Shown here: one piece after another, positions 1 through 64,000 of the stretch
Position numbering within the stretch: position 1 is the first letter of the stretch
Layout of the letters: every line of letters begins with the position of its first letter
From: Tetracentron sinense
Lineage: Eukaryota > Streptophyta > Magnoliopsida > Trochodendrales > Trochodendraceae
Assembly: GCA_015143295.1 (NCBI GenBank)
Contig: CM026564.1
Location: 10,838,416 to 10,902,415 of the forward strand
Length of the DNA stretch: 64,000 nt
Direction of reading: 5' to 3'
The notes under the pieces: generated by a model
Seen by the model: only the letters and a program-made list of their open reading frames with translations
The model's database searches: none
What the model was told of the DNA's origin: nothing
Position numbers and translations under genes: made by a program

Positions 1-453
1 GTTGTCCATGGTGAAGGGTGCCGAACCCGTTGTCACGTTGTGTTGTGCATAGTGCTGAGCTCGTTGTCCGTTGTCTTATGTACAACGTGCCCGTCGTGCT
101 GTACAACGTACTCGTTGTCTGTTGCACAACAGATGCACAAAGTATACGTTATCAGAGCTAGAGCTATGTCCTTAGTGCCTTCCGAGCTACGTCCTTAGTG
201 CCTTCCGAGCTACGTCCTTAGTGCCTTCCGAGCTACGATTGCCTGCAGGTCCAGACTATTTTGGCCATATCTTTTGACTCGTTCGTCCGATTTTGACGAT
301 TCAACTTGCGTTGGGTTCGTACTTCGAAAAGGAACATTTCTAACATTTCAGAATTTCCAATTTCTTCCTTATTTATTAATTATACCTCTTTAATGGAAAA
401 ATAGCAACGAAAGTGTCATGCATTAAATGTGAAAAGGTCCGGGGCTCTACATT
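1..453 (-). mobile_element. LTR fragment (start of a minus-oriented gypsy LTR), cut by window edge
   Basis: On the minus strand the LTR begins at 453 with TGTAGAGCCCCGGAC and runs off the left edge. It matches the start of solo LTR G1 (50500-50935) almost base for base. It sits inside the 3' LTR of element A: 454 onward lines up with 7803-7958 of A's other LTR, and the sequence left of 454 does not. A TSD would be TTGTA at 454-458, but the other copy is outside the window. The conserved LTR box lies at about 265-325. Confidence 0.8.
161..236. repeat. 23-bp tandem repeat in the LTR
   Basis: Three head-to-tail units of 23 bp with the core CTACGTCCTTAGTGCCTTCC (161-183, 184-206, 207-229), followed by a partial unit. 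A reduced version is in G1 near 50715-50768. The repeat lies between the palindrome-rich U3 cassette and the conserved LTR box. Confidence 0.85.
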
Positions 454-607
454 GTATACGTGCTTAAATAATTCATTAAATTAATCATAGCATTCTTGAT
501 ACAATTTTCTCACAATTCCAAATTTCCATTTCATGAATTTGAGATTACATAGGCTACATGCCTTGGCACTCATACCAAGACATGTACGAAAGTTCCGGGG
601 TTCTACA
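454..607 (-). mobile_element. Element A 3' LTR, first 154 bp
   Basis: Matches 7803-7958 of the 5' LTR of A. The LTR start on the minus strand is at 607 (TGTAGAACCCCGGAAC), directly next to the polypurine tract. The rest is displaced by the LTR ending at 453. Confidence 0.88.
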
Positions 608-621
608 TCCTCCCCCCTTAC
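608..621 (-). other. Polypurine tract of element A
   Basis: Reads GTAAGGGGGGAGGA on the minus strand, immediately before the 3' LTR start. This is the expected plus-strand primer site. The same G-run occurs at the matching place in elements B, E and H. Confidence 0.85.
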
Positions 622-707
622 AAAAATTTCATCTTCGAAATTTAGATGATACTTGCATTACAAACCAAAACAAAATTACAAGTCATATACAAAACGTATA
701 CAAAAAC

Positions 708-2240
708 TCATTCAAACAATTCCGGGTACTTCGCTTTGACTTCGGTTTCACGCTCCCACGTAGCTTCTTCTCGAGCATGATGTTTCCATTGCACAAGAAC
801 CAATGGGATAGACTTGTTACGAAGGACTTGATCTCTCCGATCCAAAATGTGAACCGGCTTCTCAACCAAAGTGAGATCCTCTCGAATTTCCAACGGCTCC
901 CAGTCTATGATATGCGAAGGATCCGTAATGTACTTCCAAAGCATAGACACATGGAAAATGTCGTGAACCACGGCTATGTGAGGTGGAAGAGCTACCCTGT
1001 AAGCAACTTCACCAACTTGCGTGATGATCTTGAACGGGCCAACATATCGAGGACTAAGCTTGCCTCGCCTGCCAAATCTCATAATCCCCTTGCTAGGAGA
1101 TACCTTCATAAAGACTTGATCCCTAACCTGGAATTCCAAATCCCTACAGCGTGTGTCCGCATAGCTCTTTTGATGATCTTGAGCGATTTTCAACCGATCC
1201 CGGATGATCTTGACTATACTCGCAGTTTGATCGATCAACTCTGGACCTAACACTTTTCTGTCTCCTACCTCATCCCAGTAGAGAGGAGACCTGCAACTTC
1301 ACCCATACAAGGCCTCAAATGGAGCCATTTGGATGCTCGCTTGATAGCTATTGTTATAGGCGAATTCAACCAAAGGCAAGTGTTCTTCCCAATTGCCCTT
1401 GAAATCCATCAAACAAGCCCGAAGCATGTCTTCTATAACTTGGTTCACCCTCTCGGTTTGTCCATCTGTCTGCGGATGAAAAGTGGTGCTGAAATCAAGT
1501 CGGGAACCCATAGCTTCCTGAAAGCTTTTCCAGAATCTTGACATGAATCTTGGATCCTGATCTGACACATTACTGACTGGCATCCCGTGTAGCCTAACAA
1601 CTTCCTTAATATATCGTGTGGCCAACTGACTAGAGTTGAAGGTGGTTCAATAAGGCAAGAAATGCGCGGGATTTGTTAAACGATCCACCACAACCCATAT
1701 CGCATCTGAGCCCCTTGCCGTCTTTGGCAAGCCAACTATAAAGTCCATGGAGATGTTCTCCCATTTCTACTCGGGAATCGGGAGAGACTGCAATAGACCT
1801 GCTGGTCTCAAGTGTTCTGCCTTTACCTGCTGGCACACCAAGCACCGTGCCACATATTCCGTAACATCCCTCTTTATAGTCTGCCACCAAAAGTGACTCT
1901 TGAGGTTCCAGTACATCTTCGTACCCCCAGGATGCACAGTATACTTTGATCGGTGTGCTTCATCCATAATCTCCCTTCGAAGATCTACATTGGCTGGAAT
2001 ACATAGCCTTCCTTTGAACGTAATGGCACCCCGGCTAGTGAGAGAGAAGTCCTCACTACCCTTGGTAACTTCCTTGTCTCGAAAAGCCAACAATTCAGCA
2101 TCCGTGGCTTGGTATTCTTGGATTAAATCTATAATGTATGGCCGAACCGTGACATTTTCCAAAACAGGACCGCGAACTGTATCATTCACACTAATGTCCA
2201 GATTTACCAAATCCTCCAATAATCTCCATTATTGCACCAA
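708..2240 (-). pseudogene. Element A integrase with C-terminal chromodomain (decayed)
   Basis: C-terminal part of the Ty3/gypsy polyprotein, which joins element cDNA to the host chromosome. On the minus strand the HHCC zinc finger lies at about 2000-1860 (two His, then CLVCQQ), followed by the catalytic core (for example DPRFMSRFWKSF at about 1550) and the RQKSYADTR region. A chromodomain-like tail ends in EEATWERETEVKAKYPELFE before the stop at 708. The tail identifies a chromovirus; Tekay/Del is the best fit. In-frame stops include TAG at 1767 (after LPIPE) and breaks near 1626 and 1254. The neighbouring open pieces keep one frame, so decay is mainly by substitution. Confidence 0.9.
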
Positions 2241-3660
2241 CATGTGTGCTAATAACCCCGGAGGTCTTCTACTCAAAGCATCAACCACTACATTTGCTTT
2301 GCCCAGGTGGTATTGAATGGTACAATCATAGTCTTTCAAAAATTTCATCTAACGCCGTTGCCTTAGATTCAGCTCCTTTTGGGAAAAGAGATACTTGAGA
2401 CTCTTGTGATCCATGAACACATAGAATTCTACCCTGTACAAGTAATGTCACCAAATCTTGAGTGCAAACACGACTGCGGCAAGTTCCAAGTCGTGCATGG
2501 GGTAATTCTTTTCATGCTCCTTCAATTGTCTTGATGCATAGGCAATGACTTTCTTGTATTGCATGAGCACACACCCAAGTCCAACGTGCGAGGCATCACT
2601 ATACACCTCATACCCATAAGGTCCGGATGGCACAGTAAGGATAGGGGCTGTAGTAAGCCTCTTCTTCAGTTCCGTGAAACTGATCTCACACTTATCACTC
2701 CATACAAATTTCGCATTCTTCCTTGTCAAATAAGTGAACGGTGCCGCAAGGCTGGAGAAACCCTCTACAAATCTCTTGTAGTAGCTTGCCAACCCAAGGA
2801 AACTGCGTATCTCTGTGACACTCTTGGGCCTCGCCCAACTGATGACTGCCTCTATCTTCTTCGGATCCACCGATATGCCTTCCACGGATACAACGTGGCC
2901 TAGGAATGCCACCTCTTCCAACCAAAATTCACACTTGCTAAGTTTGGCGTATAGCTTGTGCTCTCTTAGCATTTCCAAAGCAAGACGAAGGTCTCGCATG
3001 TGATCTTCCCGTGTCTGGGAATATATCAAGATGTCATCGATAAACACGATCACACATCGATCAAGACATGGCTGGAATACCAGGTTCATCAAATCCATAA
3101 AGGCTACCGGCACGTTCGTGAGACCAAAAGGCATCACCAAGAACTCGTAGTGTTCGTATCGAGTCCAAAAAGTAGTTTTGGGAATATCTTCCGCCTTAAT
3201 CTTCAACTGGTGATAGCCCGGTCGAAGATCTATCTTTGAGAAAAATCTTGCTCCTTTCAACTAATCGAACAAGTCATCAATCCTAGGCAATGGGTACCTA
3301 TTCTTTATAGTGACTTTGTTCAACTATCGGTAATCGACGCACATCTGCATCGAGCCATCCTTCTTCTTAATAAATAACATCGGGGCACCCCACGGTGAGG
3401 CACTTGGTCGAATAAAACCAAGGCCTTGCAATTCCTTCAACTGAGTCTTCAACTCCTTGAGTTCAATAGGGGTCATTCTATACGGAGCCCGAAAAATGGG
3501 AGCTGTGCCTGGTGCAAGCTCGATCACAAACTCAATCTCCCTGTCTGAAGGTAACCCTGGCAACTCCTCTAGAAATACATCCAGGAATTCACTCACGACC
3601 GGAATAGTCGAAGAGTCCTTTGCCTCGGGGTTAGCTAAGCTCAACGCCGCAAAGCGAGCA
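2241..3660 (-). pseudogene. Element A reverse transcriptase and RNase H (decayed)
   Basis: The RT copies element RNA into cDNA and RNase H removes the RNA strand. RT begins around 3560 ([14 protein letters not shown]) and holds the catalytic [10 protein letters not shown] near 3040. RNase H follows with [16 protein letters not shown] and [14 protein letters not shown] near 2600-2500. The longest open piece is 2448-3260 (270 codons). A TGA follows KIW at 2448, a stop shared with element B. Another stop lies at about 3262 and another near 3320. Upstream and downstream pieces stay in the same frame as protease and integrase, as expected for a single pol ORF. Confidence 0.92.
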
Positions 3661-4019
3661 ATACCTCTACCTTTCTACCCTTGAAAGTGGAATGGTTTTC
3701 CTTCTACCGGCTTAAAGAGTACCATTTTCTCAAAGCAAGCTATATGCCCGTGATGTGCTGCTAACCAATCCATTCCTAATATAATGTCAAAGTCTTGGAA
3801 TCCAAGAACTATTAGATCAACCGCCAACTCGTGGCTTCCCACTTGAACCACACTGTTTCTATACACTTTATCCATCAAAACTGTTTTGCCAAGAGGAGTC
3901 GAAATGGCTAACTTCGATTCTAGCTGACTAGGCTCCACCGAAAAGCCTTCTGAGAAGCTCGGCGAGACAAACGAATGAGTAGACCCAGTGTCGATCAATA
4001 CTCGAGCCAAACACTCATT
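3661..4019 (-). pseudogene. Element A aspartic protease (start of pol)
   Basis: Retropepsin-type protease that would process gag-pol. The active-site motif is [10 protein letters not shown] at about 3990-3960. The second conserved block, [15 protein letters not shown], is near 3760. Element B starts its pol with MNECLARVL; here the equivalent residues NECLARV remain but the ATG is gone. Gag is in another frame and about 280 bp away; 4020-4296 is AT-rich spacer with no gene. Confidence 0.88.
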
Positions 4020-4296
4020 GACTAGTAAGGTTCCTAAAATTTTAACTAGTTAAGTCAATCCATGCATCAACAACGTATACATATTGGTATATATATACAT
4101 ATAATCATGCCATATACGTACACAATCGAATAATCCATAACAAAATTTAAGGAAAATTAAATAACTACAACTGTGTACCTTGCACTACATCGTTAGATGC
4201 AAGTGCATCATCCTCTGTCAAGGTAAAAACTATCCCCTGGTTCGCCTGGCGAGGCGAAGGTGTAGACTGAGTAGTTTGGGATGACGCCTGGTATGA

Positions 4297-5428
4297 TCAT
4301 GTTGGGCGTGCTGGGGGCCTAATCCCCTGAGACTGGCCTGGTAAATGCCGACTGGGGCAATCCCTGATCACATGGCCCTGGCGACCACAATGAAAACATC
4401 CACCCGATGCCCTTCGGCAATCTACTGCTGGGTGCATTCGGTCGCACGAAGTGCAGACCTCGTGTGTATAGGTCGAAGGGGCCGGAGGTGGAGCATACCT
4501 CACCGTCTGAGGTATAACTAGCCGTGGGGCTGGAAGAGCCTGAGGTCGCGGTGCCTGAGGCATGTACGGCCGTGGAACTGGAGGTGCATAAGATGGCCTC
4601 ATTGGTGGTGCTAGCCACGTGTACCGATAAGGGCTGGTACGAGCCTGCCTCTTTGGAGGTGCCGAACTACTAGGTTGGCCTCTTGCCAACTCCCTCTTCT
4701 TGGACACTGCCTCCGAATTTGCCTCGATCAATAAGGCCCTATCTACTACTTCCGGATAAGTAGCGTGCCTGAAAGCCGATACTTTCTCCATAATGATATC
4801 CTTGAGCCCTTGCTCAAATCTCCTTGCCTTCCTTGCCTCAGTAGCAACCATGTGAGGCGCAAATCTAGAGAGTTCCAAGAACTTAGTCTCATAAGCGGCC
4901 ATGGTCATCGTACCTTGCTCTAGGTCAATGAACTCTTTTTTTTTCTTTTCCAGTGCTCCAACAGGAAAGTACTTCTTATAAAAAGTATCCTTGAACTCCT
5001 CCCAAGTCCAAGGTTGACCCTGCATAGTCAAATCCCGTGTCCTCAATGCGGACAACCACCAATGGTGGGCTTCGCCCTCTAGCATGAAAACTGCCCATGC
5101 TACTTTCTCTTCCTCTGTCGGAGAGAGAACTGCAAAGATCTTCTCCATCTGGAGGATCCATGCCTCCGCAGCAAGAGGGTCCACACTCCCATGGAATGAT
5201 GGAGGCCTCAATCTCCTGAATGCCTCAACCCCAGCTATACGATGTACTGGAGCCGCGGGCGGTGGAGTAGGTGCCGCCGACGATGGTATAGCCTGCCGAG
5301 CCGCCAGGATGACGAGTGTCTTAGCAATAGAGCCTAAGACCAGAGAGAGGTCCGGCTGCTCAACCTCGTCTCTAGAAGAAGATGAAGTTGTAGTATGTGG
5401 TCCACGACCCTTATGTGCCTCCTCTCAT
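4297..5428 (-). pseudogene. Element A gag with CCHC zinc knuckle
   Basis: Structural protein of the virus-like particle. The retrotransposon gag domain is visible (MRPPSFHGSVDPLAAEAW near 5200, then HHWWLSALRTRDLTM). A proline-rich stretch follows, then the zinc knuckle CFHCGRQGHVIRDC near 4380-4340. The longest open piece is 4297-5211 (304 codons). The likely original ATG is at 5428-5426, by comparison with element E, but a small indel and an early TAA after five codons put it out of frame. The frame from just downstream to 4297 has no further stop, so this gag is damaged mainly at its start. Confidence 0.9.
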
Positions 5429-5767
5429 GACTAAGGTCCAGAGAACAATAGCACCATATGAGTCTCACTTGAAAACACAATTTATCATAGTTCTATTTCA
5501 CAATAATTCAATTTGTATTAGTTGTATAATACTAATATTCATTGCATCACAACCATCAGTGTATTTATAATATTATACCTTGGTGTTCTAGCGTTCCTAA
5601 GACTTGTACTTGGTTGTAACAACCATTTGGACCAAGACTAAAGTTTAGTCTCGCACTTGGAATCATGACTCGCTTCCGACTTACTTCCTTCCTAACTTGT
5701 TTCCTAACATATGCTCTTGTCAAGCCGTGGTATAGATTCTAAGTGACCCTAAAGACCTAAAGCCTAA
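5429..5767 (-). other. Untranslated leader of element A
   Basis: About 340 bp between the primer site and gag, with no ORF of note. It aligns with the leader of element E (32774-33111), including a shared block that reads CTAGAACACCAAGGTAT in E. Confidence 0.7.
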
Positions 5768-5779
5768 GCTCTGATACCA
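5768..5779 (-). other. Primer-binding site of element A (tRNA-iMet type)
   Basis: Reads TGGTATCAGAGC on the minus strand, four bases inside the 5' LTR end. This is complementary to the 3' end of plant initiator methionine tRNA. Confidence 0.9.
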
Positions 5780-6084
5780 CTCCTGTTGCGACCCAAAACG
5801 CACCCTAGGAGTTAGAGTGAACTTTGGACGACTAATCATGACTTACATGACTTGCTAGACAAACCATCCTGCAAAAACCCACAGAGCATATATAAAGAGG
5901 ATATAAACAGTGGAAACATACTTAAACATAGCACAGTGGAAGATTTAACCAAACCTCTATGTATATACAAGTGATCCAAGTTATACAAAAGATACACCAA
6001 AGAAAGTGCGGACATGCCCGCCAAAATACATAAATCTAACTCTCAAGCTCACCCACAGTTGCATCACTCAGAATCTACTACCAT

Positions 6085-6204
6085 CTAATAGTAACCCTTG
6101 ACCGGAGGTTCCTCTAAAGGTTCCTCAACGTACTCCTCCTCCACCCAGGGGCTCGGAGCACAGACATCAAAAGGAGCAGCTACTCCGCTATCACCTACCA
6201 ACAT
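6085..6204 (-). CDS. LTR micro-ORF, 39 aa (element A copy)
   Basis: Short open frame starting MLVGDSGVAAPFDV, holding CAPSPWVEEEYVEE and ending GYY-stop. Length and residues match the copies in M (56256) and G1 (43847) closely. It starts in a conserved block right after the dyad GCTGAG-N9-CTCAGC. I do not recognise the product: an acidic peptide with one Cys and one Trp. Whether it is translated is unknown; conservation across LTR subfamilies is the only support. Confidence 0.45.
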   Translation of the reverse strand: MLVGDSGVAAPFDVCAPSPWVEEEYVEEPLEEPPVKGYY

Positions 6205-6529
6205 AAGAAGTACGGCTGAGCATGGAATACTCAGCGGGTACCAAATACTAACCAATAGTCATAGCATAAAAATGGCAATACATAAATCAGGAGCAATTCA
6301 TATATGTAAAACGGGAACAATTCATGTCATACAAGGAAGTAAAGCATTTATATTCATGCTTGCATTTCGTAAAAAGCCGATAAAACCTCTTGAAATCATG
6401 GTGTGCTTTGAAAGCTTGTCATGTTTGTCTTGCTTGATCTTGTCGAGCGTGTTGTACGTGTCATGCCATGCCATGTGTGCTTACTTGTGATCATGTAACT
6501 TGTGAGATACACTTGTGAGATATCCTTGT

Positions 6530-6700
6530 GAGATGCACTTGAGAGGGAAGGAAAACCCTTCTTTATGCAATGCACTTGAGAGGGAAGGGAGACCCTTCTT
6601 TATGAAATGCACTTGAGAGTGAGGGGAGTCCCCTCGTGGTATGTTTGTTCTTGTTTCCTTGTGAAAAGCGAGGTAAAACATATCGTAGGATATGTCCCAC
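6530..6700 (-). repeat. Hairpin minisatellite in element A LTR
   Basis: About three units of roughly 45 bp. Each has an inverted repeat, GAAGGG-N3-CCCTTC in most units of this subfamily. One unit here has GAGGGGA-N-TCCCCTC, so both stem arms changed together. A second stem, ACATATC-N3-GGATATGT, follows at about 6668-6686. Confidence 0.75.
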
Positions 6701-7552
6701 CTCTAATCATGTTCTTGAAAATACGATAAATCATGTCATGCATGCCGTGCTCATAGAAGTCGTGTGAATACTTACAATTGAATTTAAATATGACATGTTT
6801 GAGGATTTCACAATACATTGCACATCACCATTTAAACAAGTAACAAATTAAACAATTTAGGGAAAATGCAAAAACACACTATCATAACCCAAACAATTTC
6901 CCTAAACTTTAAGCATGCATTTTCTTAATTTATTATTCATTTTATTCACCTTGGCATTCCATCAAACATGGTATGTTCATTATTTGTTAACCCTACAACA
7001 TGCTTTTCTAGGTGGGTTATAATTCCATCATACATGTTTGTTCATTATGGATACAATGCCCTCCCCATTTCAATTATCACAACACAACCATTTGCATCCA
7101 ATCGCCCATTCCATCTCCATTCACAACATCCACACATCCCAACTCATAGCACAAGTATAGATGAAGGAAAACAAAGAAACATGGAGGAAAAGAGGAACTA
7201 TAACTAGGAGAGTAGCAAGAAGTACCGACCTTGACAAATGAGAGAAAGAATCCCCTTCCAAAACGTTCGTGAGTCGCTGCCCTAGCTTGGAGAAACTACT
7301 CCTTGCGAGCTTGAACCGGAATCTTGAAGCAATCCAAGCTTAAGGTGACCTAGGGTTCACAAACCCTTTGATTTCTTCTCAAAAATCAAACCCTAGGTTT
7401 AGAAATCTCCTTCTCTTCTCTCTTCCTCTCTAATATCTTCTAAGTGTGATAAATGAGCCTTAAAGGCTCGGGAAAACCTTAAGAGGAAGGAGTGAAACGC
7501 CCAAAAGACGAAAACACCCTTAATGAAAATTCTGCAAAAAAACACGAAGACC

Positions 7553-7700
7553 GAGCGATCGGTGTGTTGACCGAGCTCTCGACCAAAAATCAACTCTTTG
7601 GAAAATTTCGCCATAAAAAATTTTCAACCAGTCGATAGCCTCCGATCGATCGGTTTTGGACCGATCGATGGCTCCATGGACCGAGCGATCGGTGGTCTAC
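7553..7700 (-). promoter_or_regulatory. U3 palindrome cassette of element A
   Basis: Cluster of CCGAGCGATCGGT, CCGATCGATCGGT and near-palindromic variants, upstream of the transcribed part of the LTR. The same position in other LTRs holds related or different palindromes. Confidence 0.6.
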
Positions 7701-7958
7701 AGGTTTTGACACAGAGACCATTTTTCACCCATTTTCCACTACTTGGACTGATCCTAGTTCTCTTTTGACATTTCCTAAACATGACTAGGGTCTCCTTAAA
7801 GCTTGTATATGTGCTTAAATAATTCATTAAATTAATCATAGCATTCTTGACACAATTTTCTCATAGTTCCAAATTTTCATTTCATGAATTTGAGATTACA
7901 TAGGCTACATGCCTTGGCACTTATGCCAAGACATGTACGAAAGTTCCAGGGTTGTACA

Positions 7959-8673
7959 CCCTGTCCCAATTCTTGAGAGATATTTTGAGTCTCTTAAGCT
8001 TTAAGAAAAAAGCAATAATAGGGTCAGCAATAATATCAACAAACCAAGAATCAGAAACTAACCTTTTGAAGTTGGAGTGACTAATCCACATCTTTTGGAA
8101 TTTAAAGGAAGGAGGCTTTTGAGATCTATCATTTTCAAACTTGAGAATAAGAGGAGCATGATTCGAGTTGAGTCTGGATAAATGAGTAACCTGAGGTGTT
8201 GGAAGATTATTACTCCATTCAATATTATACAAAATACGATCCAGCCTGGTATAAATTCTATTAACACCCATCTGATTGTTGCACCATGTAAACTTATTTC
8301 CAGAAAAAACCCGCATCAATAAGACCCATGTCATTGATGAATTCATTAAATTCTTCCAGAGATCTAACATTGGGATCTCTTCCCCCCAATTTTTCTCTAG
8401 AGTTGGCAATAGCATTGAAATCACCAGCAAAAAGCAGAGGACCATTGAAGTTAGATAACAGCAGAGATAAATCAATCCACAGAATCAATCTACCATTACT
8501 ACAACATTTGGCATATTAAGCATCTTACTCAAGGCTACAATTTTATCAGAGGTTTGCATAGGTTCCATAATGGCAATCCTAGATATGTTATAAGAATTTA
8601 CCAAATACTTTAGTCTGGCTTTAGAAGCTATGTTACCAACCCCTCTAATATTCCAGGATAAAATACTAATCAT
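7959..8673 (-). pseudogene. LINE ORF2, endonuclease domain (partial, frameshifted)
   Basis: AP-endonuclease-like domain that nicks target DNA to prime LINE insertion. Starts MISILSWNIRGVGN at 8673. Further motifs are GDFNAI near 8420, FTWCNNQ and RLDRILYN near 8270-8220, and SNHAPLIL near 8160. The domain changes frame around 8480 and again near 8300, and the middle is shorter than usual. The downstream RT is absent because element A interrupts the reading frame at 7959. The start ATG overlaps the ORF1 stop (ATGATTAG, 8673-8666), a compact ORF1/ORF2 junction. Confidence 0.85.
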
Positions 8674-9123
8674 TGGAAACTATACTAGTATCTTCCAACA
8701 AAAAAGGAGCTTGAGCTCTAGATCTTGTTATTCGATCAAAAGGGAGAATCCCTGTAACGCCCCAAAATACCCCCTAGGAGTTAGGACACTTTGGGGACGT
8801 GACATGACCTGAAATCAACCTGCAAGAGTATACAAGGCATGCAAAATAGTGAACTAAAGATTTCTTTAATGACTTAACTATATTCCAAGTGCAATTGACT
8901 ACAATAATTGAACAGAATTTACATGTATGTGAACTCCTTAACTTGAGTCCCAACTCAAGTGAGACAAACATCCCCAAGCATAAGAACCTAAAATACATGT
9001 CTCTCTCTCACTCATCCCAACCATTGACCATATTCCAAGATTCCTAATATCTGGGTGACAGCCAGAGCGGTCTCCTGCTATACATGAGCCGCCTCTATCC
9101 GAAGAACTTGAAGTCCATATATC

Positions 9124-9144
9124 TTATAACGTACCTACTGACAT
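9124..9144 (-). pseudogene. LTR micro-ORF remnant in D1
   Basis: The conserved start is kept (MSVGT), but a TAA follows after six codons. Only a short phrase of the usual downstream coding sequence is recognisable. Confidence 0.5.
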
Positions 9145-9499
9145 AAAAGTACAGCTCGACATGGAATACTCAGCGAGTACAACTTACTAGCTAATGATAG
9201 TGATAACGATAAAATGTGAAACAATAATATATCATGTATGGTGCAATTCATTTTTACATATACATAATCAGAGTACGGAAGCTAATACGACTAACACTTG
9301 TACAATTATTAAACATCATACTTTAAATCATACATTCTATTCGTGTTTTAACCCATGCTTGTTTTCCATTACCTTGTGAGTTCTTTATTGGCTAGTACCC
9401 GAACTATGAAATGGATGAACATACTAGGTTCTTGTTTGGTTCTTGTCTCATGAGAATCATTCGTGTTTTCTTGTCGACTTGCATGTGAGTTTTCTTGCT

Positions 9500-9950
9500 T
9501 TCATGGGAATAGATGATAGTGCCCGTACCTAGTCTTAGTACATTATCACCCTTCCATATTCCTTTATTCTTGCTTGGAGACAGATACTAGTACCCGTACC
9601 TGGTCTTAGTATACTAGTATCCTCTCATACTTGTTGGAAACAGATGTTAATGCCCGTACCTGTTCTTCCCTTTCATGCTTGCTGGCAATAGATGTTAGTG
9701 GCCGTACCTGGTCTTAGTACACCAACACCCTTCCATGTTTCTTGATTCTTGCTTGTCATGTTTTCTTGTGAGCCAGGTATGACATATTCTAGGGATATGC
9801 CCTACCCTTGACATTCATGCTTGTTTAACTTGTGAGCTAGGTATGACATATCTTGTGATATGCCCTACCCTTGATATTCATGCTTGTTTAACTTGTGAGC
9901 CAGGTATGGCATATCCTAGGGATATGCCTTACCCTTGACATTCATTCGTT
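9500..9950 (-). repeat. Two hairpin minisatellites in D1
   Basis: 9510-9730: about four units around CCCGTACCTGGTCTTAGTA, one flanked by perfect arms GATACTAGTA and TACTAGTATC. 9770-9945: three units with CATATCC-N3-GGATATG or CATATC-N4-GATATG inside an outer GGTA...TACC pair. Confidence 0.75.
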
Positions 9951-10911
9951 TCGTGAATCACATTCTTGTTCTTGTTGTTTTCTTATATGCATATACTTGA
10001 AAACCCGGTTCATGCAAGCATGCGTGCTTGTGGGTGAGTTCCGTGGGCATATTGATGACATGGAAGGATTGAGAATAACACATGGCATCTGTAAAATTTT
10101 AGGCACATGATAGACATTGGATAATTCATAAAGCATATCATTATTTTTACAAAAATTTGGGGAATGTCCCATAGTTCATATTTCATGATTTTAGTCTCAC
10201 CTTTTACACAAGCATTACATCAACACCTTACATGCACTATATCTTTAACCCCTTATACATATTTCCCTAACTTTATATTCCTAATCCATTCATGCATTTT
10301 GACGAACATGTAGCTTCCAATCTTTTTATCTCAATTTATTTGTATTTCCTCATTTAAGCATTTCATCAAACACATGGGGTGTGTTCATTATGAGTAAAGT
10401 GCCCCTCCATCATTTTCCATCATAACACACATCACAACCAATGGCATCCAATCGCCTCAACCCATTCACATTCCACACATCCACATTCAATCCATTTATC
10501 TTGTTTATCTTAGGGAAAATGACATATTTCAACCAAAAAGGAAAAATGGGGGAGATTCAATACACATTCACTTAAGAAATCCTAGGTTATTACTAAAGTA
10601 GTTAGTAGAGTGTACTAGCCTTGAAAAGGAGGAAGAAACCCTTGAGAATGTCATAGGAAACATTGCTCAAGTTTGGAGGAGTAACTCCTCACGTGCTTGA
10701 GGCTTGGGCTTGAAGAAATCCAAGCTTCAATGGGTCCTCCAACAATTCTTGCACCAAACCCTAGTTCTTCCCTTCTTCTATCTCCCAAAATCCCCAAACA
10801 TATGTGCTTGAGGGTTTATGAAACCCTCCCCCATGATTTGGGGCTTTATATAGAAAATGGGGGGTCAAAAGACCCATTTACCCTTAATGAAATCTGCAAA
10901 AACATGAATGA

Positions 10912-11105
10912 CCAAGCGATCGGTGCTTATGACTGAGCGATCGGTACCCAACCGAGCGATCAATTGAAAACACTGTCTCTGGAATTTTTTCCCATAGAAA
11001 AAAGTGAACTAGTCGATAGATACTGATCGATTGGTTGTGGACCGATCAATCTCTATATTGGACTGAGCGATCGGTTTTGGACCGAGTGATCGCTAGAGAT
11101 CGGTG
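10912..11105 (-). promoter_or_regulatory. U3 palindrome cassette of D1
   Basis: Series of GAGCGATCGGT and CGATCGATTGGT-type near-palindromes, in the same LTR position as in A, B, E, G2, G3 and M. Confidence 0.55.
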
Positions 11106-13164
11106 TTCTGCAATTTTGGCACATTTTACTGTTTCGGCCATAACTTTTGACTCGTTCGTCGGATTTTGACGATTCAACTTGTGTTGGATTCTTCTTTCGA
11201 AAAGGAACATGTTTGGCATTCAGAATTTTTAAATTCTTCTTTATTTATTAATTAGACTATGTGAAAGACCAATTGGCTATGAGAACACTGCTGATTAGGC
11301 ACGAAAAGTTCCAGGGTGCTACAACCCCTTTCTTTTGTTTTTGATGTAAAATCAATTCTTTTTCTTCTTCCATTTCTAAAAGCTTTTTGATATTCTGGAT
11401 TTGAGCGAGAAAAGCTTTACCTTCAACTATAAAGTTTTCTATATTATCAAAAGCAACTTTTTGTACCTCATGATGAAATTCCGAAGTAGAAGATGAAAGC
11501 CAGTTTATATCTTTCGGAATCTTATTTGGAGGAGGAATAGAAGATTGAGCTCTCTTCTTCATAAAATTCCACTTAGGACAGCTAGGGACAATATTTCCAA
11601 TATCATAATCATCCACAGTCATATGAACACCTTCTAAAAGAATATCAGAATTTGAAACCGGGGTGTGCCCATTGCTATAATCATCCATAGACATAATAAC
11701 ACCTTCTAAAATTTTTGCAGCACTTGAAACCGAAATATGGCCACTGTTAGAAACTTTTTCAAAATTCTGCATTACAATAGCTTCTGAATTAATAGGTTTC
11801 TGTTCATCATCTTGTCCTCGAGACTTTTCTGAATACATCTCTATATCTTCTTCACAATTGCTATTATCATAAACCGAAATGTGCCCAATGCTATTATCTT
11901 CCATAGTCCTTAAACCACCTTCTAAATTTTTCCCAGCATTTGAGTCCGTAATATGCCCACTGTTAGAAACTTTTTCAGTATTCTGAGGTAAATTAATCAC
12001 TGTATTAATAAGCTAATGTTCATCATCTTCACCTTGTGAATTTTCTGAATTTTTCTCTACTTCTTCTTCACGTTTGCTGGATTCTTTGGTTAGATCCACA
12101 TCTGACTTATGATTACTTCCCTCGTTAGCTTTCTGATTCTTCTTCCTCACCCATCTTCTTTGACCTTTCTTACTTTGATCGTTATCCAACTCATGAATAA
12201 CTTCATCGTGGTTCTGTTTTAAAGCAACACAGCAGGCTGAATCTAGGTGACCTTGTTTGCAACAAAACGAACAATAGTTTATCTCCTTCTCATAAACAAT
12301 TTTTTGCCATTTATCAATGGGACCAATACCCAGCCATATCCGAGATGGCTTAGACTTCGAAACGTCCAGATCTACACATATCCTTGCTTTATTTGGCCTC
12401 GTTAACATCTTAGTTGGACCATCCAAGCAAAGAAAAACACCCACTGCTGATCCAATAGATCTCAGAATTTGTTCTTGATAAAGGTGAATAGGTAAGTTTG
12501 GAAGAGAGATCCACATGGGAACTATTGAAGGTTCCATACCTGAATTAAAGGTTGGAGTCCATTTAATAAAGCTAAGAAGGAGCCCATTGATGTAGCAGTA
12601 TTCTTTAAGATTAATGGTGAGATAGTCTTCTTCTGCCGAGAACCGGATTAAGTGGAATTTTTTTTTGAAAAACTCTCTAATGGTTGGGAAAGAAGGCCTC
12701 CCATAAGAACATTTATCAACTAAAGAGAGTTTTAATGGAGTTGCTAATCATGCAAATTCCTCTGGGGTAAGGAACAACGTAGGTTCACCCTGGTAAGCCG
12801 CAATGGATTTAGAAATATTCACGCATTCAGGAATCAAAGATCTTGTAGCATTAGATACCTTAGCATAAGACTTAGATCTAGCAACCTTAGCATACGATGG
12901 AGTTGAATCAGGAGGTCTAGAAGATGAACCCCCAACCATGGGGCCGGAGGCCATGGGAGATACCATGAAACCCTAGGAGAGAACTTGCAAACCAGCCACT
13001 AACAAGCACCTAATTTAAAAAATCTACTAACTTGCACGAAAATGGATTCCACGGTCTCGTATTTCGAAGTTCATCTGAGTTCTAAGTTCAACTCAAAGAT
13101 CACCCTAGCCCTAAAACCTACTTTTGCTTATAGGACAACTGAGCCCAAAGGAACTAATCCCTAG

Positions 13165-13176
13165 GCTCTGATACCA
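13165..13176 (-). other. Primer-binding site of the element with LTR C
   Basis: Reads TGGTATCAGAGC on the minus strand, four bases inside LTR C. It shows that C is the 5' LTR of a minus-strand retrotransposon. About 130 bp of leader follow before the LINE begins; gag and pol are not in the window. Confidence 0.88.
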
Positions 13177-13444
13177 ACTCTGTTGCGACCCAAAATACCC
13201 CCTAGGAGTTAAGGATACTTTAGCCCATGACTGCCGTATCATACCATCCCGTATAACATATAAGGCATACAGACCATCCTGTCAAAGTACATAGGTTATA
13301 CATATAGCGAAAACAAAGCAGAAACAATTTATAATAAAGTACTCCTATCGTTAGGTTCAAGTCTAAACCAACAAAACATATCAAAAAGGGATGGAGTGGA
13401 CAAGTCCCACTCTCAACATACACAATTCTCTCTTCCTAGTTCGG

Positions 13445-13573
13445 TCAGCAAAAGTGAAAATCGGGCTCGTCCTGATAATGATCCATGGTAGGCTCCGGCT
13501 CGTAGTACTCTTCCTCTATCCAAGGCTCCGAACCACAGATGTCAAAGGGAACACGTTCACCTAGCGAAGTCAA
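13445..13573 (-). pseudogene. LTR micro-ORF in C, start codon lost
   Basis: The frame holds VPFDICGSEPWIEEEYYEPE and stops at 13445, but the conserved ATG is TTG here with an extra codon nearby. The coding core is therefore preserved while the start has decayed. The C-terminal part differs from the A/E/G1/M type and is longer. Confidence 0.5.
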
Positions 13574-13737
13574 TAATTCGGCTGAGCATGGAATACTCAA
13601 TCACATACAAACTACTAGCTAACAATGAATAATATCATGAACATGCAAAATTTTAGAGTGTAGCATACATGAAATAGTTTCCCAAAACCCTTTCCTTAAC
13701 AGTTTTTGTGTGAAATCAAACCATGTAAATCTAGTAA

Positions 13738-13905
13738 AGTCTTGTGATAATCATAGCCTTGTGAGTTCTTGTGAATTCTTGTGAAAGTTGGGATTCCTTG
13801 TGAGCATGTGAGATCTGAGTAAGCATGATTTTCTTGTGAACTTGCGAACTTGTGAGCTTGTGAGACATGACTTCTTGTGAGTCTATGTATAGTGGGATTC
13901 CTTGT
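13738..13905 (-). repeat. Short repeats in LTR C (CTTGTGAGTT phrases)
   Basis: Irregular array of CTTGTGA-containing phrases, in the place where other LTRs have a hairpin minisatellite. Two copies of GTTGGGATTCC/GTGGGATTCC lie inside. Confidence 0.55.
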
Positions 13906-14520
13906 GAGCTTTGAAATGATCTTAGAACACCAACCCAAAGTTTGGCCTTGTCACTTACCAACCCATAGTTTGGCCTTATTTATTCTTGTGAACCTGTGAG
14001 AATTCTTTTACAAAAAAACCTTGCTTATGAACTTTTAGAAAAGACCTTTTCTTGTAAGAATCATCGAATCATGCGAGACTTGTGAACATCATGCTATACT
14101 TGTGAACATAAGGTGCATATAATACTTGTGAACATCATGGTGAACTTAGAAAACTTGTAAACATGAAATCATATTCATAAAACATCACTAGTAGTGATAG
14201 TTTACATACCATGTACAAATCATCATCCAACCAATCCAAGAACATACCTTAAAACATAGTTTTTTTCTTAAAAATAATAGCACAAGGTAGGTAGTAGAGT
14301 GTATCTACCTTTTAAGATCAACCCTTTGATCTATAACACTTGAGAAAGTTTGAGAAGCAAGAAAGACTCCTTCTTTGTTTGAGAAATCAATCTCAAGAAC
14401 ACCAAAAACCAAAACCGAAGCACCTTTTTCCTTTTTCCTCTTTCCTCTCTTCTCTCTCTCTCTTTTTCCTCTTTTCTTGCTCAAGGTTTGTGTAAACCCT
14501 AACTCTCACGAAATTGGGTC

Positions 14521-14722
14521 TTTATAGACTCAATTGGGTCCATGGGAAACACCCAAAAGGTCCCCAAGTGAATAGTAGGTCGGCCAAGGCAAAAACAGCA
14601 TGATCGGTCGACAGGTAAAGAGGATCGATTGACGGTCAAAAATCCTCTCTCTGTTAAAAATCCCCATACAAATTTGTGTGCCTCGGTCGACTGGTAAGGA
14701 GGGTCGGTCGACCGGTTTTGCT
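14521..14722 (-). promoter_or_regulatory. LTR C promoter: TATA box and GGTCGACC palindromes
   Basis: TATA-like CTATAAA on the minus strand at 14527-14521. Just upstream (14575-14722) are several GGTCGACC-centred near-palindromes such as CGGTCGACCGG. The theme differs from the CGATCGATCG theme of A, B, E and M but the position is the same. Confidence 0.6.
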
Positions 14723-15128
14723 TGATTTTTCCCTTGTTTTTCTATTTTGGCCTGTGCTTTGTTCTTTTTCCCCTTGTTCTACTTACTCTTATACTTATTT
14801 TACTTTAAAAAATTTAAGTTAATATTCATTAACTTTAAGTTTTAAATTAAAATAAGAAAGTACCCCCCATTCTAAATTAAAATCTGAATTTCCATTTTTA
14901 GGCAAAACCCAATAAATCCGGTTCGTCGTAACTTTTTCCATTGCCCGAGAAACCATTCTAAACATATAAATAAAATCTCATAAAATTACCTAAGCTTAGT
15001 TAACCTATAAACAAAAATTACCGGGACTTTTATCTTAAAATTCAGAAAATTACATTACATGGTCACTATTCACCGCACTATTCACAGCACTATTCATAGG
15101 CTATGAAGGTGAGATCCGGGGTTCTACA

Positions 15129-15325
15129 ATCACGGTTAAACAATTAAAAGTGATTTTATAAAAGAAACAATCACAATTTATTATTGACAGTGATTGTAAT
15201 AGCTGTCTTTTTAAATATAAAAATATAAACTTTAGTTAATAATTTTAGAGTTATGATCACGGTTACAAGAAAAACACTGATGATATAGGAAAATGGATCA
15301 TGCTAAGAATAATAACCGTGATTGA
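15129..15325. repeat. Subterminal ATCACGGTTA / AACCGTGAT repeats
   Basis: ATCACGGTTA occurs at 15129 and 15246, and the inverted form AACCGTGAT near 15310, with several CAATCAC or GTGATT partial copies between. Such clustered short repeats are typical of the ends of CACTA and some other DNA transposons. Confidence 0.5.
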
Positions 15326-15597
15326 AACTCCTATTTTCATTGAAAAATTCACTTCATCTCTCTCTCTCTCATGCTCCTATCTTGAACATAATCTCTAACC
15401 CTTTATGTTTCTTCTTCTAGCAACCACTGTATTATTCTCTCCCGAAAAGGTTTTGTTCAGTTCAACCTCTGGTATCTATTCCGTTCAAACTCTAGCATCC
15501 TTTCTATAAAATCTCCAGCGACTGTTCCCTCTTTTCGTGAGGTATGTTTTTTTTTTTTTATCTTCTTTCATTTATTTTCACTCAAATTATTAAACAA

Positions 15598-15823
15598 ATG
15601 CTTAGAACATATTGAACGAAGGGTTTCCAATGCCAAATTATTTTCTGTTGTGCAAGTATCCAATCACATATTTATACTTTTGACATAAAGTAGACAATAC
15701 TTTTCTATGAATGCTTAGAACATATTGAACGAAGGGTTTTCAATGCCAAATTATTTTCAGTTGTGCAAGTATCCAATCACATATTTATACTTTTGACATA
15801 AAGTAGACAATACTTTTCTATGC
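15598..15823. repeat. Tandem duplication, 113-bp unit
   Basis: Two copies (15598-15710 and 15711-15823) differ at only a few positions. They lie just upstream of the transposase-like exon. Near-identity shows a recent event relative to the age of the element. Confidence 0.9.
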
Positions 15824-15857
15824 TTTCAGCATTTGAATAAGGGTTTATAATTTAATT

Positions 15858-18800
15858 GTGCATTTGTTCAGAACAGTTATATCACGAATACAACATTTTG
15901 ACACAGAGCCAAGTACTAGTGGTCCTACTTTGAAAAGAAAATCTAGAGGCCCCATGCTTGGAAAGAAAATTCATAGGCAAAATAACACCATTGGTGAAAA
16001 GAAAATCGTCGAATTGAATACTAGTGGAATATCAGCTGGTAAAACTAAAAAAGATTTGAGTTCTAAAATTGGTGTATATACACCTGACATTCCAATTTCT
16101 TTTATAAGAATTAGAAAAAAAGTTCCAGCTGAAGTTAAAGACAAGTTTCCAAAAATTTTGATTGTAAAAATCATTACATATATAATATTCATACCGTTGT
16201 TTTGTCTATATATATGCAATTCTTTGAAATTTCACATAAAGAAACATAGAAAATATATTTTTACATTGACTTTGTTTGTATGTCTTACTGTAGCAATAAT
16301 TTGATCTTGGGAAAAGCTACAAGAAGATATTTTTTGAAAAATTTTAATTTCTCATGGACGACATTCAAGAAGTACCACCAGTTGAAACAAATTTCTCCAT
16401 TTATCGCTAGTGGGATGTAGATCTAATAAATTTTCTCACAAAATATGTACATATTAGGCCTGAAAATGGGATGCGTTTCTAAATCATACTCTTTCAAATC
16501 AATTCAAGGTTGGTAAAAATTATTATTACATATCTATTTGAAGGGGGATCCGGATAAAAATTTATGTGGAAACTAGATCCCGATGATCTTTATACCATTG
16601 AAAGCAACTAAAATTATCTACTCGTTTTAGTCATATTACCTCGGTGAATGATGTTCACCAGTGAAGCTAAATCCACTCAAACCGTTAGAACTTTTTGTAA
16701 AGATTTATCGAAGAAATACTTGAAGCTCGATCCTTGTTCTTTGCTATCCCCACGAAGCTTTAGAATCTCTACTTGGAATTGAAGAAGCAAGAAGAAGAAG
16801 ATGGAGTAATGGTGTAGACTTTCTATCACCCAAAACCTTAGGATTCAAAACCCTTAAGTTGCAAACCCTAACTTGAAGCACCCTAGTAGCTCATGAAAAT
16901 CCCTAGGGGCTCATGGTTTGGAGAGGAGGAGAGGGAGAGAAAACATTCTGGAGAATTAATAAGAATCTTCTCCCTCGCGTTTTGGGTGTTGGGGTATTTA
17001 TAGATTTGATCAAATCCAAATCCTACTCCAACTACAACTTATCCCTTAGGAGTTATTTATTAATAATAACTCTGATTATTAATTTAAATAAATCCTAGTT
17101 TAACTATAACTACTTTAGTTATAGTAATTCTACTAATTAAAGAGTCCTTTTCCAAAAGGGAATCCTTAATTAAAAGGGATTAACCAACAACCAACCAAGG
17201 GAATCCTAATCCAATTAGGATTCCTTCCAAAGGATGGGCGTGAGCTATAGGGGAGTTAAAACTCCTAGTTGTAATCCAATTACAACTCTTCTTAATCCTA
17301 CTTGCATTCCAACCATTGGAATTTAATTACATAATAAAATGAGTTATTATTCAATAATTATTCAAGTAACCAAATCCTAATCCAATTAGGAGAACAAAAG
17401 TGGGTGCCCCATTCATGGGTTTTAATCCATGGGTTTGGGCCCATATTAAAGGTCCATCCTTATGGGTTTATGGATATGGTTCAAACCCATTTCCCTTTTA
17501 ATTAGGCTAATTAAATAATTACTAATATAATCCCTTAATTTAAATTAACAATTAATTTAAACCATAGATTAACATTTAATATATTTAATTAATGATTAAC
17601 ATTTAATCAATTTATGAGCTTGTATTTCTTATGTGAGCATCTCCACAGATTGCTCTGGGACACCAAACCCTGGCTTACCCAATGTTATCCTATTGACCCT
17701 AATAGGAATTATATCAGAATTGCAAGTGACTTGAGATATCCATGTTGCAATTGAATCCCAGTGTATGAACATTAACCAATACGGATCCCGCCACATGAAC
17801 TTTTTAATTCAATTGATCATTACAATTACATTATCCCTAATGGGCCTTCGAGATTATTTATACTATCTAACTCATAGTCCATTGCACATCATCCGGATTT
17901 CCAAGACTTTTGATTAAGCCATGAGAAACAATTTCTCATATAAAACATTTTGAGAAAATCCTTTGATAAGTATAATATATTTTAATAAAAGTATATTTCG
18001 AAACATATTTTGATTTCAAAATCACCTACACAGGATTTAAGCTTAATTGACTGTCTTACCCGGAACTTGGATAATCTCTCAAATTAATGAGTATGGATTT
18101 CTTGTTTAAAATTCATTATGACTGGAATAGCTTTCTGACTATCCAACTGTCACTGTATCATATTCCCTACGGTAAAGAATACTTTGGTAGAGTCAAAACA
18201 GTCAGATTACTGTTCAGTTATCAATGAACGTATCAGATCTAAGGATCATTGAAACTGTTCAATGTGAATGAGAGACCAACTATCTGATAGTATGTTTATG
18301 CAAGAGGTCTCTCATTTAATACAATCAGTCAGTGTACATTTAAGCACCCATATGCTGATGTGTAGTCTCCACTACAATAGTTCAAAATAGAACTACATCT
18401 CAACTATTGAGAACATCTTAGCATAGTGGCAGCCATATAAGTGAAGTGCCCAGCTTCACCCATAGCTGTGACTATATAAGGTATAAGGAACTGTAAAGTT
18501 ATATCTGCCTGTGATAATCCAATCACATAACTTTCCTACAATATATCCTAAGGACTTTTATCGATATCTCATATCGTATAGATCATCTCATTATCATGGT
18601 TAATTACCCATAATGAATACACAATAGATAAAAAAGAAGTCTATATTAATCAAATTAATAAGAATCTTACAATCTAAATGACTTTTCTGGGCATCTTGTC
18701 TAACACTATTATATTTAATCTTTGTACTTTACTGGAACTTACGCTTAGTTGTATTACAATTTGCAGGTCTGAAACAAAAGAAATAAGGAAGAAGAATATA

Positions 18801-19365
18801 TACCCCCATTGTCTAAGCAGGAGGGTTATGATGGAGTTGAAAGAAAAATTACGAGTGTTTAGAGTTCTAGAATTTAAGATTATGTAACTATTATACTAAT
18901 CATTAGCCTAAATACTAATCCTTAATATTCAATATTTGGTAGATGGCTGAATCCGCTTCTCAAAGGCAGCCAATTGAGAAAGTGGAGAGACATACTTTGT
19001 CGGTTAAGGCTTAGTAAAAATCGTAAGGTCAATACATTTCAGATGAGACTAGACAAAAGTTTGTAGAAATTGGAAGTGTTTATTTGATTATGAGTTTTCT
19101 TCTTATGTCTGTTTCTTTGTTGCCATATTCTCTGATTAGGTGAATGCTTCTTACGCAGGAACAATTTGAGCAACAATATGCTGAGGGTGGAAGGAGCATG
19201 CCTACTGATGGGAGATCTGACATCCTTACAGTGGTGTTAGGTCCAGAACATCCATGCCGTGTAAGGGCAGCAAGACAATTTGTTATCCTCATGACATATT
19301 GTGGTTGCCCCAAACACACCAAATACTCGTCATGTCTGCATGAAGTTGAACTCAAATCTCAACTA
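15858..19365 (+). pseudogene. CACTA-associated transposase-like gene (fragments)
   Basis: Pieces resemble the Transposase_24 / Ptta-En-Spm protein. 15858-16170 encodes a basic segment with KRKSRGPMLGKKIHRQNN. 16305-16400 encodes ILGKATRRYFLKNFNFSW in another frame. After the solo LTR, 18765-18850 encodes CRSETKEIRKKNIYPHC. 19160-19365 encodes EQFEQQYAEGGRSMPTDGR and SDILTVVLGPEHPCRVR, the best-preserved hallmark. An intron probably separates the last pieces. Frames change and the solo LTR interrupts the gene, so it is dead. The family assignment is by motif recognition. Confidence 0.62.
16539..18705 (-). mobile_element. Copia-like solo LTR (2167 bp) inside the CACTA element
   Basis: Bounded by TG...CA: plus strand starts TGAAGGGGGATCC and ends CTTGTCTAACA. 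Perfect 5-bp TSD CTATT at 16534-16538 and 18706-18710. On the minus strand it begins TGTTAGACAAGATGCCC, like the LTRs at 41020 (TGTTGGACATATATCCC) and 52582 (TGTTAGACATATATGCCC). No internal region, hence a solo LTR. Assignment to Copia follows from the LTR at 41020, which lies beside a Copia RT remnant. Confidence 0.85.
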
Positions 19366-19439
19366 TAGGAAATGCAAGAAAGACATTAGCAAAGAGACGA
19401 GAAGGAGCAACAATCCCTATAAAAGGAGGAAAATTATAA

Positions 19440-19702
19440 TCTGTTAGTAAAGAAATTAATGGCTCATGTGGCTACTCTTGAGTCGGCACAATCATCTGCT
19501 GGTAGCTCATATTAGATGACATGTAAATAGTTTGGTTCACTAGATTTGTTATTACAATATATTTTTTTAATATCCTATAATATTACTTACTAATTTTTAT
19601 ACAGTAGGTGGAAGCTGCAGAAGTACCAGTTGTTAGTAAAGAAATTAATGGCTCAAGTGGTTGCTCTTGAGTTTGCACAATCATCTGTTGGTAGCTCATA
19701 AC
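19440..19702. repeat. Direct repeat of about 72 bp, 191 bp apart
   Basis: 19440-19511 and 19631-19702 share GTTAGTAAAGAAATTAATGG and the following 50 bp with a few changes. In frame they encode a coiled-coil-like end (KKLMAHVATLESAQSS), probably the C-terminus of the CACTA protein. Confidence 0.8.
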
Positions 19703-19740
19703 TGATCATGCCAAGTTTGATTGCTTTTATGTTTTCTTGT

Positions 19741-20219
19741 CAATTCTGTACCCTTAGGAATGTCCATAAAATCTAATATTTTGAACTAGTTTTACCATGC
19801 CTAACATCACCATTACCATGCTTAATATGGATTGTCTAATTTGAGCTATAATGGTTGGTTAGTACATGGATAATGGAAATTCTAAAATTGGATTTTTAAG
19901 GGTATTTTGAGCAAAATGGTAGAAATTTCTTATGATAATTTCAGAGAGAGTTTGGATATTTTGGTTAGAAAAATATGTTTGATCATTTGAAAAAACCAAG
20001 AGCATTTTGATCAATTTCGTATATTTTCATTGTTCATGATACAAAGTATCTATTCTAGTAGAGTCCCAAATTGGGTGTCTTCACCCGTTGAAGCGCTCTA
20101 TCTTTACAAGGTCTGGGTTCATCATGTTCATAGGAGATTGGGCCATTAATCCAAATATCATCTTAATTAAGATTTTTTGAGATTATGTGTGTTTACAGTA
20201 TTGTCACATAATCTTGAAG
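19741..20219. other. AT-rich sequence without recognisable gene
   Basis: No ORF or repeat that I recognise. It may belong to the CACTA tail or to the older hAT copy that becomes recognisable at about 20220. Confidence 0.6.
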
Positions 20220-20638
20220 GTTGATGGAGATGGAGAGTGAAACTTTAATTTGTTGTCAAGATTGGATTCATTCAATGGATAATGATTTACTAGACATGTT
20301 AAAGTTATACTGTGTTTCATTTATTAGAAACTAATTATAAAATAATAATAGTTAGATTTTATATTTTTTACTTAAGAATTTTTTTGTACTTTGTCTAATT
20401 ACCACCAGCAAATATTTTTTTTAATTCTATCAAATTGCTCTTTGCATTATTATATTGTTTGTCCCAAGCCTGAATAAAAGATGAGGATTACAAGTCAGTT
20501 CACAACTAATATAGAAAAGAATCCACCCAATTATACGGCTTAACAATTTTATTTGTTTCTCTTTTGGCCCTGCCCTGCCCCTACCTTGGTCCTTGAGGGT
20601 ACGTAGTGCATGGACCTAGCTAGTTTAGGCCCTCTAAG

Positions 20639-21625
20639 TAGGGCTGTCAAAAAAGCCCACGTAGAAGGGTACCTGGCCCTACCCTGCCCTGCCCTGCCCT
20701 TCCCAGCCCTTGGGCCGGGCAGGGCTCAAAATCCGGAAGCCCAACTTCTGCCCTGCCCTTAATAACCCGGCTTTGCCTTGCCTTTTATAATTGCGAAAAA
20801 CCAAATATATCCTTTAATAATGGTTTAAACCTAAGGGTATTCTCGTAATTTTGTTGTGATCCTCCCCCTATATAACACCACTTTCTTTAGTTCTCTTTAC
20901 AAATATAAATCAGAATTAGATTTTTATTTGGAAGAGCCAAGAGATAAATTTGACGATTTAGATATATTACTTTGGTGGAAAGTTAATTTAAAAAATATCG
21001 AATTTTATCAATGATGGCTCGTGATATTTTAGCGATTCCTGTGAAAACAGTAGCTTATGAGTTTGCTTTTAGCACTGGAGGAAGGGTACTTGACCAGTTT
21101 AGAAGTTGTTTAAAATTTGACACTGTAGAAGCCTTAGTTTGTTGCCAAGATTGGATTCGTACAACTAAACAAAGGGAGTTAGAGTTAGTAGAATTATCAA
21201 AATTAGATATATTAATGAAGGATATAGATAATTAAACATAGTATACATTTTGTTCTATATAGTTTTACTTTGTTTTATTCTATTATACTTGCCTGTCACA
21301 GACAAAGATTTTTTTTAACTTTGCCATTGTTCTTTTGTTGCAATGCCAGTCCCAAGCCCGGAGAAAAGAGGAGGGTATCATTTCCATATCAGGTTGATAG
21401 TCGTTGTAGAAAAAAAATCTCGTCATCTCAAATCACAAAAAAATTCCCACTCTTTCTTCTGGCCCTTTGGCCTTGCCCTGGCCCTTGAGGGCAGGGCTAG
21501 GGCCCAATCAATCCCAGCCCTTGAAGGGCTAGGGCTGGGCTAGGGCCCTACTCTTATAGGGAAGGGTAGGGCTAGGGCTAGGGCTGACCGCAGCCCTGCC
21601 CTGGCCCTGCCCTTTGACAACCCTA
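20639..21625 (+). mobile_element. Inner hAT element (987 bp), internally deleted
   Basis: Terminal inverted repeats TAGGGCTGTCAAA and TTTGACAACCCTA. Perfect 8-bp TSD CCTCTAAG at 20631-20638 and 21626-21633, the hallmark size for hAT. Subterminal GGGCAGGGC-type repeats at both ends. It keeps only the transposase C-terminus, so it depends on an autonomous relative. Confidence 0.93.
21011..21235 (+). pseudogene. hAT transposase C-terminal dimerisation domain (74 codons)
   Basis: Open frame with MARDILAIPVKTVAYEFAFS, TGGRVLDQFRSCL and VEALVCCQDWIRTT. These are the standard phrases of the hAT C-terminal dimerisation region (RICESLEEPER-like proteins). In functional copies the phrase is usually ASESAFSTGGR; here it reads AYEFAFSTGGR. 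The zinc-finger and catalytic N-terminal parts are missing, so it cannot catalyse transposition. Confidence 0.9.
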
Positions 21626-21681
21626 CCTCTAAGGGTAGGGCCAGGTCTGATAAGACGTAATCCTGACCTTTGATAGCCCTA

Positions 21682-22700
21682 GTGCCTATGCAGTAGCAAA
21701 CTTAAAGCTAAATATGGTTGCAAAAGTTCAGACTCAAAGTGAAGTGAGTATGAGAGGAAAGTGAGAACAAGTGCTTGCTATTTTCTATTTATATTATAAC
21801 AGATTTAAGCATTTGGTAAGTGGTGATTTCAAATTATTAAGAATTTATAAAGCTTCTCTTTAAATTCCTATATTTATAGGTCTTAAGCTGACTAATTTTA
21901 TTTTATTTTTAGTTTGGTAAATATTGTGAATTAGGCCATAACTCTAATTAGTTTAACCATAACCTCACTTAGTTTGATTAGTATATGTTCTAGCTAGTGA
22001 ATGGGTATATCAACGACACACTCATTTCATGGACTCAATTCCTGACGTCGTCAATGCATGAGATATAACAGTGGCGTCTCAACGATACGACAAAGCAAGT
22101 GGCTGCCCAAAAAAGCTAGGATTCTCGTCACATGCATTATTACACATCCATCTGCCACCATAGATGCCACATTACGAAATGCAGCCAGCCGCTGTGGTCA
22201 AACCCCAGCTTGGTGAATCTCCTCAACCTCTTTTGCACACGTCTGGGCAACCGCTCTTGTGGACACACTCTTGCATGTTTACAGTCCGATGCGTATAAAT
22301 ATGCTTATATCGGTCAAGCCAACACATGCTGGGCTTGATGTGTATACCATGTCAAGCATAGTACGCATAGTACCAAATGAATGCCAAACTTGCTTATACT
22401 CTGTTGTATTATTGTAATGTTATGAGATACACTTCATTTGCAATCATGGATTAGGAAATATTTATAATTATGATTCATTATTTTTCCATACGAGGAATCA
22501 TTTCATCATCTATATAAATCCTTTTTAGGATTATTGTTGTAATAAGAATATCAATAATCTAATCCAAGATTGTGTATGAGATACGCCGGTGTATCTCGTC
22601 TACATTACAATAATATTTTTCCCATTATGTTTTGGAATTCCTCTTTATCTCCTATTTTTCACTTGGCATAAAATCCAAATCAAGAGTATGGCTTTGGACA
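21682..22700. other. Unassigned AT-rich sequence
   Basis: About 1 kb with no coding region I can support. Only a short palindrome (GAGATAC-N6-GTATCTC near 22577) stands out. It may be the oldest, non-element part of the window. Confidence 0.55.
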
Positions 22701-22704
22701 CCTG

Positions 22705-22890
22705 AATTTTGGTGTACATTGACTTGATAATTCTTGTTACACCCGAGATTTCCTCTTGAAATCACACTTTGGTGTTTACATTGAGTAGATAATTCTGGTT
22801 ACCCTCAGGATTTCCTCTAGCAATCACATTTTGGTCTCTATATTGACTTCCCTTCGTATAATTCTAGTTACAATCTGGATTTCGTCTTGA
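22705..22890. repeat. Imperfect tandem repeat, about 70-bp unit, three copies
   Basis: Units share TTTGGTGT..ACATTGA, then GATAATTCTGGTTAC, then GATTTCCTCTTGAAATCACA. Divergence between units is moderate. Confidence 0.75.
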
Positions 22891-22894
22891 AATC

Positions 22895-23010
22895 ACACAA
22901 CCCTATTGTAATCCTAACCCAAATTCCTTCTATGAGACTTGATCCCATGACCTCCTTCAAATGAGGGACATACACGAGACAAGAGTGTTGTAACCAGTTA
23001 GGAGGAGGTC
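22895..23010 (-). mobile_element. Possible tRNA-derived SINE head
   Basis: On the minus strand CCTAACTGGTTACAACACTC resembles a tRNA D-arm (A box). GGTCATGGGATCAAGTCTC, about 45 bases later, resembles a T-arm (B box). Spacing and order fit a polymerase III promoter of a plant SINE. The tail and TSDs are not resolved, and the repeats to the left could be part of it. Confidence 0.4.
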
Positions 23011-23263
23011 ATCAGAGCAATTGTAGTGAAATTATAGAATTTTCCATTCTATGATGGGATAAGTATAGGAATGCTGAGAACCAGAATACCTGTCCTGGGT
23101 TTGTATTGAGAACATATAGAAACTTAGATTATAGATTACATAGGATAGGCTTTATCCTTATCCTTAGAGATAACAGTTTGAGAGAGATAGCAATAGTCAT
23201 CATCTCCTACATACAAGTGATAACCAAAAGACCGTAGATATAGGGAACTCTGAGTCTATCACT

Positions 23264-23586
23264 CCCCATCAAACTCAAGGCGGGTGATCTAAGAGTTTAG
23301 TCCGTAAGAACCGAAACCGTTCCTTTGCCAATCCTTTGGTAAAAATGTTTGCAGTTTGCTGATTTGTGGAGACAAATTAAACTTGAACATCACCCATTAC
23401 GACCCATTCACGTATGAAATGGTAGTCAATTTCAATGTGTTTGCTCTTGACATGAAGGATCGGGTTCGTTGCCATGTATGTGGCACTAATGTTGTCAGAG
23501 AAGATAGTGGATGGGATGGATAGGAAGATGCCGAGATCGTGAAGTAAGTATAACTGTCGCATGAATTTGATATTGGTTATGAGCAT
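23264..23586 (-). pseudogene. Copia RNase H C-terminus and polypurine tract (remnant)
   Basis: Minus-strand frame 23586-23377 contains LGIFLSIPSTIFSDNISATY, then HVKSKHIEIDYHFIRE. This is the end of Copia-type RNase H. Below it, GAGTTTGATGGGGAGTGATAG on the minus strand near 23275-23262 looks like a polypurine tract followed by the start of a 3' LTR. That LTR would extend toward lower coordinates, but its end is not clear. RT and upstream parts are absent: at about 23590 the sequence changes to the conserved block of LTR L. Confidence 0.8.
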
Positions 23587-23988
23587 GAGTCATTGTTATG
23601 GTTGGTTAGACTAGATATCCACTGAGCGTTGTCAATGCTTAATCGACCTGTTATGTAGAACCCCAGAATCCTAGTTCACTATGCTGTGAATTGTGTATGT
23701 GAAGGTCAAGGTCTTTGTCGCGCCCCAAAATACCCCCTAGGAGTTAAGGGATACTTTAGGTGTGACGATACATAACCTGGCAAACCATCCTGCAATGAAC
23801 AAGGTATAGCATGCTCTAATGGAAATATAATACAGAGTGCGGAAGCTAAAATATGGCGGATATACCACCAACTTTTTCTTTTCTTCTATAAACTTAACAA
23901 GTATTCTAAGTTTATACAAAACATGACATGTAAAGGTGGACATGCCCACCTATCAAAATACAAAAGACAAAATGCAACTCTATCTCGC

Positions 23989-24144
23989 TCAATAGTCATC
24001 CCTGTGGGGCCAATGGTCTAAATCTCTCGCCTCAGTCTGAGGCTCAACTACCGAATCTTCATAAGGTTCTTCCTCACCATAGTCCTCCTCAACCCAAGGA
24101 CCCGAGGCACAAATGTCAAAAGGGACTCGTGTACCTGTCGACAT
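23989..24144 (-). CDS. LTR micro-ORF, 51 aa (element B copy)
   Basis: Starts MSTGTRVPFDIC, continues ASGPWVEEDYGEEEPYED and ends with a long acidic tail ...HWPHRDDY-stop. A second ATG, at 24162-24160 inside the dyad, is in frame and would add six codons. Compared with the A/M type, the core is kept with different codons (GAC ATT TGT, TAT for Tyr). Product unknown. Confidence 0.45.
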   Translation of the reverse strand: MSTGTRVPFDICASGPWVEEDYGEEEPYEDSVVEPQTEARDLDHWPHRDDY

Positions 24145-24339
24145 AAAAGTACGGTTGAGCATGGAATACTCAACGAGTACAAGCTCCTAGCTAACAATAA
24201 TAATAACGAGCAAAGCATCACATGCGAGTACTGGAAGATATAGTTCATACTCATTTAAAACAACATCATACATGACCATTTATTAAATCTTAACTCTAAT
24301 GAGAATCAACCATATCTATGAAACATATGAGTTCTTTCC

Positions 24340-24755
24340 ATAATTCTTATGAACCAGAGGTTAGTACCCGCACAACCCTGGGCTACCAACCTCCTTGACA
24401 ATACAATACTTCTGAGTCTTTTCTTATGAGCCAGGGGTTAGCACCCGCACAATCCTGGGCTACCAACCCCCTTGACAATTCCAATACTTTTCTTATAAGC
24501 CAGAGGCTAGCACCCTTAACCGGGGCTACCAACCTCCTTGATAGTTCCATATCCTTTTCTTATGAGCCAGAGGCTAGCACCCTTAACCGGGGCTACCAAC
24601 CTCCTTGATAGTACAATACTTTCGAGTCCTTTCTTATGAGCCAGGGGTTAGCACTCATACAATCCTGAGCTACCAACCACCTTGACAATACCATTTCTTA
24701 TGAGCAAGAGGCTAGCACCCTTAACCGGGGCTACCAACCTCCTTGACATTTCCTC
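24340..24755 (-). repeat. Hairpin minisatellite in element B LTR
   Basis: About six units of 60-75 bp: GAGCCAGAGGTTAGCACCC, short spacer, GGGCTACCAACCTCCTTGAC. The arms GAGGTT and AACCTC pair. One unit has GGGGTT with AACCCC, a compensated change. Units with GAGGCT opposite AACCTC still pair as G-U in minus-strand RNA, the LTR's sense direction. Confidence 0.85.
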
Positions 24756-25537
24756 CATCTACATATGTGCTCGTGCATAGCAATTGTGAAATCATAATGT
24801 CATACGAATTGAGGAGTAGCATGTAACATTGCATTTCTTATCACAATCATATGAGAAAGTAAACAAGCATATATAAATATGGGTCACAATTTGTCATTTT
24901 TGGGAGAACTACATGAAACATGCTTTTCGAACATTCATTCAATTCTAAGTATTCTCACTCATGCATTTTACCAAGCAAGTGGTATTCTACATTTTCTTTA
25001 GTCCTTTAAACTCATAATTTCTTTCTCAAGCATTTCATCAAGCATCACATGTGCATTTATTATGTGTATGATACCCTTCCACCATTTCCATCATTCAACA
25101 CATCACAACATAGCATCCCATCGCCTCAATCCTTTCCTCCATCCATACATTTCACCATTCATTCATTTTATCTTGTTTATGGTTTAGGGATTTAGCATAT
25201 TTCCATACAAAGGATGAATGGGGAAAATACAACACACTATATTCACAAGAAGTCTACGTTATTACCAAGGTAACTAGGAAGAGTTTACTAACCTTGAAAG
25301 AAGAAGAGAAAAACCCTTAAAATGCTGAGGGAGACGCTGCCCTAGTTTAGAGAACGAGCTCCACACGTGCTTGAGGTTGGGTTTGATGAATCCAAGCCTT
25401 TAGGGATGATCTTGGGTGTTTAAACCCTTGATTCTCCCTCCCAAATGAAAAGGGTCTCTTGAAACCCTAGGTTCTTCTCACTCTCCCTCAAATACCTCTA
25501 AGTGTAGTGAAATGGGGACCCAAAACTCGAGCAAGGC

Positions 25538-25775
25538 TTATAAAGCCAAAGGGTGCTGGCCAAAAGACCAAAAAGCCCTTAATGAAAATTCTGCAAAAAC
25601 GCGAAGACCGAGTGATCGGTTGCCTACCGAGTGATCGGTGTTCTTGACCAAGCGATCGGTCAAAAACATGCTCTCTGGAAAAATTCCCCATACAAAAAAG
25701 TTAACCAGTCGATAGATACTGATCGATCGGTTTGGATCTCGATCGCTGAAATGGACCGAGCGATCGGTGTTCTGC
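25538..25775 (-). promoter_or_regulatory. Element B U3: TATA-like box and CGATCGATCG palindromes
   Basis: TTTATAA on the minus strand at 25544-25538. Upstream of it (25605-25775) lie CCGAGTGATCGGT, CCAAGCGATCGGT, CTGATCGATCGGT and related near-palindromes. Confidence 0.6.
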
Positions 25776-25980
25776 AGGTCCAAACTGTTTTGGCCATATC
25801 TTTTGACTCGTTCGTCAAATTTCGACGATTCAACTTGCGTTGGATTCGTCTTTCGAAAAGGAACATTTTTGGTGTGATAGATTCTTTAATTTCTCCCTTA
25901 TTTATTAATTAGACTACGTGAAAGGCCAATTAGTTATGAAGGTGCTATTCGTTAAGTACGAAAAAGTCTGGGGTGCTACA

Positions 25981-25995
25981 TTCTCCCCCCCTTAC
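25981..25995 (-). other. Polypurine tract of element B
   Basis: GTAAGGGGGGGAGAA on the minus strand, immediately before the 3' LTR. Confidence 0.85.
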
Positions 25996-26070
25996 ATAAA
26001 TTTCGTCCTCGAAATTTGGACGTTACATACACACAAAACCACAAAAAAATACAAGAGAGAATGCCAAGCT

Positions 26071-27516
26071 CTAAACAAACAATTGGAGATATTTTTCCTT
26101 TACTTCGGCCTCACGCTCCCAAGTAGCTTCTTCCCTCGAATGGTGTTGCCATCTTACGAGGACTAACGGAATGATTTTGTTGCGCAAGACCTGATCTCGC
26201 CTATCCAAGATCTGCACCGGTTGTTCAACTAGAGTGAGGTCTTCCCTGATTTCTATTGGATCAAGCTCAATGACGTGGGATGGGTCCGGGATATATTTCT
26301 GGCGCATAGAAACATGAAATACATTGTGGACCGCCGCCATGTGAGTTGGTAAAGCAACCCGGTAAGCTACCTCACCTACTCTAGTGATGATCTCAAATGG
26401 GCCCACGTACCTCGGACTGAGCTTGCCTCATTTTCCAAATCTCATAACACCCTTGGTCGGTGAAATTTTGACAAAAACCAAGTCGCTAACTCGAAATTCA
26501 AGATCCCTTCTTCGGGTTTCGGCATAACTCTTCTGTCGATACCTTCCTTTCCCCGACTTCATCCCAATACAAAGGGGATCTACAACTTCTCCCATACAAA
26601 GCCTCAAAAGGCACCATTTGTATGCTTGCCTATAGCTGTTATTATAAGCAAACTTTACCAAAGGCAAATGGTCTTCCCAACTTCCCTTGAAGTCTAGCAT
26701 AAATGCCCGGAGCATATTCTCTATGATTTGATTCACCCGTTCTGTTTGCTCATCTGTCTGTGGGTGAAAAGCGATGCTGAAGTCCAATCGAGAACCCATA
26801 GCACCTTGGAAGCTCTTCCAGAACCTAGAAGTGAATCGGGGGTCCCTGTCCAATACAATACTCACCGGTACTCCGTGCAACCGAACTATTTCTTTGATAT
26901 ACAACGCAGCCAATTGATTGGAATTGAAGGTAGTCCGGTACGGTAAGAAATTGGTGGATTTAGTGAGTCTGTCAACTACCACCCATATAACATCGATATT
27001 TCTAGCTGTCTTCGGCAACCCCACAATGAAGTCCATAGAGATATGTTCCCATTTCCACTCGGGAATGGGGAGGGACTGTAATAGTCCAGCCGGTCTCCTG
27101 TGCTCGGCCTTGACTTGCTGGCACACTAAGCACCTGGATACATACTCCGCTACTTCCCTCTTCATGTTCCGCCACCAAAAGTGCCCCTTGAGGTTTCGAT
27201 ACATCTTGGTACCTCCAGGGTGAACGGTATACTTGGACTTGTGAGCTTCATCCAATATCTCCCTTCTAAGCTCTTCATCTGCAGGAACACATGTTCTTCC
27301 TTTGAATGTGATAGTTCCATCTCTTTTTGTGGAAAAATCCTTACTACCCCTACCAATCATCTTATCTCGGTAAGCAAGTAACTCGGTATCCGATTCTTGC
27401 AATTCTCGGATCCGGGCCAAGATGTAAGGCTTAACGGTGATGTTGGCCATCATCGGTCCAAAAGTAGGGAAGCTAAGACTGATGTCAAGGTTAGATGCAT
27501 CCTCCAACAATTCCAC
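26071..27516 (-). pseudogene. Element B integrase with chromodomain
   Basis: Longest piece 26428-27516 (362 codons), then 26071-26406. HHCC finger at residues about 90-130 (HKSKYTVHPGGTKMY ... CLVCQQ). Catalytic core with [30 protein letters not shown] and QTERVNQIIENML. A frameshift after YNNSY, followed by loss of about 25 codons before RQKSYAETRRRDLEF, restores the frame. A TGA at about 26428 precedes the chromodomain tail EEATWEREAEVKEKY. A frameshift at about 27520 separates it from RNase H. Confidence 0.92.
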
Positions 27517-27519
27517 TCT

Positions 27520-28935
27520 TGCACCATCATGTGAGCCAATAGTCCATGAGGCTTCCTACTAAGCGTATCGGCCACCACATTCGCCTTGCCTGGATGGTAT
27601 TGAATAGAGCATTCATAATCCTTCAAAAACTCCATCCATCGCCGTTGCCTCAAATTCAAATCCTTCGGGGAAAACAGATACTTAAGGCTTTTGTGATCTG
27701 TGAACACATCAAATTATTCCCCGTAGAGATAGTGTCACCATATCTTTAATGCAAACACTATGGGGGTAAGCTCTAGGTCATGTGTAGGGTAGTTCTTTTC
27801 ATGATCCTTAAATTGCCTTGAAGCATAGGTAACAATCTTCTGGTTTTGCATCAAGACACACCCCAACCCAATGTGCGATGCATCACTATAAACCACAAAG
27901 CTACCACTCCCGGATTGCACTGTAAAGACCGGAGCCGTAGTGAGCCTCTTCTTCAACTCTAGGAAGCTACTTTCACACTTGTCACTCCAAGTAAACTTGG
28001 CATCCTTCCGAGTGAGGTATGTGAGGGGTGCAGCTAGACTGGAGAATCCCTCCACAAACCTTCGATAGTAACCTGCCAATCCGAGGAAACTATGTATCTC
28101 TGTGACACTCTTTGGTCTCTCCCAGTTCATCACTGCTTCGATCTTTGCCGGATCAACTGAGATGCCTTCCGTGGACACTACGTGGCCGAGAAATGCTACC
28201 TTCTCCAACCAAAATTTGCATTTACTTAGCTTGGCATATAGTTTATGCTCTCAAAGCGTCTCAAGAACAATGCGATGGTCTCGATCATGCTCCTCCTGTG
28301 TCGGGGAATATACCAAAATGTCATCGACAAACACCACTACACATTGGTCGAGGCATGGCCTAAACATCCGGTTCATCAAGTCCATGAATGCCACCGGTGC
28401 ATTCATCAAACCAAAAGGCATTACAAGGAACTCGTAGAGGCCGTAACGAGTCCTGAAAGCTATCTTTGAAATATCATCGGCCTTGATCTTCAATTGGTGA
28501 TACCCCGATTTGAGATCAATTTTTGAGAAAAACTTTGCTCCCTTCAGTTGGTCAAACAAGTCGTCTATCCGTGGCAAGGGATAACGATTCTTGATTGTGA
28601 CTTTGTTCAACTGTCTGTAATCGATGCACATCCTCATTGATCCATCATTTTTCTTTACGAAGAGTACCGGGGCTCCCCATGGTGAAATGCTTGGTTGGAT
28701 GAAACCAAGTAGTTGCAACTCTTCTATTTGTTCCTTCAACTCTTTAAGTTCAATTGGGGCCATCCTATATGGCGCTCTAGAAACTGGAGCTGTACCCAGA
28801 GCAAGCTCTATCGTGAACTCAATCTCCCGATCCGGAGGTAATCCAGGCAATTCCTCGAGAAACACATCCAGAAACTCACTAACAACTGGGATGGTTGAGG
28901 AGTTTGTTATCTCTGGGTTTACTAAGCTTAGAGCT
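27520..28935 (-). pseudogene. Element B reverse transcriptase and RNase H
   Basis: RT carries the catalytic [12 protein letters not shown] near 28310, so both aspartates remain. A TGA at 28253-28251 replaces the Arg/Glu region before HKLYAKLS. RNase H has [15 protein letters not shown] near 27890 and [18 protein letters not shown] follows KIW at 27737-27735, the same codon that is a stop in element A. The rest ([16 protein letters not shown] ... [11 protein letters not shown]) reaches about 27520. These are few breaks for an element of this age class. Confidence 0.92.
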
Positions 28936-29315
28936 GCGAGGCGAGCAATATCTCTTTTCCTCAACCCTCGGAAGTGAAATGGCATAACTCCCATCGGCTT
29001 AAAATTCACCATCTTCTCGAAATATGCCACATGTCTGTGGTGAGCTGACAGCCAATCCATGCCAAGTATGATATCGAAATCTAAGCCTTGGAAGTCCAAA
29101 ATGATGAGGTTAGCCAACAACTCATTCTGTCCCACTTGGACTACACAATCCCTGTATATACGGTCTGTGTCTACCGACTTGCCAAGCGGACTGGATATGG
29201 TCAATTCATGCTTCAATTGACTGGACTTGGATGGAAATCCTATCGCAAAGCTAGGCGATACAAAGGAATGAGTGGATCCTGTGTCGATCAACACTCGGGC
29301 GAGGCATTCATTCAC
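28936..29315 (-). pseudogene. Element B protease (intact domain at start of pol)
   Basis: Begins [18 protein letters not shown] at 29315, a good candidate for the true pol start because A and E keep the same residues. Aspartic protease active site DTGS at residues 11-14, and [15 protein letters not shown] near residue 90. The domain has no internal stop, but the polyprotein is broken further on. Gag, which should lie upstream, is deleted. Confidence 0.88.
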
Positions 29316-29599
29316 TAATAAAGCGCCTGTGTGATTAATTAATTCACGTTAATAGATTTCACGCAAGAATACATAAGTATAGGCAGTATGTTATACACAT
29401 AACAATCACATCACGTAATAGCAACCAATCACAACTCGAAATTATGTGCCCTGTGATGGGTTACGTGAAATAGAAATTATGTGCCATGTGATTACGTGTT
29501 TCCATTGTCTACCATGTTCACCACAAGTGTTTATGTGCATGTGTATTGCATGATCGAGATTTACCATGTGTACGTGTCAAGTGTAAACCAACTAAGTGT

Positions 29600-29915
29600 A
29601 TGTGAAGCTAGTGGCCTCTACTCCTCGTAGGGTAGGCATTAGTAAAGTGTATGTGTATGTGTGTGTACCATGAGTGTTAGTGGGCTCTCACTCCTTGTAG
29701 GGTGAGCATTAACCATGGAATATGTATGTGAAGCTAATGGCCTCTACTCCTTATAGGGTAGGTATTAGTGCTAATGGACTCTATTCCTTGCAGGGTAGGC
29801 ATTAGTAAATACATGTGAAGTTAGTGGCCTCTACTCCTTGTAGGGTAGGCATTAGTCAAGTGCAAGTGTACCCTAATGGCCTCTACTCCTTATAGGGTAG
29901 GCATTAGGCAAGTGC
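29600..29915 (+). repeat. Hairpin minisatellite in K
   Basis: About six units of GTGGCCTCTACTCC-N4-TAGGGTAGGCATTAG. Outer arms CTAATG and CATTAG, inner CTAC and GTAG. The unit at 29672-29712 has GTTAGTG with CATTAAC, and TCAC with GTGA instead of CTAC with GTAG: two paired positions changed on both sides. Confidence 0.85.
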
Positions 29916-30143
29916 AAGTGCGCTCTCCAAGTGTAATATGTAAGTTTAAAACCCTATGTGTAAAGTTAAGTGAAAAGAGTATGTGTTTTGCAAATATCGC
30001 ACATGTGTATTTGAAAAGAGGTTTCTTTCTGTATTTTCAGCTCATGTGTATTCTATGAATTGCCTATGTAAAAGCATGTGATATTATGACATAGTATCTA
30101 GTAGTTTGTATACGCGGAGTATTCAATACTCAGCCGTACATTT

Positions 30144-30233
30144 ATGTTGGCAGGTCCTATTGATCCATGTGTTCCTGAGCCTTGGATAGAGGAGGAGTAC
30201 TACGAGCCGGAGCTTGCCATGGATCATCACTAG
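30144..30233 (+). CDS. LTR micro-ORF, 29 aa (K copy)
   Basis: Starts MLAGPIDPCVPEPW, continues IEEEYYEPELAMDHH, then stop. It is the shortest open copy. The tail resembles LTR C (YYEPEPTMDH), the start resembles the others. The upstream dyad has lost its ATG here (ATTCAATACTC), leaving the ORF start as the first ATG of the block. Confidence 0.42.
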   Translation: MLAGPIDPCVPEPWIEEEYYEPELAMDHH

Positions 30234-31104
30234 GATGATGGAGCTCTAGATGGGAGGCCCTATCTAGACTACTGTTGAGTGATGCGAGGGAGTGGTTGTA
30301 TGGATATTGAGAGTGGGACTTGTCCACTCCATCTTTTGGATATATTATGTTGGTTTAGACTTAAACCTAACAATAAGAGTGTTTTATTATAAACTATTTC
30401 CGCTATGTGTTATAACATGTGTACTCTGATAGGTTGATATGTATGCCTTATGTGTCGTACGAGATGTATGATACGGCAGTCACGAGCTAAAGTATCCCTA
30501 ACTCCTAGGGGGTATTTTGGGTCGTGACATGTTATTGTCAGCAGGTTTGGAGTCGGAGCGAGCCGTCGAGTCATAGGTTAAGGAAGTTGTACGAGAAAGA
30601 GCGAGTAGTTGATCTCCAAGAGGAAGAGTGGACTTAGACAGTTTCTTTTGCATATTGTTAGATTTCTATTGTATTAAAAGGATTGTAATAAGTATTTGAT
30701 ACTTTTGGGTTTATGATGTTTCTTAGGTTTAAATCACTTGTGGGGATCATTATGATCTAATTGTGGGTAAAGTTATTATAGGTCGCAGGTTATTCAGGAT
30801 GGTTACTTCATTTTATACATGGAAGGTTTTATTACTACTGTAGCTTTATAAAGAAATTTTTGTAGACTCGTATTTTTAGTATTGCTGTAGAACCTCGGAC
30901 TTTTTCGTACTAAATGAATAGTACTTTTGTAATCAACGGGCCTTTAATGTAGTACAATTAATAAATAAGGGAGAAATTGAAAATTCTGAAATGTCAGAAA
31001 TATTCCTTTTTGAAGTACGAATCCAACGCAAGTTGAATCGTCAAAATCCGACGAACGAGTCAAAAGTTATGGCCGAAATGGTGCAATGGGTCAAAAATCT
31101 GTAG

Positions 31105-31275
31105 AGCACCGATCGCTTGGTCCATTATAGCGATCGATCGGTCCACAACCGGTCGATCGGTAGCTATCGACTGGTTAACTTTTTTGTATGGGGAAATTTT
31201 CCAGAGAGGATGTTTTTGACCGAGTGCTCGGTCAAGAACACCAATCGCTCGGTAATTACCACTGATAGATCGGTA
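31105..31275 (+). promoter_or_regulatory. U3 palindrome cassette of element E (5' LTR)
   Basis: AGCGATCGATCGGT, CCGGTCGATCGGT, GACCGAGTGCTCGGTC and others within 170 bp. The matching set in the 3' LTR is at 38168-38365. Confidence 0.6.
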
Positions 31276-31879
31276 TATCGCGGTTTGCAAAATTTCATTA
31301 AGGGCTTTTTTGGCATTTGGGTGTTATACCCTTTACTTATAAGGCTTGCCCAAGTCTTCCTTTCTTCTTTATTATTTCCCTAATGTATGAACCTAATAGG
31401 AGATGTGATGGAAGTGGTGTGAGAATTGATGTTGGGCGATGAATGCCGTGTGAATGATGTGATGAATGAAATGGGAAGGGTATTGTACAAATAATAAACA
31501 TACTTGTGTGTTGTGAATATAAACCCACCTAGAAAAGTATGATGTAGGCTCTAACGAATAATGTACACACTACGTGTTTGATGAAATGCCAAGGTGAATA
31601 AAATGAATTATAAATTAAGAAATGCATGCCTAAACACTTATGAAATTGCTAGGGAATATGATAGTGTGATTCCTCGTTTTCCTTAAATTGCATAATTATT
31701 ACTCGTTCAATTATTGATATGCTATGTGTTGTTGAAATCCCCAAATGTCATATTTAATTCCAAATGCAAGCATGTACATGATCTCACGAGCATGGCATGC
31801 ATGACATGGTTTACCGGCATTTTAAAAAATAAGGCTTATGACATGTTTTGCCTCGCTTTTGACAAGAACAAGACAAGCA

Positions 31880-32035
31880 TTCATAAAGAAGGGTCTCCCT
31901 TCCCTCTCAAGTGCATATCATAAAGAATGGTCTCCCTTCCCTATCAAGTGTATATCATGAAAGAAGGGTCTCCCTTCCCTCTCAAGTGCATATCATAAAG
32001 AAGGGTCTCCCTTCCCTCTCAAGTGCATCTCACAA
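31880..32035 (+). repeat. Hairpin minisatellite in element E 5' LTR
   Basis: Four units of about 36 bp with GAAGGG-TCT-CCCTTC followed by CCTCTCAAGTGCATATCAT; one unit is changed to AATGGTCTCCCTTCC. The 3' LTR has three units at 39165-39275. Confidence 0.85.
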
Positions 32036-32353
32036 GTGCGTCTCACAAGTACATGAACATGTTAAAGTCCAAGCAAGCAAGTATGACACGTATGACATGA
32101 CATGCATGACAAGATCAAGCAAGACAGACATGACAGGTTTTCCACGAAAAGGGTAATTTAAGTCATGTCAAGTGCACAAAGATTTTTAAGAGATTTATTG
32201 TCTTTTACGTGATGCAAGCATGAATATAAACTGCTTTGCTTTCCTGTTATTACATGAATTGCTTCCTACTTTATATATATTGTTATTGCTATGCTATGAC
32301 TGTTGGTTAGTAATTTGTACCCGTTGAGTATTCCATGCTCAGCTGTACTTCTT

Positions 32354-32461
32354 ATGTCGGCAGGTGATAGTGGAGCGGCTGCTCCTTTTGATATCTGTGT
32401 TCCTGGTCCTTGGGTAGAAGAAGAGTACATCGAGGAACCTCCGGTAGAGGGCTACTATTAG
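32354..32461 (+). CDS. LTR micro-ORF, 35 aa (element E 5' LTR copy)
   Basis: MSAGDSGAAAPFDICV, then PGPWVEEEYIEEPPVEGYY and stop. It lies downstream of the promoter and about 650 bp before gag, so it would be in the 5' leader of the element RNA. An ATG in the dyad upstream opens a 10-codon frame that overlaps the start in another phase. Product unknown. Confidence 0.45.
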   Translation: MSAGDSGAAAPFDICVPGPWVEEEYIEEPPVEGYY

Positions 32462-32761
32462 GTGGTAGATTCTGAGTGAGTGAGCTGTGGGTGTGAGCTT
32501 GAGAGAGTTATACTTATGTATTTTGGCGGGTCTGTTCGCACCTTCTTTTGTTCCCTTTTTGTATAAAAATTGGATCATGTATATATACACATAGAGGTTT
32601 TGTTTAGACTTCCGCTATGCTTCGTAGTTATGTTTCCGTTATTATTGTCCTCTATTGTGTATGCTTCAGGTCTGTTGCAGGTTATTTTGGTCAAGCAAGT
32701 CATGATGAGTCATCCAAGATTCACTCTAACTCCTAGGGTGGGTTTTGGGTCACGACATAAG

Positions 32762-32773
32762 TGGTATCAAAGC
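32762..32773 (+). other. Primer-binding site of element E
   Basis: TGGTATCAAAGC, four bases after the 5' LTR. One mismatch to the usual TGGTATCAGAGC complementary to tRNA-iMet. Confidence 0.9.
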
Positions 32774-33111
32774 TCAGGCTTTAGGTCTTTAAGGTCACTT
32801 AGAATCTAGTACCACAGCTTGGCAAGAGCATATGTCGGGAAACAAGTTAGGAAGGGAGTAAGTCAGAAGCGAGTCTTGTTCCAAGTGTAAGACTAAACTT
32901 TAGTCCTAGTCAAAATGGTTTCTTCAACCAAGTACGTGTCTTAGGAACGCTAGAACACCAAGGTATATATTATAAATACACTGATGATTGTGATGCGATG
33001 TATATTAGTATTATACAACTAATACCAATTGAATTATTGTGAAATGGAACTGTTATAAATTATGGTTTCAAGTTAGACTCATGTGGTGTTATTGTTCTCA
33101 GGACGTTAGTC

Positions 33112-34236
33112 ATAAGGCGGGGCACACGAGGTCGTGGACCACACACTAGAGCTTCATCTTCTTCTAGAGATGAGGATGAGCAGCTAGACCTCTCTCAGGT
33201 CTTAGGCTCTATTGCTGAGACACTCGCCACACTGGCGGCTCGGTAGTCTATACCATCCTCGGTAGCACCTACTCCACCGCCCGCAGCTCCAGTACATCGT
33301 ACAGCTAGAGTTGAGGCATTCAGAAGATTAAGGCCTCCATCATTTCATGGGAGTGTGGACCCTCTTGCTGCGGAGGCTTGGATCCTCCAAGTGGAGAAGA
33401 TATTTGGGGTTTTCTCTTCAACAGAGGAAGTGAAAGTAGCATGGGCTGTCTTCATGCTAGAGGGCAAGGCACACCATTGGTGGTTGTCCGCCTTGAGGAC
33501 GTGAGATTTGACCATGCAAGGTCAACCTTGGACTTGGGACGAGTTCAAGGATACTTTTTATAAGAAGTATTTCCCAGTTGGAGCTCGGGAAAAGAAAGAA
33601 AAGGAGTTCATCAACCTAGAACAGTGTTCGATGACTGTGGCTGCTTATGAGGCCAAGTTCTCGTAGCTCTCTAGATTTGCGCCTCACATGGTTGCTACCG
33701 AGGCGATGCAGGAAAGAAGGTTTGAGCAAGGGCTTAAAGATGTTATCATGGAGAAAGTATCGGCTTTCAGGCACGCTACTTATCCGGAAGTAGTAGACAA
33801 GGCCTTATTGATCGAGGCAAATTCGGAGGTGGTGTCCAAGAAGAGGGACTTGGCGAGAGGCCAACCTAGTAGTTCAACACCACCAGAGAGACGGGCTAGG
33901 ACTGGCCCTTATCAGTACTCGTGGCCAGCACCACCTCAGTATGCGTGGCCAGTACCACCTATGAGGCCATCTTATGCGCCTCCAGTTCCACGGTCGTACG
34001 TGCCTCAGGCACCACGACCTCAGGCTCTTCCAGCCCCACGGCCTATTGCACCTCGGGTGGTGAGGTACGCTCCACCTCTGGCCCCTTCGACGTACACACA
34101 TGAGGTCTGCACTTCATGCGGCCGAAGGGATCCGGCAGGAGATTACCAAAGAGCATCGGGTGGATGTTTTCATTGTGGTCGCCAGGGCCACGTAATTAGG
34201 GATTGCCCTGGCTGGCATTTACCAGGCCAGTCTTAG
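33112..34236 (+). pseudogene. Element E gag (CCHC), three in-frame stops
   Basis: The probable start codon is ATA at 33112 (ATG in the ancestor, by comparison with A). The gag domain begins LRPPSFHGSVDPLAAEAW and a proline-rich stretch follows. The zinc knuckle CFHCGRQGHVIRDC is near 34170-34210, and the frame ends at 34236. In-frame stops are TAG at 33244, TGA at 33502 and TAG at 33664. The longest open piece is 33688-34236. Leader 32774-33111 has no gene, and 34237-34529 is spacer. Confidence 0.9.
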
Positions 34237-34529
34237 GATATTAGGCCCCCAGTACGCCCAGCAGGATCATACCAAGCGTCATCTCAGCCTACCCAATCTA
34301 TACCTCCGCCTTGCGAGGTGAACAAGGGGCGAGTTTTTGCCTTGATAGAGGGTGATGCACTTGTATCTGATGATGTGGTGCAAGGTACGCATTTAAATTT
34401 ATTCAATTACCCGCGATTGTCATGTTGTGCTTTATTCATTGTGTACGTATGTGGCGTGCTATATATCTATCTACCTATTTATATGATGTGATGCATGGAT
34501 TGACTTAGCTAGTTAAAATTTTAGGAACC

Positions 34530-34880
34530 TTACTAGTCAATGAATGTTTCGCTAGAGTGTTGATCGACACTGGGTCTACTCACTCATTTGTCCCACCGAG
34601 TTTTTCCATGGCTTTTCTATGGAGCCTAGTTAATTGGAATCGGAGTTATTCATAGCGACTCCACTCGGCAAAACAGTGGTAGCCGATAGCATTTTCAGAA
34701 ATAGTACAGTCCAAGTGGGAAGCCATGAATTAGCAGCCGATCTTATCATCCTTGGATTCTAGGATTTTGATGTTATCTTGGGAATGGATTGTTTAGCAGC
34801 GCATCTTGGGCATGTGGCTTGCTTTAAAAAGATGGTACTCTTCAGGCAGGTGGAAGGGAAGCTATTCCATTTTCGGGCGT
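34530..34880 (+). pseudogene. Element E protease (frameshifted)
   Basis: [18 protein letters not shown] marks the active site (near 34540-34590). A frameshift follows around the FSMAFL region, and TAG interrupts [11 protein letters not shown] near 34760. The second conserved block, [16 protein letters not shown], is in the RT frame at 34776. Trp is replaced by Cys in that block. Confidence 0.85.
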
Positions 34881-36322
34881 TGAAAAGTAGAGATATTGCT
34901 CGCTTTGCGACATTGAGCCTAGCGAACCCCGAGGCAAAAGACTCTTCGACTATCCCGGTCGTGAGTGAATTCCTGGATCTATTTCTAGAGGAGTTGCCAG
35001 GGTTGCCTCCAGACAGGGAGATTGAGTTTATGATCGAGCTTGCACCAGACACAGCTCCTATTTTTCGGGCTCCGTATAGAATGGCTCCTATTGAACTCAA
35101 GAAGTTGAAGACTCAGTTAGAGGAATTGCAAGACCTTGGTTTCATTCGACCAAGTGTTTCACCGTGGGGTGCCCTGGTATTATTTGTTAAAAAGAAGGAT
35201 GGCTCGATGCAGATGTGCAATGATTACCGACAATTGAATAAGGTCGCTATAAAGAATAGGTATCCATTGCCTAGGATTGATGACTTGTTAGATCAGCTAA
35301 AGGGAGCGAGATTTTTCTCAAAAATTGATCTTCGGTCGGGTTATTACCAGTTGAAGATGGCTGAAGATGTTCCCAAAACTACTTTCTGGACTCGGTATGG
35401 ACACTACGAGTTCTTGGTGATGCCTTTTGGTCTCACAAATGCCCCGGTAACCTTTATGGATTTGATGAACCGGGTGTTCAGGCCATATTTTGATCGATGC
35501 GTGATCGTGTTTGTCGATGAAATCTTAATATATTCCCAGACACGGGGAGATCACATGCGAGACTTTCACCTTGCTTTGGAAATATTGAGAGAACACAAGC
35601 TGTACACCAAGCTTAGCAAGTGTGAGTTTTGGTTGGAAGAGGTGGCATTCCTAGGCCATGTTGTATTCGCGGAAGACATTTCGGTAGATCCGAAGAAGAT
35701 AGAGGCAGTCATGAGTTGGGCAAGGCCCAAGAGTGTTACAGAGATATGCAGTTTTCTTGGGTTGGCAGGCTACTACAGGAGATTTATAGAGGGTTTCTCT
35801 AGCCTTGCAGCACCGCTCACTTACCTGACAAAGAAGAATGCGAAGTTCGTATGGAGCGATAAGTGCGAGATCAGTTTCACAGAACTGAAGAAGAGGCTTA
35901 CCACAGCCCCCGTCCTTACTATGCCATCCGGACGTGATGGTTATGAGGTGTACAGTGATGCCTCGCACGTTAGACTTGGGTGTGTCCTTATGCAGCACAA
36001 GAAAGTCATTGCCTATGCATCAAAGCAATTGAAGGAGCATGAAAAGAATTACCCCACACACGACTTGGAACTTGCCGCAGTTGTGTTTGCACTCAAGATT
36101 TGGTGCCATTACCTTTATGGGGTAGAGTTCTGTGTGTTCACAGATTACAAGAGCCTTAAGTATCTCTTTTCCCCAAAGGAGCTAAGTCTACGGCAACGGC
36201 GTTGGATGAAATTTCTGAAAGACTACAAGTGCACCATCCAATACCACCTGGGCAAAGTAAACGTTGTAGCAGATGCTTTGAGTAGAAGTCCTCCAGGTCT
36301 GTTGGTATACATGTTGGTGTAG
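34881..36322 (+). pseudogene. Element E reverse transcriptase and RNase H
   Basis: Part of one open frame of 514 codons (34778-36322), the longest in the window. RT blocks: [48 protein letters not shown] (one residue shorter than in A and B after it) and [12 protein letters not shown]. The usual motif is VDD; here the second catalytic aspartate is glutamate (35519-35521), which should abolish activity. RNase H follows with [16 protein letters not shown] and [22 protein letters not shown] ends it before EWGLLEELAN. Confidence 0.93.
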
Positions 36323-37845
36323 GAATGGGGACTACTAGAAGAATTGGCAAATCTGGACATCAGTGTGAATGATTCCGTCTGTAGCCCTGTTTTGGCAAAT
36401 GTCACGGTTCGGCCATACATTATAGACTTGATCCAAGAATATCAAGCCACGGATGCTGAATTGTTGGCTTTTTGGGATAAGGAATTTGCCAAGGGTAGTG
36501 AGGACTTCTCTCTCACTAGCCGAGGTGCTATCACATTCAAGGGAAGGCTTTGTGTTCCGGCCAATGCGGATCTTCAACGAGAGATTTTGGATGAAGCCCA
36601 CTGGGCAAAGTACACGGTGCATCCAGGGGGTACAAAGATGTACTGGATCCTCAAGAATCACTTTTGGTTGTGGAATATGAAGAGGGACGTTGCAGAGTAT
36701 GTGGCACGGTGTTTGGTGTGCCAACAGGTGAAAGCAGAGCACTTGAGACCCGTCGGTCTATTGCAGTCTCTCCCTATTCCCGAGTGGAAATGGGAGCACA
36801 TATCCATGGACTTCATTGCGGGTTTGCCAAAAAGGGCAAGGAACTCAGATGCGATATGGGTTATGGTGGATCGTTTAACAAAGTCCGCACACTTCTTGCT
36901 TTACCGGACTACCTTCAACCCTAGTCAGTTGGCCGCACTATATATCAAGGAAGTGGTTAGGCTACATGGGGTGCCAGTCAGTATTGTGTCAGATTGGGAT
37001 CCAAGATTCACATCAAGATTCTAGAAAATTTTTCCAGAAGCTATGGGTTCCTGACATGATTTCAGCACCGCCTTTTATCCACAACCAATGGATAAACCGA
37101 GAGGGTGAACCAAGTCATAGAAGACATGCTTCGGGCATGTATGCTAGATTTCAAGGGCAGTTGGGAAGAGCACTTACCTTTGGTTGAATTTGACTATAAT
37201 AATAGCTATCAGGCAAGCATCTAAATGGCTCCGTTTGAGGCCTTGTATGGGCAAAGCTGCAGGTCTCCTCTCTACTGGGATGAGGTAGGAGAGAGAAAGG
37301 TGTTAGGTCTGGAGTTGATTGGGCAAACTGCGGGTATAGTCAAGATCATCCGAGATTGGTTGAAAGCCGCTCAAGATCGTCAAAAGAGCTATGTGGACAC
37401 GCGCCGCAGGGACTTGGAATTCCAGGTTGGGGATCAAGTCTTTGTGAAGGTATCTCCTAGCAAAGGAGTTATGAGATTTGGCAGGAGAGGTAAGCTTAGT
37501 CCTCGATATGTTGGCCCGTTCGAGATCATCACGCGAGTTGGTGAAGTTGCTTACAGGTTAACTCTTCCACCTCACATGGCCGCGGTTCACAACGTTTTTC
37601 ACGTATCTATGCTTCGGAAGTACATTGCGGACCCTTCGCATGTCCTAGAGTTAGAACCGTTGGAAATCTGAGAAGATCTCATGTTGGTTGAAAATCCGAT
37701 TCATATCTTGGATCGGAGAGATCAAGTCCTTCACAACAAGTCTATTCCATTGGTTCTTGTGCAATGGCAATATCATACTCGAGAAGAGGCTAAATGAGAA
37801 CGTGAGGCCGAAGTTAAAGCGAAGTACTCGGAATTGTTTGAATGA
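36323..37845 (+). pseudogene. Element E integrase with chromodomain
   Basis: Zinc finger near 36600-36730 (HWAKYTVHPGG ... CLVCQQVKAEH). Core with MDFIAGLPKRARNSDAIWV and [11 protein letters not shown], then TAG at about 37021. A disrupted stretch (37025-37222) precedes MAPFEALYGQSCRSPLYW. The C-terminal part runs RQKSYVDTRRRDLEF to HVSMLRKY. The chromodomain (ILDRRDQVLHNKSIPLVLVQ) has TGA for Trp in its EEATWERE block, and pol ends at 37843. Confidence 0.92.
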
Positions 37846-37933
37846 GTTTTTGTATAGGTTTTGTATATGACTTGTAATTTTGTTTTGGTTTGTAATGTAA
37901 GTATCGTCTAAATTTCGAGGATGAAATTTTTGT

Positions 37934-37945
37934 AAGGGGGGAGGA
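37934..37945 (+). other. Polypurine tract of element E
   Basis: AAGGGGGGAGGA directly before the 3' LTR. Confidence 0.88.
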
Positions 37946-39988
37946 AGTAGAACCCCGGAATTTTTCATACTAATTGAATAGTACTTTCGTAACCAATGAG
38001 CCTTTAACGTAGTATAATTAATAAATAAGGGAGAAATTAAAAATTCTGAAATGTTAGAAATGTTCCTTTTCAAAGTACGAACCCAACGCAAGTTGAATCG
38101 TCAAAATCCGACGAACGAGTCAAAAGATATGGCCAAAACAGTAAAATGGGTCAAAAATCTACAGAGCACCGATCGCTAGGGATCGATCGGTTCACAACCG
38201 CTCGGTCGGTCCAAATTAGCGATTGATCGGTCCAAAACCGATCGATCGGTAGCTATCGACTGGTTAACTTTTTTGTATGGGGACATTTTTCAGAGAGCAT
38301 GTTTTTTACCGAGAGCTCGGTCAAGAACACCAATCGCTTGGTATTTACCACCGATCGATCGGTATATCATGTTTTGCAAAATTTCATTAAGGGCTTTTTC
38401 GGCATTTGGGTGTTATACCCTTTGCCTACAAGGCTTGCCCGAGTCTTTAGGGCTCATTCAACACACTTAAAGTGTTTTGAGAGATAGAGAGAGGAGAAAG
38501 GGGTTTCCAAACCTAAGGTTTGCATTTGAGAAGGAATCAAGGGTTTGAAGACCCTAGATCACCTCAAGCTTGGATTTCTTTAAGTTCACGGTTCAAGCAC
38601 TCGTGAGGAGCATGTTCCTCAAGCTAGGGCAGTAACTCCAAGCACGTTTTGGGAAGGTTTCCCCCATTTGTCAAGGTCGGTACCTTTTGCTACCCTCCTA
38701 GTTCATACCTCTTCTTCCTTTCTTCTTTATTATTTTCCTAATGTATGAACCTAATAGGAGATGTGATGGAAGTGGTGTGAGAATGGATGTTGGGCGATGA
38801 ATGCCGTGTGAATGATGTGATGAATGAAATTGGAAGGTGTTTGATGAAATGCCAAGGTGAATAAAATGAATTATAAATTAAGAAATGCAGGCCTAAACAC
38901 TTATGAAATTGCTAGGGAATATGATAGTGTGATTCCTCGTTTTCCTTAAATTGCATAATTATTACTCGTTCAATTATTGATATGCTATGCGTTGTTGAAA
39001 TCCCCAAATGTCATATTTAATTCCAAATGCAAGCATGTACACGATCTCACGAGCACGGCATGCATGACATGGTTTACCGGCATTTTAAAAAATAAGGCTT
39101 AGAGGTGGGACATGTCTTATGACATGTTTTGCCTTGCTTTTGACAAGAACAAGACAAGCATTCATAAAGAAGGGTCTCCCTTCCCTCTCAAGTGCATATC
39201 ATAAAGAAGGGTCTCCCTTCCCTATCAAGTGCATATCATGAAAGAAGGGTCTCCCTTCCCTCTCAAGTGCATCTCACAAGTACATGAACATGTTAAAGTC
39301 CAAGCACGCAAGCATGACACGTATGACATGACACGCATGACAAGATCAAGCAAGATAGACTTGACAAGTTTTCCACGAAAAGGGTAATTTAAGTCAAGTC
39401 AAGTGCACAAAGATTTTTAAGAGATTTATCGGCTTTTATGTGATGCAAGCATGAATATAAACTGCTTTGCTTTCCTGTTATTTTATAAATTACTTCCTGC
39501 TTTATATATATTATTATTGCTATGCTATGACTGTTGGTTAGTATTTGGTACCCGCTGAGTATTCCATGCTCAGCCGTACTTCTTATGTCGGCAGGTGATA
39601 GTAGAGCGGTTGCTCCTTTTGATATCTGTGTTCCTGGTCCTTGGGTAGAAGAAGAGTACGTCGAGGAACCTCCGGTAGAGGGCTACTATTAGGTGGTAGA
39701 TTCTGAGTGAGTGAGCTATGGGTGTGAGCTTGAGAGAGTTATACTTATGTACTTTGGCGGGTCTGTTCCCACCTTCTTTTGTTCCCTTTTTGTATAAAAC
39801 TTGGATCATGTATATATACACATAGAGGTTTTGTTTAGATTTCCGCTGTGCTTCGTAGTTATGTTTCCGCTATTCTTGTCCTCTATTGTGTATGCTCCAG
39901 GTCTGTTGCAGGTTATTTTGGTCAAGCAAGTCATGATGAGTCGTCCAAGATTCACTTTAACTCCTAGGGTGGGTTTTGGGTCGCGACA
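37946..39988 (+). mobile_element. Element E 3' LTR (2043 bp)
   Basis: Starts AGTAGAACCCCGG (TG mutated to AG) and ends GGGTCGCGACA. It retains the R region lost from the 5' LTR, with the CAAGGTCGGTA junction at about 38678-38688. It lacks about 110 bp near 38840 that the 5' LTR has. Hairpin units at 39165-39275. Confidence 0.95.
39585..39692 (+). CDS. LTR micro-ORF, 35 aa (element E 3' LTR copy)
   Basis: Same length as the 5' LTR copy. It differs at Gly7 to Arg, Ala9 to Val and Ile26 to Val, and stays open. Core CVPGPWVEEEYVEEPP is intact. Confidence 0.45.
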   Translation: MSAGDSRAVAPFDICVPGPWVEEEYVEEPPVEGYY

Positions 39989-40075
39989 ATTGCCCTCTAT
40001 GGGGTTAAGCAGGTTCAAACAGTGTAATGGGCCCAATGTCCCATTAAGTCCAAGGTGGGGTTTTGGGGCGTTTCA

Positions 40076-41019
40076 TATGATGAGCTTGGGATTCGCATTA
40101 GAGACACTTAGTCTCTATTTCTGGACAACAAAAGATATTTGTAAATAGGAATACAAGTTTTCTAGAAGAGAAACTGAATTTAGAATTGTTCTAGAAGTAG
40201 AAGCCCAATGACCGATCGATAACTATGAGAATTGATAGAGATCAACTCTCTATTCCCACCATACCTAAATAGTACACTAGAACCCACATGTCCCAGAATC
40301 TGTAGTTGGACTAACTTTTATTCTGATGAAGTAATCAAATTGTTTGATTTTCATCTAAGAATGAAAGTATCATTTGTGTACAAACTGGTTAGTGGGAGCA
40401 TGATTACTTTCCTGGCTTTATGCAAATATAATATTTTATTCATTGTGAATGAATTATGAATATTATTCTTCTCTCTTAGATGTGATCTAGCAATTTTGCA
40501 ATGAAGGACAAAAACTTTAACATTATGTTTTCTTAGTCCTAAATGGTTTAGAGACAAAAGAAAAAAAATGATATTGTTATCCTCCCAATAATAATTATGT
40601 TTTTGTACAAGTAAGATTCCAAGAAAAGAGTTTTCTACCTTTAGGGAATGGAATTTTTTTCTCATAGATATATGATATCATGAAATAGTATACTTGTACT
40701 AGACCAAATATTCATCACATATTGATGTGATAAAATATTCATCAGATTGGTTCGGAGCATTGTACAATGGTAAAGCACAAGCATGTTAACTTCTGAAAAT
40801 AACTGTTGGACAATATCATTTTGTTTAGTCTTTTAAAACTGTGGTTATTGATAATAAATCTGTAAGAGTTGTAGGTAGTATTGCATTACTATAATAGTTG
40901 TGGTAAAGCAGACATGATAGACTCATATATATATTAAGTTATGCCTTAGCTGGTGTTTGAGAAACATCACTGAGAAGATGGGAATTACATCAAATTGCCT
41001 TAGAGTGCAAGTGGGAGAT
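40076..41019 (+). pseudogene. Copia retrotransposon remnant with RT fragment
   Basis: After LTR L ends, 40340-40460 encodes FVYKLVSGSMITFLALCKYN, then ILFIVNEL. This resembles the Copia RT block around YVDDILLIGND, with the YVDD residues lost. The remainder to 41019 is too decayed to assign. AAGTGGGAGATT at 41008-41019 looks like the polypurine tract before the 3' LTR. Confidence 0.65.
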
Positions 41020-43394
41020 TGTTGGACATATATCCCCTCGAAAGCCAATATAAGACTTTTCTATATTTATTAGAGAAGCATCACATTCACACAACCAACT
41101 ATAAATGGTATTTATATTAATTACTGTCTCATTTGATGATGACATAAAATTCCATAGGTAACATTGTAGGAAAATCATGCAAAGGTTGCAAGGAGATATG
41201 ATTTTTCACTTCCTTATAAACCTAATATTGTTCGAAGCCTCTAGAGTATTGGTTGGGCGCCGTATTTCATCATGGCTTGCACATGTGTAGTTCTAGAAGA
41301 TAGTGTGATGAATCTCATTCACAGGGAGAGTTGACTCTTGATAAACATGTGAGTATATGTAGTAAGTACATAATACTGAACGGGGTCATAAGTGGATACC
41401 CTATGGGATACACCGTTAGATTGTATTAGAGTTATCCATTCGACAAATTTCCTTAGACCTGAAAGGTTAACATATTCTCAAACATCTGTCTATATGGCTT
41501 TGATGTGCCAATCGGCAATGTCCAATACACAGGACTAACTCCGGGTACGTTGGGTCATGTACACAATGTTTGAAGAAGTGTGTAAATACTCAATAAGGAA
41601 TCCACTATTTCTTAATTGGAGATAATAATATCAAGATGATACTTGTTGAACTAAACTCAAAATCCAGTACTGGTGCTTTTCGGTAAAATGGTCTTTATGG
41701 AAGTTGATATTTTCAATATAGAAAAGTATATGTATATGTCAGTTCTTTTATAATGTTTCTTTGAAAGTGTTTTAAAAGTTCAGTTCAATGAAAAAGTATT
41801 TATGAGAAAGAGTTTTATTCATAAGCCAGAGACTAGACAGTGGACTTGTTCCAATCCCGGAAGCTTATATATGATATCGGATTATGGAATGATTTATTTG
41901 TAAATAAATTGTGAGATAGTACTTACAAGCAATTATCTAATTTCTGGAGGTTGATCACAATGTATTAATGGGCATTATTGTGATCAGTGGAAGTCCAGGG
42001 ACTTAAATAACATTCTATGATCCTAAAAGGAATTATAGGAAAGTGTTTCCTAGCAATAAGGCTTCACATTAAAGGTGATGAAGCACTTGGTCCCACAATC
42101 GGAAATAGGAGATCCCTTTAGATCTCACACACTAGGACCTTCTCAAGGCTTTTAATTTAATTTAGAATTAAATTAATTAATTTCTCCATGTAATTCACTA
42201 TATGTTATAGTGAAGCTCTTATAGGTGAAATCATATAAGATGTGATTTACCAAATGGTTTGGACCAATATGGTATTTTTGATAAAGATCAAAAGGTGACA
42301 ATATAAGAGGTTAGACCTCAAAAGGGGCGTGAGATGTGGGGCCCACCTAGGATGGGACACACACTTCATTAATTTATTATTTATTTAATTAGTTACTAAT
42401 TAATTATCTCCTACAAAGTAGGGAATAGATTAGTTGGTTACTAATTAATGATTTCCTATTAAATAGGGAATGAAATAGTTTGTTACTAATTGTTTTTCTA
42501 TTTCCTACAGAATGAATTAGTTTGTTACTAATTGTTTTTCCGATTAAATAGGGAATAGATTAGATTGTTACTAATTTTTTTCTATTAAATAGGGAATGGA
42601 TAATGTTGGATTCTATTTTGATTAAATCCTAATTGGATTAGGATTATCATTAAAGAATTAAAGAGAGTTCTAATTGGATTAGAATTTAGAAAGAGGAGTT
42701 TGACTTGAGCTATAAGATAGCTAAAAGAGGAGTCAATAAAAGGACCCCCCCTTAGTGGAACATCTACACAATGAGGGTTCCCTCTCTCTCTAACGTTTTT
42801 CTCTCTCCCTCTTGGGTTGTATGGCCAGCTCTCCCATTCCTTCTCTTGGTTTTTGTTTTGATCTTGGATAATATCAGAACCAATCATTGAAGATAAAGAA
42901 TTATTCTTTATTGTTCAAGAAAGGATCTTGCATTCAAGAAAAAATAAAAGATTATAGAGCTTCAATTGGAAAGGCATTGCTCGCTCACCTCTTCCATTCC
43001 TTCTTTAATTTGTTTTGCTTTTGATCTTAAAGTAAATCAAGAACAAATCCTTGTAGATCAAGAATAGTTCTTCCATAATCAAGGTTGATTCTTTCTACAT
43101 CAAGATTGAATCTTTATTGATCAAGAAAGGTTCTTGAATCAAAGAAAAGAAGAAAAGATTAAAGAGCATTGATCAAAAGGGCTATTAGCTTCCATTGGAG
43201 AAAAGCTTTGGAAATTCAAAGAAGGTTTGTGTGAATCGACAGGAGGCTTTACACTTGAGGAACTTTGTAAGTATGGTTTCTCACACCATGATTTAATATG
43301 ATCATAAGATGACCATTGGGAAGATTTTGATTAGATCAAAATCAAGTTTAAATTAAAAATAATGCTTCAAAAATTTTTATATTCATGTCTTCTG
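41020..43394 (+). mobile_element. Copia 3' LTR (about 2.4 kb)
   Basis: Begins TGTTGGACATATATCCCC right after the polypurine tract. Alignable in blocks with the LTR at 52582 (for example ATGGGCATTATTGTGATC and ACACTAGGACCTTCT). The end is not sharp: alignment with the LTR at 16539 places it near 43394. Confidence 0.75.
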
Positions 43395-43846
43395 TGAGCA
43401 CGGATTTCGTCCACCCCATGGAAAGGGAATGGGTTGATTAAGAGTTGCCACCTATTCATTCAGAAGGGATAAGTCCCGGGTAATTGATAAGGTCTTGGTT
43501 TGCATTAGAGTTTTAGGTAAGAGGTTCAGTTAAGTTCCAGGGAAGGTGTTAGTCACCCTGTGTCGCGACCCAAAACCCACCCTAGGAGTTAGAGTGAACT
43601 TTGGACGACTAATCATGACTTGCTTGACAACCAACCTGCAAAACCCACAGAGCATATACAATAGAGGACATTATAGCGGAAACATAACTATAAAACACAG
43701 CGGAAGTCTAAACAAACCTCTATGTATATACGAATCCAAGTTTACACAAAAGGAATCCAAAAGAAAGTGCGGATAGACCCGCCAAAATCCATGAAGGTAT
43801 ATCTCTCATCTCACCCACAGCTAATCCACTCAGAATCTACAACCAC

Positions 43847-43966
43847 CTAATGGTAACCCTCTACTGGAGGTTCCTCCAAAGGCTCCTCGACGTACTCCTC
43901 TTCCACCCATGGACCAGGAGCACAAACATCAAATGGAGCAGCAGCTCCCTTAGAACCTGCCGACAT
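43847..43966 (-). CDS. LTR micro-ORF, 39 aa (G1 copy)
   Basis: MSAGSKGAAAPFDVCA, then PGPWVEEEYVEEPLEE and ending GYH-stop. Same length as in A and M, with different codons (CCA TTT GAT GTT TGT; GAA GAG GAG TAC). The dyad lies just upstream. Confidence 0.45.
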   Translation of the reverse strand: MSAGSKGAAAPFDVCAPGPWVEEEYVEEPLEEPPVEGYH

Positions 43967-44334
43967 AAGAAGTACGGCTGAGCATGGAATACTCAGCGGG
44001 TACTAAATACTAACCAACAATTATAGCATAAAAATGGCAATACATAAATCAAGAGCAATTCATATATGTTAGACGGAAACAATTCATATCATACAAGGAA
44101 GTAAAGCAATTTATAATCATGCTTGTATTTCATAGAAAGCCGATAAAACCTCTTGAAAACATCGTGCACTTGACTTGACTTGAAATATCTTTTCTTACTT
44201 GAAAGCTTGTCGTGTTTGTCTTACTTGATCTTGTCGAGCGTGTCGTACGTGTCATGTCATGCATGTCATGCGTGCTTGCTTGTGATCATGTAACTTGTGA
44301 GATACACTTGTGAGATATCCGTGTGAGATGCGCT

Positions 44335-44560
44335 TGAGAGATGCCTTGAGAGGGAAGGGAGACCCTTCTTTATGCCATGCACTTGCGAGGGAAGGGAGAC
44401 CCTTCTTCATGATATGTATGTACTTGCGAGGGAAGGGAGGCCCTTCTTCATGATATGCACTTGTGAGTGAGGGGAGATCCCTCGTGGAATGTTGGTTCTT
44501 GTTTTCTTGTGAAAAGCGAGGTAAAACATATCGTAGGATATGTCCCACCTCTAACCATGT
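44335..44560 (-). repeat. Hairpin minisatellite in G1
   Basis: Four units of about 45 bp: three with GAAGGG...CCCTTC (one spacer AGG, others AGA) and one with GAGGG-N5-CCCTC. A further stem, ACATATC-N3-GGATATGT, at about 44527-44545 lies inside an outer GAGGT...ACCTC pair. Confidence 0.8.
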
Positions 44561-45360
44561 TCTTGAAAACTTCGATAAATCATGTCATGCATGCCGTGCT
44601 CGTGGGAACCGTGTACATACATGCATTCTATTTTAAATATGACATTTGGGTAATTTCACAACACATATAACATCAATGATTAAGCAATGTAATATTCATA
44701 TCATTTAGGGAAAGCAAGAAACACACTATCATAGGCCCTAGCAATATTCATAATTTATTAGGCATGCATTTCCTAATTTACAACTCACTTTATTCACCTT
44801 GGCATTTCATCAAACATGGTGTGTTCATTATTGATTTACCCTACAACATGTTTTTCTAGATGGGTTTTACTCAAATCATACATGTATGTTCATTATTGGA
44901 ATAATGCCCTCCCCATTATAATCATCACAACACAACCATTGGCATCCAATCGCCCATTCCATCTCCATTCACCATTCACAACCATCCATCTCATAGCACA
45001 TGTGTAAATGAAAGAAAATCAAAAGAAATAAAGGGAAAAGGAGGAACTATAACTAGGAGGGTAGTAAGAAGTACCTGTCACGCCCCAAAATACCCCATAG
45101 GAGTTTAGGGATACTTTAGGTGGACTATACAAACCTGCCAAACCATCCTGTAATGAACAAGATAAATAAGGTACTAAATAATGATAATCAGAGCGCGGAA
45201 GCTAAACATAATTTGCGGAAGCGAAAACTAAAATTTTCTTTTCTTTATAATGATCCAAACAGTAGTATTCCAAGTTAACATAAATACAAAACACATCTAA
45301 GTCTAAGGTGGACAGGCCCACCTAACAAAATACAAAAGACAAAATACAACTCTGTCTCGC

Positions 45361-45515
45361 TCAATAGTCATCCCCGTGGGGCCAATGGTCTAAGTCTCTC
45401 GCCTCCGCCTGAGGCTCGACTACTAGATCCTCATAAGGTTCCTCCTCGCCATAGTCCTCCTCTATCCAAGGACCCGGATCACAAATGTCGAGAGGGACTC
45501 GGTACCTACCGACAT
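45361..45515 (-). pseudogene. LTR micro-ORF in G2, 1-bp frameshift
   Basis: Start MSVGTES is followed by a frame change; the shifted frame reads VPLDICDPGPWIEEDYGEEE to the usual TGA at 45361. The span is 155 bp against 156 in B, so a single base was lost near codon 6. Confidence 0.55.
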
Positions 45516-46209
45516 GAAAGTACGGCTGAGCATGGAATACTCAGCGAGTACAAGCCCCTAACTAACAATGGTAATAACGAACAACATCATATACAAGAAA
45601 TGGGAGGAGTATAGTTCATAATCATTTCTAGTAACCTCATATATAAACATTTTATCAAGTCATAATTATTATGAAACTAAAACATATCTATGCATCATAC
45701 AATTCCTCTTTGAGTTGTCCTTTTAATATTTCTTATGAGCCAGAGGTTAGCACCCGCATATCCCTGGGCTACCAACCTCCTTGACAGTACAATACCTTTC
45801 TTATGAGCCAGGGGTTAGCACCCGCACATCCCTGGGCTACCAACCCCCTTGACAGTACAATACACTTCTTATGAGCCAGAGGCTAGCACCCGCACATCCC
45901 TGGGCTACCAGCCTCCTTGACAGTACGTGTCACGCCCCAAAATACCCCCTAGGAGTTAAGGGATACTTTAGAGGTGACTGCGTGTACCTGTCAAACCATC
46001 CTGTAATGCAAGAGGCTAAACATGATATAATACAATGATAATCAGAGCGTGGAAACTAAACATAAGTGCGGAAGCATAAGCCAACTTTTTCTTTTCTTCT
46101 ATTACTCCATATAGTATTCCAAGTTAACATATACTAAATACAATCAAAGTAAAGGTGGACATGCCCACCTATCAAAATACAAAAAAAGGAACTTTCTAAC
46201 ACTGTCCTC

Positions 46210-46350
46210 TCAACAGTAGTCGAGGTATGGCCACACATCCAAGTCCCCATCCTCTTGAGACTGCCATGGGATAGGTGGCTCCCTCTCCTCTACATACTCC
46301 TCCTCGACCCAAGGCTCGGGATCGAGGACATCCACAGTACCTGCCGACAT
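46210..46350 (-). CDS. LTR micro-ORF, 46 aa (G3 copy)
   Basis: MSAGTVDVLDPEPWVEEEYV, then a tail with EEREPPIPWQSQEDGD and ending YLDYC-stop. The usual Cys before the core is replaced (VLD instead of DIC) and a Cys ends the peptide. An in-frame ATG in the dyad (46368-46366) would add six codons. Confidence 0.42.
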   Translation of the reverse strand: MSAGTVDVLDPEPWVEEEYVEEREPPIPWQSQEDGDLDVWPYLDYC

Positions 46351-46624
46351 AAAAGTACGGCTGAGCATGGAATACTCAGCGAGTACAAACTACTAGCTAA
46401 CCATAACAATAGCGAAAGCATAACAACAGTGAGCAATACAAGATATTAATTTAAAGCAATAGTGAAAGCATAAGATACATAGCCATATCTTGACATGCGG
46501 GTATGAATGCAAAAACCTCGGTAAAACTCATGTCTCGGAAACCTTTTTCGTGTCTCGGTCAAATCATGTATGTGTATCGTGTCTTGCCTTGTATTTCATG
46601 TCTTGACTTGTTCTTGACTTGTAT

Positions 46625-46960
46625 ACTTGTGAGCCAGAGGCTAGCACCCTTCCTTGGGCTACCAACCTCCTTGTCATGTTCTTGTTCCATTTCTCTTGTG
46701 AGCCAGAGGCTAGCACCCTTCCTTGGGCTACCAACCTCCTTGTCATGTTCTTGTTTCATTTCACTTGTGAGCCAGAGGCTAGCACCCTTCCTTGGGCTAC
46801 CAACCTCCTTGTCATGTACTTGATTCATTTCACTTGTGAGCCAGAGGCTAGCACCCTTCCTTGGGCTACCAACCTCCTTGTCATGTACTTGATTCATTTC
46901 ACTTGTGAGCCAGAGGCTAGCACCCTTCCTTGGGCTACCAACCCCCTTGTCATGTTCTTG
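46625..46960 (-). repeat. Hairpin minisatellite in G3 (five units)
   Basis: Five units of about 64 bp: GAGCCAGAGGCTAGCACCC-N5-TTGGGCTACCAACCTCC, separated by CTTGTCATGT-type spacers. The last unit ends AACCCCC. In minus-strand RNA the odd pairs are G-U. Very homogeneous, so recently expanded. Confidence 0.88.
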
Positions 46961-47937
46961 TTTTCTTGTTTGCTTTATTATGCACAATTACTCTTGGAAA
47001 ACCCAATTCATGCATGCATGCGTGCTTGTGTGCTTGTCAATAGTGGTAATCATGATGACATACTTGAATGGGCGGATCACATGAATATGGCATTTCAATC
47101 CTTAACCTAGTGGTATGAAAATTTAGGCAACATATAGCACATTTGAGCAATTTATCATTCCTAAGAAAATTTACACAATTTCTATTTCCATTTTCTTCAT
47201 TAAGTCCATTTATCCCTTGTTTAGTCATTTTATCAAACACACGGTGGGCCACATTTCTTAGTCCTTCCATTTCTCTTATTTAGTGCGTATTTTTCATCAA
47301 GAAATCAAGGTACATTCATTATTTGTAAAGTGCCCATCTTCCATTTTCCATTTCACACATCACACAACATCCATACGGCATCCAATCGCCTCAATCGACA
47401 TCCCATCCACACATCCATATCTTTTTCTTATCTTGTTTATATTTAGTGGAGATGATACATTTTATAAGTAAGAAAACATACTATCAAGAGTCACATTTCA
47501 CAATAGAAAATCTAGACTATTGCTAAGGGAAGTTAGTAGGGTGTACTAACCTTGAATCGAAGCTTGATCTTGGTGTAGACCTTGATTTAAACTCCAACTT
47601 GGAAGAAGAAAGCCCTTACTCAAACTATACTTGCTTGGGTAGGAAACCCTCTTGAGAATACCGTAGAGAGTGCTGCCCTAACTTGAGAAGGGAACCCCAC
47701 ACGAGCTTGAGTTGAAATCTTGAAGAAAACGTGCTTGGGGACGATCTAGGGTCTTCACCCCTTTGATTTCTTCTCCAATGGAAAACCCTAGTTGCAAATC
47801 CCCTTCTCCTCTCTCTCTATCTCTCAAAATCCCTTAAGTGTTGTGAATGAAGCCCTAAAGGCTCGGGCAAGCCTTAAGGAGAAAGGGTTTAACCCCCAAA
47901 AGACGATAAAGCCCTTACTGAAATTTCTGCAAAAACG

Positions 47938-48130
47938 CGAAGACCGAGCGATCGGTGGTTATGACCGATCGATCGGTTGCCTTCCGAGCGATCGGTGTTT
48001 ATGACCGATCGACCGGTCAAAAACTCACTCTCTGGAAAATTTCCCCATACAAAATTTCTGACCGCGCGATAGCTACCGATCGATCGGTTATGGACCGATC
48101 GATCGCTGACTGGACCGAGCGATCGGTTCT
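47938..48130 (-). promoter_or_regulatory. U3 palindrome cassette of G3
   Basis: CCGAGCGATCGGT, ACCGATCGATCGGT and ACCGATCGACCGGT repeated. Nearly identical to G2 at 49525-49720. Confidence 0.6.
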
Positions 48131-49524
48131 CTATATGTCTGGACTGTTTTGACCATATCTTTTGACTCGCTCGTCGGATTTCGACGATTCAACTTGCGTT
48201 GGGTTCGTCTTTCGAAAACGCACATTTCTGACATTTCGGAATTTCCGATTTCTCCCTTATTTATTAATTAGACTACAAAAACGGCCAATTAGCTACGAAG
48301 GTGCTATTCATTAAGGATGAAAAAGTCCGGGGTGCTACAGTACGATACCTTACTTATGAGCCAGAGGTTAGCACCCGCATAATCCTGGGCTACTAACCTC
48401 CTTAACAATACCATTTCCTTTCTTATGAGCCAGAGGTTAGCACCCTTAACCGGGGCTACCAACCTCCTTGACAATACCATTTCCTTTCTTATGAGCCAGA
48501 GGTTAGCACCCTTAACCGGGGCTACCAACCTCCTTGACAGTGCAACATTTCCGAGTCCTTTCTTATGAGCCAGGGGTTAGCACCCGCATGATCCCTGGGC
48601 TACCAACCCCCTTGACAGTACAATACACTTCTTATGAGCCAGAGGTTAGCACCCGCATAATCCTGGGCTACCAACCTCCTTGACAATATCCTCCATCTAC
48701 ATATGTGCTCGTGCATAGCAATCGTGAAATTATGATGACATATAGCATTTTAAAATTTCCCAACTCACATGAGAATTTAAGAAGCGAAATAAACACATGC
48801 ATACAACTTGCCAAATGGGGAACATTTATGTGACTCATGCTTTCAAATCTTAGTTTATTCATGCATTCTATCAAATATGGGGTATTCAACCTTTTTACCT
48901 TTAGTTATTTCATATTTTCTCATTCGAACATTTTATCAAACACTTGGGGTGTGTTCATTATGCGTAATATGCCCTTCCACCATTTTTCCCATCATTCAAC
49001 ACATCACAACATGGCATCCAATCGCCTCCACTCCTCATCCATTCATACATTCCCCCATTTGTTTGTATTATCTTGTTTATGTTTTAGGGATTTAGCATAT
49101 ACCAACACAAGGGAGCAATGGGGAAGATCCAACACATATTTTCTTAGAAAAATCCTAGGTTATTACCAAAGTAACTAGGAAGAGTGTACTAACCTTGAAA
49201 AGGGAAAGAAAATCCTTGAGGATGATGTAGAAACGCTGCCCTAGCTTGGAAGAGGTACTCCACACGAGCTTGAGGTTGGATTTGGAGAATCCAAGCCTTG
49301 AACTTGAAGCAAATCCAAGTTTGAGGACGACCTAGGATGGTCCACCCCTTTGATTTCTTCCTCAATGGAAACCCTAGGTCAAAACCCTCTTCTTCTCACT
49401 CTCTAGCTCTCAAAATGTCTAAGGGTTGTGAATGAGGGCTCAAAGGGTCGAGCAAACCCTTATGGGCAAGGGTTTAACACCCAAAAGACGAAAACGCCCT
49501 TACTGAAATTTCTGCAAAAACGCG

Positions 49525-49720
49525 AAGACCGAGCGATCGGTGGTTATGACCGATCGATCGGTTGCCTACCGAGCGATCGGTGTTTATGACCGATCGACCG
49601 GTCAAAAACTCACTCTCTGGAAAATTTCCCCAGACAAAATTTCTGACCGTTCGATAGCTACCGATCGATCGGTTATGGACCGATCGATCGCTGACTGGAC
49701 CGAGCGATCGGTTCTCTGTA
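49525..49720 (-). promoter_or_regulatory. U3 palindrome cassette of G2
   Basis: Same series as in G3 (CCGAGCGATCGGT, ACCGATCGATCGGT, CCGATCGACCGGT). The conserved LTR box follows at 49740-49800. Confidence 0.6.
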
Positions 49721-50244
49721 TGTCTGGACTGTTTTGACCATATCTTTTGACTCGCTTTTCGGATTTCGACGATTCAACTTGCGTTGGATCCGTCTTTCGA
49801 AAACGAACATTTCTGACATTTCAGAATTTTTGATTTCTCCCTTATTTATTAATTAGACTACAAACACGGCCAATTAGCTACGAAGGTGCTATTCATTAAG
49901 GATGAAAAAGTCCGGGGTGCTACAGTACCGACCTTGAAGAAATGAGGAAGAAACTCCTTCCAAAAACGACCATGAGGTGCTGCCCTAGCTTGGGGAATGC
50001 TCTCCACGAGTGCTTGAGCCGTGATCTTGGAGAAAAACCGGACTTGAAGTGATCTAGGGTCTCAAAACCCCGTTGATTCTTCTCCAAAAGCAAAACCCTA
50101 GCTTAGGAAACCCTTTCTCCTCTCTTCTAATCCCCCAAATCCTCTAAGTGTTGAGAATGAGCCCTAAAGACTCGGGTTGAACTCTTAAGGTAAGAGTGAA
50201 CCGACCAAAAGACCATAATACCCTTACTGATATTTCTGTAAAAA

Positions 50245-50770
50245 CACGTGTGTCGAACACGTTGAGCTGTGAATAGTGCCAAACATGTTCTGCTGTGAAT
50301 AGTGCCGAACATGTTGTGCTGTGAATAGTGCCAAACACGTTGTGCTATGAATAGTGCCAAACATGTTGTGCTGTGAATAGTGCCGAACACGTTGTGCTGT
50401 GAATAGTGCCAAACACGTTGTGCTGTGAATAGTGCTGAACACGTTGTCCGTTGTGAATAGTACTGAACACGTTGTCCGTTGTGAATAGTATTGAACACGT
50501 TGTCCATTGTGAATAGTGCTGAACTCGTTGTCCGTTGTGTTGTGCATAGTACTGAGCTCGTTGTTCGTTGTCTTATGTACAACGCGCCCGTCGTGAGCTG
50601 TACAACGTACACGTTGTTTGCTGTACAACGTACCCGTTGTCTGTTGCACAACGGATGCACAACGTATACGTTATCAGAGTACGTTGTCTGTGCCTTATCA
50701 GAGCACGTTGTCAGAGCTACGTCCTTAGTTCATAACCGAGCTACGTCCTTAGTGCCTTCCGAGCTACGAT
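50245..50770 (-). promoter_or_regulatory. U3 cassette of G1: CACGTTGTG arrays and ACAACGT palindromes
   Basis: About ten units of roughly 28 bp (CACGTTGTGCTGTGAATAGT with variants) at 50250-50530. ACAACGT...ACGTTGT dyads follow at 50575-50670, then GAGCTACGTCCTTAGTGCC repeats. It occupies the place of the CGATCGATCG palindromes in A, E and M. Confidence 0.65.
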
Positions 50771-51239
50771 TGCCTGCAGGTCCAGACTGTTTTGGCCATA
50801 TCTTTTGACTCGTTCGTCCGATTCTGACATTTTGGAATTTCCAATTTCTTCCTTATTTATTAATTATACCTCTTTAAAGGCAAAATGGCAACGAAAGTGT
50901 CATGCATTAAATGTGAAAAGGTCTGGGGCTCTACACCCTAAGACCTCCATTTTGCAATGATAATCTACTCCCTAGGTGTAAGCTAAATTAAATTCAAGTT
51001 TTATTCAAATGCCTTAGTCTTTAGGTTATATTGATCCAAGAAGGGAAAAGTTAACTAGGGTCGAACCCGGGTTGGGTTGCTTATGTATTCACATGGGGTG
51101 AGATCAGACCGAGCATAGTTCTGCACATGAGCCCATACCAAGGTTAAGGGGAGTGTGTGTGTGCACCAAGGGTGGCTAAGGATCTAGCCCAGAGGCTAGG
51201 GTTTGGTTAACCGGGTTGGTCAAGTGCTGGGTTTTGCTG

Positions 51240-51405
51240 ATTTGGGTCTAGAGGCTAAGGATTAGCTCGGTAGGCTAAGGGATAATCCTGATAGGCTTAA
51301 GGATTGGGCCCGGTAGGCCAAGGTCTAGCCCGGTAGGCTAAAGGCAAGTCTGGTAGACTAAGGGTTGGGCCTGATAGGTCAAGGGTTAGTCTGATAGGCT
51401 AAATG
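51240..51405. repeat. GGTAGGCTAAGG-type short tandem repeat in J
   Basis: Seven to eight imperfect units of about 20-24 bp such as AGCCCGGTAGGCTAAAGG, with CCCGGTAGGC or CCTGATAGGC variants. Confidence 0.75.
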
Positions 51406-51695
51406 GTGCTTAACCATGGGTTAAATCGGATAACCGCGATTAAGGACAAAGGTGAACCATGGTTAGGGTTGCTAACTACGGTTGGTGAGGTCCAAACTCA
51501 TGTTTTTAAAATTTTATGGGATTATTCCAAGGGTTTAAGGGGGCTTAACCGTGGTTAAAAGTTGATCGGGGTTGAGTTAACCCCAGTTAAAGGTTCAGCC
51601 AGGTCAGTGGTCGGCCCAGATGGCTTGGCAGGGCCTAGAATGACCTCCTACCAGGTCTAGGCCTTGTGCAACACCCAAATACAGTGAAACAGAGA

Positions 51696-52174
51696 ATGAC
51701 GGTAAAGAGATTACCGTCATTTCCAGTTCTTTTCAGAACTGGAATGGAAATGATCAGTTTACCGCCATTCTCAGTTTTCCTGAGAATGGCTTTGCCAGGT
51801 CAGGGGATGGGTTAGGGCTTAACCCAGGGGCTCATGGACCCTCAAGGCTGATTAGGGGCTATCCCACATGCTCTGGGCATGTTGTGGGCCCAGGAATTGA
51901 TTTGAAATGGGTCCACAATGGCCATTTTTATCACTATAATAGAGATCCCAGAATGGCGGTAATTATTCTACCGCCATTCTGGACAGTTTCTCTTTTTAAT
52001 GTTTTAACCATAGTTAAGTAAGTTGGGTGAGCCTGAAAGGACCAGGGTATGCTCAGGGATGTCCTAGGGTCCAAGTTAAGGCCCTGGAATAGACCAGGGC
52101 TCAACCATGGAGGGTGCATGGCCACTTCAAAGGGAAGAACCAGAATGACGGTACTGTGTTTACTGGTATTCTGG
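51696..52174. repeat. Cluster of strong inverted repeats in J
   Basis: Five hairpins: ATGACGGTAA/TTACCGTCAT (51696-51720); CCAGTTCT/AGAACTGG (51723-51742); GCCATTCTCAG/CTGAGAATGGC (51764-51790); CCAGAATGGCGGTA/TACCGCCATTCTGG (51948-51982, 14 bp perfect); CCAGAATGACGGTA/TACTGGTATTCTGG (52140-52174). Confidence 0.88.
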
Positions 52175-54697
52175 AACTTTTTCAGAAATACACTTGTGCC
52201 CTTCGGAGCAGCGCTACACGACCTCCAAGGGATCCCTTATGAATAGAGGGTCTCCTAGAAAGTCTGAGGATGGCCTGAGGCTACGGGGCTGGTGTCTCTA
52301 CCCATGAGGGGTCCCCCATACCTATGAAAGAGGTAGGGGAAGCCCCTATTCTAGGTTTATGCCACAAAACAGAAGTATAAGTCCCCTAGAAGGACCAGGG
52401 GCTCACAATGATGAGTGTAAGGAAGAGCAAAAGGGTAGGGGATGACCCTACCCTGTCGGATTGCCTGGGATGGCTGCTACAGTGGTGGTAGTTCACAGTG
52501 GTGGCCTATGGTGGTGATGCACGACTGGGGGAGAACCTTGGGTGGTTTTGGGAGCTTCTAGTGTTTCTTGGGTGAGGCTAGTGTTAGACATATATGCCCA
52601 CGAAAGCCATTACGGAGTTGTATTAGTCTACTTAATCAATAAAAGCATATTTTACATTCACACATTGTTTTCTGCATTGGGTAACATACTAAAAGTATCT
52701 CATTGGATGAGACTACTTTGTCCCTTAGGTAACATTGTAGGAAAACCATCCAATTAGTTATGAACTAATTGCTAAGGAGATATGGTTTTCCGGTTCCTTG
52801 TAGACCTAGAATTGTTCTATGTTATTCAGGATACTTCTGGACAATGTATTCCTACTAATTTACACATTGTTAGTTCCATATGATGGAGTGATGAATCTCA
52901 TTCATTGAGAGAAGGGTCTCTTGACTAAGATGTGGATATAAGTAAGAAGTACATAGATTGTAACTGGATCGCTCAGTGGATACCCTTAGAAATATACTGT
53001 CTTTATATTTAGGGTAGTCCATTTGACAGATTGTCCTTAACCTGAGAGGTCGACATCTTTTCTATTATTTGCCTATATAGCTTTGATGTAGCCAATCGTC
53101 AATGTCCAACACACCGTACTAAAGACGGGCTCGTTGGGTTATGTATGCTATATTAGAAGAAGTGTGTGTATGCTTAATAAGGATTCCACTAATCTTATGG
53201 AGTAATAAATATTGAGTTGGTACTTGTCAAAACCAGACTTGAAAAACCCAGCGCTGGTATTTATCGATGAAATGGTTTTATCGAGAAGTTTATTTTCTGT
53301 ATAAAAGAAATGTAATTATTATTATTATTTCTTTAAAGAATTTCTAAAATAGTTTTGAAAGTCCAAGTTTGACAAAAATTATCAAAGATAATGGGTTCTC
53401 AATATAAGCCAGGGATTAAAGACAGTATTAGATATTGTCCCGTAAGCTTATAACAATATTGGAAGTGGAGGGACACATCTGTAAACAAATCTTGTGATAG
53501 AAATACCTGCAAGTAATTCTCTATTTTCTGGAGGTTAATCACATTGTGTTAATGGGCATTATTGTGATTGGTGGAAGTCCAGGGATATAGATGAAATTTT
53601 ATCATCCTAATGGAGTGATAGGAAAGGTGTTTCCTAGTAACAATGCTTTAACCAAAAGGTTAAGCACTTAGTCCCACAACCGGAAATAGGAGATCCCTTT
53701 AGATCCCACACACTAGGACCTTCTTAAAGTGTTTAATTTAATTATTAATTAAATTAATTAATTTATCTAAGTTATCACTATATGGTATAGTGAAGCTCTA
53801 AAAGGTGGAACCACATTAGATGTGATAAATCAAATAGGTAGGACCCATTGGGAATTTTTGATAAAGATAAAAAAGTGACCTAAGGGGTTTGGAACCCTAA
53901 GAGGCATGTGGAGTGGGGCCCACCTAGGGTGGGACGCCCACTTCAAGGAGGGACCTTTGCTTTAATTAGTTTCTAATTACTAATCTCCTTATTGGATAAG
54001 GTTAGTTAGTTACTAATTAAAGATTCTCTATATAATTAAGATTCCTTATTGGATAAGGAAATGGTTTGTTAGTTACTAATAGATAAGGTTAGTTTCTATT
54101 AATGATTAATCCTAATTAATTAGGAGAAATCAAGAAAGGAAACAATTGAGGAATCCTTATTAGATAAGGATAAGGAGTCTTAGGTTGCAAGCAACCCAAG
54201 CAAAGGCTATATAAAGAGGTGGACGTCCAAGGCTTGGACACAATCTAATTTCTAGATTTTCCTCTCCCCTCTCCTCAATCTCACGCCTCTCTCTTTCTCC
54301 CTCAAGGTGTACGGTCATCACTCCCTCCCTTATTCTTGTTTCTTGTTTTTCTATTTTGAATATCAAGAAGAAGAAGAACAAGCTTACTTGATCATCAAGA
54401 AAGGATCTTTTATTTAAGATCCAAGAGCTGGAATTTTTGGAAAGGCCATTAGAGAGAGCTTTAAAGAAAAAGAAGAAGGTTTGTGTAGAGCCCCGGACCT
54501 TTTCACATTTAATGCATGACACTTTCGTTGTCATTTTGCCTTTAAAGAAGAATAATTAATGAATAAGGAATAAATTGGAAATTTCGAAATGTCAGAAATG
54601 TTCGTTTTCTAAGTACGAACCCAACACAAGTTGAATCATCAAAATCGGACGAACGAGTTAAAAGATATGGCCAAAACAGTCTGGACCTGCAGGCAAC

Positions 54698-54947
54698 CGA
54701 TCGCTCGGTCCATAGAGCGATCGATCGGTCCAAAACCGATCGATCGGTAGCTATCGACTGGTCAAGATTTTTGTATGGGGAAATTTTCCAGAGAGTTGAT
54801 TTTTAGTCGAGAGCTCGGTCAACACACCGATCGCTCGGTAGGCAACCGATCGATCGGTCATAAACACCGATCGCTCGGTCTTCGCGTTTTGCAGAATTTT
54901 CACTAAGGGCATTTTCGGCATTCGGGTGTTATACCCTTTCTTATATA
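54698..54947 (+). promoter_or_regulatory. M promoter: palindrome cassette and TATA box
   Basis: 54698-54880 has seven CGATCG-centred sites, including the perfect palindrome ACCGATCGATCGGT (54735-54748) and ACCGATCGCTCGGT variants. TATATA follows at 54942-54947. This places the cassette directly upstream of the core promoter. Confidence 0.65.
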
Positions 54948-55780
54948 GGATCGCCCGAGCCTTTAGGGCTCATTCTCAACACTTAGAAGATTTGGGAGAT
55001 TAGAAGAGAGGAGAAAGGGTTCCCAAACCTAGGTTTTCATTTGGGGAGAAATCAAAGGGGTTAAGACCCTAGATCAACCCCAAGCCCGTTTTCTTCAAGA
55101 TCAAGGCTCAAGCATTCGAGGAGCTCGTGATCCAAGCTAGGACAGCAGCTACACGGTCGTTTTTGGAAGGGGTTTCTTCCTCATTTCTTCAAGGTCGGTA
55201 TTTCTTGCTACCCTCCTAGTTATAGTTCTTCTTTTCCTTTATTTTCTTTGTGTTCCTTTATACATCCATGTATTATGAGATGGGTTGTGAATGGTGAATG
55301 GAGATGAATGTGGGCGATTGGATGCCGTGTGTATTGATGTGATGGATGAACGGGGAGGGCATTGTACCCATAATGAACATACATATGTGATGTGAGTAAA
55401 ACCCACCTAGAAAAGCATGTTGTAGGGTTAATAAATAATGAATGCACCATGTTTGATGAAATGTCAAGGTGAATAAAATGAATAATAAATTAAGAAAATG
55501 CATGTTTAAGGTTTATGGAAATTGCTAGGGTCTTGATAGTGTGATTGTTCGCTTTCCCTAAATGTTATGAATATTAAATTGCTCAAATCATTGATATTAT
55601 GTGTTATGAATTACTCAAATGCCATATTTAATTCCAAATGCAAGTATGCACACGACCTCACGAGCACGCATACATGACTTGATTTACCGAGGTTTTCAAG
55701 AATGGGATTTAGAGGTGGGGCATATCCTACGATATGTTTTACCTCGCTTTTGGCAAGGACAAGTCAATCATGCATTTTCA

Positions 55781-55932
55781 TAAGAAGGGTCTCCCTTCCC
55801 TCGCAAGTGCATCTCACAAGGACATCTCACAAGTGAACCTCACAAGTGGTTTACTTTTCCGAGTAAGCATGACATGACATAGCATGACAAGCATGAGCAT
55901 TCTAGGAAGAAGGGTCTCCCTTCCCTCACAAG
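55781..55932 (+). repeat. Hairpin repeat in M
   Basis: Two units with AAGAAGGGTCTCCCTTCCCTC (arms GAAGGG and CCCTTC), about 130 bp apart, with CTCACAAGT phrases between. A reduced form of the arrays in E and G1. Confidence 0.75.
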
Positions 55933-56255
55933 TAGATTACTTTTCAGAACAAGCAAGCATGATACACGCATGGCATGACATGACACGCATGATACAAGCA
56001 TGACACAGTAGACAAGGTTTCAAGCATAAAAAGGGTAATTTCAGTCAAGTCAAGTGCACAAGATTTCAAGGGTTTTACCGGCTTTTATGATTGCAAACAT
56101 GATGACTTATATTGCTTTACTTTATTGTCATGATATGAATCATTCCTGCTTTATATGCGTGAATTGTTTCCTGCTTTATGCATGCTATCTGTATGCTATG
56201 ACTGTTGGTTAGTGCTTGGTACCCGCTGAGTATTCCATGCTCAGCCGTACTTCTT

Positions 56256-56375
56256 ATGTCGGCAGGTGATGGCGGAGCAGCTGCTCCTTTTGATGTCTGT
56301 GCTCCGAGCCCTTGGGTGGAGGAGGAGTACGTCGAGGAACCTTTGGAGGAACCTCCAGTAGAGGGTTACCATTAG
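56256..56375 (+). CDS. LTR micro-ORF, 39 aa (M copy)
   Basis: MSAGDGGAAAPFDVCA, PSPWVEEEYVEEPLEEPPVE, GYH-stop. The ATG lies 13 bases after the dyad GCTGAG-N9-CTCAGC (56225-56245). An ATG inside the dyad opens a 10-codon overlapping frame. About a third of residues are acidic; no signal peptide or membrane segment. Alternatively, GGCAG-GT right after the ATG could be a splice acceptor paired with CAAGGTCGGTA near 55190, which would make this a second exon. Confidence 0.48.
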   Translation: MSAGDGGAAAPFDVCAPSPWVEEEYVEEPLEEPPVEGYH

Positions 56376-56898
56376 GTGGTTGTAGATTCTGAGTGAATAG
56401 CTGTGGGTGAGATGAGAGATATACATTCATGTATTTTGGCGGGTCTGTTCGCATTTTCTTTTGGTTACTTTTTGTATAAACTTGGATTTGCGTATGCATA
56501 TACATAGAGGTTTGGTAGACTTCCGCTGTGCTTTATGGTTATGTTTCCGCTATAATGTCCTCTATTGTATATGCTCTGTGGGTTTTGCAGGTTGGTTGCC
56601 AAGCAAGTCATGATTAGTCATCCGAAGTTCACTCTAACTCCTAGGGTGGGTTTTGGGTCGCGACAGTTTGTGTGGATTGCAAAGGAGACTTGACACTTGT
56701 GAACTTTTAATGGTCTATCGTTCTGTCGTGGATTTGACTTAACAATTTCAAAGTCGCAAAGGTGATTGTGATTTCAACCTTCATTGAATAAAATCAATTA
56801 AAATCTTAGTCAGATTTTGGGATTCGATGTATGCCCCCTAAGAACTATTTTTCTAAAATTAAAAAGCGGCATACTTTCAGAAAGAGGCATACTTTCAG

Positions 56899-56910
56899 TG
56901 GTATCAGAGC
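56899..56910 (+). other. Primer-binding site after the Copia-like 5' LTR
   Basis: TGGTATCAGAGC, one base after the LTR end at 56897. It confirms the LTR is a 5' LTR on the plus strand. Confidence 0.88.
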
Positions 56911-58135
56911 CTTGGCTATGCTTCTCTTTGATTTTATTAGAGTTTAATCAAATTTGAATTATATCAAGATTACCTGTCCTATGAATTTTGGCTACCCTTA
57001 TGATTGAATCTTTTTGATTCTTGATTATTGGATAATCATTAATAGGGTTAAGGGATCCCCCTCTAGTTATTGAGGGAGTAATCAAGCCCTTAGAAATTAG
57101 TGTGATACGAATTTCAATTTTGGATGATTCCAAAACCTATCGAAATTTAAATAGGGATAGGTGTATAGAAATATAAATTTGGTTAAAGCTCTTAAAGATT
57201 TAGAAATCCTTTTTAGCCTATTAAATTAAATTTTTTAATTTATTCTGAGAGCCCCGGGCTAGCATAAATAATATATATTATATTTATCATGATAAATAAT
57301 TATTATTTTATGTACTGGATGGATTCCAAAAATCATACCTCCTTCTCTTTCCCCTCCCCTCTCCTCCCCTTTTTCTATTTTTAGAATAGGGTTGCTGATT
57401 TATGGTGGACTAAATCAACCGAAGGAGATGCCTGGAGAACCATTGCAAGATAGCAGATAGTTGTAGGGCTTTATTTAATTCCACTGTTGTAATTAAATAA
57501 GGTCGTATGATTTTTGTGAACCCATTGTGAGATTGTAATATGATTATAATTATATTATTATTATTCATGTGATGATCAATAATATTTCTTTTAGCCCGGA
57601 TGCTGAGATAATTGTGATTATCACTTTTTATGATAATTTAGGATAATTGGATTATACCTTGAATAATGGATTTTGTTTAATTGTTTATATTTAAACACAA
57701 TACATTACTAGTACTCTTTTGGACGTGGAGTTTATGACCCATGTGTATATTTTAACGTAAAACCTTTGCATACGAGATTATTGGATAATCGTGTCTAGAA
57801 AGACATTAATCGTTATGAAAGGTAGATGGATCACTAAACTGACATCCAAATCCCCTAAGGTTATAGGGATGAGTAGTTTTTGTAAATCCAAAATTTTTTT
57901 GGCAAATTGAGTGATCAAAGTGTAGGTCTAGGAGTGTCATTGTAAGAATCTACTTGTCATGCTTAGTGAAGCTTGAAGAAGCCAAAGAAATCAGAAGATA
58001 TCTACATTAAGCTTCGCATCCGGTTTTAGGTAGGTAAAAGACTTAGTGACCCATTACCTAGGTTGGAATTGGTTTAGAAAATCTGATAATGAACCTAGGA
58101 GGTTAGTTTTATTCCCATGGAAAATGACCCAAGTG
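56911..58135 (+). other. Leader of the Copia-like element, no gene seen
   Basis: About 1.2 kb of AT-rich sequence with no supported ORF and no recognisable gag or pol. Confidence 0.55.
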
Positions 58136-58645
58136 ACATGCTTATGAAAAATGGCTAGGTATACATCACCCGTCGACCGTAGGGCATAACCGGTTGACCG
58201 AAGGCCTACCGGTTGACCGATGGTCCCTACTGGTCAACCGATTGAAGCTATTTTTGTTAGGGTATTTCTTCCAGAGAGGGTTAATTTGACCAGTCGACCG
58301 ATGGTCATGACCGGTCGACCAAATGGCATAAAATTCGTATTGTTAGTCTTCTAACCTTATCCAAACACCTTGGAGACTATAAATACTTATTATATAAGAC
58401 CTAATTCGGGAGATTTTTTGAGAGAGGTGTGAGAGGTGATCAGAAAACACCTTCTAGGGTTTTCATTGTTCTTGAATGACTACTCTTGATCCCTCCCTTC
58501 TCAATAGCTCTAGAGAATGCAAGATTGCTTTCAGATCCTTTGATCTTGCATTGTGTGATCTTAGATGTTTTAAGATTCCTCTAGAGAGTGACATAAAAAT
58601 TGATTCAACAAACCCGACACTTGTGTGTGTCTTTGGCCGGTGTGT
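58136..58645 (+). promoter_or_regulatory. LTR-like promoter fragment with GGTTGACC palindromes and TATA
   Basis: 58165-58325 has repeated CCGGTTGACCG, CCGTCGACC and CCGGTCGACC sites. TATAAATA follows at 58378-58385. The layout matches the U3 of the other LTRs, but no LTR end was found. It directly precedes the broken start of element H pol. Confidence 0.45.
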
Positions 58646-58651
58646 GTCTTT

Positions 58652-61600
58652 AGCGTCACTACCTTTATGGGGAGCTGTTCGATGTGTTTACTGATCATAA
58701 GAGTTTGAGGTATCTGTTTTTCCAGAAGGAGCTAAATATGAGGTAGCGATGATGGGTGGAATTCATAAAGGACTATGATTTATCTATCCAGTATCATCCA
58801 GGTAAGACAAATGTAGTAGCTAATGCCCTTAGCAGGAAGTCTTCCGAATACTTGGCTCACATGATGGTTCACGAGTGGAAGATGTTGGAGGATATGGCGA
58901 ACCTCGATACTAGCTTCAGCATTCCTACTTTTGGGCCAGTCATGGCTAATCTTACGGTCAAGCCTTATATCTTGGTTCGGATTAAGGAGTTGCAGAGTTT
59001 GGATGCAGAGTTGCTTGCTTACCAAGACAAATCAGTTAGCAGTGGCGGTCAGGAGTTTGCTTTGAATGGTGATGGTCCCATCACATTCAAAGGCAGGTTG
59101 TGTGTTCCCACCGACGCGGTATTGAGGAGTGAGATCTTGGATGAGGCTCATCGATCCAAGTACATGGTACATCCTGGAGTTACTAAGATGTACCAGAATC
59201 TCAAAAGGCATTACTTGTGGCGAAACATGAAGAGGGAAGTGGCAGAGTACGTGGCTCTTTGCTTGATGTACCAGCAAGTGAAGGTAGAGCATTAGATGCC
59301 GGCAAGTCTTTTATAGTCCCTTCCTATCCCGGAATGGAAATGGGAGAATATCTCGATGGACTTCATAGTTGGCTTGCCAAGGACGGCAAGGGGCTCCGAT
59401 GCAATATGGGTTGTAGTTGATCGGTTGACAAAGTCTACGCATTTCTTACCCTATCGGACTATGTATAGTATGAGCCAGCAAGTAGCCTTGTACACCAAGG
59501 AAATAGTTTGATTGCACGGGGTGCCAGTTTCTATCATATCTGATCGAGACCCGAGGTTTACTTCCAGGTTCTGGAAGGGTTTTCAGAGTGCTATGGGTTC
59601 TCGGTTAGATTTCAGCACTGCTTTTTGTTACAACTTAATTTAATCCAAATTAATGGACATAAAATCAAGAGTAAAAATAATATACTTGCAAGTGCACAAG
59701 TGACACAGTTGATGTATCTGGTGAGCATAGGGTCAAATCCACAGGGATTGACTATTGTGCAACAAGAATTAAGGAAACGAAATCTAAAGAGAAGAGAGAT
59801 TTAAAATCGGTTTTCCACTCAATGAGAATGGAGCAAAAATCACTGATAACTGTAAAGCAATGAAAAAGAGGTCTAAGGCTTCAGGAAAATTCACCTATCC
59901 CTCCTTATGCTTAGATTTGGATGAAAACACATCTAGAATTAAATAAAGATTTAATCTAGATGGAAAATTATACGATAAAATCACTGACCATTAAATTCAA
60001 TTGAATAATTAGAAAAATTTGAAGAGTACTCTGTATCTAACTCACAGGGGATCCAAGCATTCCATATATCAATAGATCATATGAAATCAAAGAGCATATA
60101 GAGAAGAACAATTAACCAAAATAAGAACTATTCAATTAAAATTAATGATCAAACCATCCACATCATCCACATAAATCGGAAAAAAGGTTTCAAATCCCTA
60201 ACCTTAGAAAGGTGTTTAGCCCACCATGATTGGAGTTGTCATCCTCCTTAATGGTGTTCCAAATACTAGAATAAAATAACTCAAAAAAAAGCTAAAATAA
60301 GAAGAGAGAAAAGAGAATGAGAAAAGATCAGAGAGCCCCAAAAGTCTCTCACTTTAGGTTTATATAGACTAAAGGGAAGAAGAGAAGGAAAAAAAAAACA
60401 AAAGAGAAACTTCTAATTCCAAAATTCCAACCAAAATTGCACTTCCCTCCTCTTGATGAAATTTTTTGATCCCTTAAACGTCCAAATTAGGAGATCTTTG
60501 TGAAATATAATTTTGTTCTCCTTTAAGTCTTCTTTCCAAAACATTAAACCTTGCCTTAATCCAAATTTTGAGTCAAAAGTTATGTCTAAATTAGTAAGTA
60601 CTATCCGGATTAGGCGGGAATCCGGGAAATCTTCATTCTTTGTTTGGGATTGGTTGCTAAATAATAGCACTCCTCTAGCCATCCATGAAATTTCCTGCTT
60701 TTCTTGTAGATTTAGTTGGCCCCATTAAGCTCATTACTTGAATTCTAAAATCCACCCAAAATAAAGAATTCTTGTGACCAAAATAGGCTTTCTCATTTTT
60801 TCTGAAATAGAAACATCAATATAGCACACTTCTTCTTTCTAATTCAAGAGAGTTCCACCCTTTTTATGCCAAAATCATATTAATCCATATCTTCCTAAGA
60901 TTCTCCAACCATGTTGTAGAATCTTTCTATACTTGGTCTTGGGTTTTGCTCTTGGGCTTTGATTCTTTGACTTGAGACTTGGCTTCTTGGACTTTTGGCT
61001 TGGGCTTTGCTCTTTGGGCTCTAGCTCCTTTAGATCTTTGAGTTGAACATGGGCTATTTGAAACTTTGGACTTCTTGAATCCCGAGAGTAGTCTAGGGTT
61101 AGGATTCCTACAAAAAATAAATACACGTAATAAGTCTCTCTTAAAAATATTTTGCATACGATCTTCCAAGACATGTATGAATACATGCAAATGTATCATG
61201 AAAATTAAGAGAAAGAGGACAACGCAATGGTGAGAAGAGAATAAACCACTTTACGTATAAAAATAAAGATATAAACCAAAGAAGTATGATAATGCTTATT
61301 TAAATGGGGATAATTAAGCAAAATTAAGCACTTATCACTTTTCATCCTCAAACTGATGGGTAGACCGAGAGGGTGAACCAGGTGATTGAGGATATGCTTA
61401 GAACTTGCATGTTAGACTTCCAAGGTAGTTGGGAGGATCATTTTCCATTGGTTGAGTTTGCCTACAACAACAGTTACCAGGCGAGCATTCAGATGGCACC
61501 TTTCGAGGCCTTGTATGGGTGAAGTTGCAGAGCTCCTCTTTACTGAGATGAGGTTGGTGAGAGAAAGGTATTGGGTCCTGAGTTGATTGAGCAGATTACA

Positions 61601-62113
61601 GATAGGGTCAAGATCATTCGGGAGAGGCTGAAGACTGCCCAAGACAGGCAGAAGAGCTATGCGGACACTCGCCGCAGAGACTTGGAATTCCAAGTTGGGG
61701 ATCAAGTTTTTGTGAAGATTTCTCCAAGCCGGGGAATCATGAGGTTCGGCAAGAAGGGGAAGCTTAGCCTGAGGTATGTGGGACCTTTCGAGGTGATCAC
61801 ACGTGTCAGAGAAGTCGCTTACAGAGTGGCTTTACCTCCTCACATGGCGGTGGTCCATAACGTCTTTCATATTTCCATGCTCAGGAAATATGTGCTGGAC
61901 CCTTCGCATGTCATTGATCTTGATTCTGTGGAGATTCGAGAGGATCTCACATTAGTGGAGCAACCGAATTAGATCTTGGATCGTAGAGATCAAGTCTTGT
62001 GCAACAAGACTATTCCACTAGTCCTTGTGAAGTGGCAACATCATTCCAAGGAAGAAGCTACATGGGAGCGTGAGGCCGAAGTGAAGGAAAAGTACCCTCA
62101 CTTGTTTGTGTAG
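58652..62113 (+). pseudogene. Element H RNase H end and integrase (split by O)
   Basis: Starts abruptly at [18 protein letters not shown]. Integrase 58756-59295 is open (179 codons) to a TAG after QQVKVEH. The second zinc-binding Cys of CLVC is Tyr here (CLMYQQ), which should disable the HHCC finger. The core continues to STAF at 59625, is cut by O, and resumes HPQTDG at 61343, then QVIEDMLRTCMLDFQ. 61571-61972 is open (QITDRVKII ... HISMLRKYVLD). A TAG at about 61970 precedes the chromodomain, which ends EATWEREAEVKEKYPHLFV at 62110. Confidence 0.92.
59626..61337 (-). mobile_element. Solo LTR-like insertion O (1712 bp) in element H integrase
   Basis: Plus strand TGTTACAACTT ... GCACTTATCA with TG/CA ends. 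Perfect TSD CTTTT at 59621-59625 and 61338-61342. Removing it restores the integrase sequence (TAF-HPQTDG). No gypsy dyad or palindrome set. Read on minus it begins TGATAAGTGCTTAATTTTGC, reminiscent of Tat/Ogre-type LTRs; that lineage call and the strand are inferences. The longest ORF, 60875-61186 minus, is low-complexity and not credible. Confidence 0.88.
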
Positions 62114-62189
62114 TTCTTTTGTTAGATTCCATGTACTTTGTTCCTTGGTATGTTTTTGTATCGTCCTAATTTCAAGGATAAAATTTCTA

Positions 62190-62203
62190 TAATAGGGGGA
62201 GGA
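62190..62203 (+). other. Polypurine tract of element H
   Basis: TAATAGGGGGAGGA directly before the 3' LTR start TGTAGAGCCCC. Confidence 0.85.
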
Positions 62204-62829
62204 TGTAGAGCCCCAAAATTTAGGTTCACTGTTCATGTGAATAGAATTGTGAATAGTGTGTGAATAGTGCTATGAATAGTGCCTTCAAGGCCTAAAGCCT
62301 TAATGAAATTGTGGGTTCATGTTTTATATTGAAATAAGGTATTGAATGAATCAAAATATGTATGGAAAGTGTTTTGGGGGTTAGGGATAAATGAAAAATG
62401 AGAGTATAACATACTCCAAGTGTCAAAGAAAAAGATGCCTAAACATACCCTCAACTTTAAAGAGCTCTAAATTTCGCACCTCTAATCATAATTGAGTGAT
62501 TCTTGAGCCATTATAAAGATATCGAAATCATCTTCAAGGTTCATGTTTATCACTTTTTAATATTTTGAGTCGATGTTGGGTCAAATATCAGATTTCCGAA
62601 AGCAAGTCTGCTGAAAATCTGGACTGCTGAAATCCATTTCCGGATTAGTCAGCTTCAAGGGCAATTTTATCCATGAAGAAAGAAGAATTATAAAATTTAT
62701 AAAACATAAAAGTTGTAGCACTTTGAAAGAAGAATCCAACACAAGTTGAATCGTCAAAATTAGATAAGCGAGTCAAAAGTTATTTCCAAGATACTAAAGT
62801 GAGAAACAAAACTCAAAAAGTTGCGGGTT

Positions 62830-63064
62830 CCACTCGGCGCTGAGTGCCTTGGACTCGTCGACGAGTCAACCCACCAGAATGCAAAAAAAACCCACTCATC
62901 GATGATTTTTAACCCCACTGCAACCCACTCGTCGACGAATGGAGACGACTTGTCGACGATTTCATGCACAAAATGACCCAGAACTTTTCCAACCGACCTC
63001 GGGAGATATTTTGAGATATTTTCAAGGACTTTTAGGGGTTTTGGCAACCCTAGAACTATAAATA
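62830..63064 (+). promoter_or_regulatory. Element H promoter: TCGTCGACGA palindromes and TATA
   Basis: The perfect 16-bp palindrome GACTCGTCGACGAGTC at 62852-62867, then ACTCATCGATGATT, ACTCGTCGACGAAT and ACTTGTCGACGATT by 62975. TATAAATA at 63057-63064. Confidence 0.65.
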
Positions 63065-63589
63065 AGATCTGAATTCGTGGGATTGATCTACTCAAACCCT
63101 AAGCTTGGATTTTTGAGAGATTGAAGAAGAGAAGAAGAAGAAGAACACTTTGATTTCTCAAACCATTCTCCTCAGACCAAAGTGAAGCTAAGTCCTTACT
63201 TCTAAGGTTGGTATTTTACTATTTTTGGTGTTTTGGAGCTTGGGCAAGGTGATTCTTAAATTCTGAAATTAAAAGAGGGGTTTTTGGTTTGTTTTCCAAT
63301 TAAGGTTCAGGTTTCTCAAAGCTTCAATCAAATTCCCTCAAGCTTTCTATGTTGTATGACCTTCTATGAATATACCTAAATATTTTAAGTGTTCTATGCT
63401 TATCATGATGCTCACAAGAGTTATGTTTTGAGTCTATGATGATGCTCACAAGTCTCACATGTACACAAGCTTGCATGAATCGTATTTCCCATAAGTTGGA
63501 TGTTTCAAAACTCATAAGACATGTTTTATGGAAACACATAAGAACTCATAAGTGATTATGCCATACTTTGGGTTGGTTTCTAAGATCGG

Positions 63590-63705
63590 TTACTCATGCT
63601 CATAAGGATCTCAATGTCTAAAATCTCATATGTTCTAAGGATCTCACATGCTCTAAGGACCTCACATGCTCTATGGATCTCATAAGAACTCATAAGTGCT
63701 CCATG
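63590..63705 (+). repeat. Short repeats in element H LTR (GGATCTCACATGCTCTAA)
   Basis: Four to five units of about 20-22 bp (AAGGATCTCACATGCTCT), plus AACTCATAAG phrases nearby. It lies where other LTRs have their minisatellite. Confidence 0.7.
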
Positions 63706-63712
63706 CTCATAA

Positions 63713-64000
63713 TGTCGAGACCCAAAATACCACCTAGGAGTTAGGGATACTTTGACTCGTGACCGCCGTATCATACCTCCAGTATAATACATAAGGCACA
63801 CGTGGAGGCCTATCAGAAACACATACATACATAGCGGAAGCGATAAACAATGCACAGCGGAATAAAACACTAAGCATGGCAGAAGCAAAACAATAACTCC
63901 TATAACTCAGTTCAAGTATGAACCAACAAAAGTATACACATGTGAGAAACTCAAAAGTGGAGTGGACAAACCCCACACTCACATAACAAAATAACATATG
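63713..64000 (-). mobile_element. LTR N, end of a minus-oriented gypsy LTR, cut by window edge
   Basis: Plus strand starts TGTCGAGACCCAAAATACC, the end of an LTR in minus orientation. It matches the ends of C and K (for example GCCGTATCATACC). Left flank CATAA would be the TSD. No primer site is visible before it, so it is a solo LTR or a 3' LTR in reverse. Confidence 0.8.

Follow-up and report, generated by a model that had tools for sequence, protein, structure and literature searches.

A short acidic reading frame inside the LTRs of several gypsy subfamilies of Tetracentron sinense, and purifying selection on its peptide

Here we show, by comparing repeat copies with one another, that a short acidic reading frame situated inside the LTRs of Ty3/gypsy elements of Tetracentron sinense has been subject to purifying selection at the amino-acid level in several element subfamilies. 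The block in which the frame begins, with a stem-loop, a YAG|GT site and the ATG, seems from its sequence to have an RNA- or DNA-level role of its own, and peptide and DNA both seem to be under selection. The frame had been described in an earlier note, made from the letters of a 64,000-nucleotide stretch of contig CM026564.1 (assembly GCA_015143295.1), which is the stretch that we call the window.

Acidic frames in the window and in the genome

The eight frames of the earlier note lie and translate as it had given them, from 29 codons (copy K) to 51 (copy B). All eight open with M-[SL]-[AVT]-G, and D-x-C-x-[PS]-x-P-W-[VI]-E-E-[ED]-Y is present in seven of them, copy G3 retaining PEPWVEEEY only, again as described. 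With an nhmmer profile made from the eight frames and their flanks, 11 strong places were found in the window, namely the eight and copies G2, C and D1; matches beyond these had E values of 0.11 or more (E >= 0.11). The copies are as follows.

56256..56375, plus strand: acidic ORF, copy M, 39 aa
6085..6204, minus strand: acidic ORF, copy A, 39 aa
23989..24144, minus strand: acidic ORF, copy B, 51 aa, with a DLDHWP tail
30144..30233, plus strand: acidic ORF, copy K, 29 aa; the frame resumes past a TAG
32354..32461, plus strand: acidic ORF, 5' LTR of element E (E1), from translation
39585..39692, plus strand: acidic ORF, 3' LTR of element E (E2), from translation; compared with the 5' LTR copy
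43847..43966, minus strand: acidic ORF, copy G1, from translation
46210..46350, minus strand: acidic ORF, copy G3, lacking the Cys
13445..13561, minus strand: copy C, open from YAG|GT to TGA, lacking the ATG
45361..45501, minus strand: copy G2, with a one-base loss, frame otherwise retained
8996..9221, minus strand: copy D1, ATG and AG|GT retained, stem-loop arm altered, acidic core absent

The frame spans about 25-51 codons and lies some 300-400 bp from the 3' end of the LTR. A core, D-x-C-x-P-x-P-W-[VI]-E-E-E-Y, is followed by an acidic tail, with D-x-D-x-W-P near the end in several families, and overall there are 7-15 D/E against 0-3 K/R. Tail lengths vary: counted from the Trp codon, the stop is 48 to 105 nt away (126 in L046:453). 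In most of 18 frames compared, though not in every one, a Tyr is found among the final residues. Copy K is a shortened form: past its TAG the same frame reads DDGALDGRPYLDYC and then a stop, resembling EDGDLDVWPYLDYC and stop in G3. None of 15 frame members matches any Pfam family, and no PDB chain matches the frame profile.

Copies G2, C and D1 had been taken in the earlier note for decayed genes. G2 has the one-base loss, with its frame otherwise retained. The missing ATG of copy C is probably a family trait and not one-off decay, since C shares its ATG-less start with the minus-strand copy L046:453, whose frame is open, and reading all ATG loss as decay is doubtful. D1 has the early stop, as described, and has also lost the acidic core; the core-less D1 type recurs in L027, L028, L041 and L047.

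By domain order (gag, RT-RNase H, integrase with chromodomain; order from tblastn) the elements are Ty3/gypsy chromoviruses, presumably of the Tekay clade, a label that we give from the style of the sequence. Pfam recognised Retrotrans_gag, zf-CCHC, RVT_1 and RT_RNaseH, and the chromodomain at a borderline score (E 2.3e-5, 24.7 bits against a cut-off of 25.1). LTRs with intact frames adjoin sequence matching gag and pol over most of their length. Similarity to both in tblastn adjoins the LTRs of A, E, L035, L036, L041 and L042, and to pol only that of B; after the D1-type copy in L047 there is only a gag fragment. Elsewhere in the window, three ORFs of 174-247 aa, LINE-like by eye, lie between LTR pieces on the minus strand (7921-12537).

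Spread beyond the window was sampled in 20 fixed-position stretches of 10 kb (200 kb in all) on four contigs of the 1.16 Gb assembly. They gave 17 matches, 15 of which reach the start of the frame. The motif frame, or a recognisable form of it, is open in 10 of the 15 (L035:641, L035:2505, L036:1526, L036:3067, L037:4287, L041:3930, L042:2285, L040:5192, L046:453 and L046:5495) and is not open in the other five (L037:1275, L041:3259, L047:2572, L047:8924 and L049:5810). The L040 copy is strongly diverged (EPWVKETYIEEGG) but retains acidic residues and the W. Naive scaling of 15 per 200 kb, from four contigs, would put the genome total in the tens of thousands. Out of 2142 candidate places for the ORF of copy M itself, 40 were scored; 14 of these (M included) are identical to it and 26 have 99% identity.

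In a profile search of 5.8 billion proteins, the window frames alone gave one match, P0002 (E 3.6e-5). Widening the profile with P0002 and the frames of C and G2 added P0003-P0005 (E 8.9e-9, 1.7e-7 and 1.3e-4), and a third search returned the same four proteins and nothing further, three of them being already in its query. All four sit on ENA contigs of 0.6-1.3 kb and have the DxWP tail, as in B and G3; the translation of P0004 reads through the stem-loop block, with WYPLSIRILSHVCFIYMAGEQ against WYPLSIPCSAVLLMSAG in M-like copies. The ORF profile had no match in the genome contig collection, the stem-loop patterns none in the genome or viral contig collections, and pol none in the viral contig collection. 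One IMG/VR match (L009) proved to be an unrelated frame in another contig and was excluded from all counts.

Purifying selection on the peptide

The broadest comparison used 18 copies chosen as open and aligned as DNA with no protein guidance, in pairs that share ancestry and are not independent. In the three frames of the ORF, 144, 143 and 143 of the 153 pairs had enough letters and changes. Summed over pairs, the ORF frame had 1625 amino-acid changes against 2094 expected (0.78), with P<=0.05 in 82 of 144 pairs, while the other two frames of the same bases stood at 1.06 and 1.10 of the random expectation, with P<=0.05 in 1/143 and 0/143. The upstream and downstream flanks, in three frames each, were at 0.99-1.02 of expectation, and P<=0.05 was reached in 1 to 16 of 153 pairs, the 16 being those of downstream frame 0. 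P exceeded 0.05 in 62 of the 144 ORF-frame pairs, including most pairs with L040 and L046:453, and for that reason constraint on these two most diverged frames is established only between C and L046:453, in the protein-guided test described below. That pair, neither member of which has the ATG, differs by 35 base changes and 15 amino-acid changes, where 20.8 were expected (P 0.0013).

Smaller sets of pairs gave a stronger signal. In a protein-guided test of 14 pairs, hand-chosen out of the 153 and with substitutions placed at random for the expectation, amino-acid changes fell below expectation in 11 (P<=0.017); the three that lacked significance were A-M, K-C and r46-K. Six pairs picked afterwards from the significant ones were then aligned as DNA and had 38 changes in the ORF frame against 75.7 expected, each with P<=0.016, and all 12 P values of the other two ORF frames were 0.33 or higher (>= 0.33). 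Their flanks yielded 36 P values, of which five fell under 0.05 (minimum 0.014), four of them on the downstream side. The deficit is thus weaker in the unguided all-pairs test (0.78) than in the six chosen pairs (0.50), and is confined to the ORF frame in both.

Ratios of substitution agree with these counts. Pooled pN/pS was 0.45 over 45 pairs of 10 window copies; dN/dS was 0.09-0.26 within subfamilies and rose to as much as 0.86 for distant pairs (K-M), dS being saturated in several pairs. Examples are A-E1 (dS 0.90, dN 0.08) and B-G2 (dS 0.52, dN 0.07). In an alignment of five LTRs, all six pairwise indel runs in the ORF were multiples of three, but all go back to one 12-base event; the corresponding counts were 33/225 in the upstream flank and 13/58 in the downstream one. 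The two LTRs of element E differ in the ORF by three nonsynonymous and no synonymous changes, a pattern that fits constraint ending after insertion.

A ratio near 1, equal conservation in all three frames and indels out of register had been named in the earlier note as what would speak against its claim. Among the copies tested, the pooled pN/pS lay at less than half of 1, with only distant pairs such as K-M coming near it; the deficit was restricted to one frame; and the ORF held no indel out of register, in an alignment with that single event. Purifying selection in one frame is what is looked for in protein-coding sequence, and it is found here, in pairs that are not independent. The claim of selection on the peptide is accordingly upheld. 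Its second half, that selection acts on the peptide rather than on the DNA, finds no support in that form; selection seems to act on both, as YAG|GT is kept at synonymous positions and the start block outlasts the core in copies of the D1 type.

The start block and the anatomy of the LTR

In addition to the frames, the argument draws on the following features of the LTR and of the leader of element E, the exon and intron limits being predictions made from sequence.

54484..56665, plus strand: LTR, copy M, from sequence comparison of LTR copies
54941..54949, plus strand: TATA-like box TTATATAGG, copy M, about 0.46 kb into the LTR
54969..55193, plus strand: exon-1-like leader, copy M, without ATG; predicted start
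55194..56265, plus strand: putative LTR intron, copy M, from AAG|GTCGGTA to CAG|GT, ATG-rich
56219..56250, plus strand: stem-loop, copy M, -14.2 kcal/mol, z -6.2, weak covariation
56263..56267, plus strand: acceptor-like CAG|GT, copy M, retained at positions synonymous for the peptide
56430..56460, plus strand: TGTATTTTGGCGGG..TTCGC, U-rich stretch resembling a hairpin, past the ORF; perhaps a poly(A) region
7230..7451, minus strand: exon-1-like leader, copy A, ending in AAG|GTCGGTA
25293..25511, minus strand: exon-1-like leader, copy B, ending in AAG|GTTAGTA, with a TTTATAAG box upstream
38459..38675, plus strand: exon-1-like leader, E 3' LTR, with one ATG, ending in AAG|GTCGGTA
32858..32863, plus strand: leader GTAAGT of element E, some 96 nt past the PBS start
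33092..33101, plus strand: acceptor-like TTGTTCTCAG just before the gag start of E

The stem-loop, GTACYCGCTGAGTATTCCATGCTCAGCCGTAC, lies directly upstream of the ORF. Its z-score in other copies is -2.4 (K), -3.7 (L040), -1.7 (L046) and -3.8 (L049), and diverged copies hold the inner stem with different letters (GAGTAC..GTACTC, GAGTAA..TTACTC, GAGTAT..ATACTC). In the stem alignment 85.5% of cells are paired, as against 22-38% in slid versions; strong covariation of the stem is not supported, 54 of 500 shuffles reaching its score and 220 of 500 matching its pairs changed on both sides. A coding frame shared between subfamilies and running upstream through the stem-loop was considered and rejected, the spacer differing by one base between subfamilies.

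YAG|GT is present in 25 of 26 copies (11/11 in the window, 14/15 in the genome sample), collected with a profile that itself contains the site, and the ATG in 21 of the 26. L049 was scored as lacking the ATG from its own sequence, though the profile alignment shows one; the alignment gap of K was scored as CAGGT from its own sequence; and L046:5455 counts as a miss, though TTTTAGGT follows a few bases further on. The partial matches L042:9999 and L041:1196 end short of the site and were dropped from this count, and 28 places picked for ORF similarity were excluded both from it and from the selection counts. Two positions that are synonymous for the peptide, the third base of the Gly codon and the final one of codon 3, are nearly fixed all the same. 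Copies C and L046:453 have a common ATG-less start, TTGACTTCGSTAG|GT, and L040 also lacks the ATG. Over five LTRs, identity is 0.92 just before the ATG and 0.86-0.90 in the ORF; because the DNA around the ATG is about as conserved as the ORF, the M-x-x-G opening is no independent evidence of a peptide start.

Five copies of the D1 type (D1, L027, L028, L041 and L047) have lost the acidic core and retain the ATG and AG|GT. Three of them (L028, L041, L047) have the stem-loop unchanged, and two (L027, D1) have it altered. The early stop of D1 is absent from L027, L041 and L047; L028 has a stop at the PW position. Since the conserved sites outlast the peptide in these copies, the start block seems to serve a role of its own, the simplest candidate being an intron 3' end. 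As a separate observation, PWIE is retained at L027:675, L041:3303 and L047:2529, the start block is also seen at L028:257 and at 9221-8996 of the window, and the tail of this type is different (AQGEQ..IRM), so that it may carry a frame of its own.

Further upstream, copy M has an initiator-like CTCATT (54969) downstream of its TATA-like box; next come a GA-rich leader and, at 55193/55194, AAG|GTCGGTA. The same order is found in B (TTTATAAG; AAG|GTTAGTA), L040 (TATAAATA; AAG|GTCGATA) and L046 (TATAAATAG; AAG|GTTGGTA). TATA-like boxes are present in M, E1, B, L040 and L046 and altered in A and E2. A donor-site pattern that required the AAG|GTYRRTA motif and tolerated altered TATA boxes listed 16 places; ten have the stem-loop downstream, about 1 kb from the donor-like site, and represent nine distinct LTRs (L008 being copy M), and six have none. 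In 8 of the 9 the leader has no ATG (E2 has one), and the 900 bases that follow hold 29-51. Depletion of ATG in the leader beyond dinucleotide content is not supported: shuffles preserving dinucleotides expect only 0.6-1.3 ATG per leader, and the absence is hence a matter of composition. Exon 1 as a coding exon was discarded, having stops in phase; in L040 one stands just before the junction, in the phase of the ORF.

A U-rich stretch with TGTATTTTG comes after the ORF, together with a second sequence that resembles a hairpin, and closer to the end of the LTR there is an NCAG|G site. The latter, a second acceptor-like site of the form NCAG|G[AT]TGG, sits about 75 bp before the LTR end (window 56580-56600, for instance) in 7 of 14 copies compared (M, A, B, G3, G2, C and D1-type), and more loosely in E1, K and r40. 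Two other observations concern the rest of the LTR. In self-matches, short repeats such as CTCTACTCCTTGTAGGGTAGGCATTAG occur in the putative intron region (29597-29907, 24344-24753, 45729-46963, 48345-48688), and CCGATCG..CGGT palindromes are repeated in the 5' part, upstream of the TATA-like box (54681-54860 and other LTRs). The Rfam matches in the LTR, IRES_APC on the minus strand and HOXA11-AS1_6, both fell far below the gathering score.

In the internal region, 13 PBS-like places were listed. Eight of them have leaders of one sequence type, all with GTAAGT, a donor like that of retroviral leaders, and TTCTCAG stands before gag in four of the eight (E, L024, L036, L042), being altered in A and not seen in L002, L005 and L022. 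From GTAAGT to TTCTCAG, a candidate gag leader intron past the PBS may be present at window 32832-33101 (E) and in L024, L036 and L042. An ATG 26 nt before the leader donor would, by hand, join gag in frame and give a longer Gag start; L036 is one base short. The idea of a GTAAGT donor located after pol and before the 3' LTR was rejected, the sequence being found at one of four places (E), with GCAAGT in A and L035 and GCATGT in L036.

Expression of the frame and its place among known systems

We think the chances slightly favour an LTR-resident, spliced mini-gene that encodes a small acidic accessory protein. Transcription would start at the TATA-like box, and a short, nearly ATG-free leader exon would be spliced across about 1 kb of ATG-rich LTR sequence to the ORF region. 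The ORF would then be the first well-placed frame of a short LTR transcript terminating after it, within the LTR, and the unspliced RNA would be the genome. More weakly, the product may act in trans, as a small acidic accessory protein in the active phase of the element, an idea based on inserted copies that seem not to conserve the peptide and on D1-type copies that keep the start block without it. It might be a chromatin or silencing partner or help to export intron-bearing RNA; we would guess from its composition that the acidic residues, Trp and Tyr suit a partner that is basic, for instance a histone, the nucleocapsid, or a factor of export or silencing. In the ORF, the ATG sits a few bases upstream of YAG|GT, and use of that site as acceptor would remove it and leave the ORF without AUG, as exon 1 offers none in 8 of 9. 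A different AG for the coding RNA, near-cognate initiation or an upstream coding exon could each supply the start. A bolder version, which we hold only tentatively and as clearly short of even odds, is that each LTR, solo LTRs included, may be a self-contained intron-bearing gene for a trans-acting small acidic protein, with promoter, leader exon, intron with the stem-loop before its acceptor, coding exon and poly(A) signals. In that case the LTR would be a gene besides a promoter and a terminator, and the tens of thousands of copies to which the sample points could form a reservoir of it.

The frame appears downstream of the predicted transcription start and upstream of gag, and so frequent an ATG would suit a conserved-peptide uORF in the gag-pol 5' leader, whose nascent peptide or stop would tune gag reinitiation in cis. 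In uORFs that act through their peptide, conservation usually includes the C-terminal residues next to the stop, whereas here it is the core that is conserved and the distance from Trp to stop that varies; about 1 kb of ATG-rich sequence precedes the frame, and copies lacking the ATG can retain it open. We therefore regard a uORF as unlikely. Selection on an RNA or DNA element alone (splice acceptor, stem-loop or protein-binding site), with the frame as a by-product, would account for the nearly invariant stem-loop and YAG|GT and for the survival of ATG and AG|GT after peptide loss in the five D1-type copies. Yet the deficit of amino-acid changes is confined to the ORF frame and absent from the other two, and pN/pS is below 1; for the body of the ORF this explanation is largely refuted and, standing for the start block, is as a whole highly improbable.

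Two other readings, which we rate as about equally improbable and a little below the uORF, also invoke splicing. The retroviral nef and MMTV sag genes overlap the LTR, in U3 of the 3' LTR, and are expressed from known spliced messages; like them, the frame lies inside an LTR and has a proposed accessory role. A gene of this kind would be read in the 3' LTR copy from a spliced subgenomic RNA joining the leader donor GTAAGT to the YAG|GT acceptor, and those sites occur in eight leaders and in 25/26 copies. However, the leader exon, followed by hand from its ATG, does not end in the phase of the ORF, whose own ATG lies upstream of the acceptor, and the position of the frame resembles R/U5 and not U3, the predicted promoter with its TATA-like box lying upstream of the frame in the same LTR. 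Alternatively, the frame could belong to a longer coding sequence, as one exon that splicing joins to another coding exon further upstream, its own ATG being dispensable for that reason. The motif keeps the same phase relative to YAG|GT with or without the ATG in the 18 copies chosen as open, and the mutual constraint on C and L046:453, both ATG-less, would follow. Against this, no in-phase upstream coding exon was found: exon 1 has stops there and lacks an ATG in 8/9, the phase of the gag leader exon, worked out by hand, does not fit, and the pol-end GTAAGT occurs at 1/4 places.

The frame and the spliced mini-gene that we favour have partial counterparts in known systems. PMC7264820, on aORFs of plant LTR retrotransposons, and PMC11728184, on aORFs of Tekay (the Tekay 13-2 aORF has 402 aa), place extra genes in the internal region. 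Like the present frame, these are conserved extra coding sequences of plant gypsy elements, additional to gag-pol and possibly with a nuclear or accessory role. In those descriptions they are located either upstream of gag or after pol and before the 3' LTR, whereas the frame here has 25-51 codons inside the LTR and so falls outside a definition of aORFs as between the LTRs and outside gag-pol. According to PMC8892269, EVD makes a spliced short RNA, shGAG, through splicing and early termination. It is likewise a plant LTR element with a short coding RNA made by splicing; EVD, though, is Ty1/copia and its short RNA encodes Gag, while the product proposed here is a non-Gag LTR peptide. In PMC12786077, CERV of Cer1 comes from a spliced mRNA of the LTR element and is needed for export of unspliced RNA, which offers a model, by role only, for one possible function of the short, acidic peptide; the same text describes plant LTR elements as generally without introns, with exceptions including Ogre and EVADE.

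Among the matches listed in the open-licence PMC literature, we recognised no paper that describes an ORF conserved within the LTR of a plant element. The excerpt of PMC6317226 contains none of the terms 'within LTR', 'aORF', 'additional ORF' and 'in the LTR', that of PMC3601003 reports that an LTR model for plant Metaviridae could not be built, owing to length variation, and that of PMC9070638 reports 47 unannotated grape peptides in regions of LTR elements. Additional ORFs of the internal region are known from these sources; an additional ORF inside the LTR appears new against them.

Plant LTRs are usually treated as non-coding control DNA, and the surveys for extra genes that we consulted look between them. 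If the LTR holds a selected peptide frame, pipelines confined to the region between LTRs would miss it, in elements that are abundant, and the question would arise which process of host or element needs a small acidic peptide in the active phase. Should the LTR intron prove genuine, the elements would in addition need an export route for unspliced genomic RNA.
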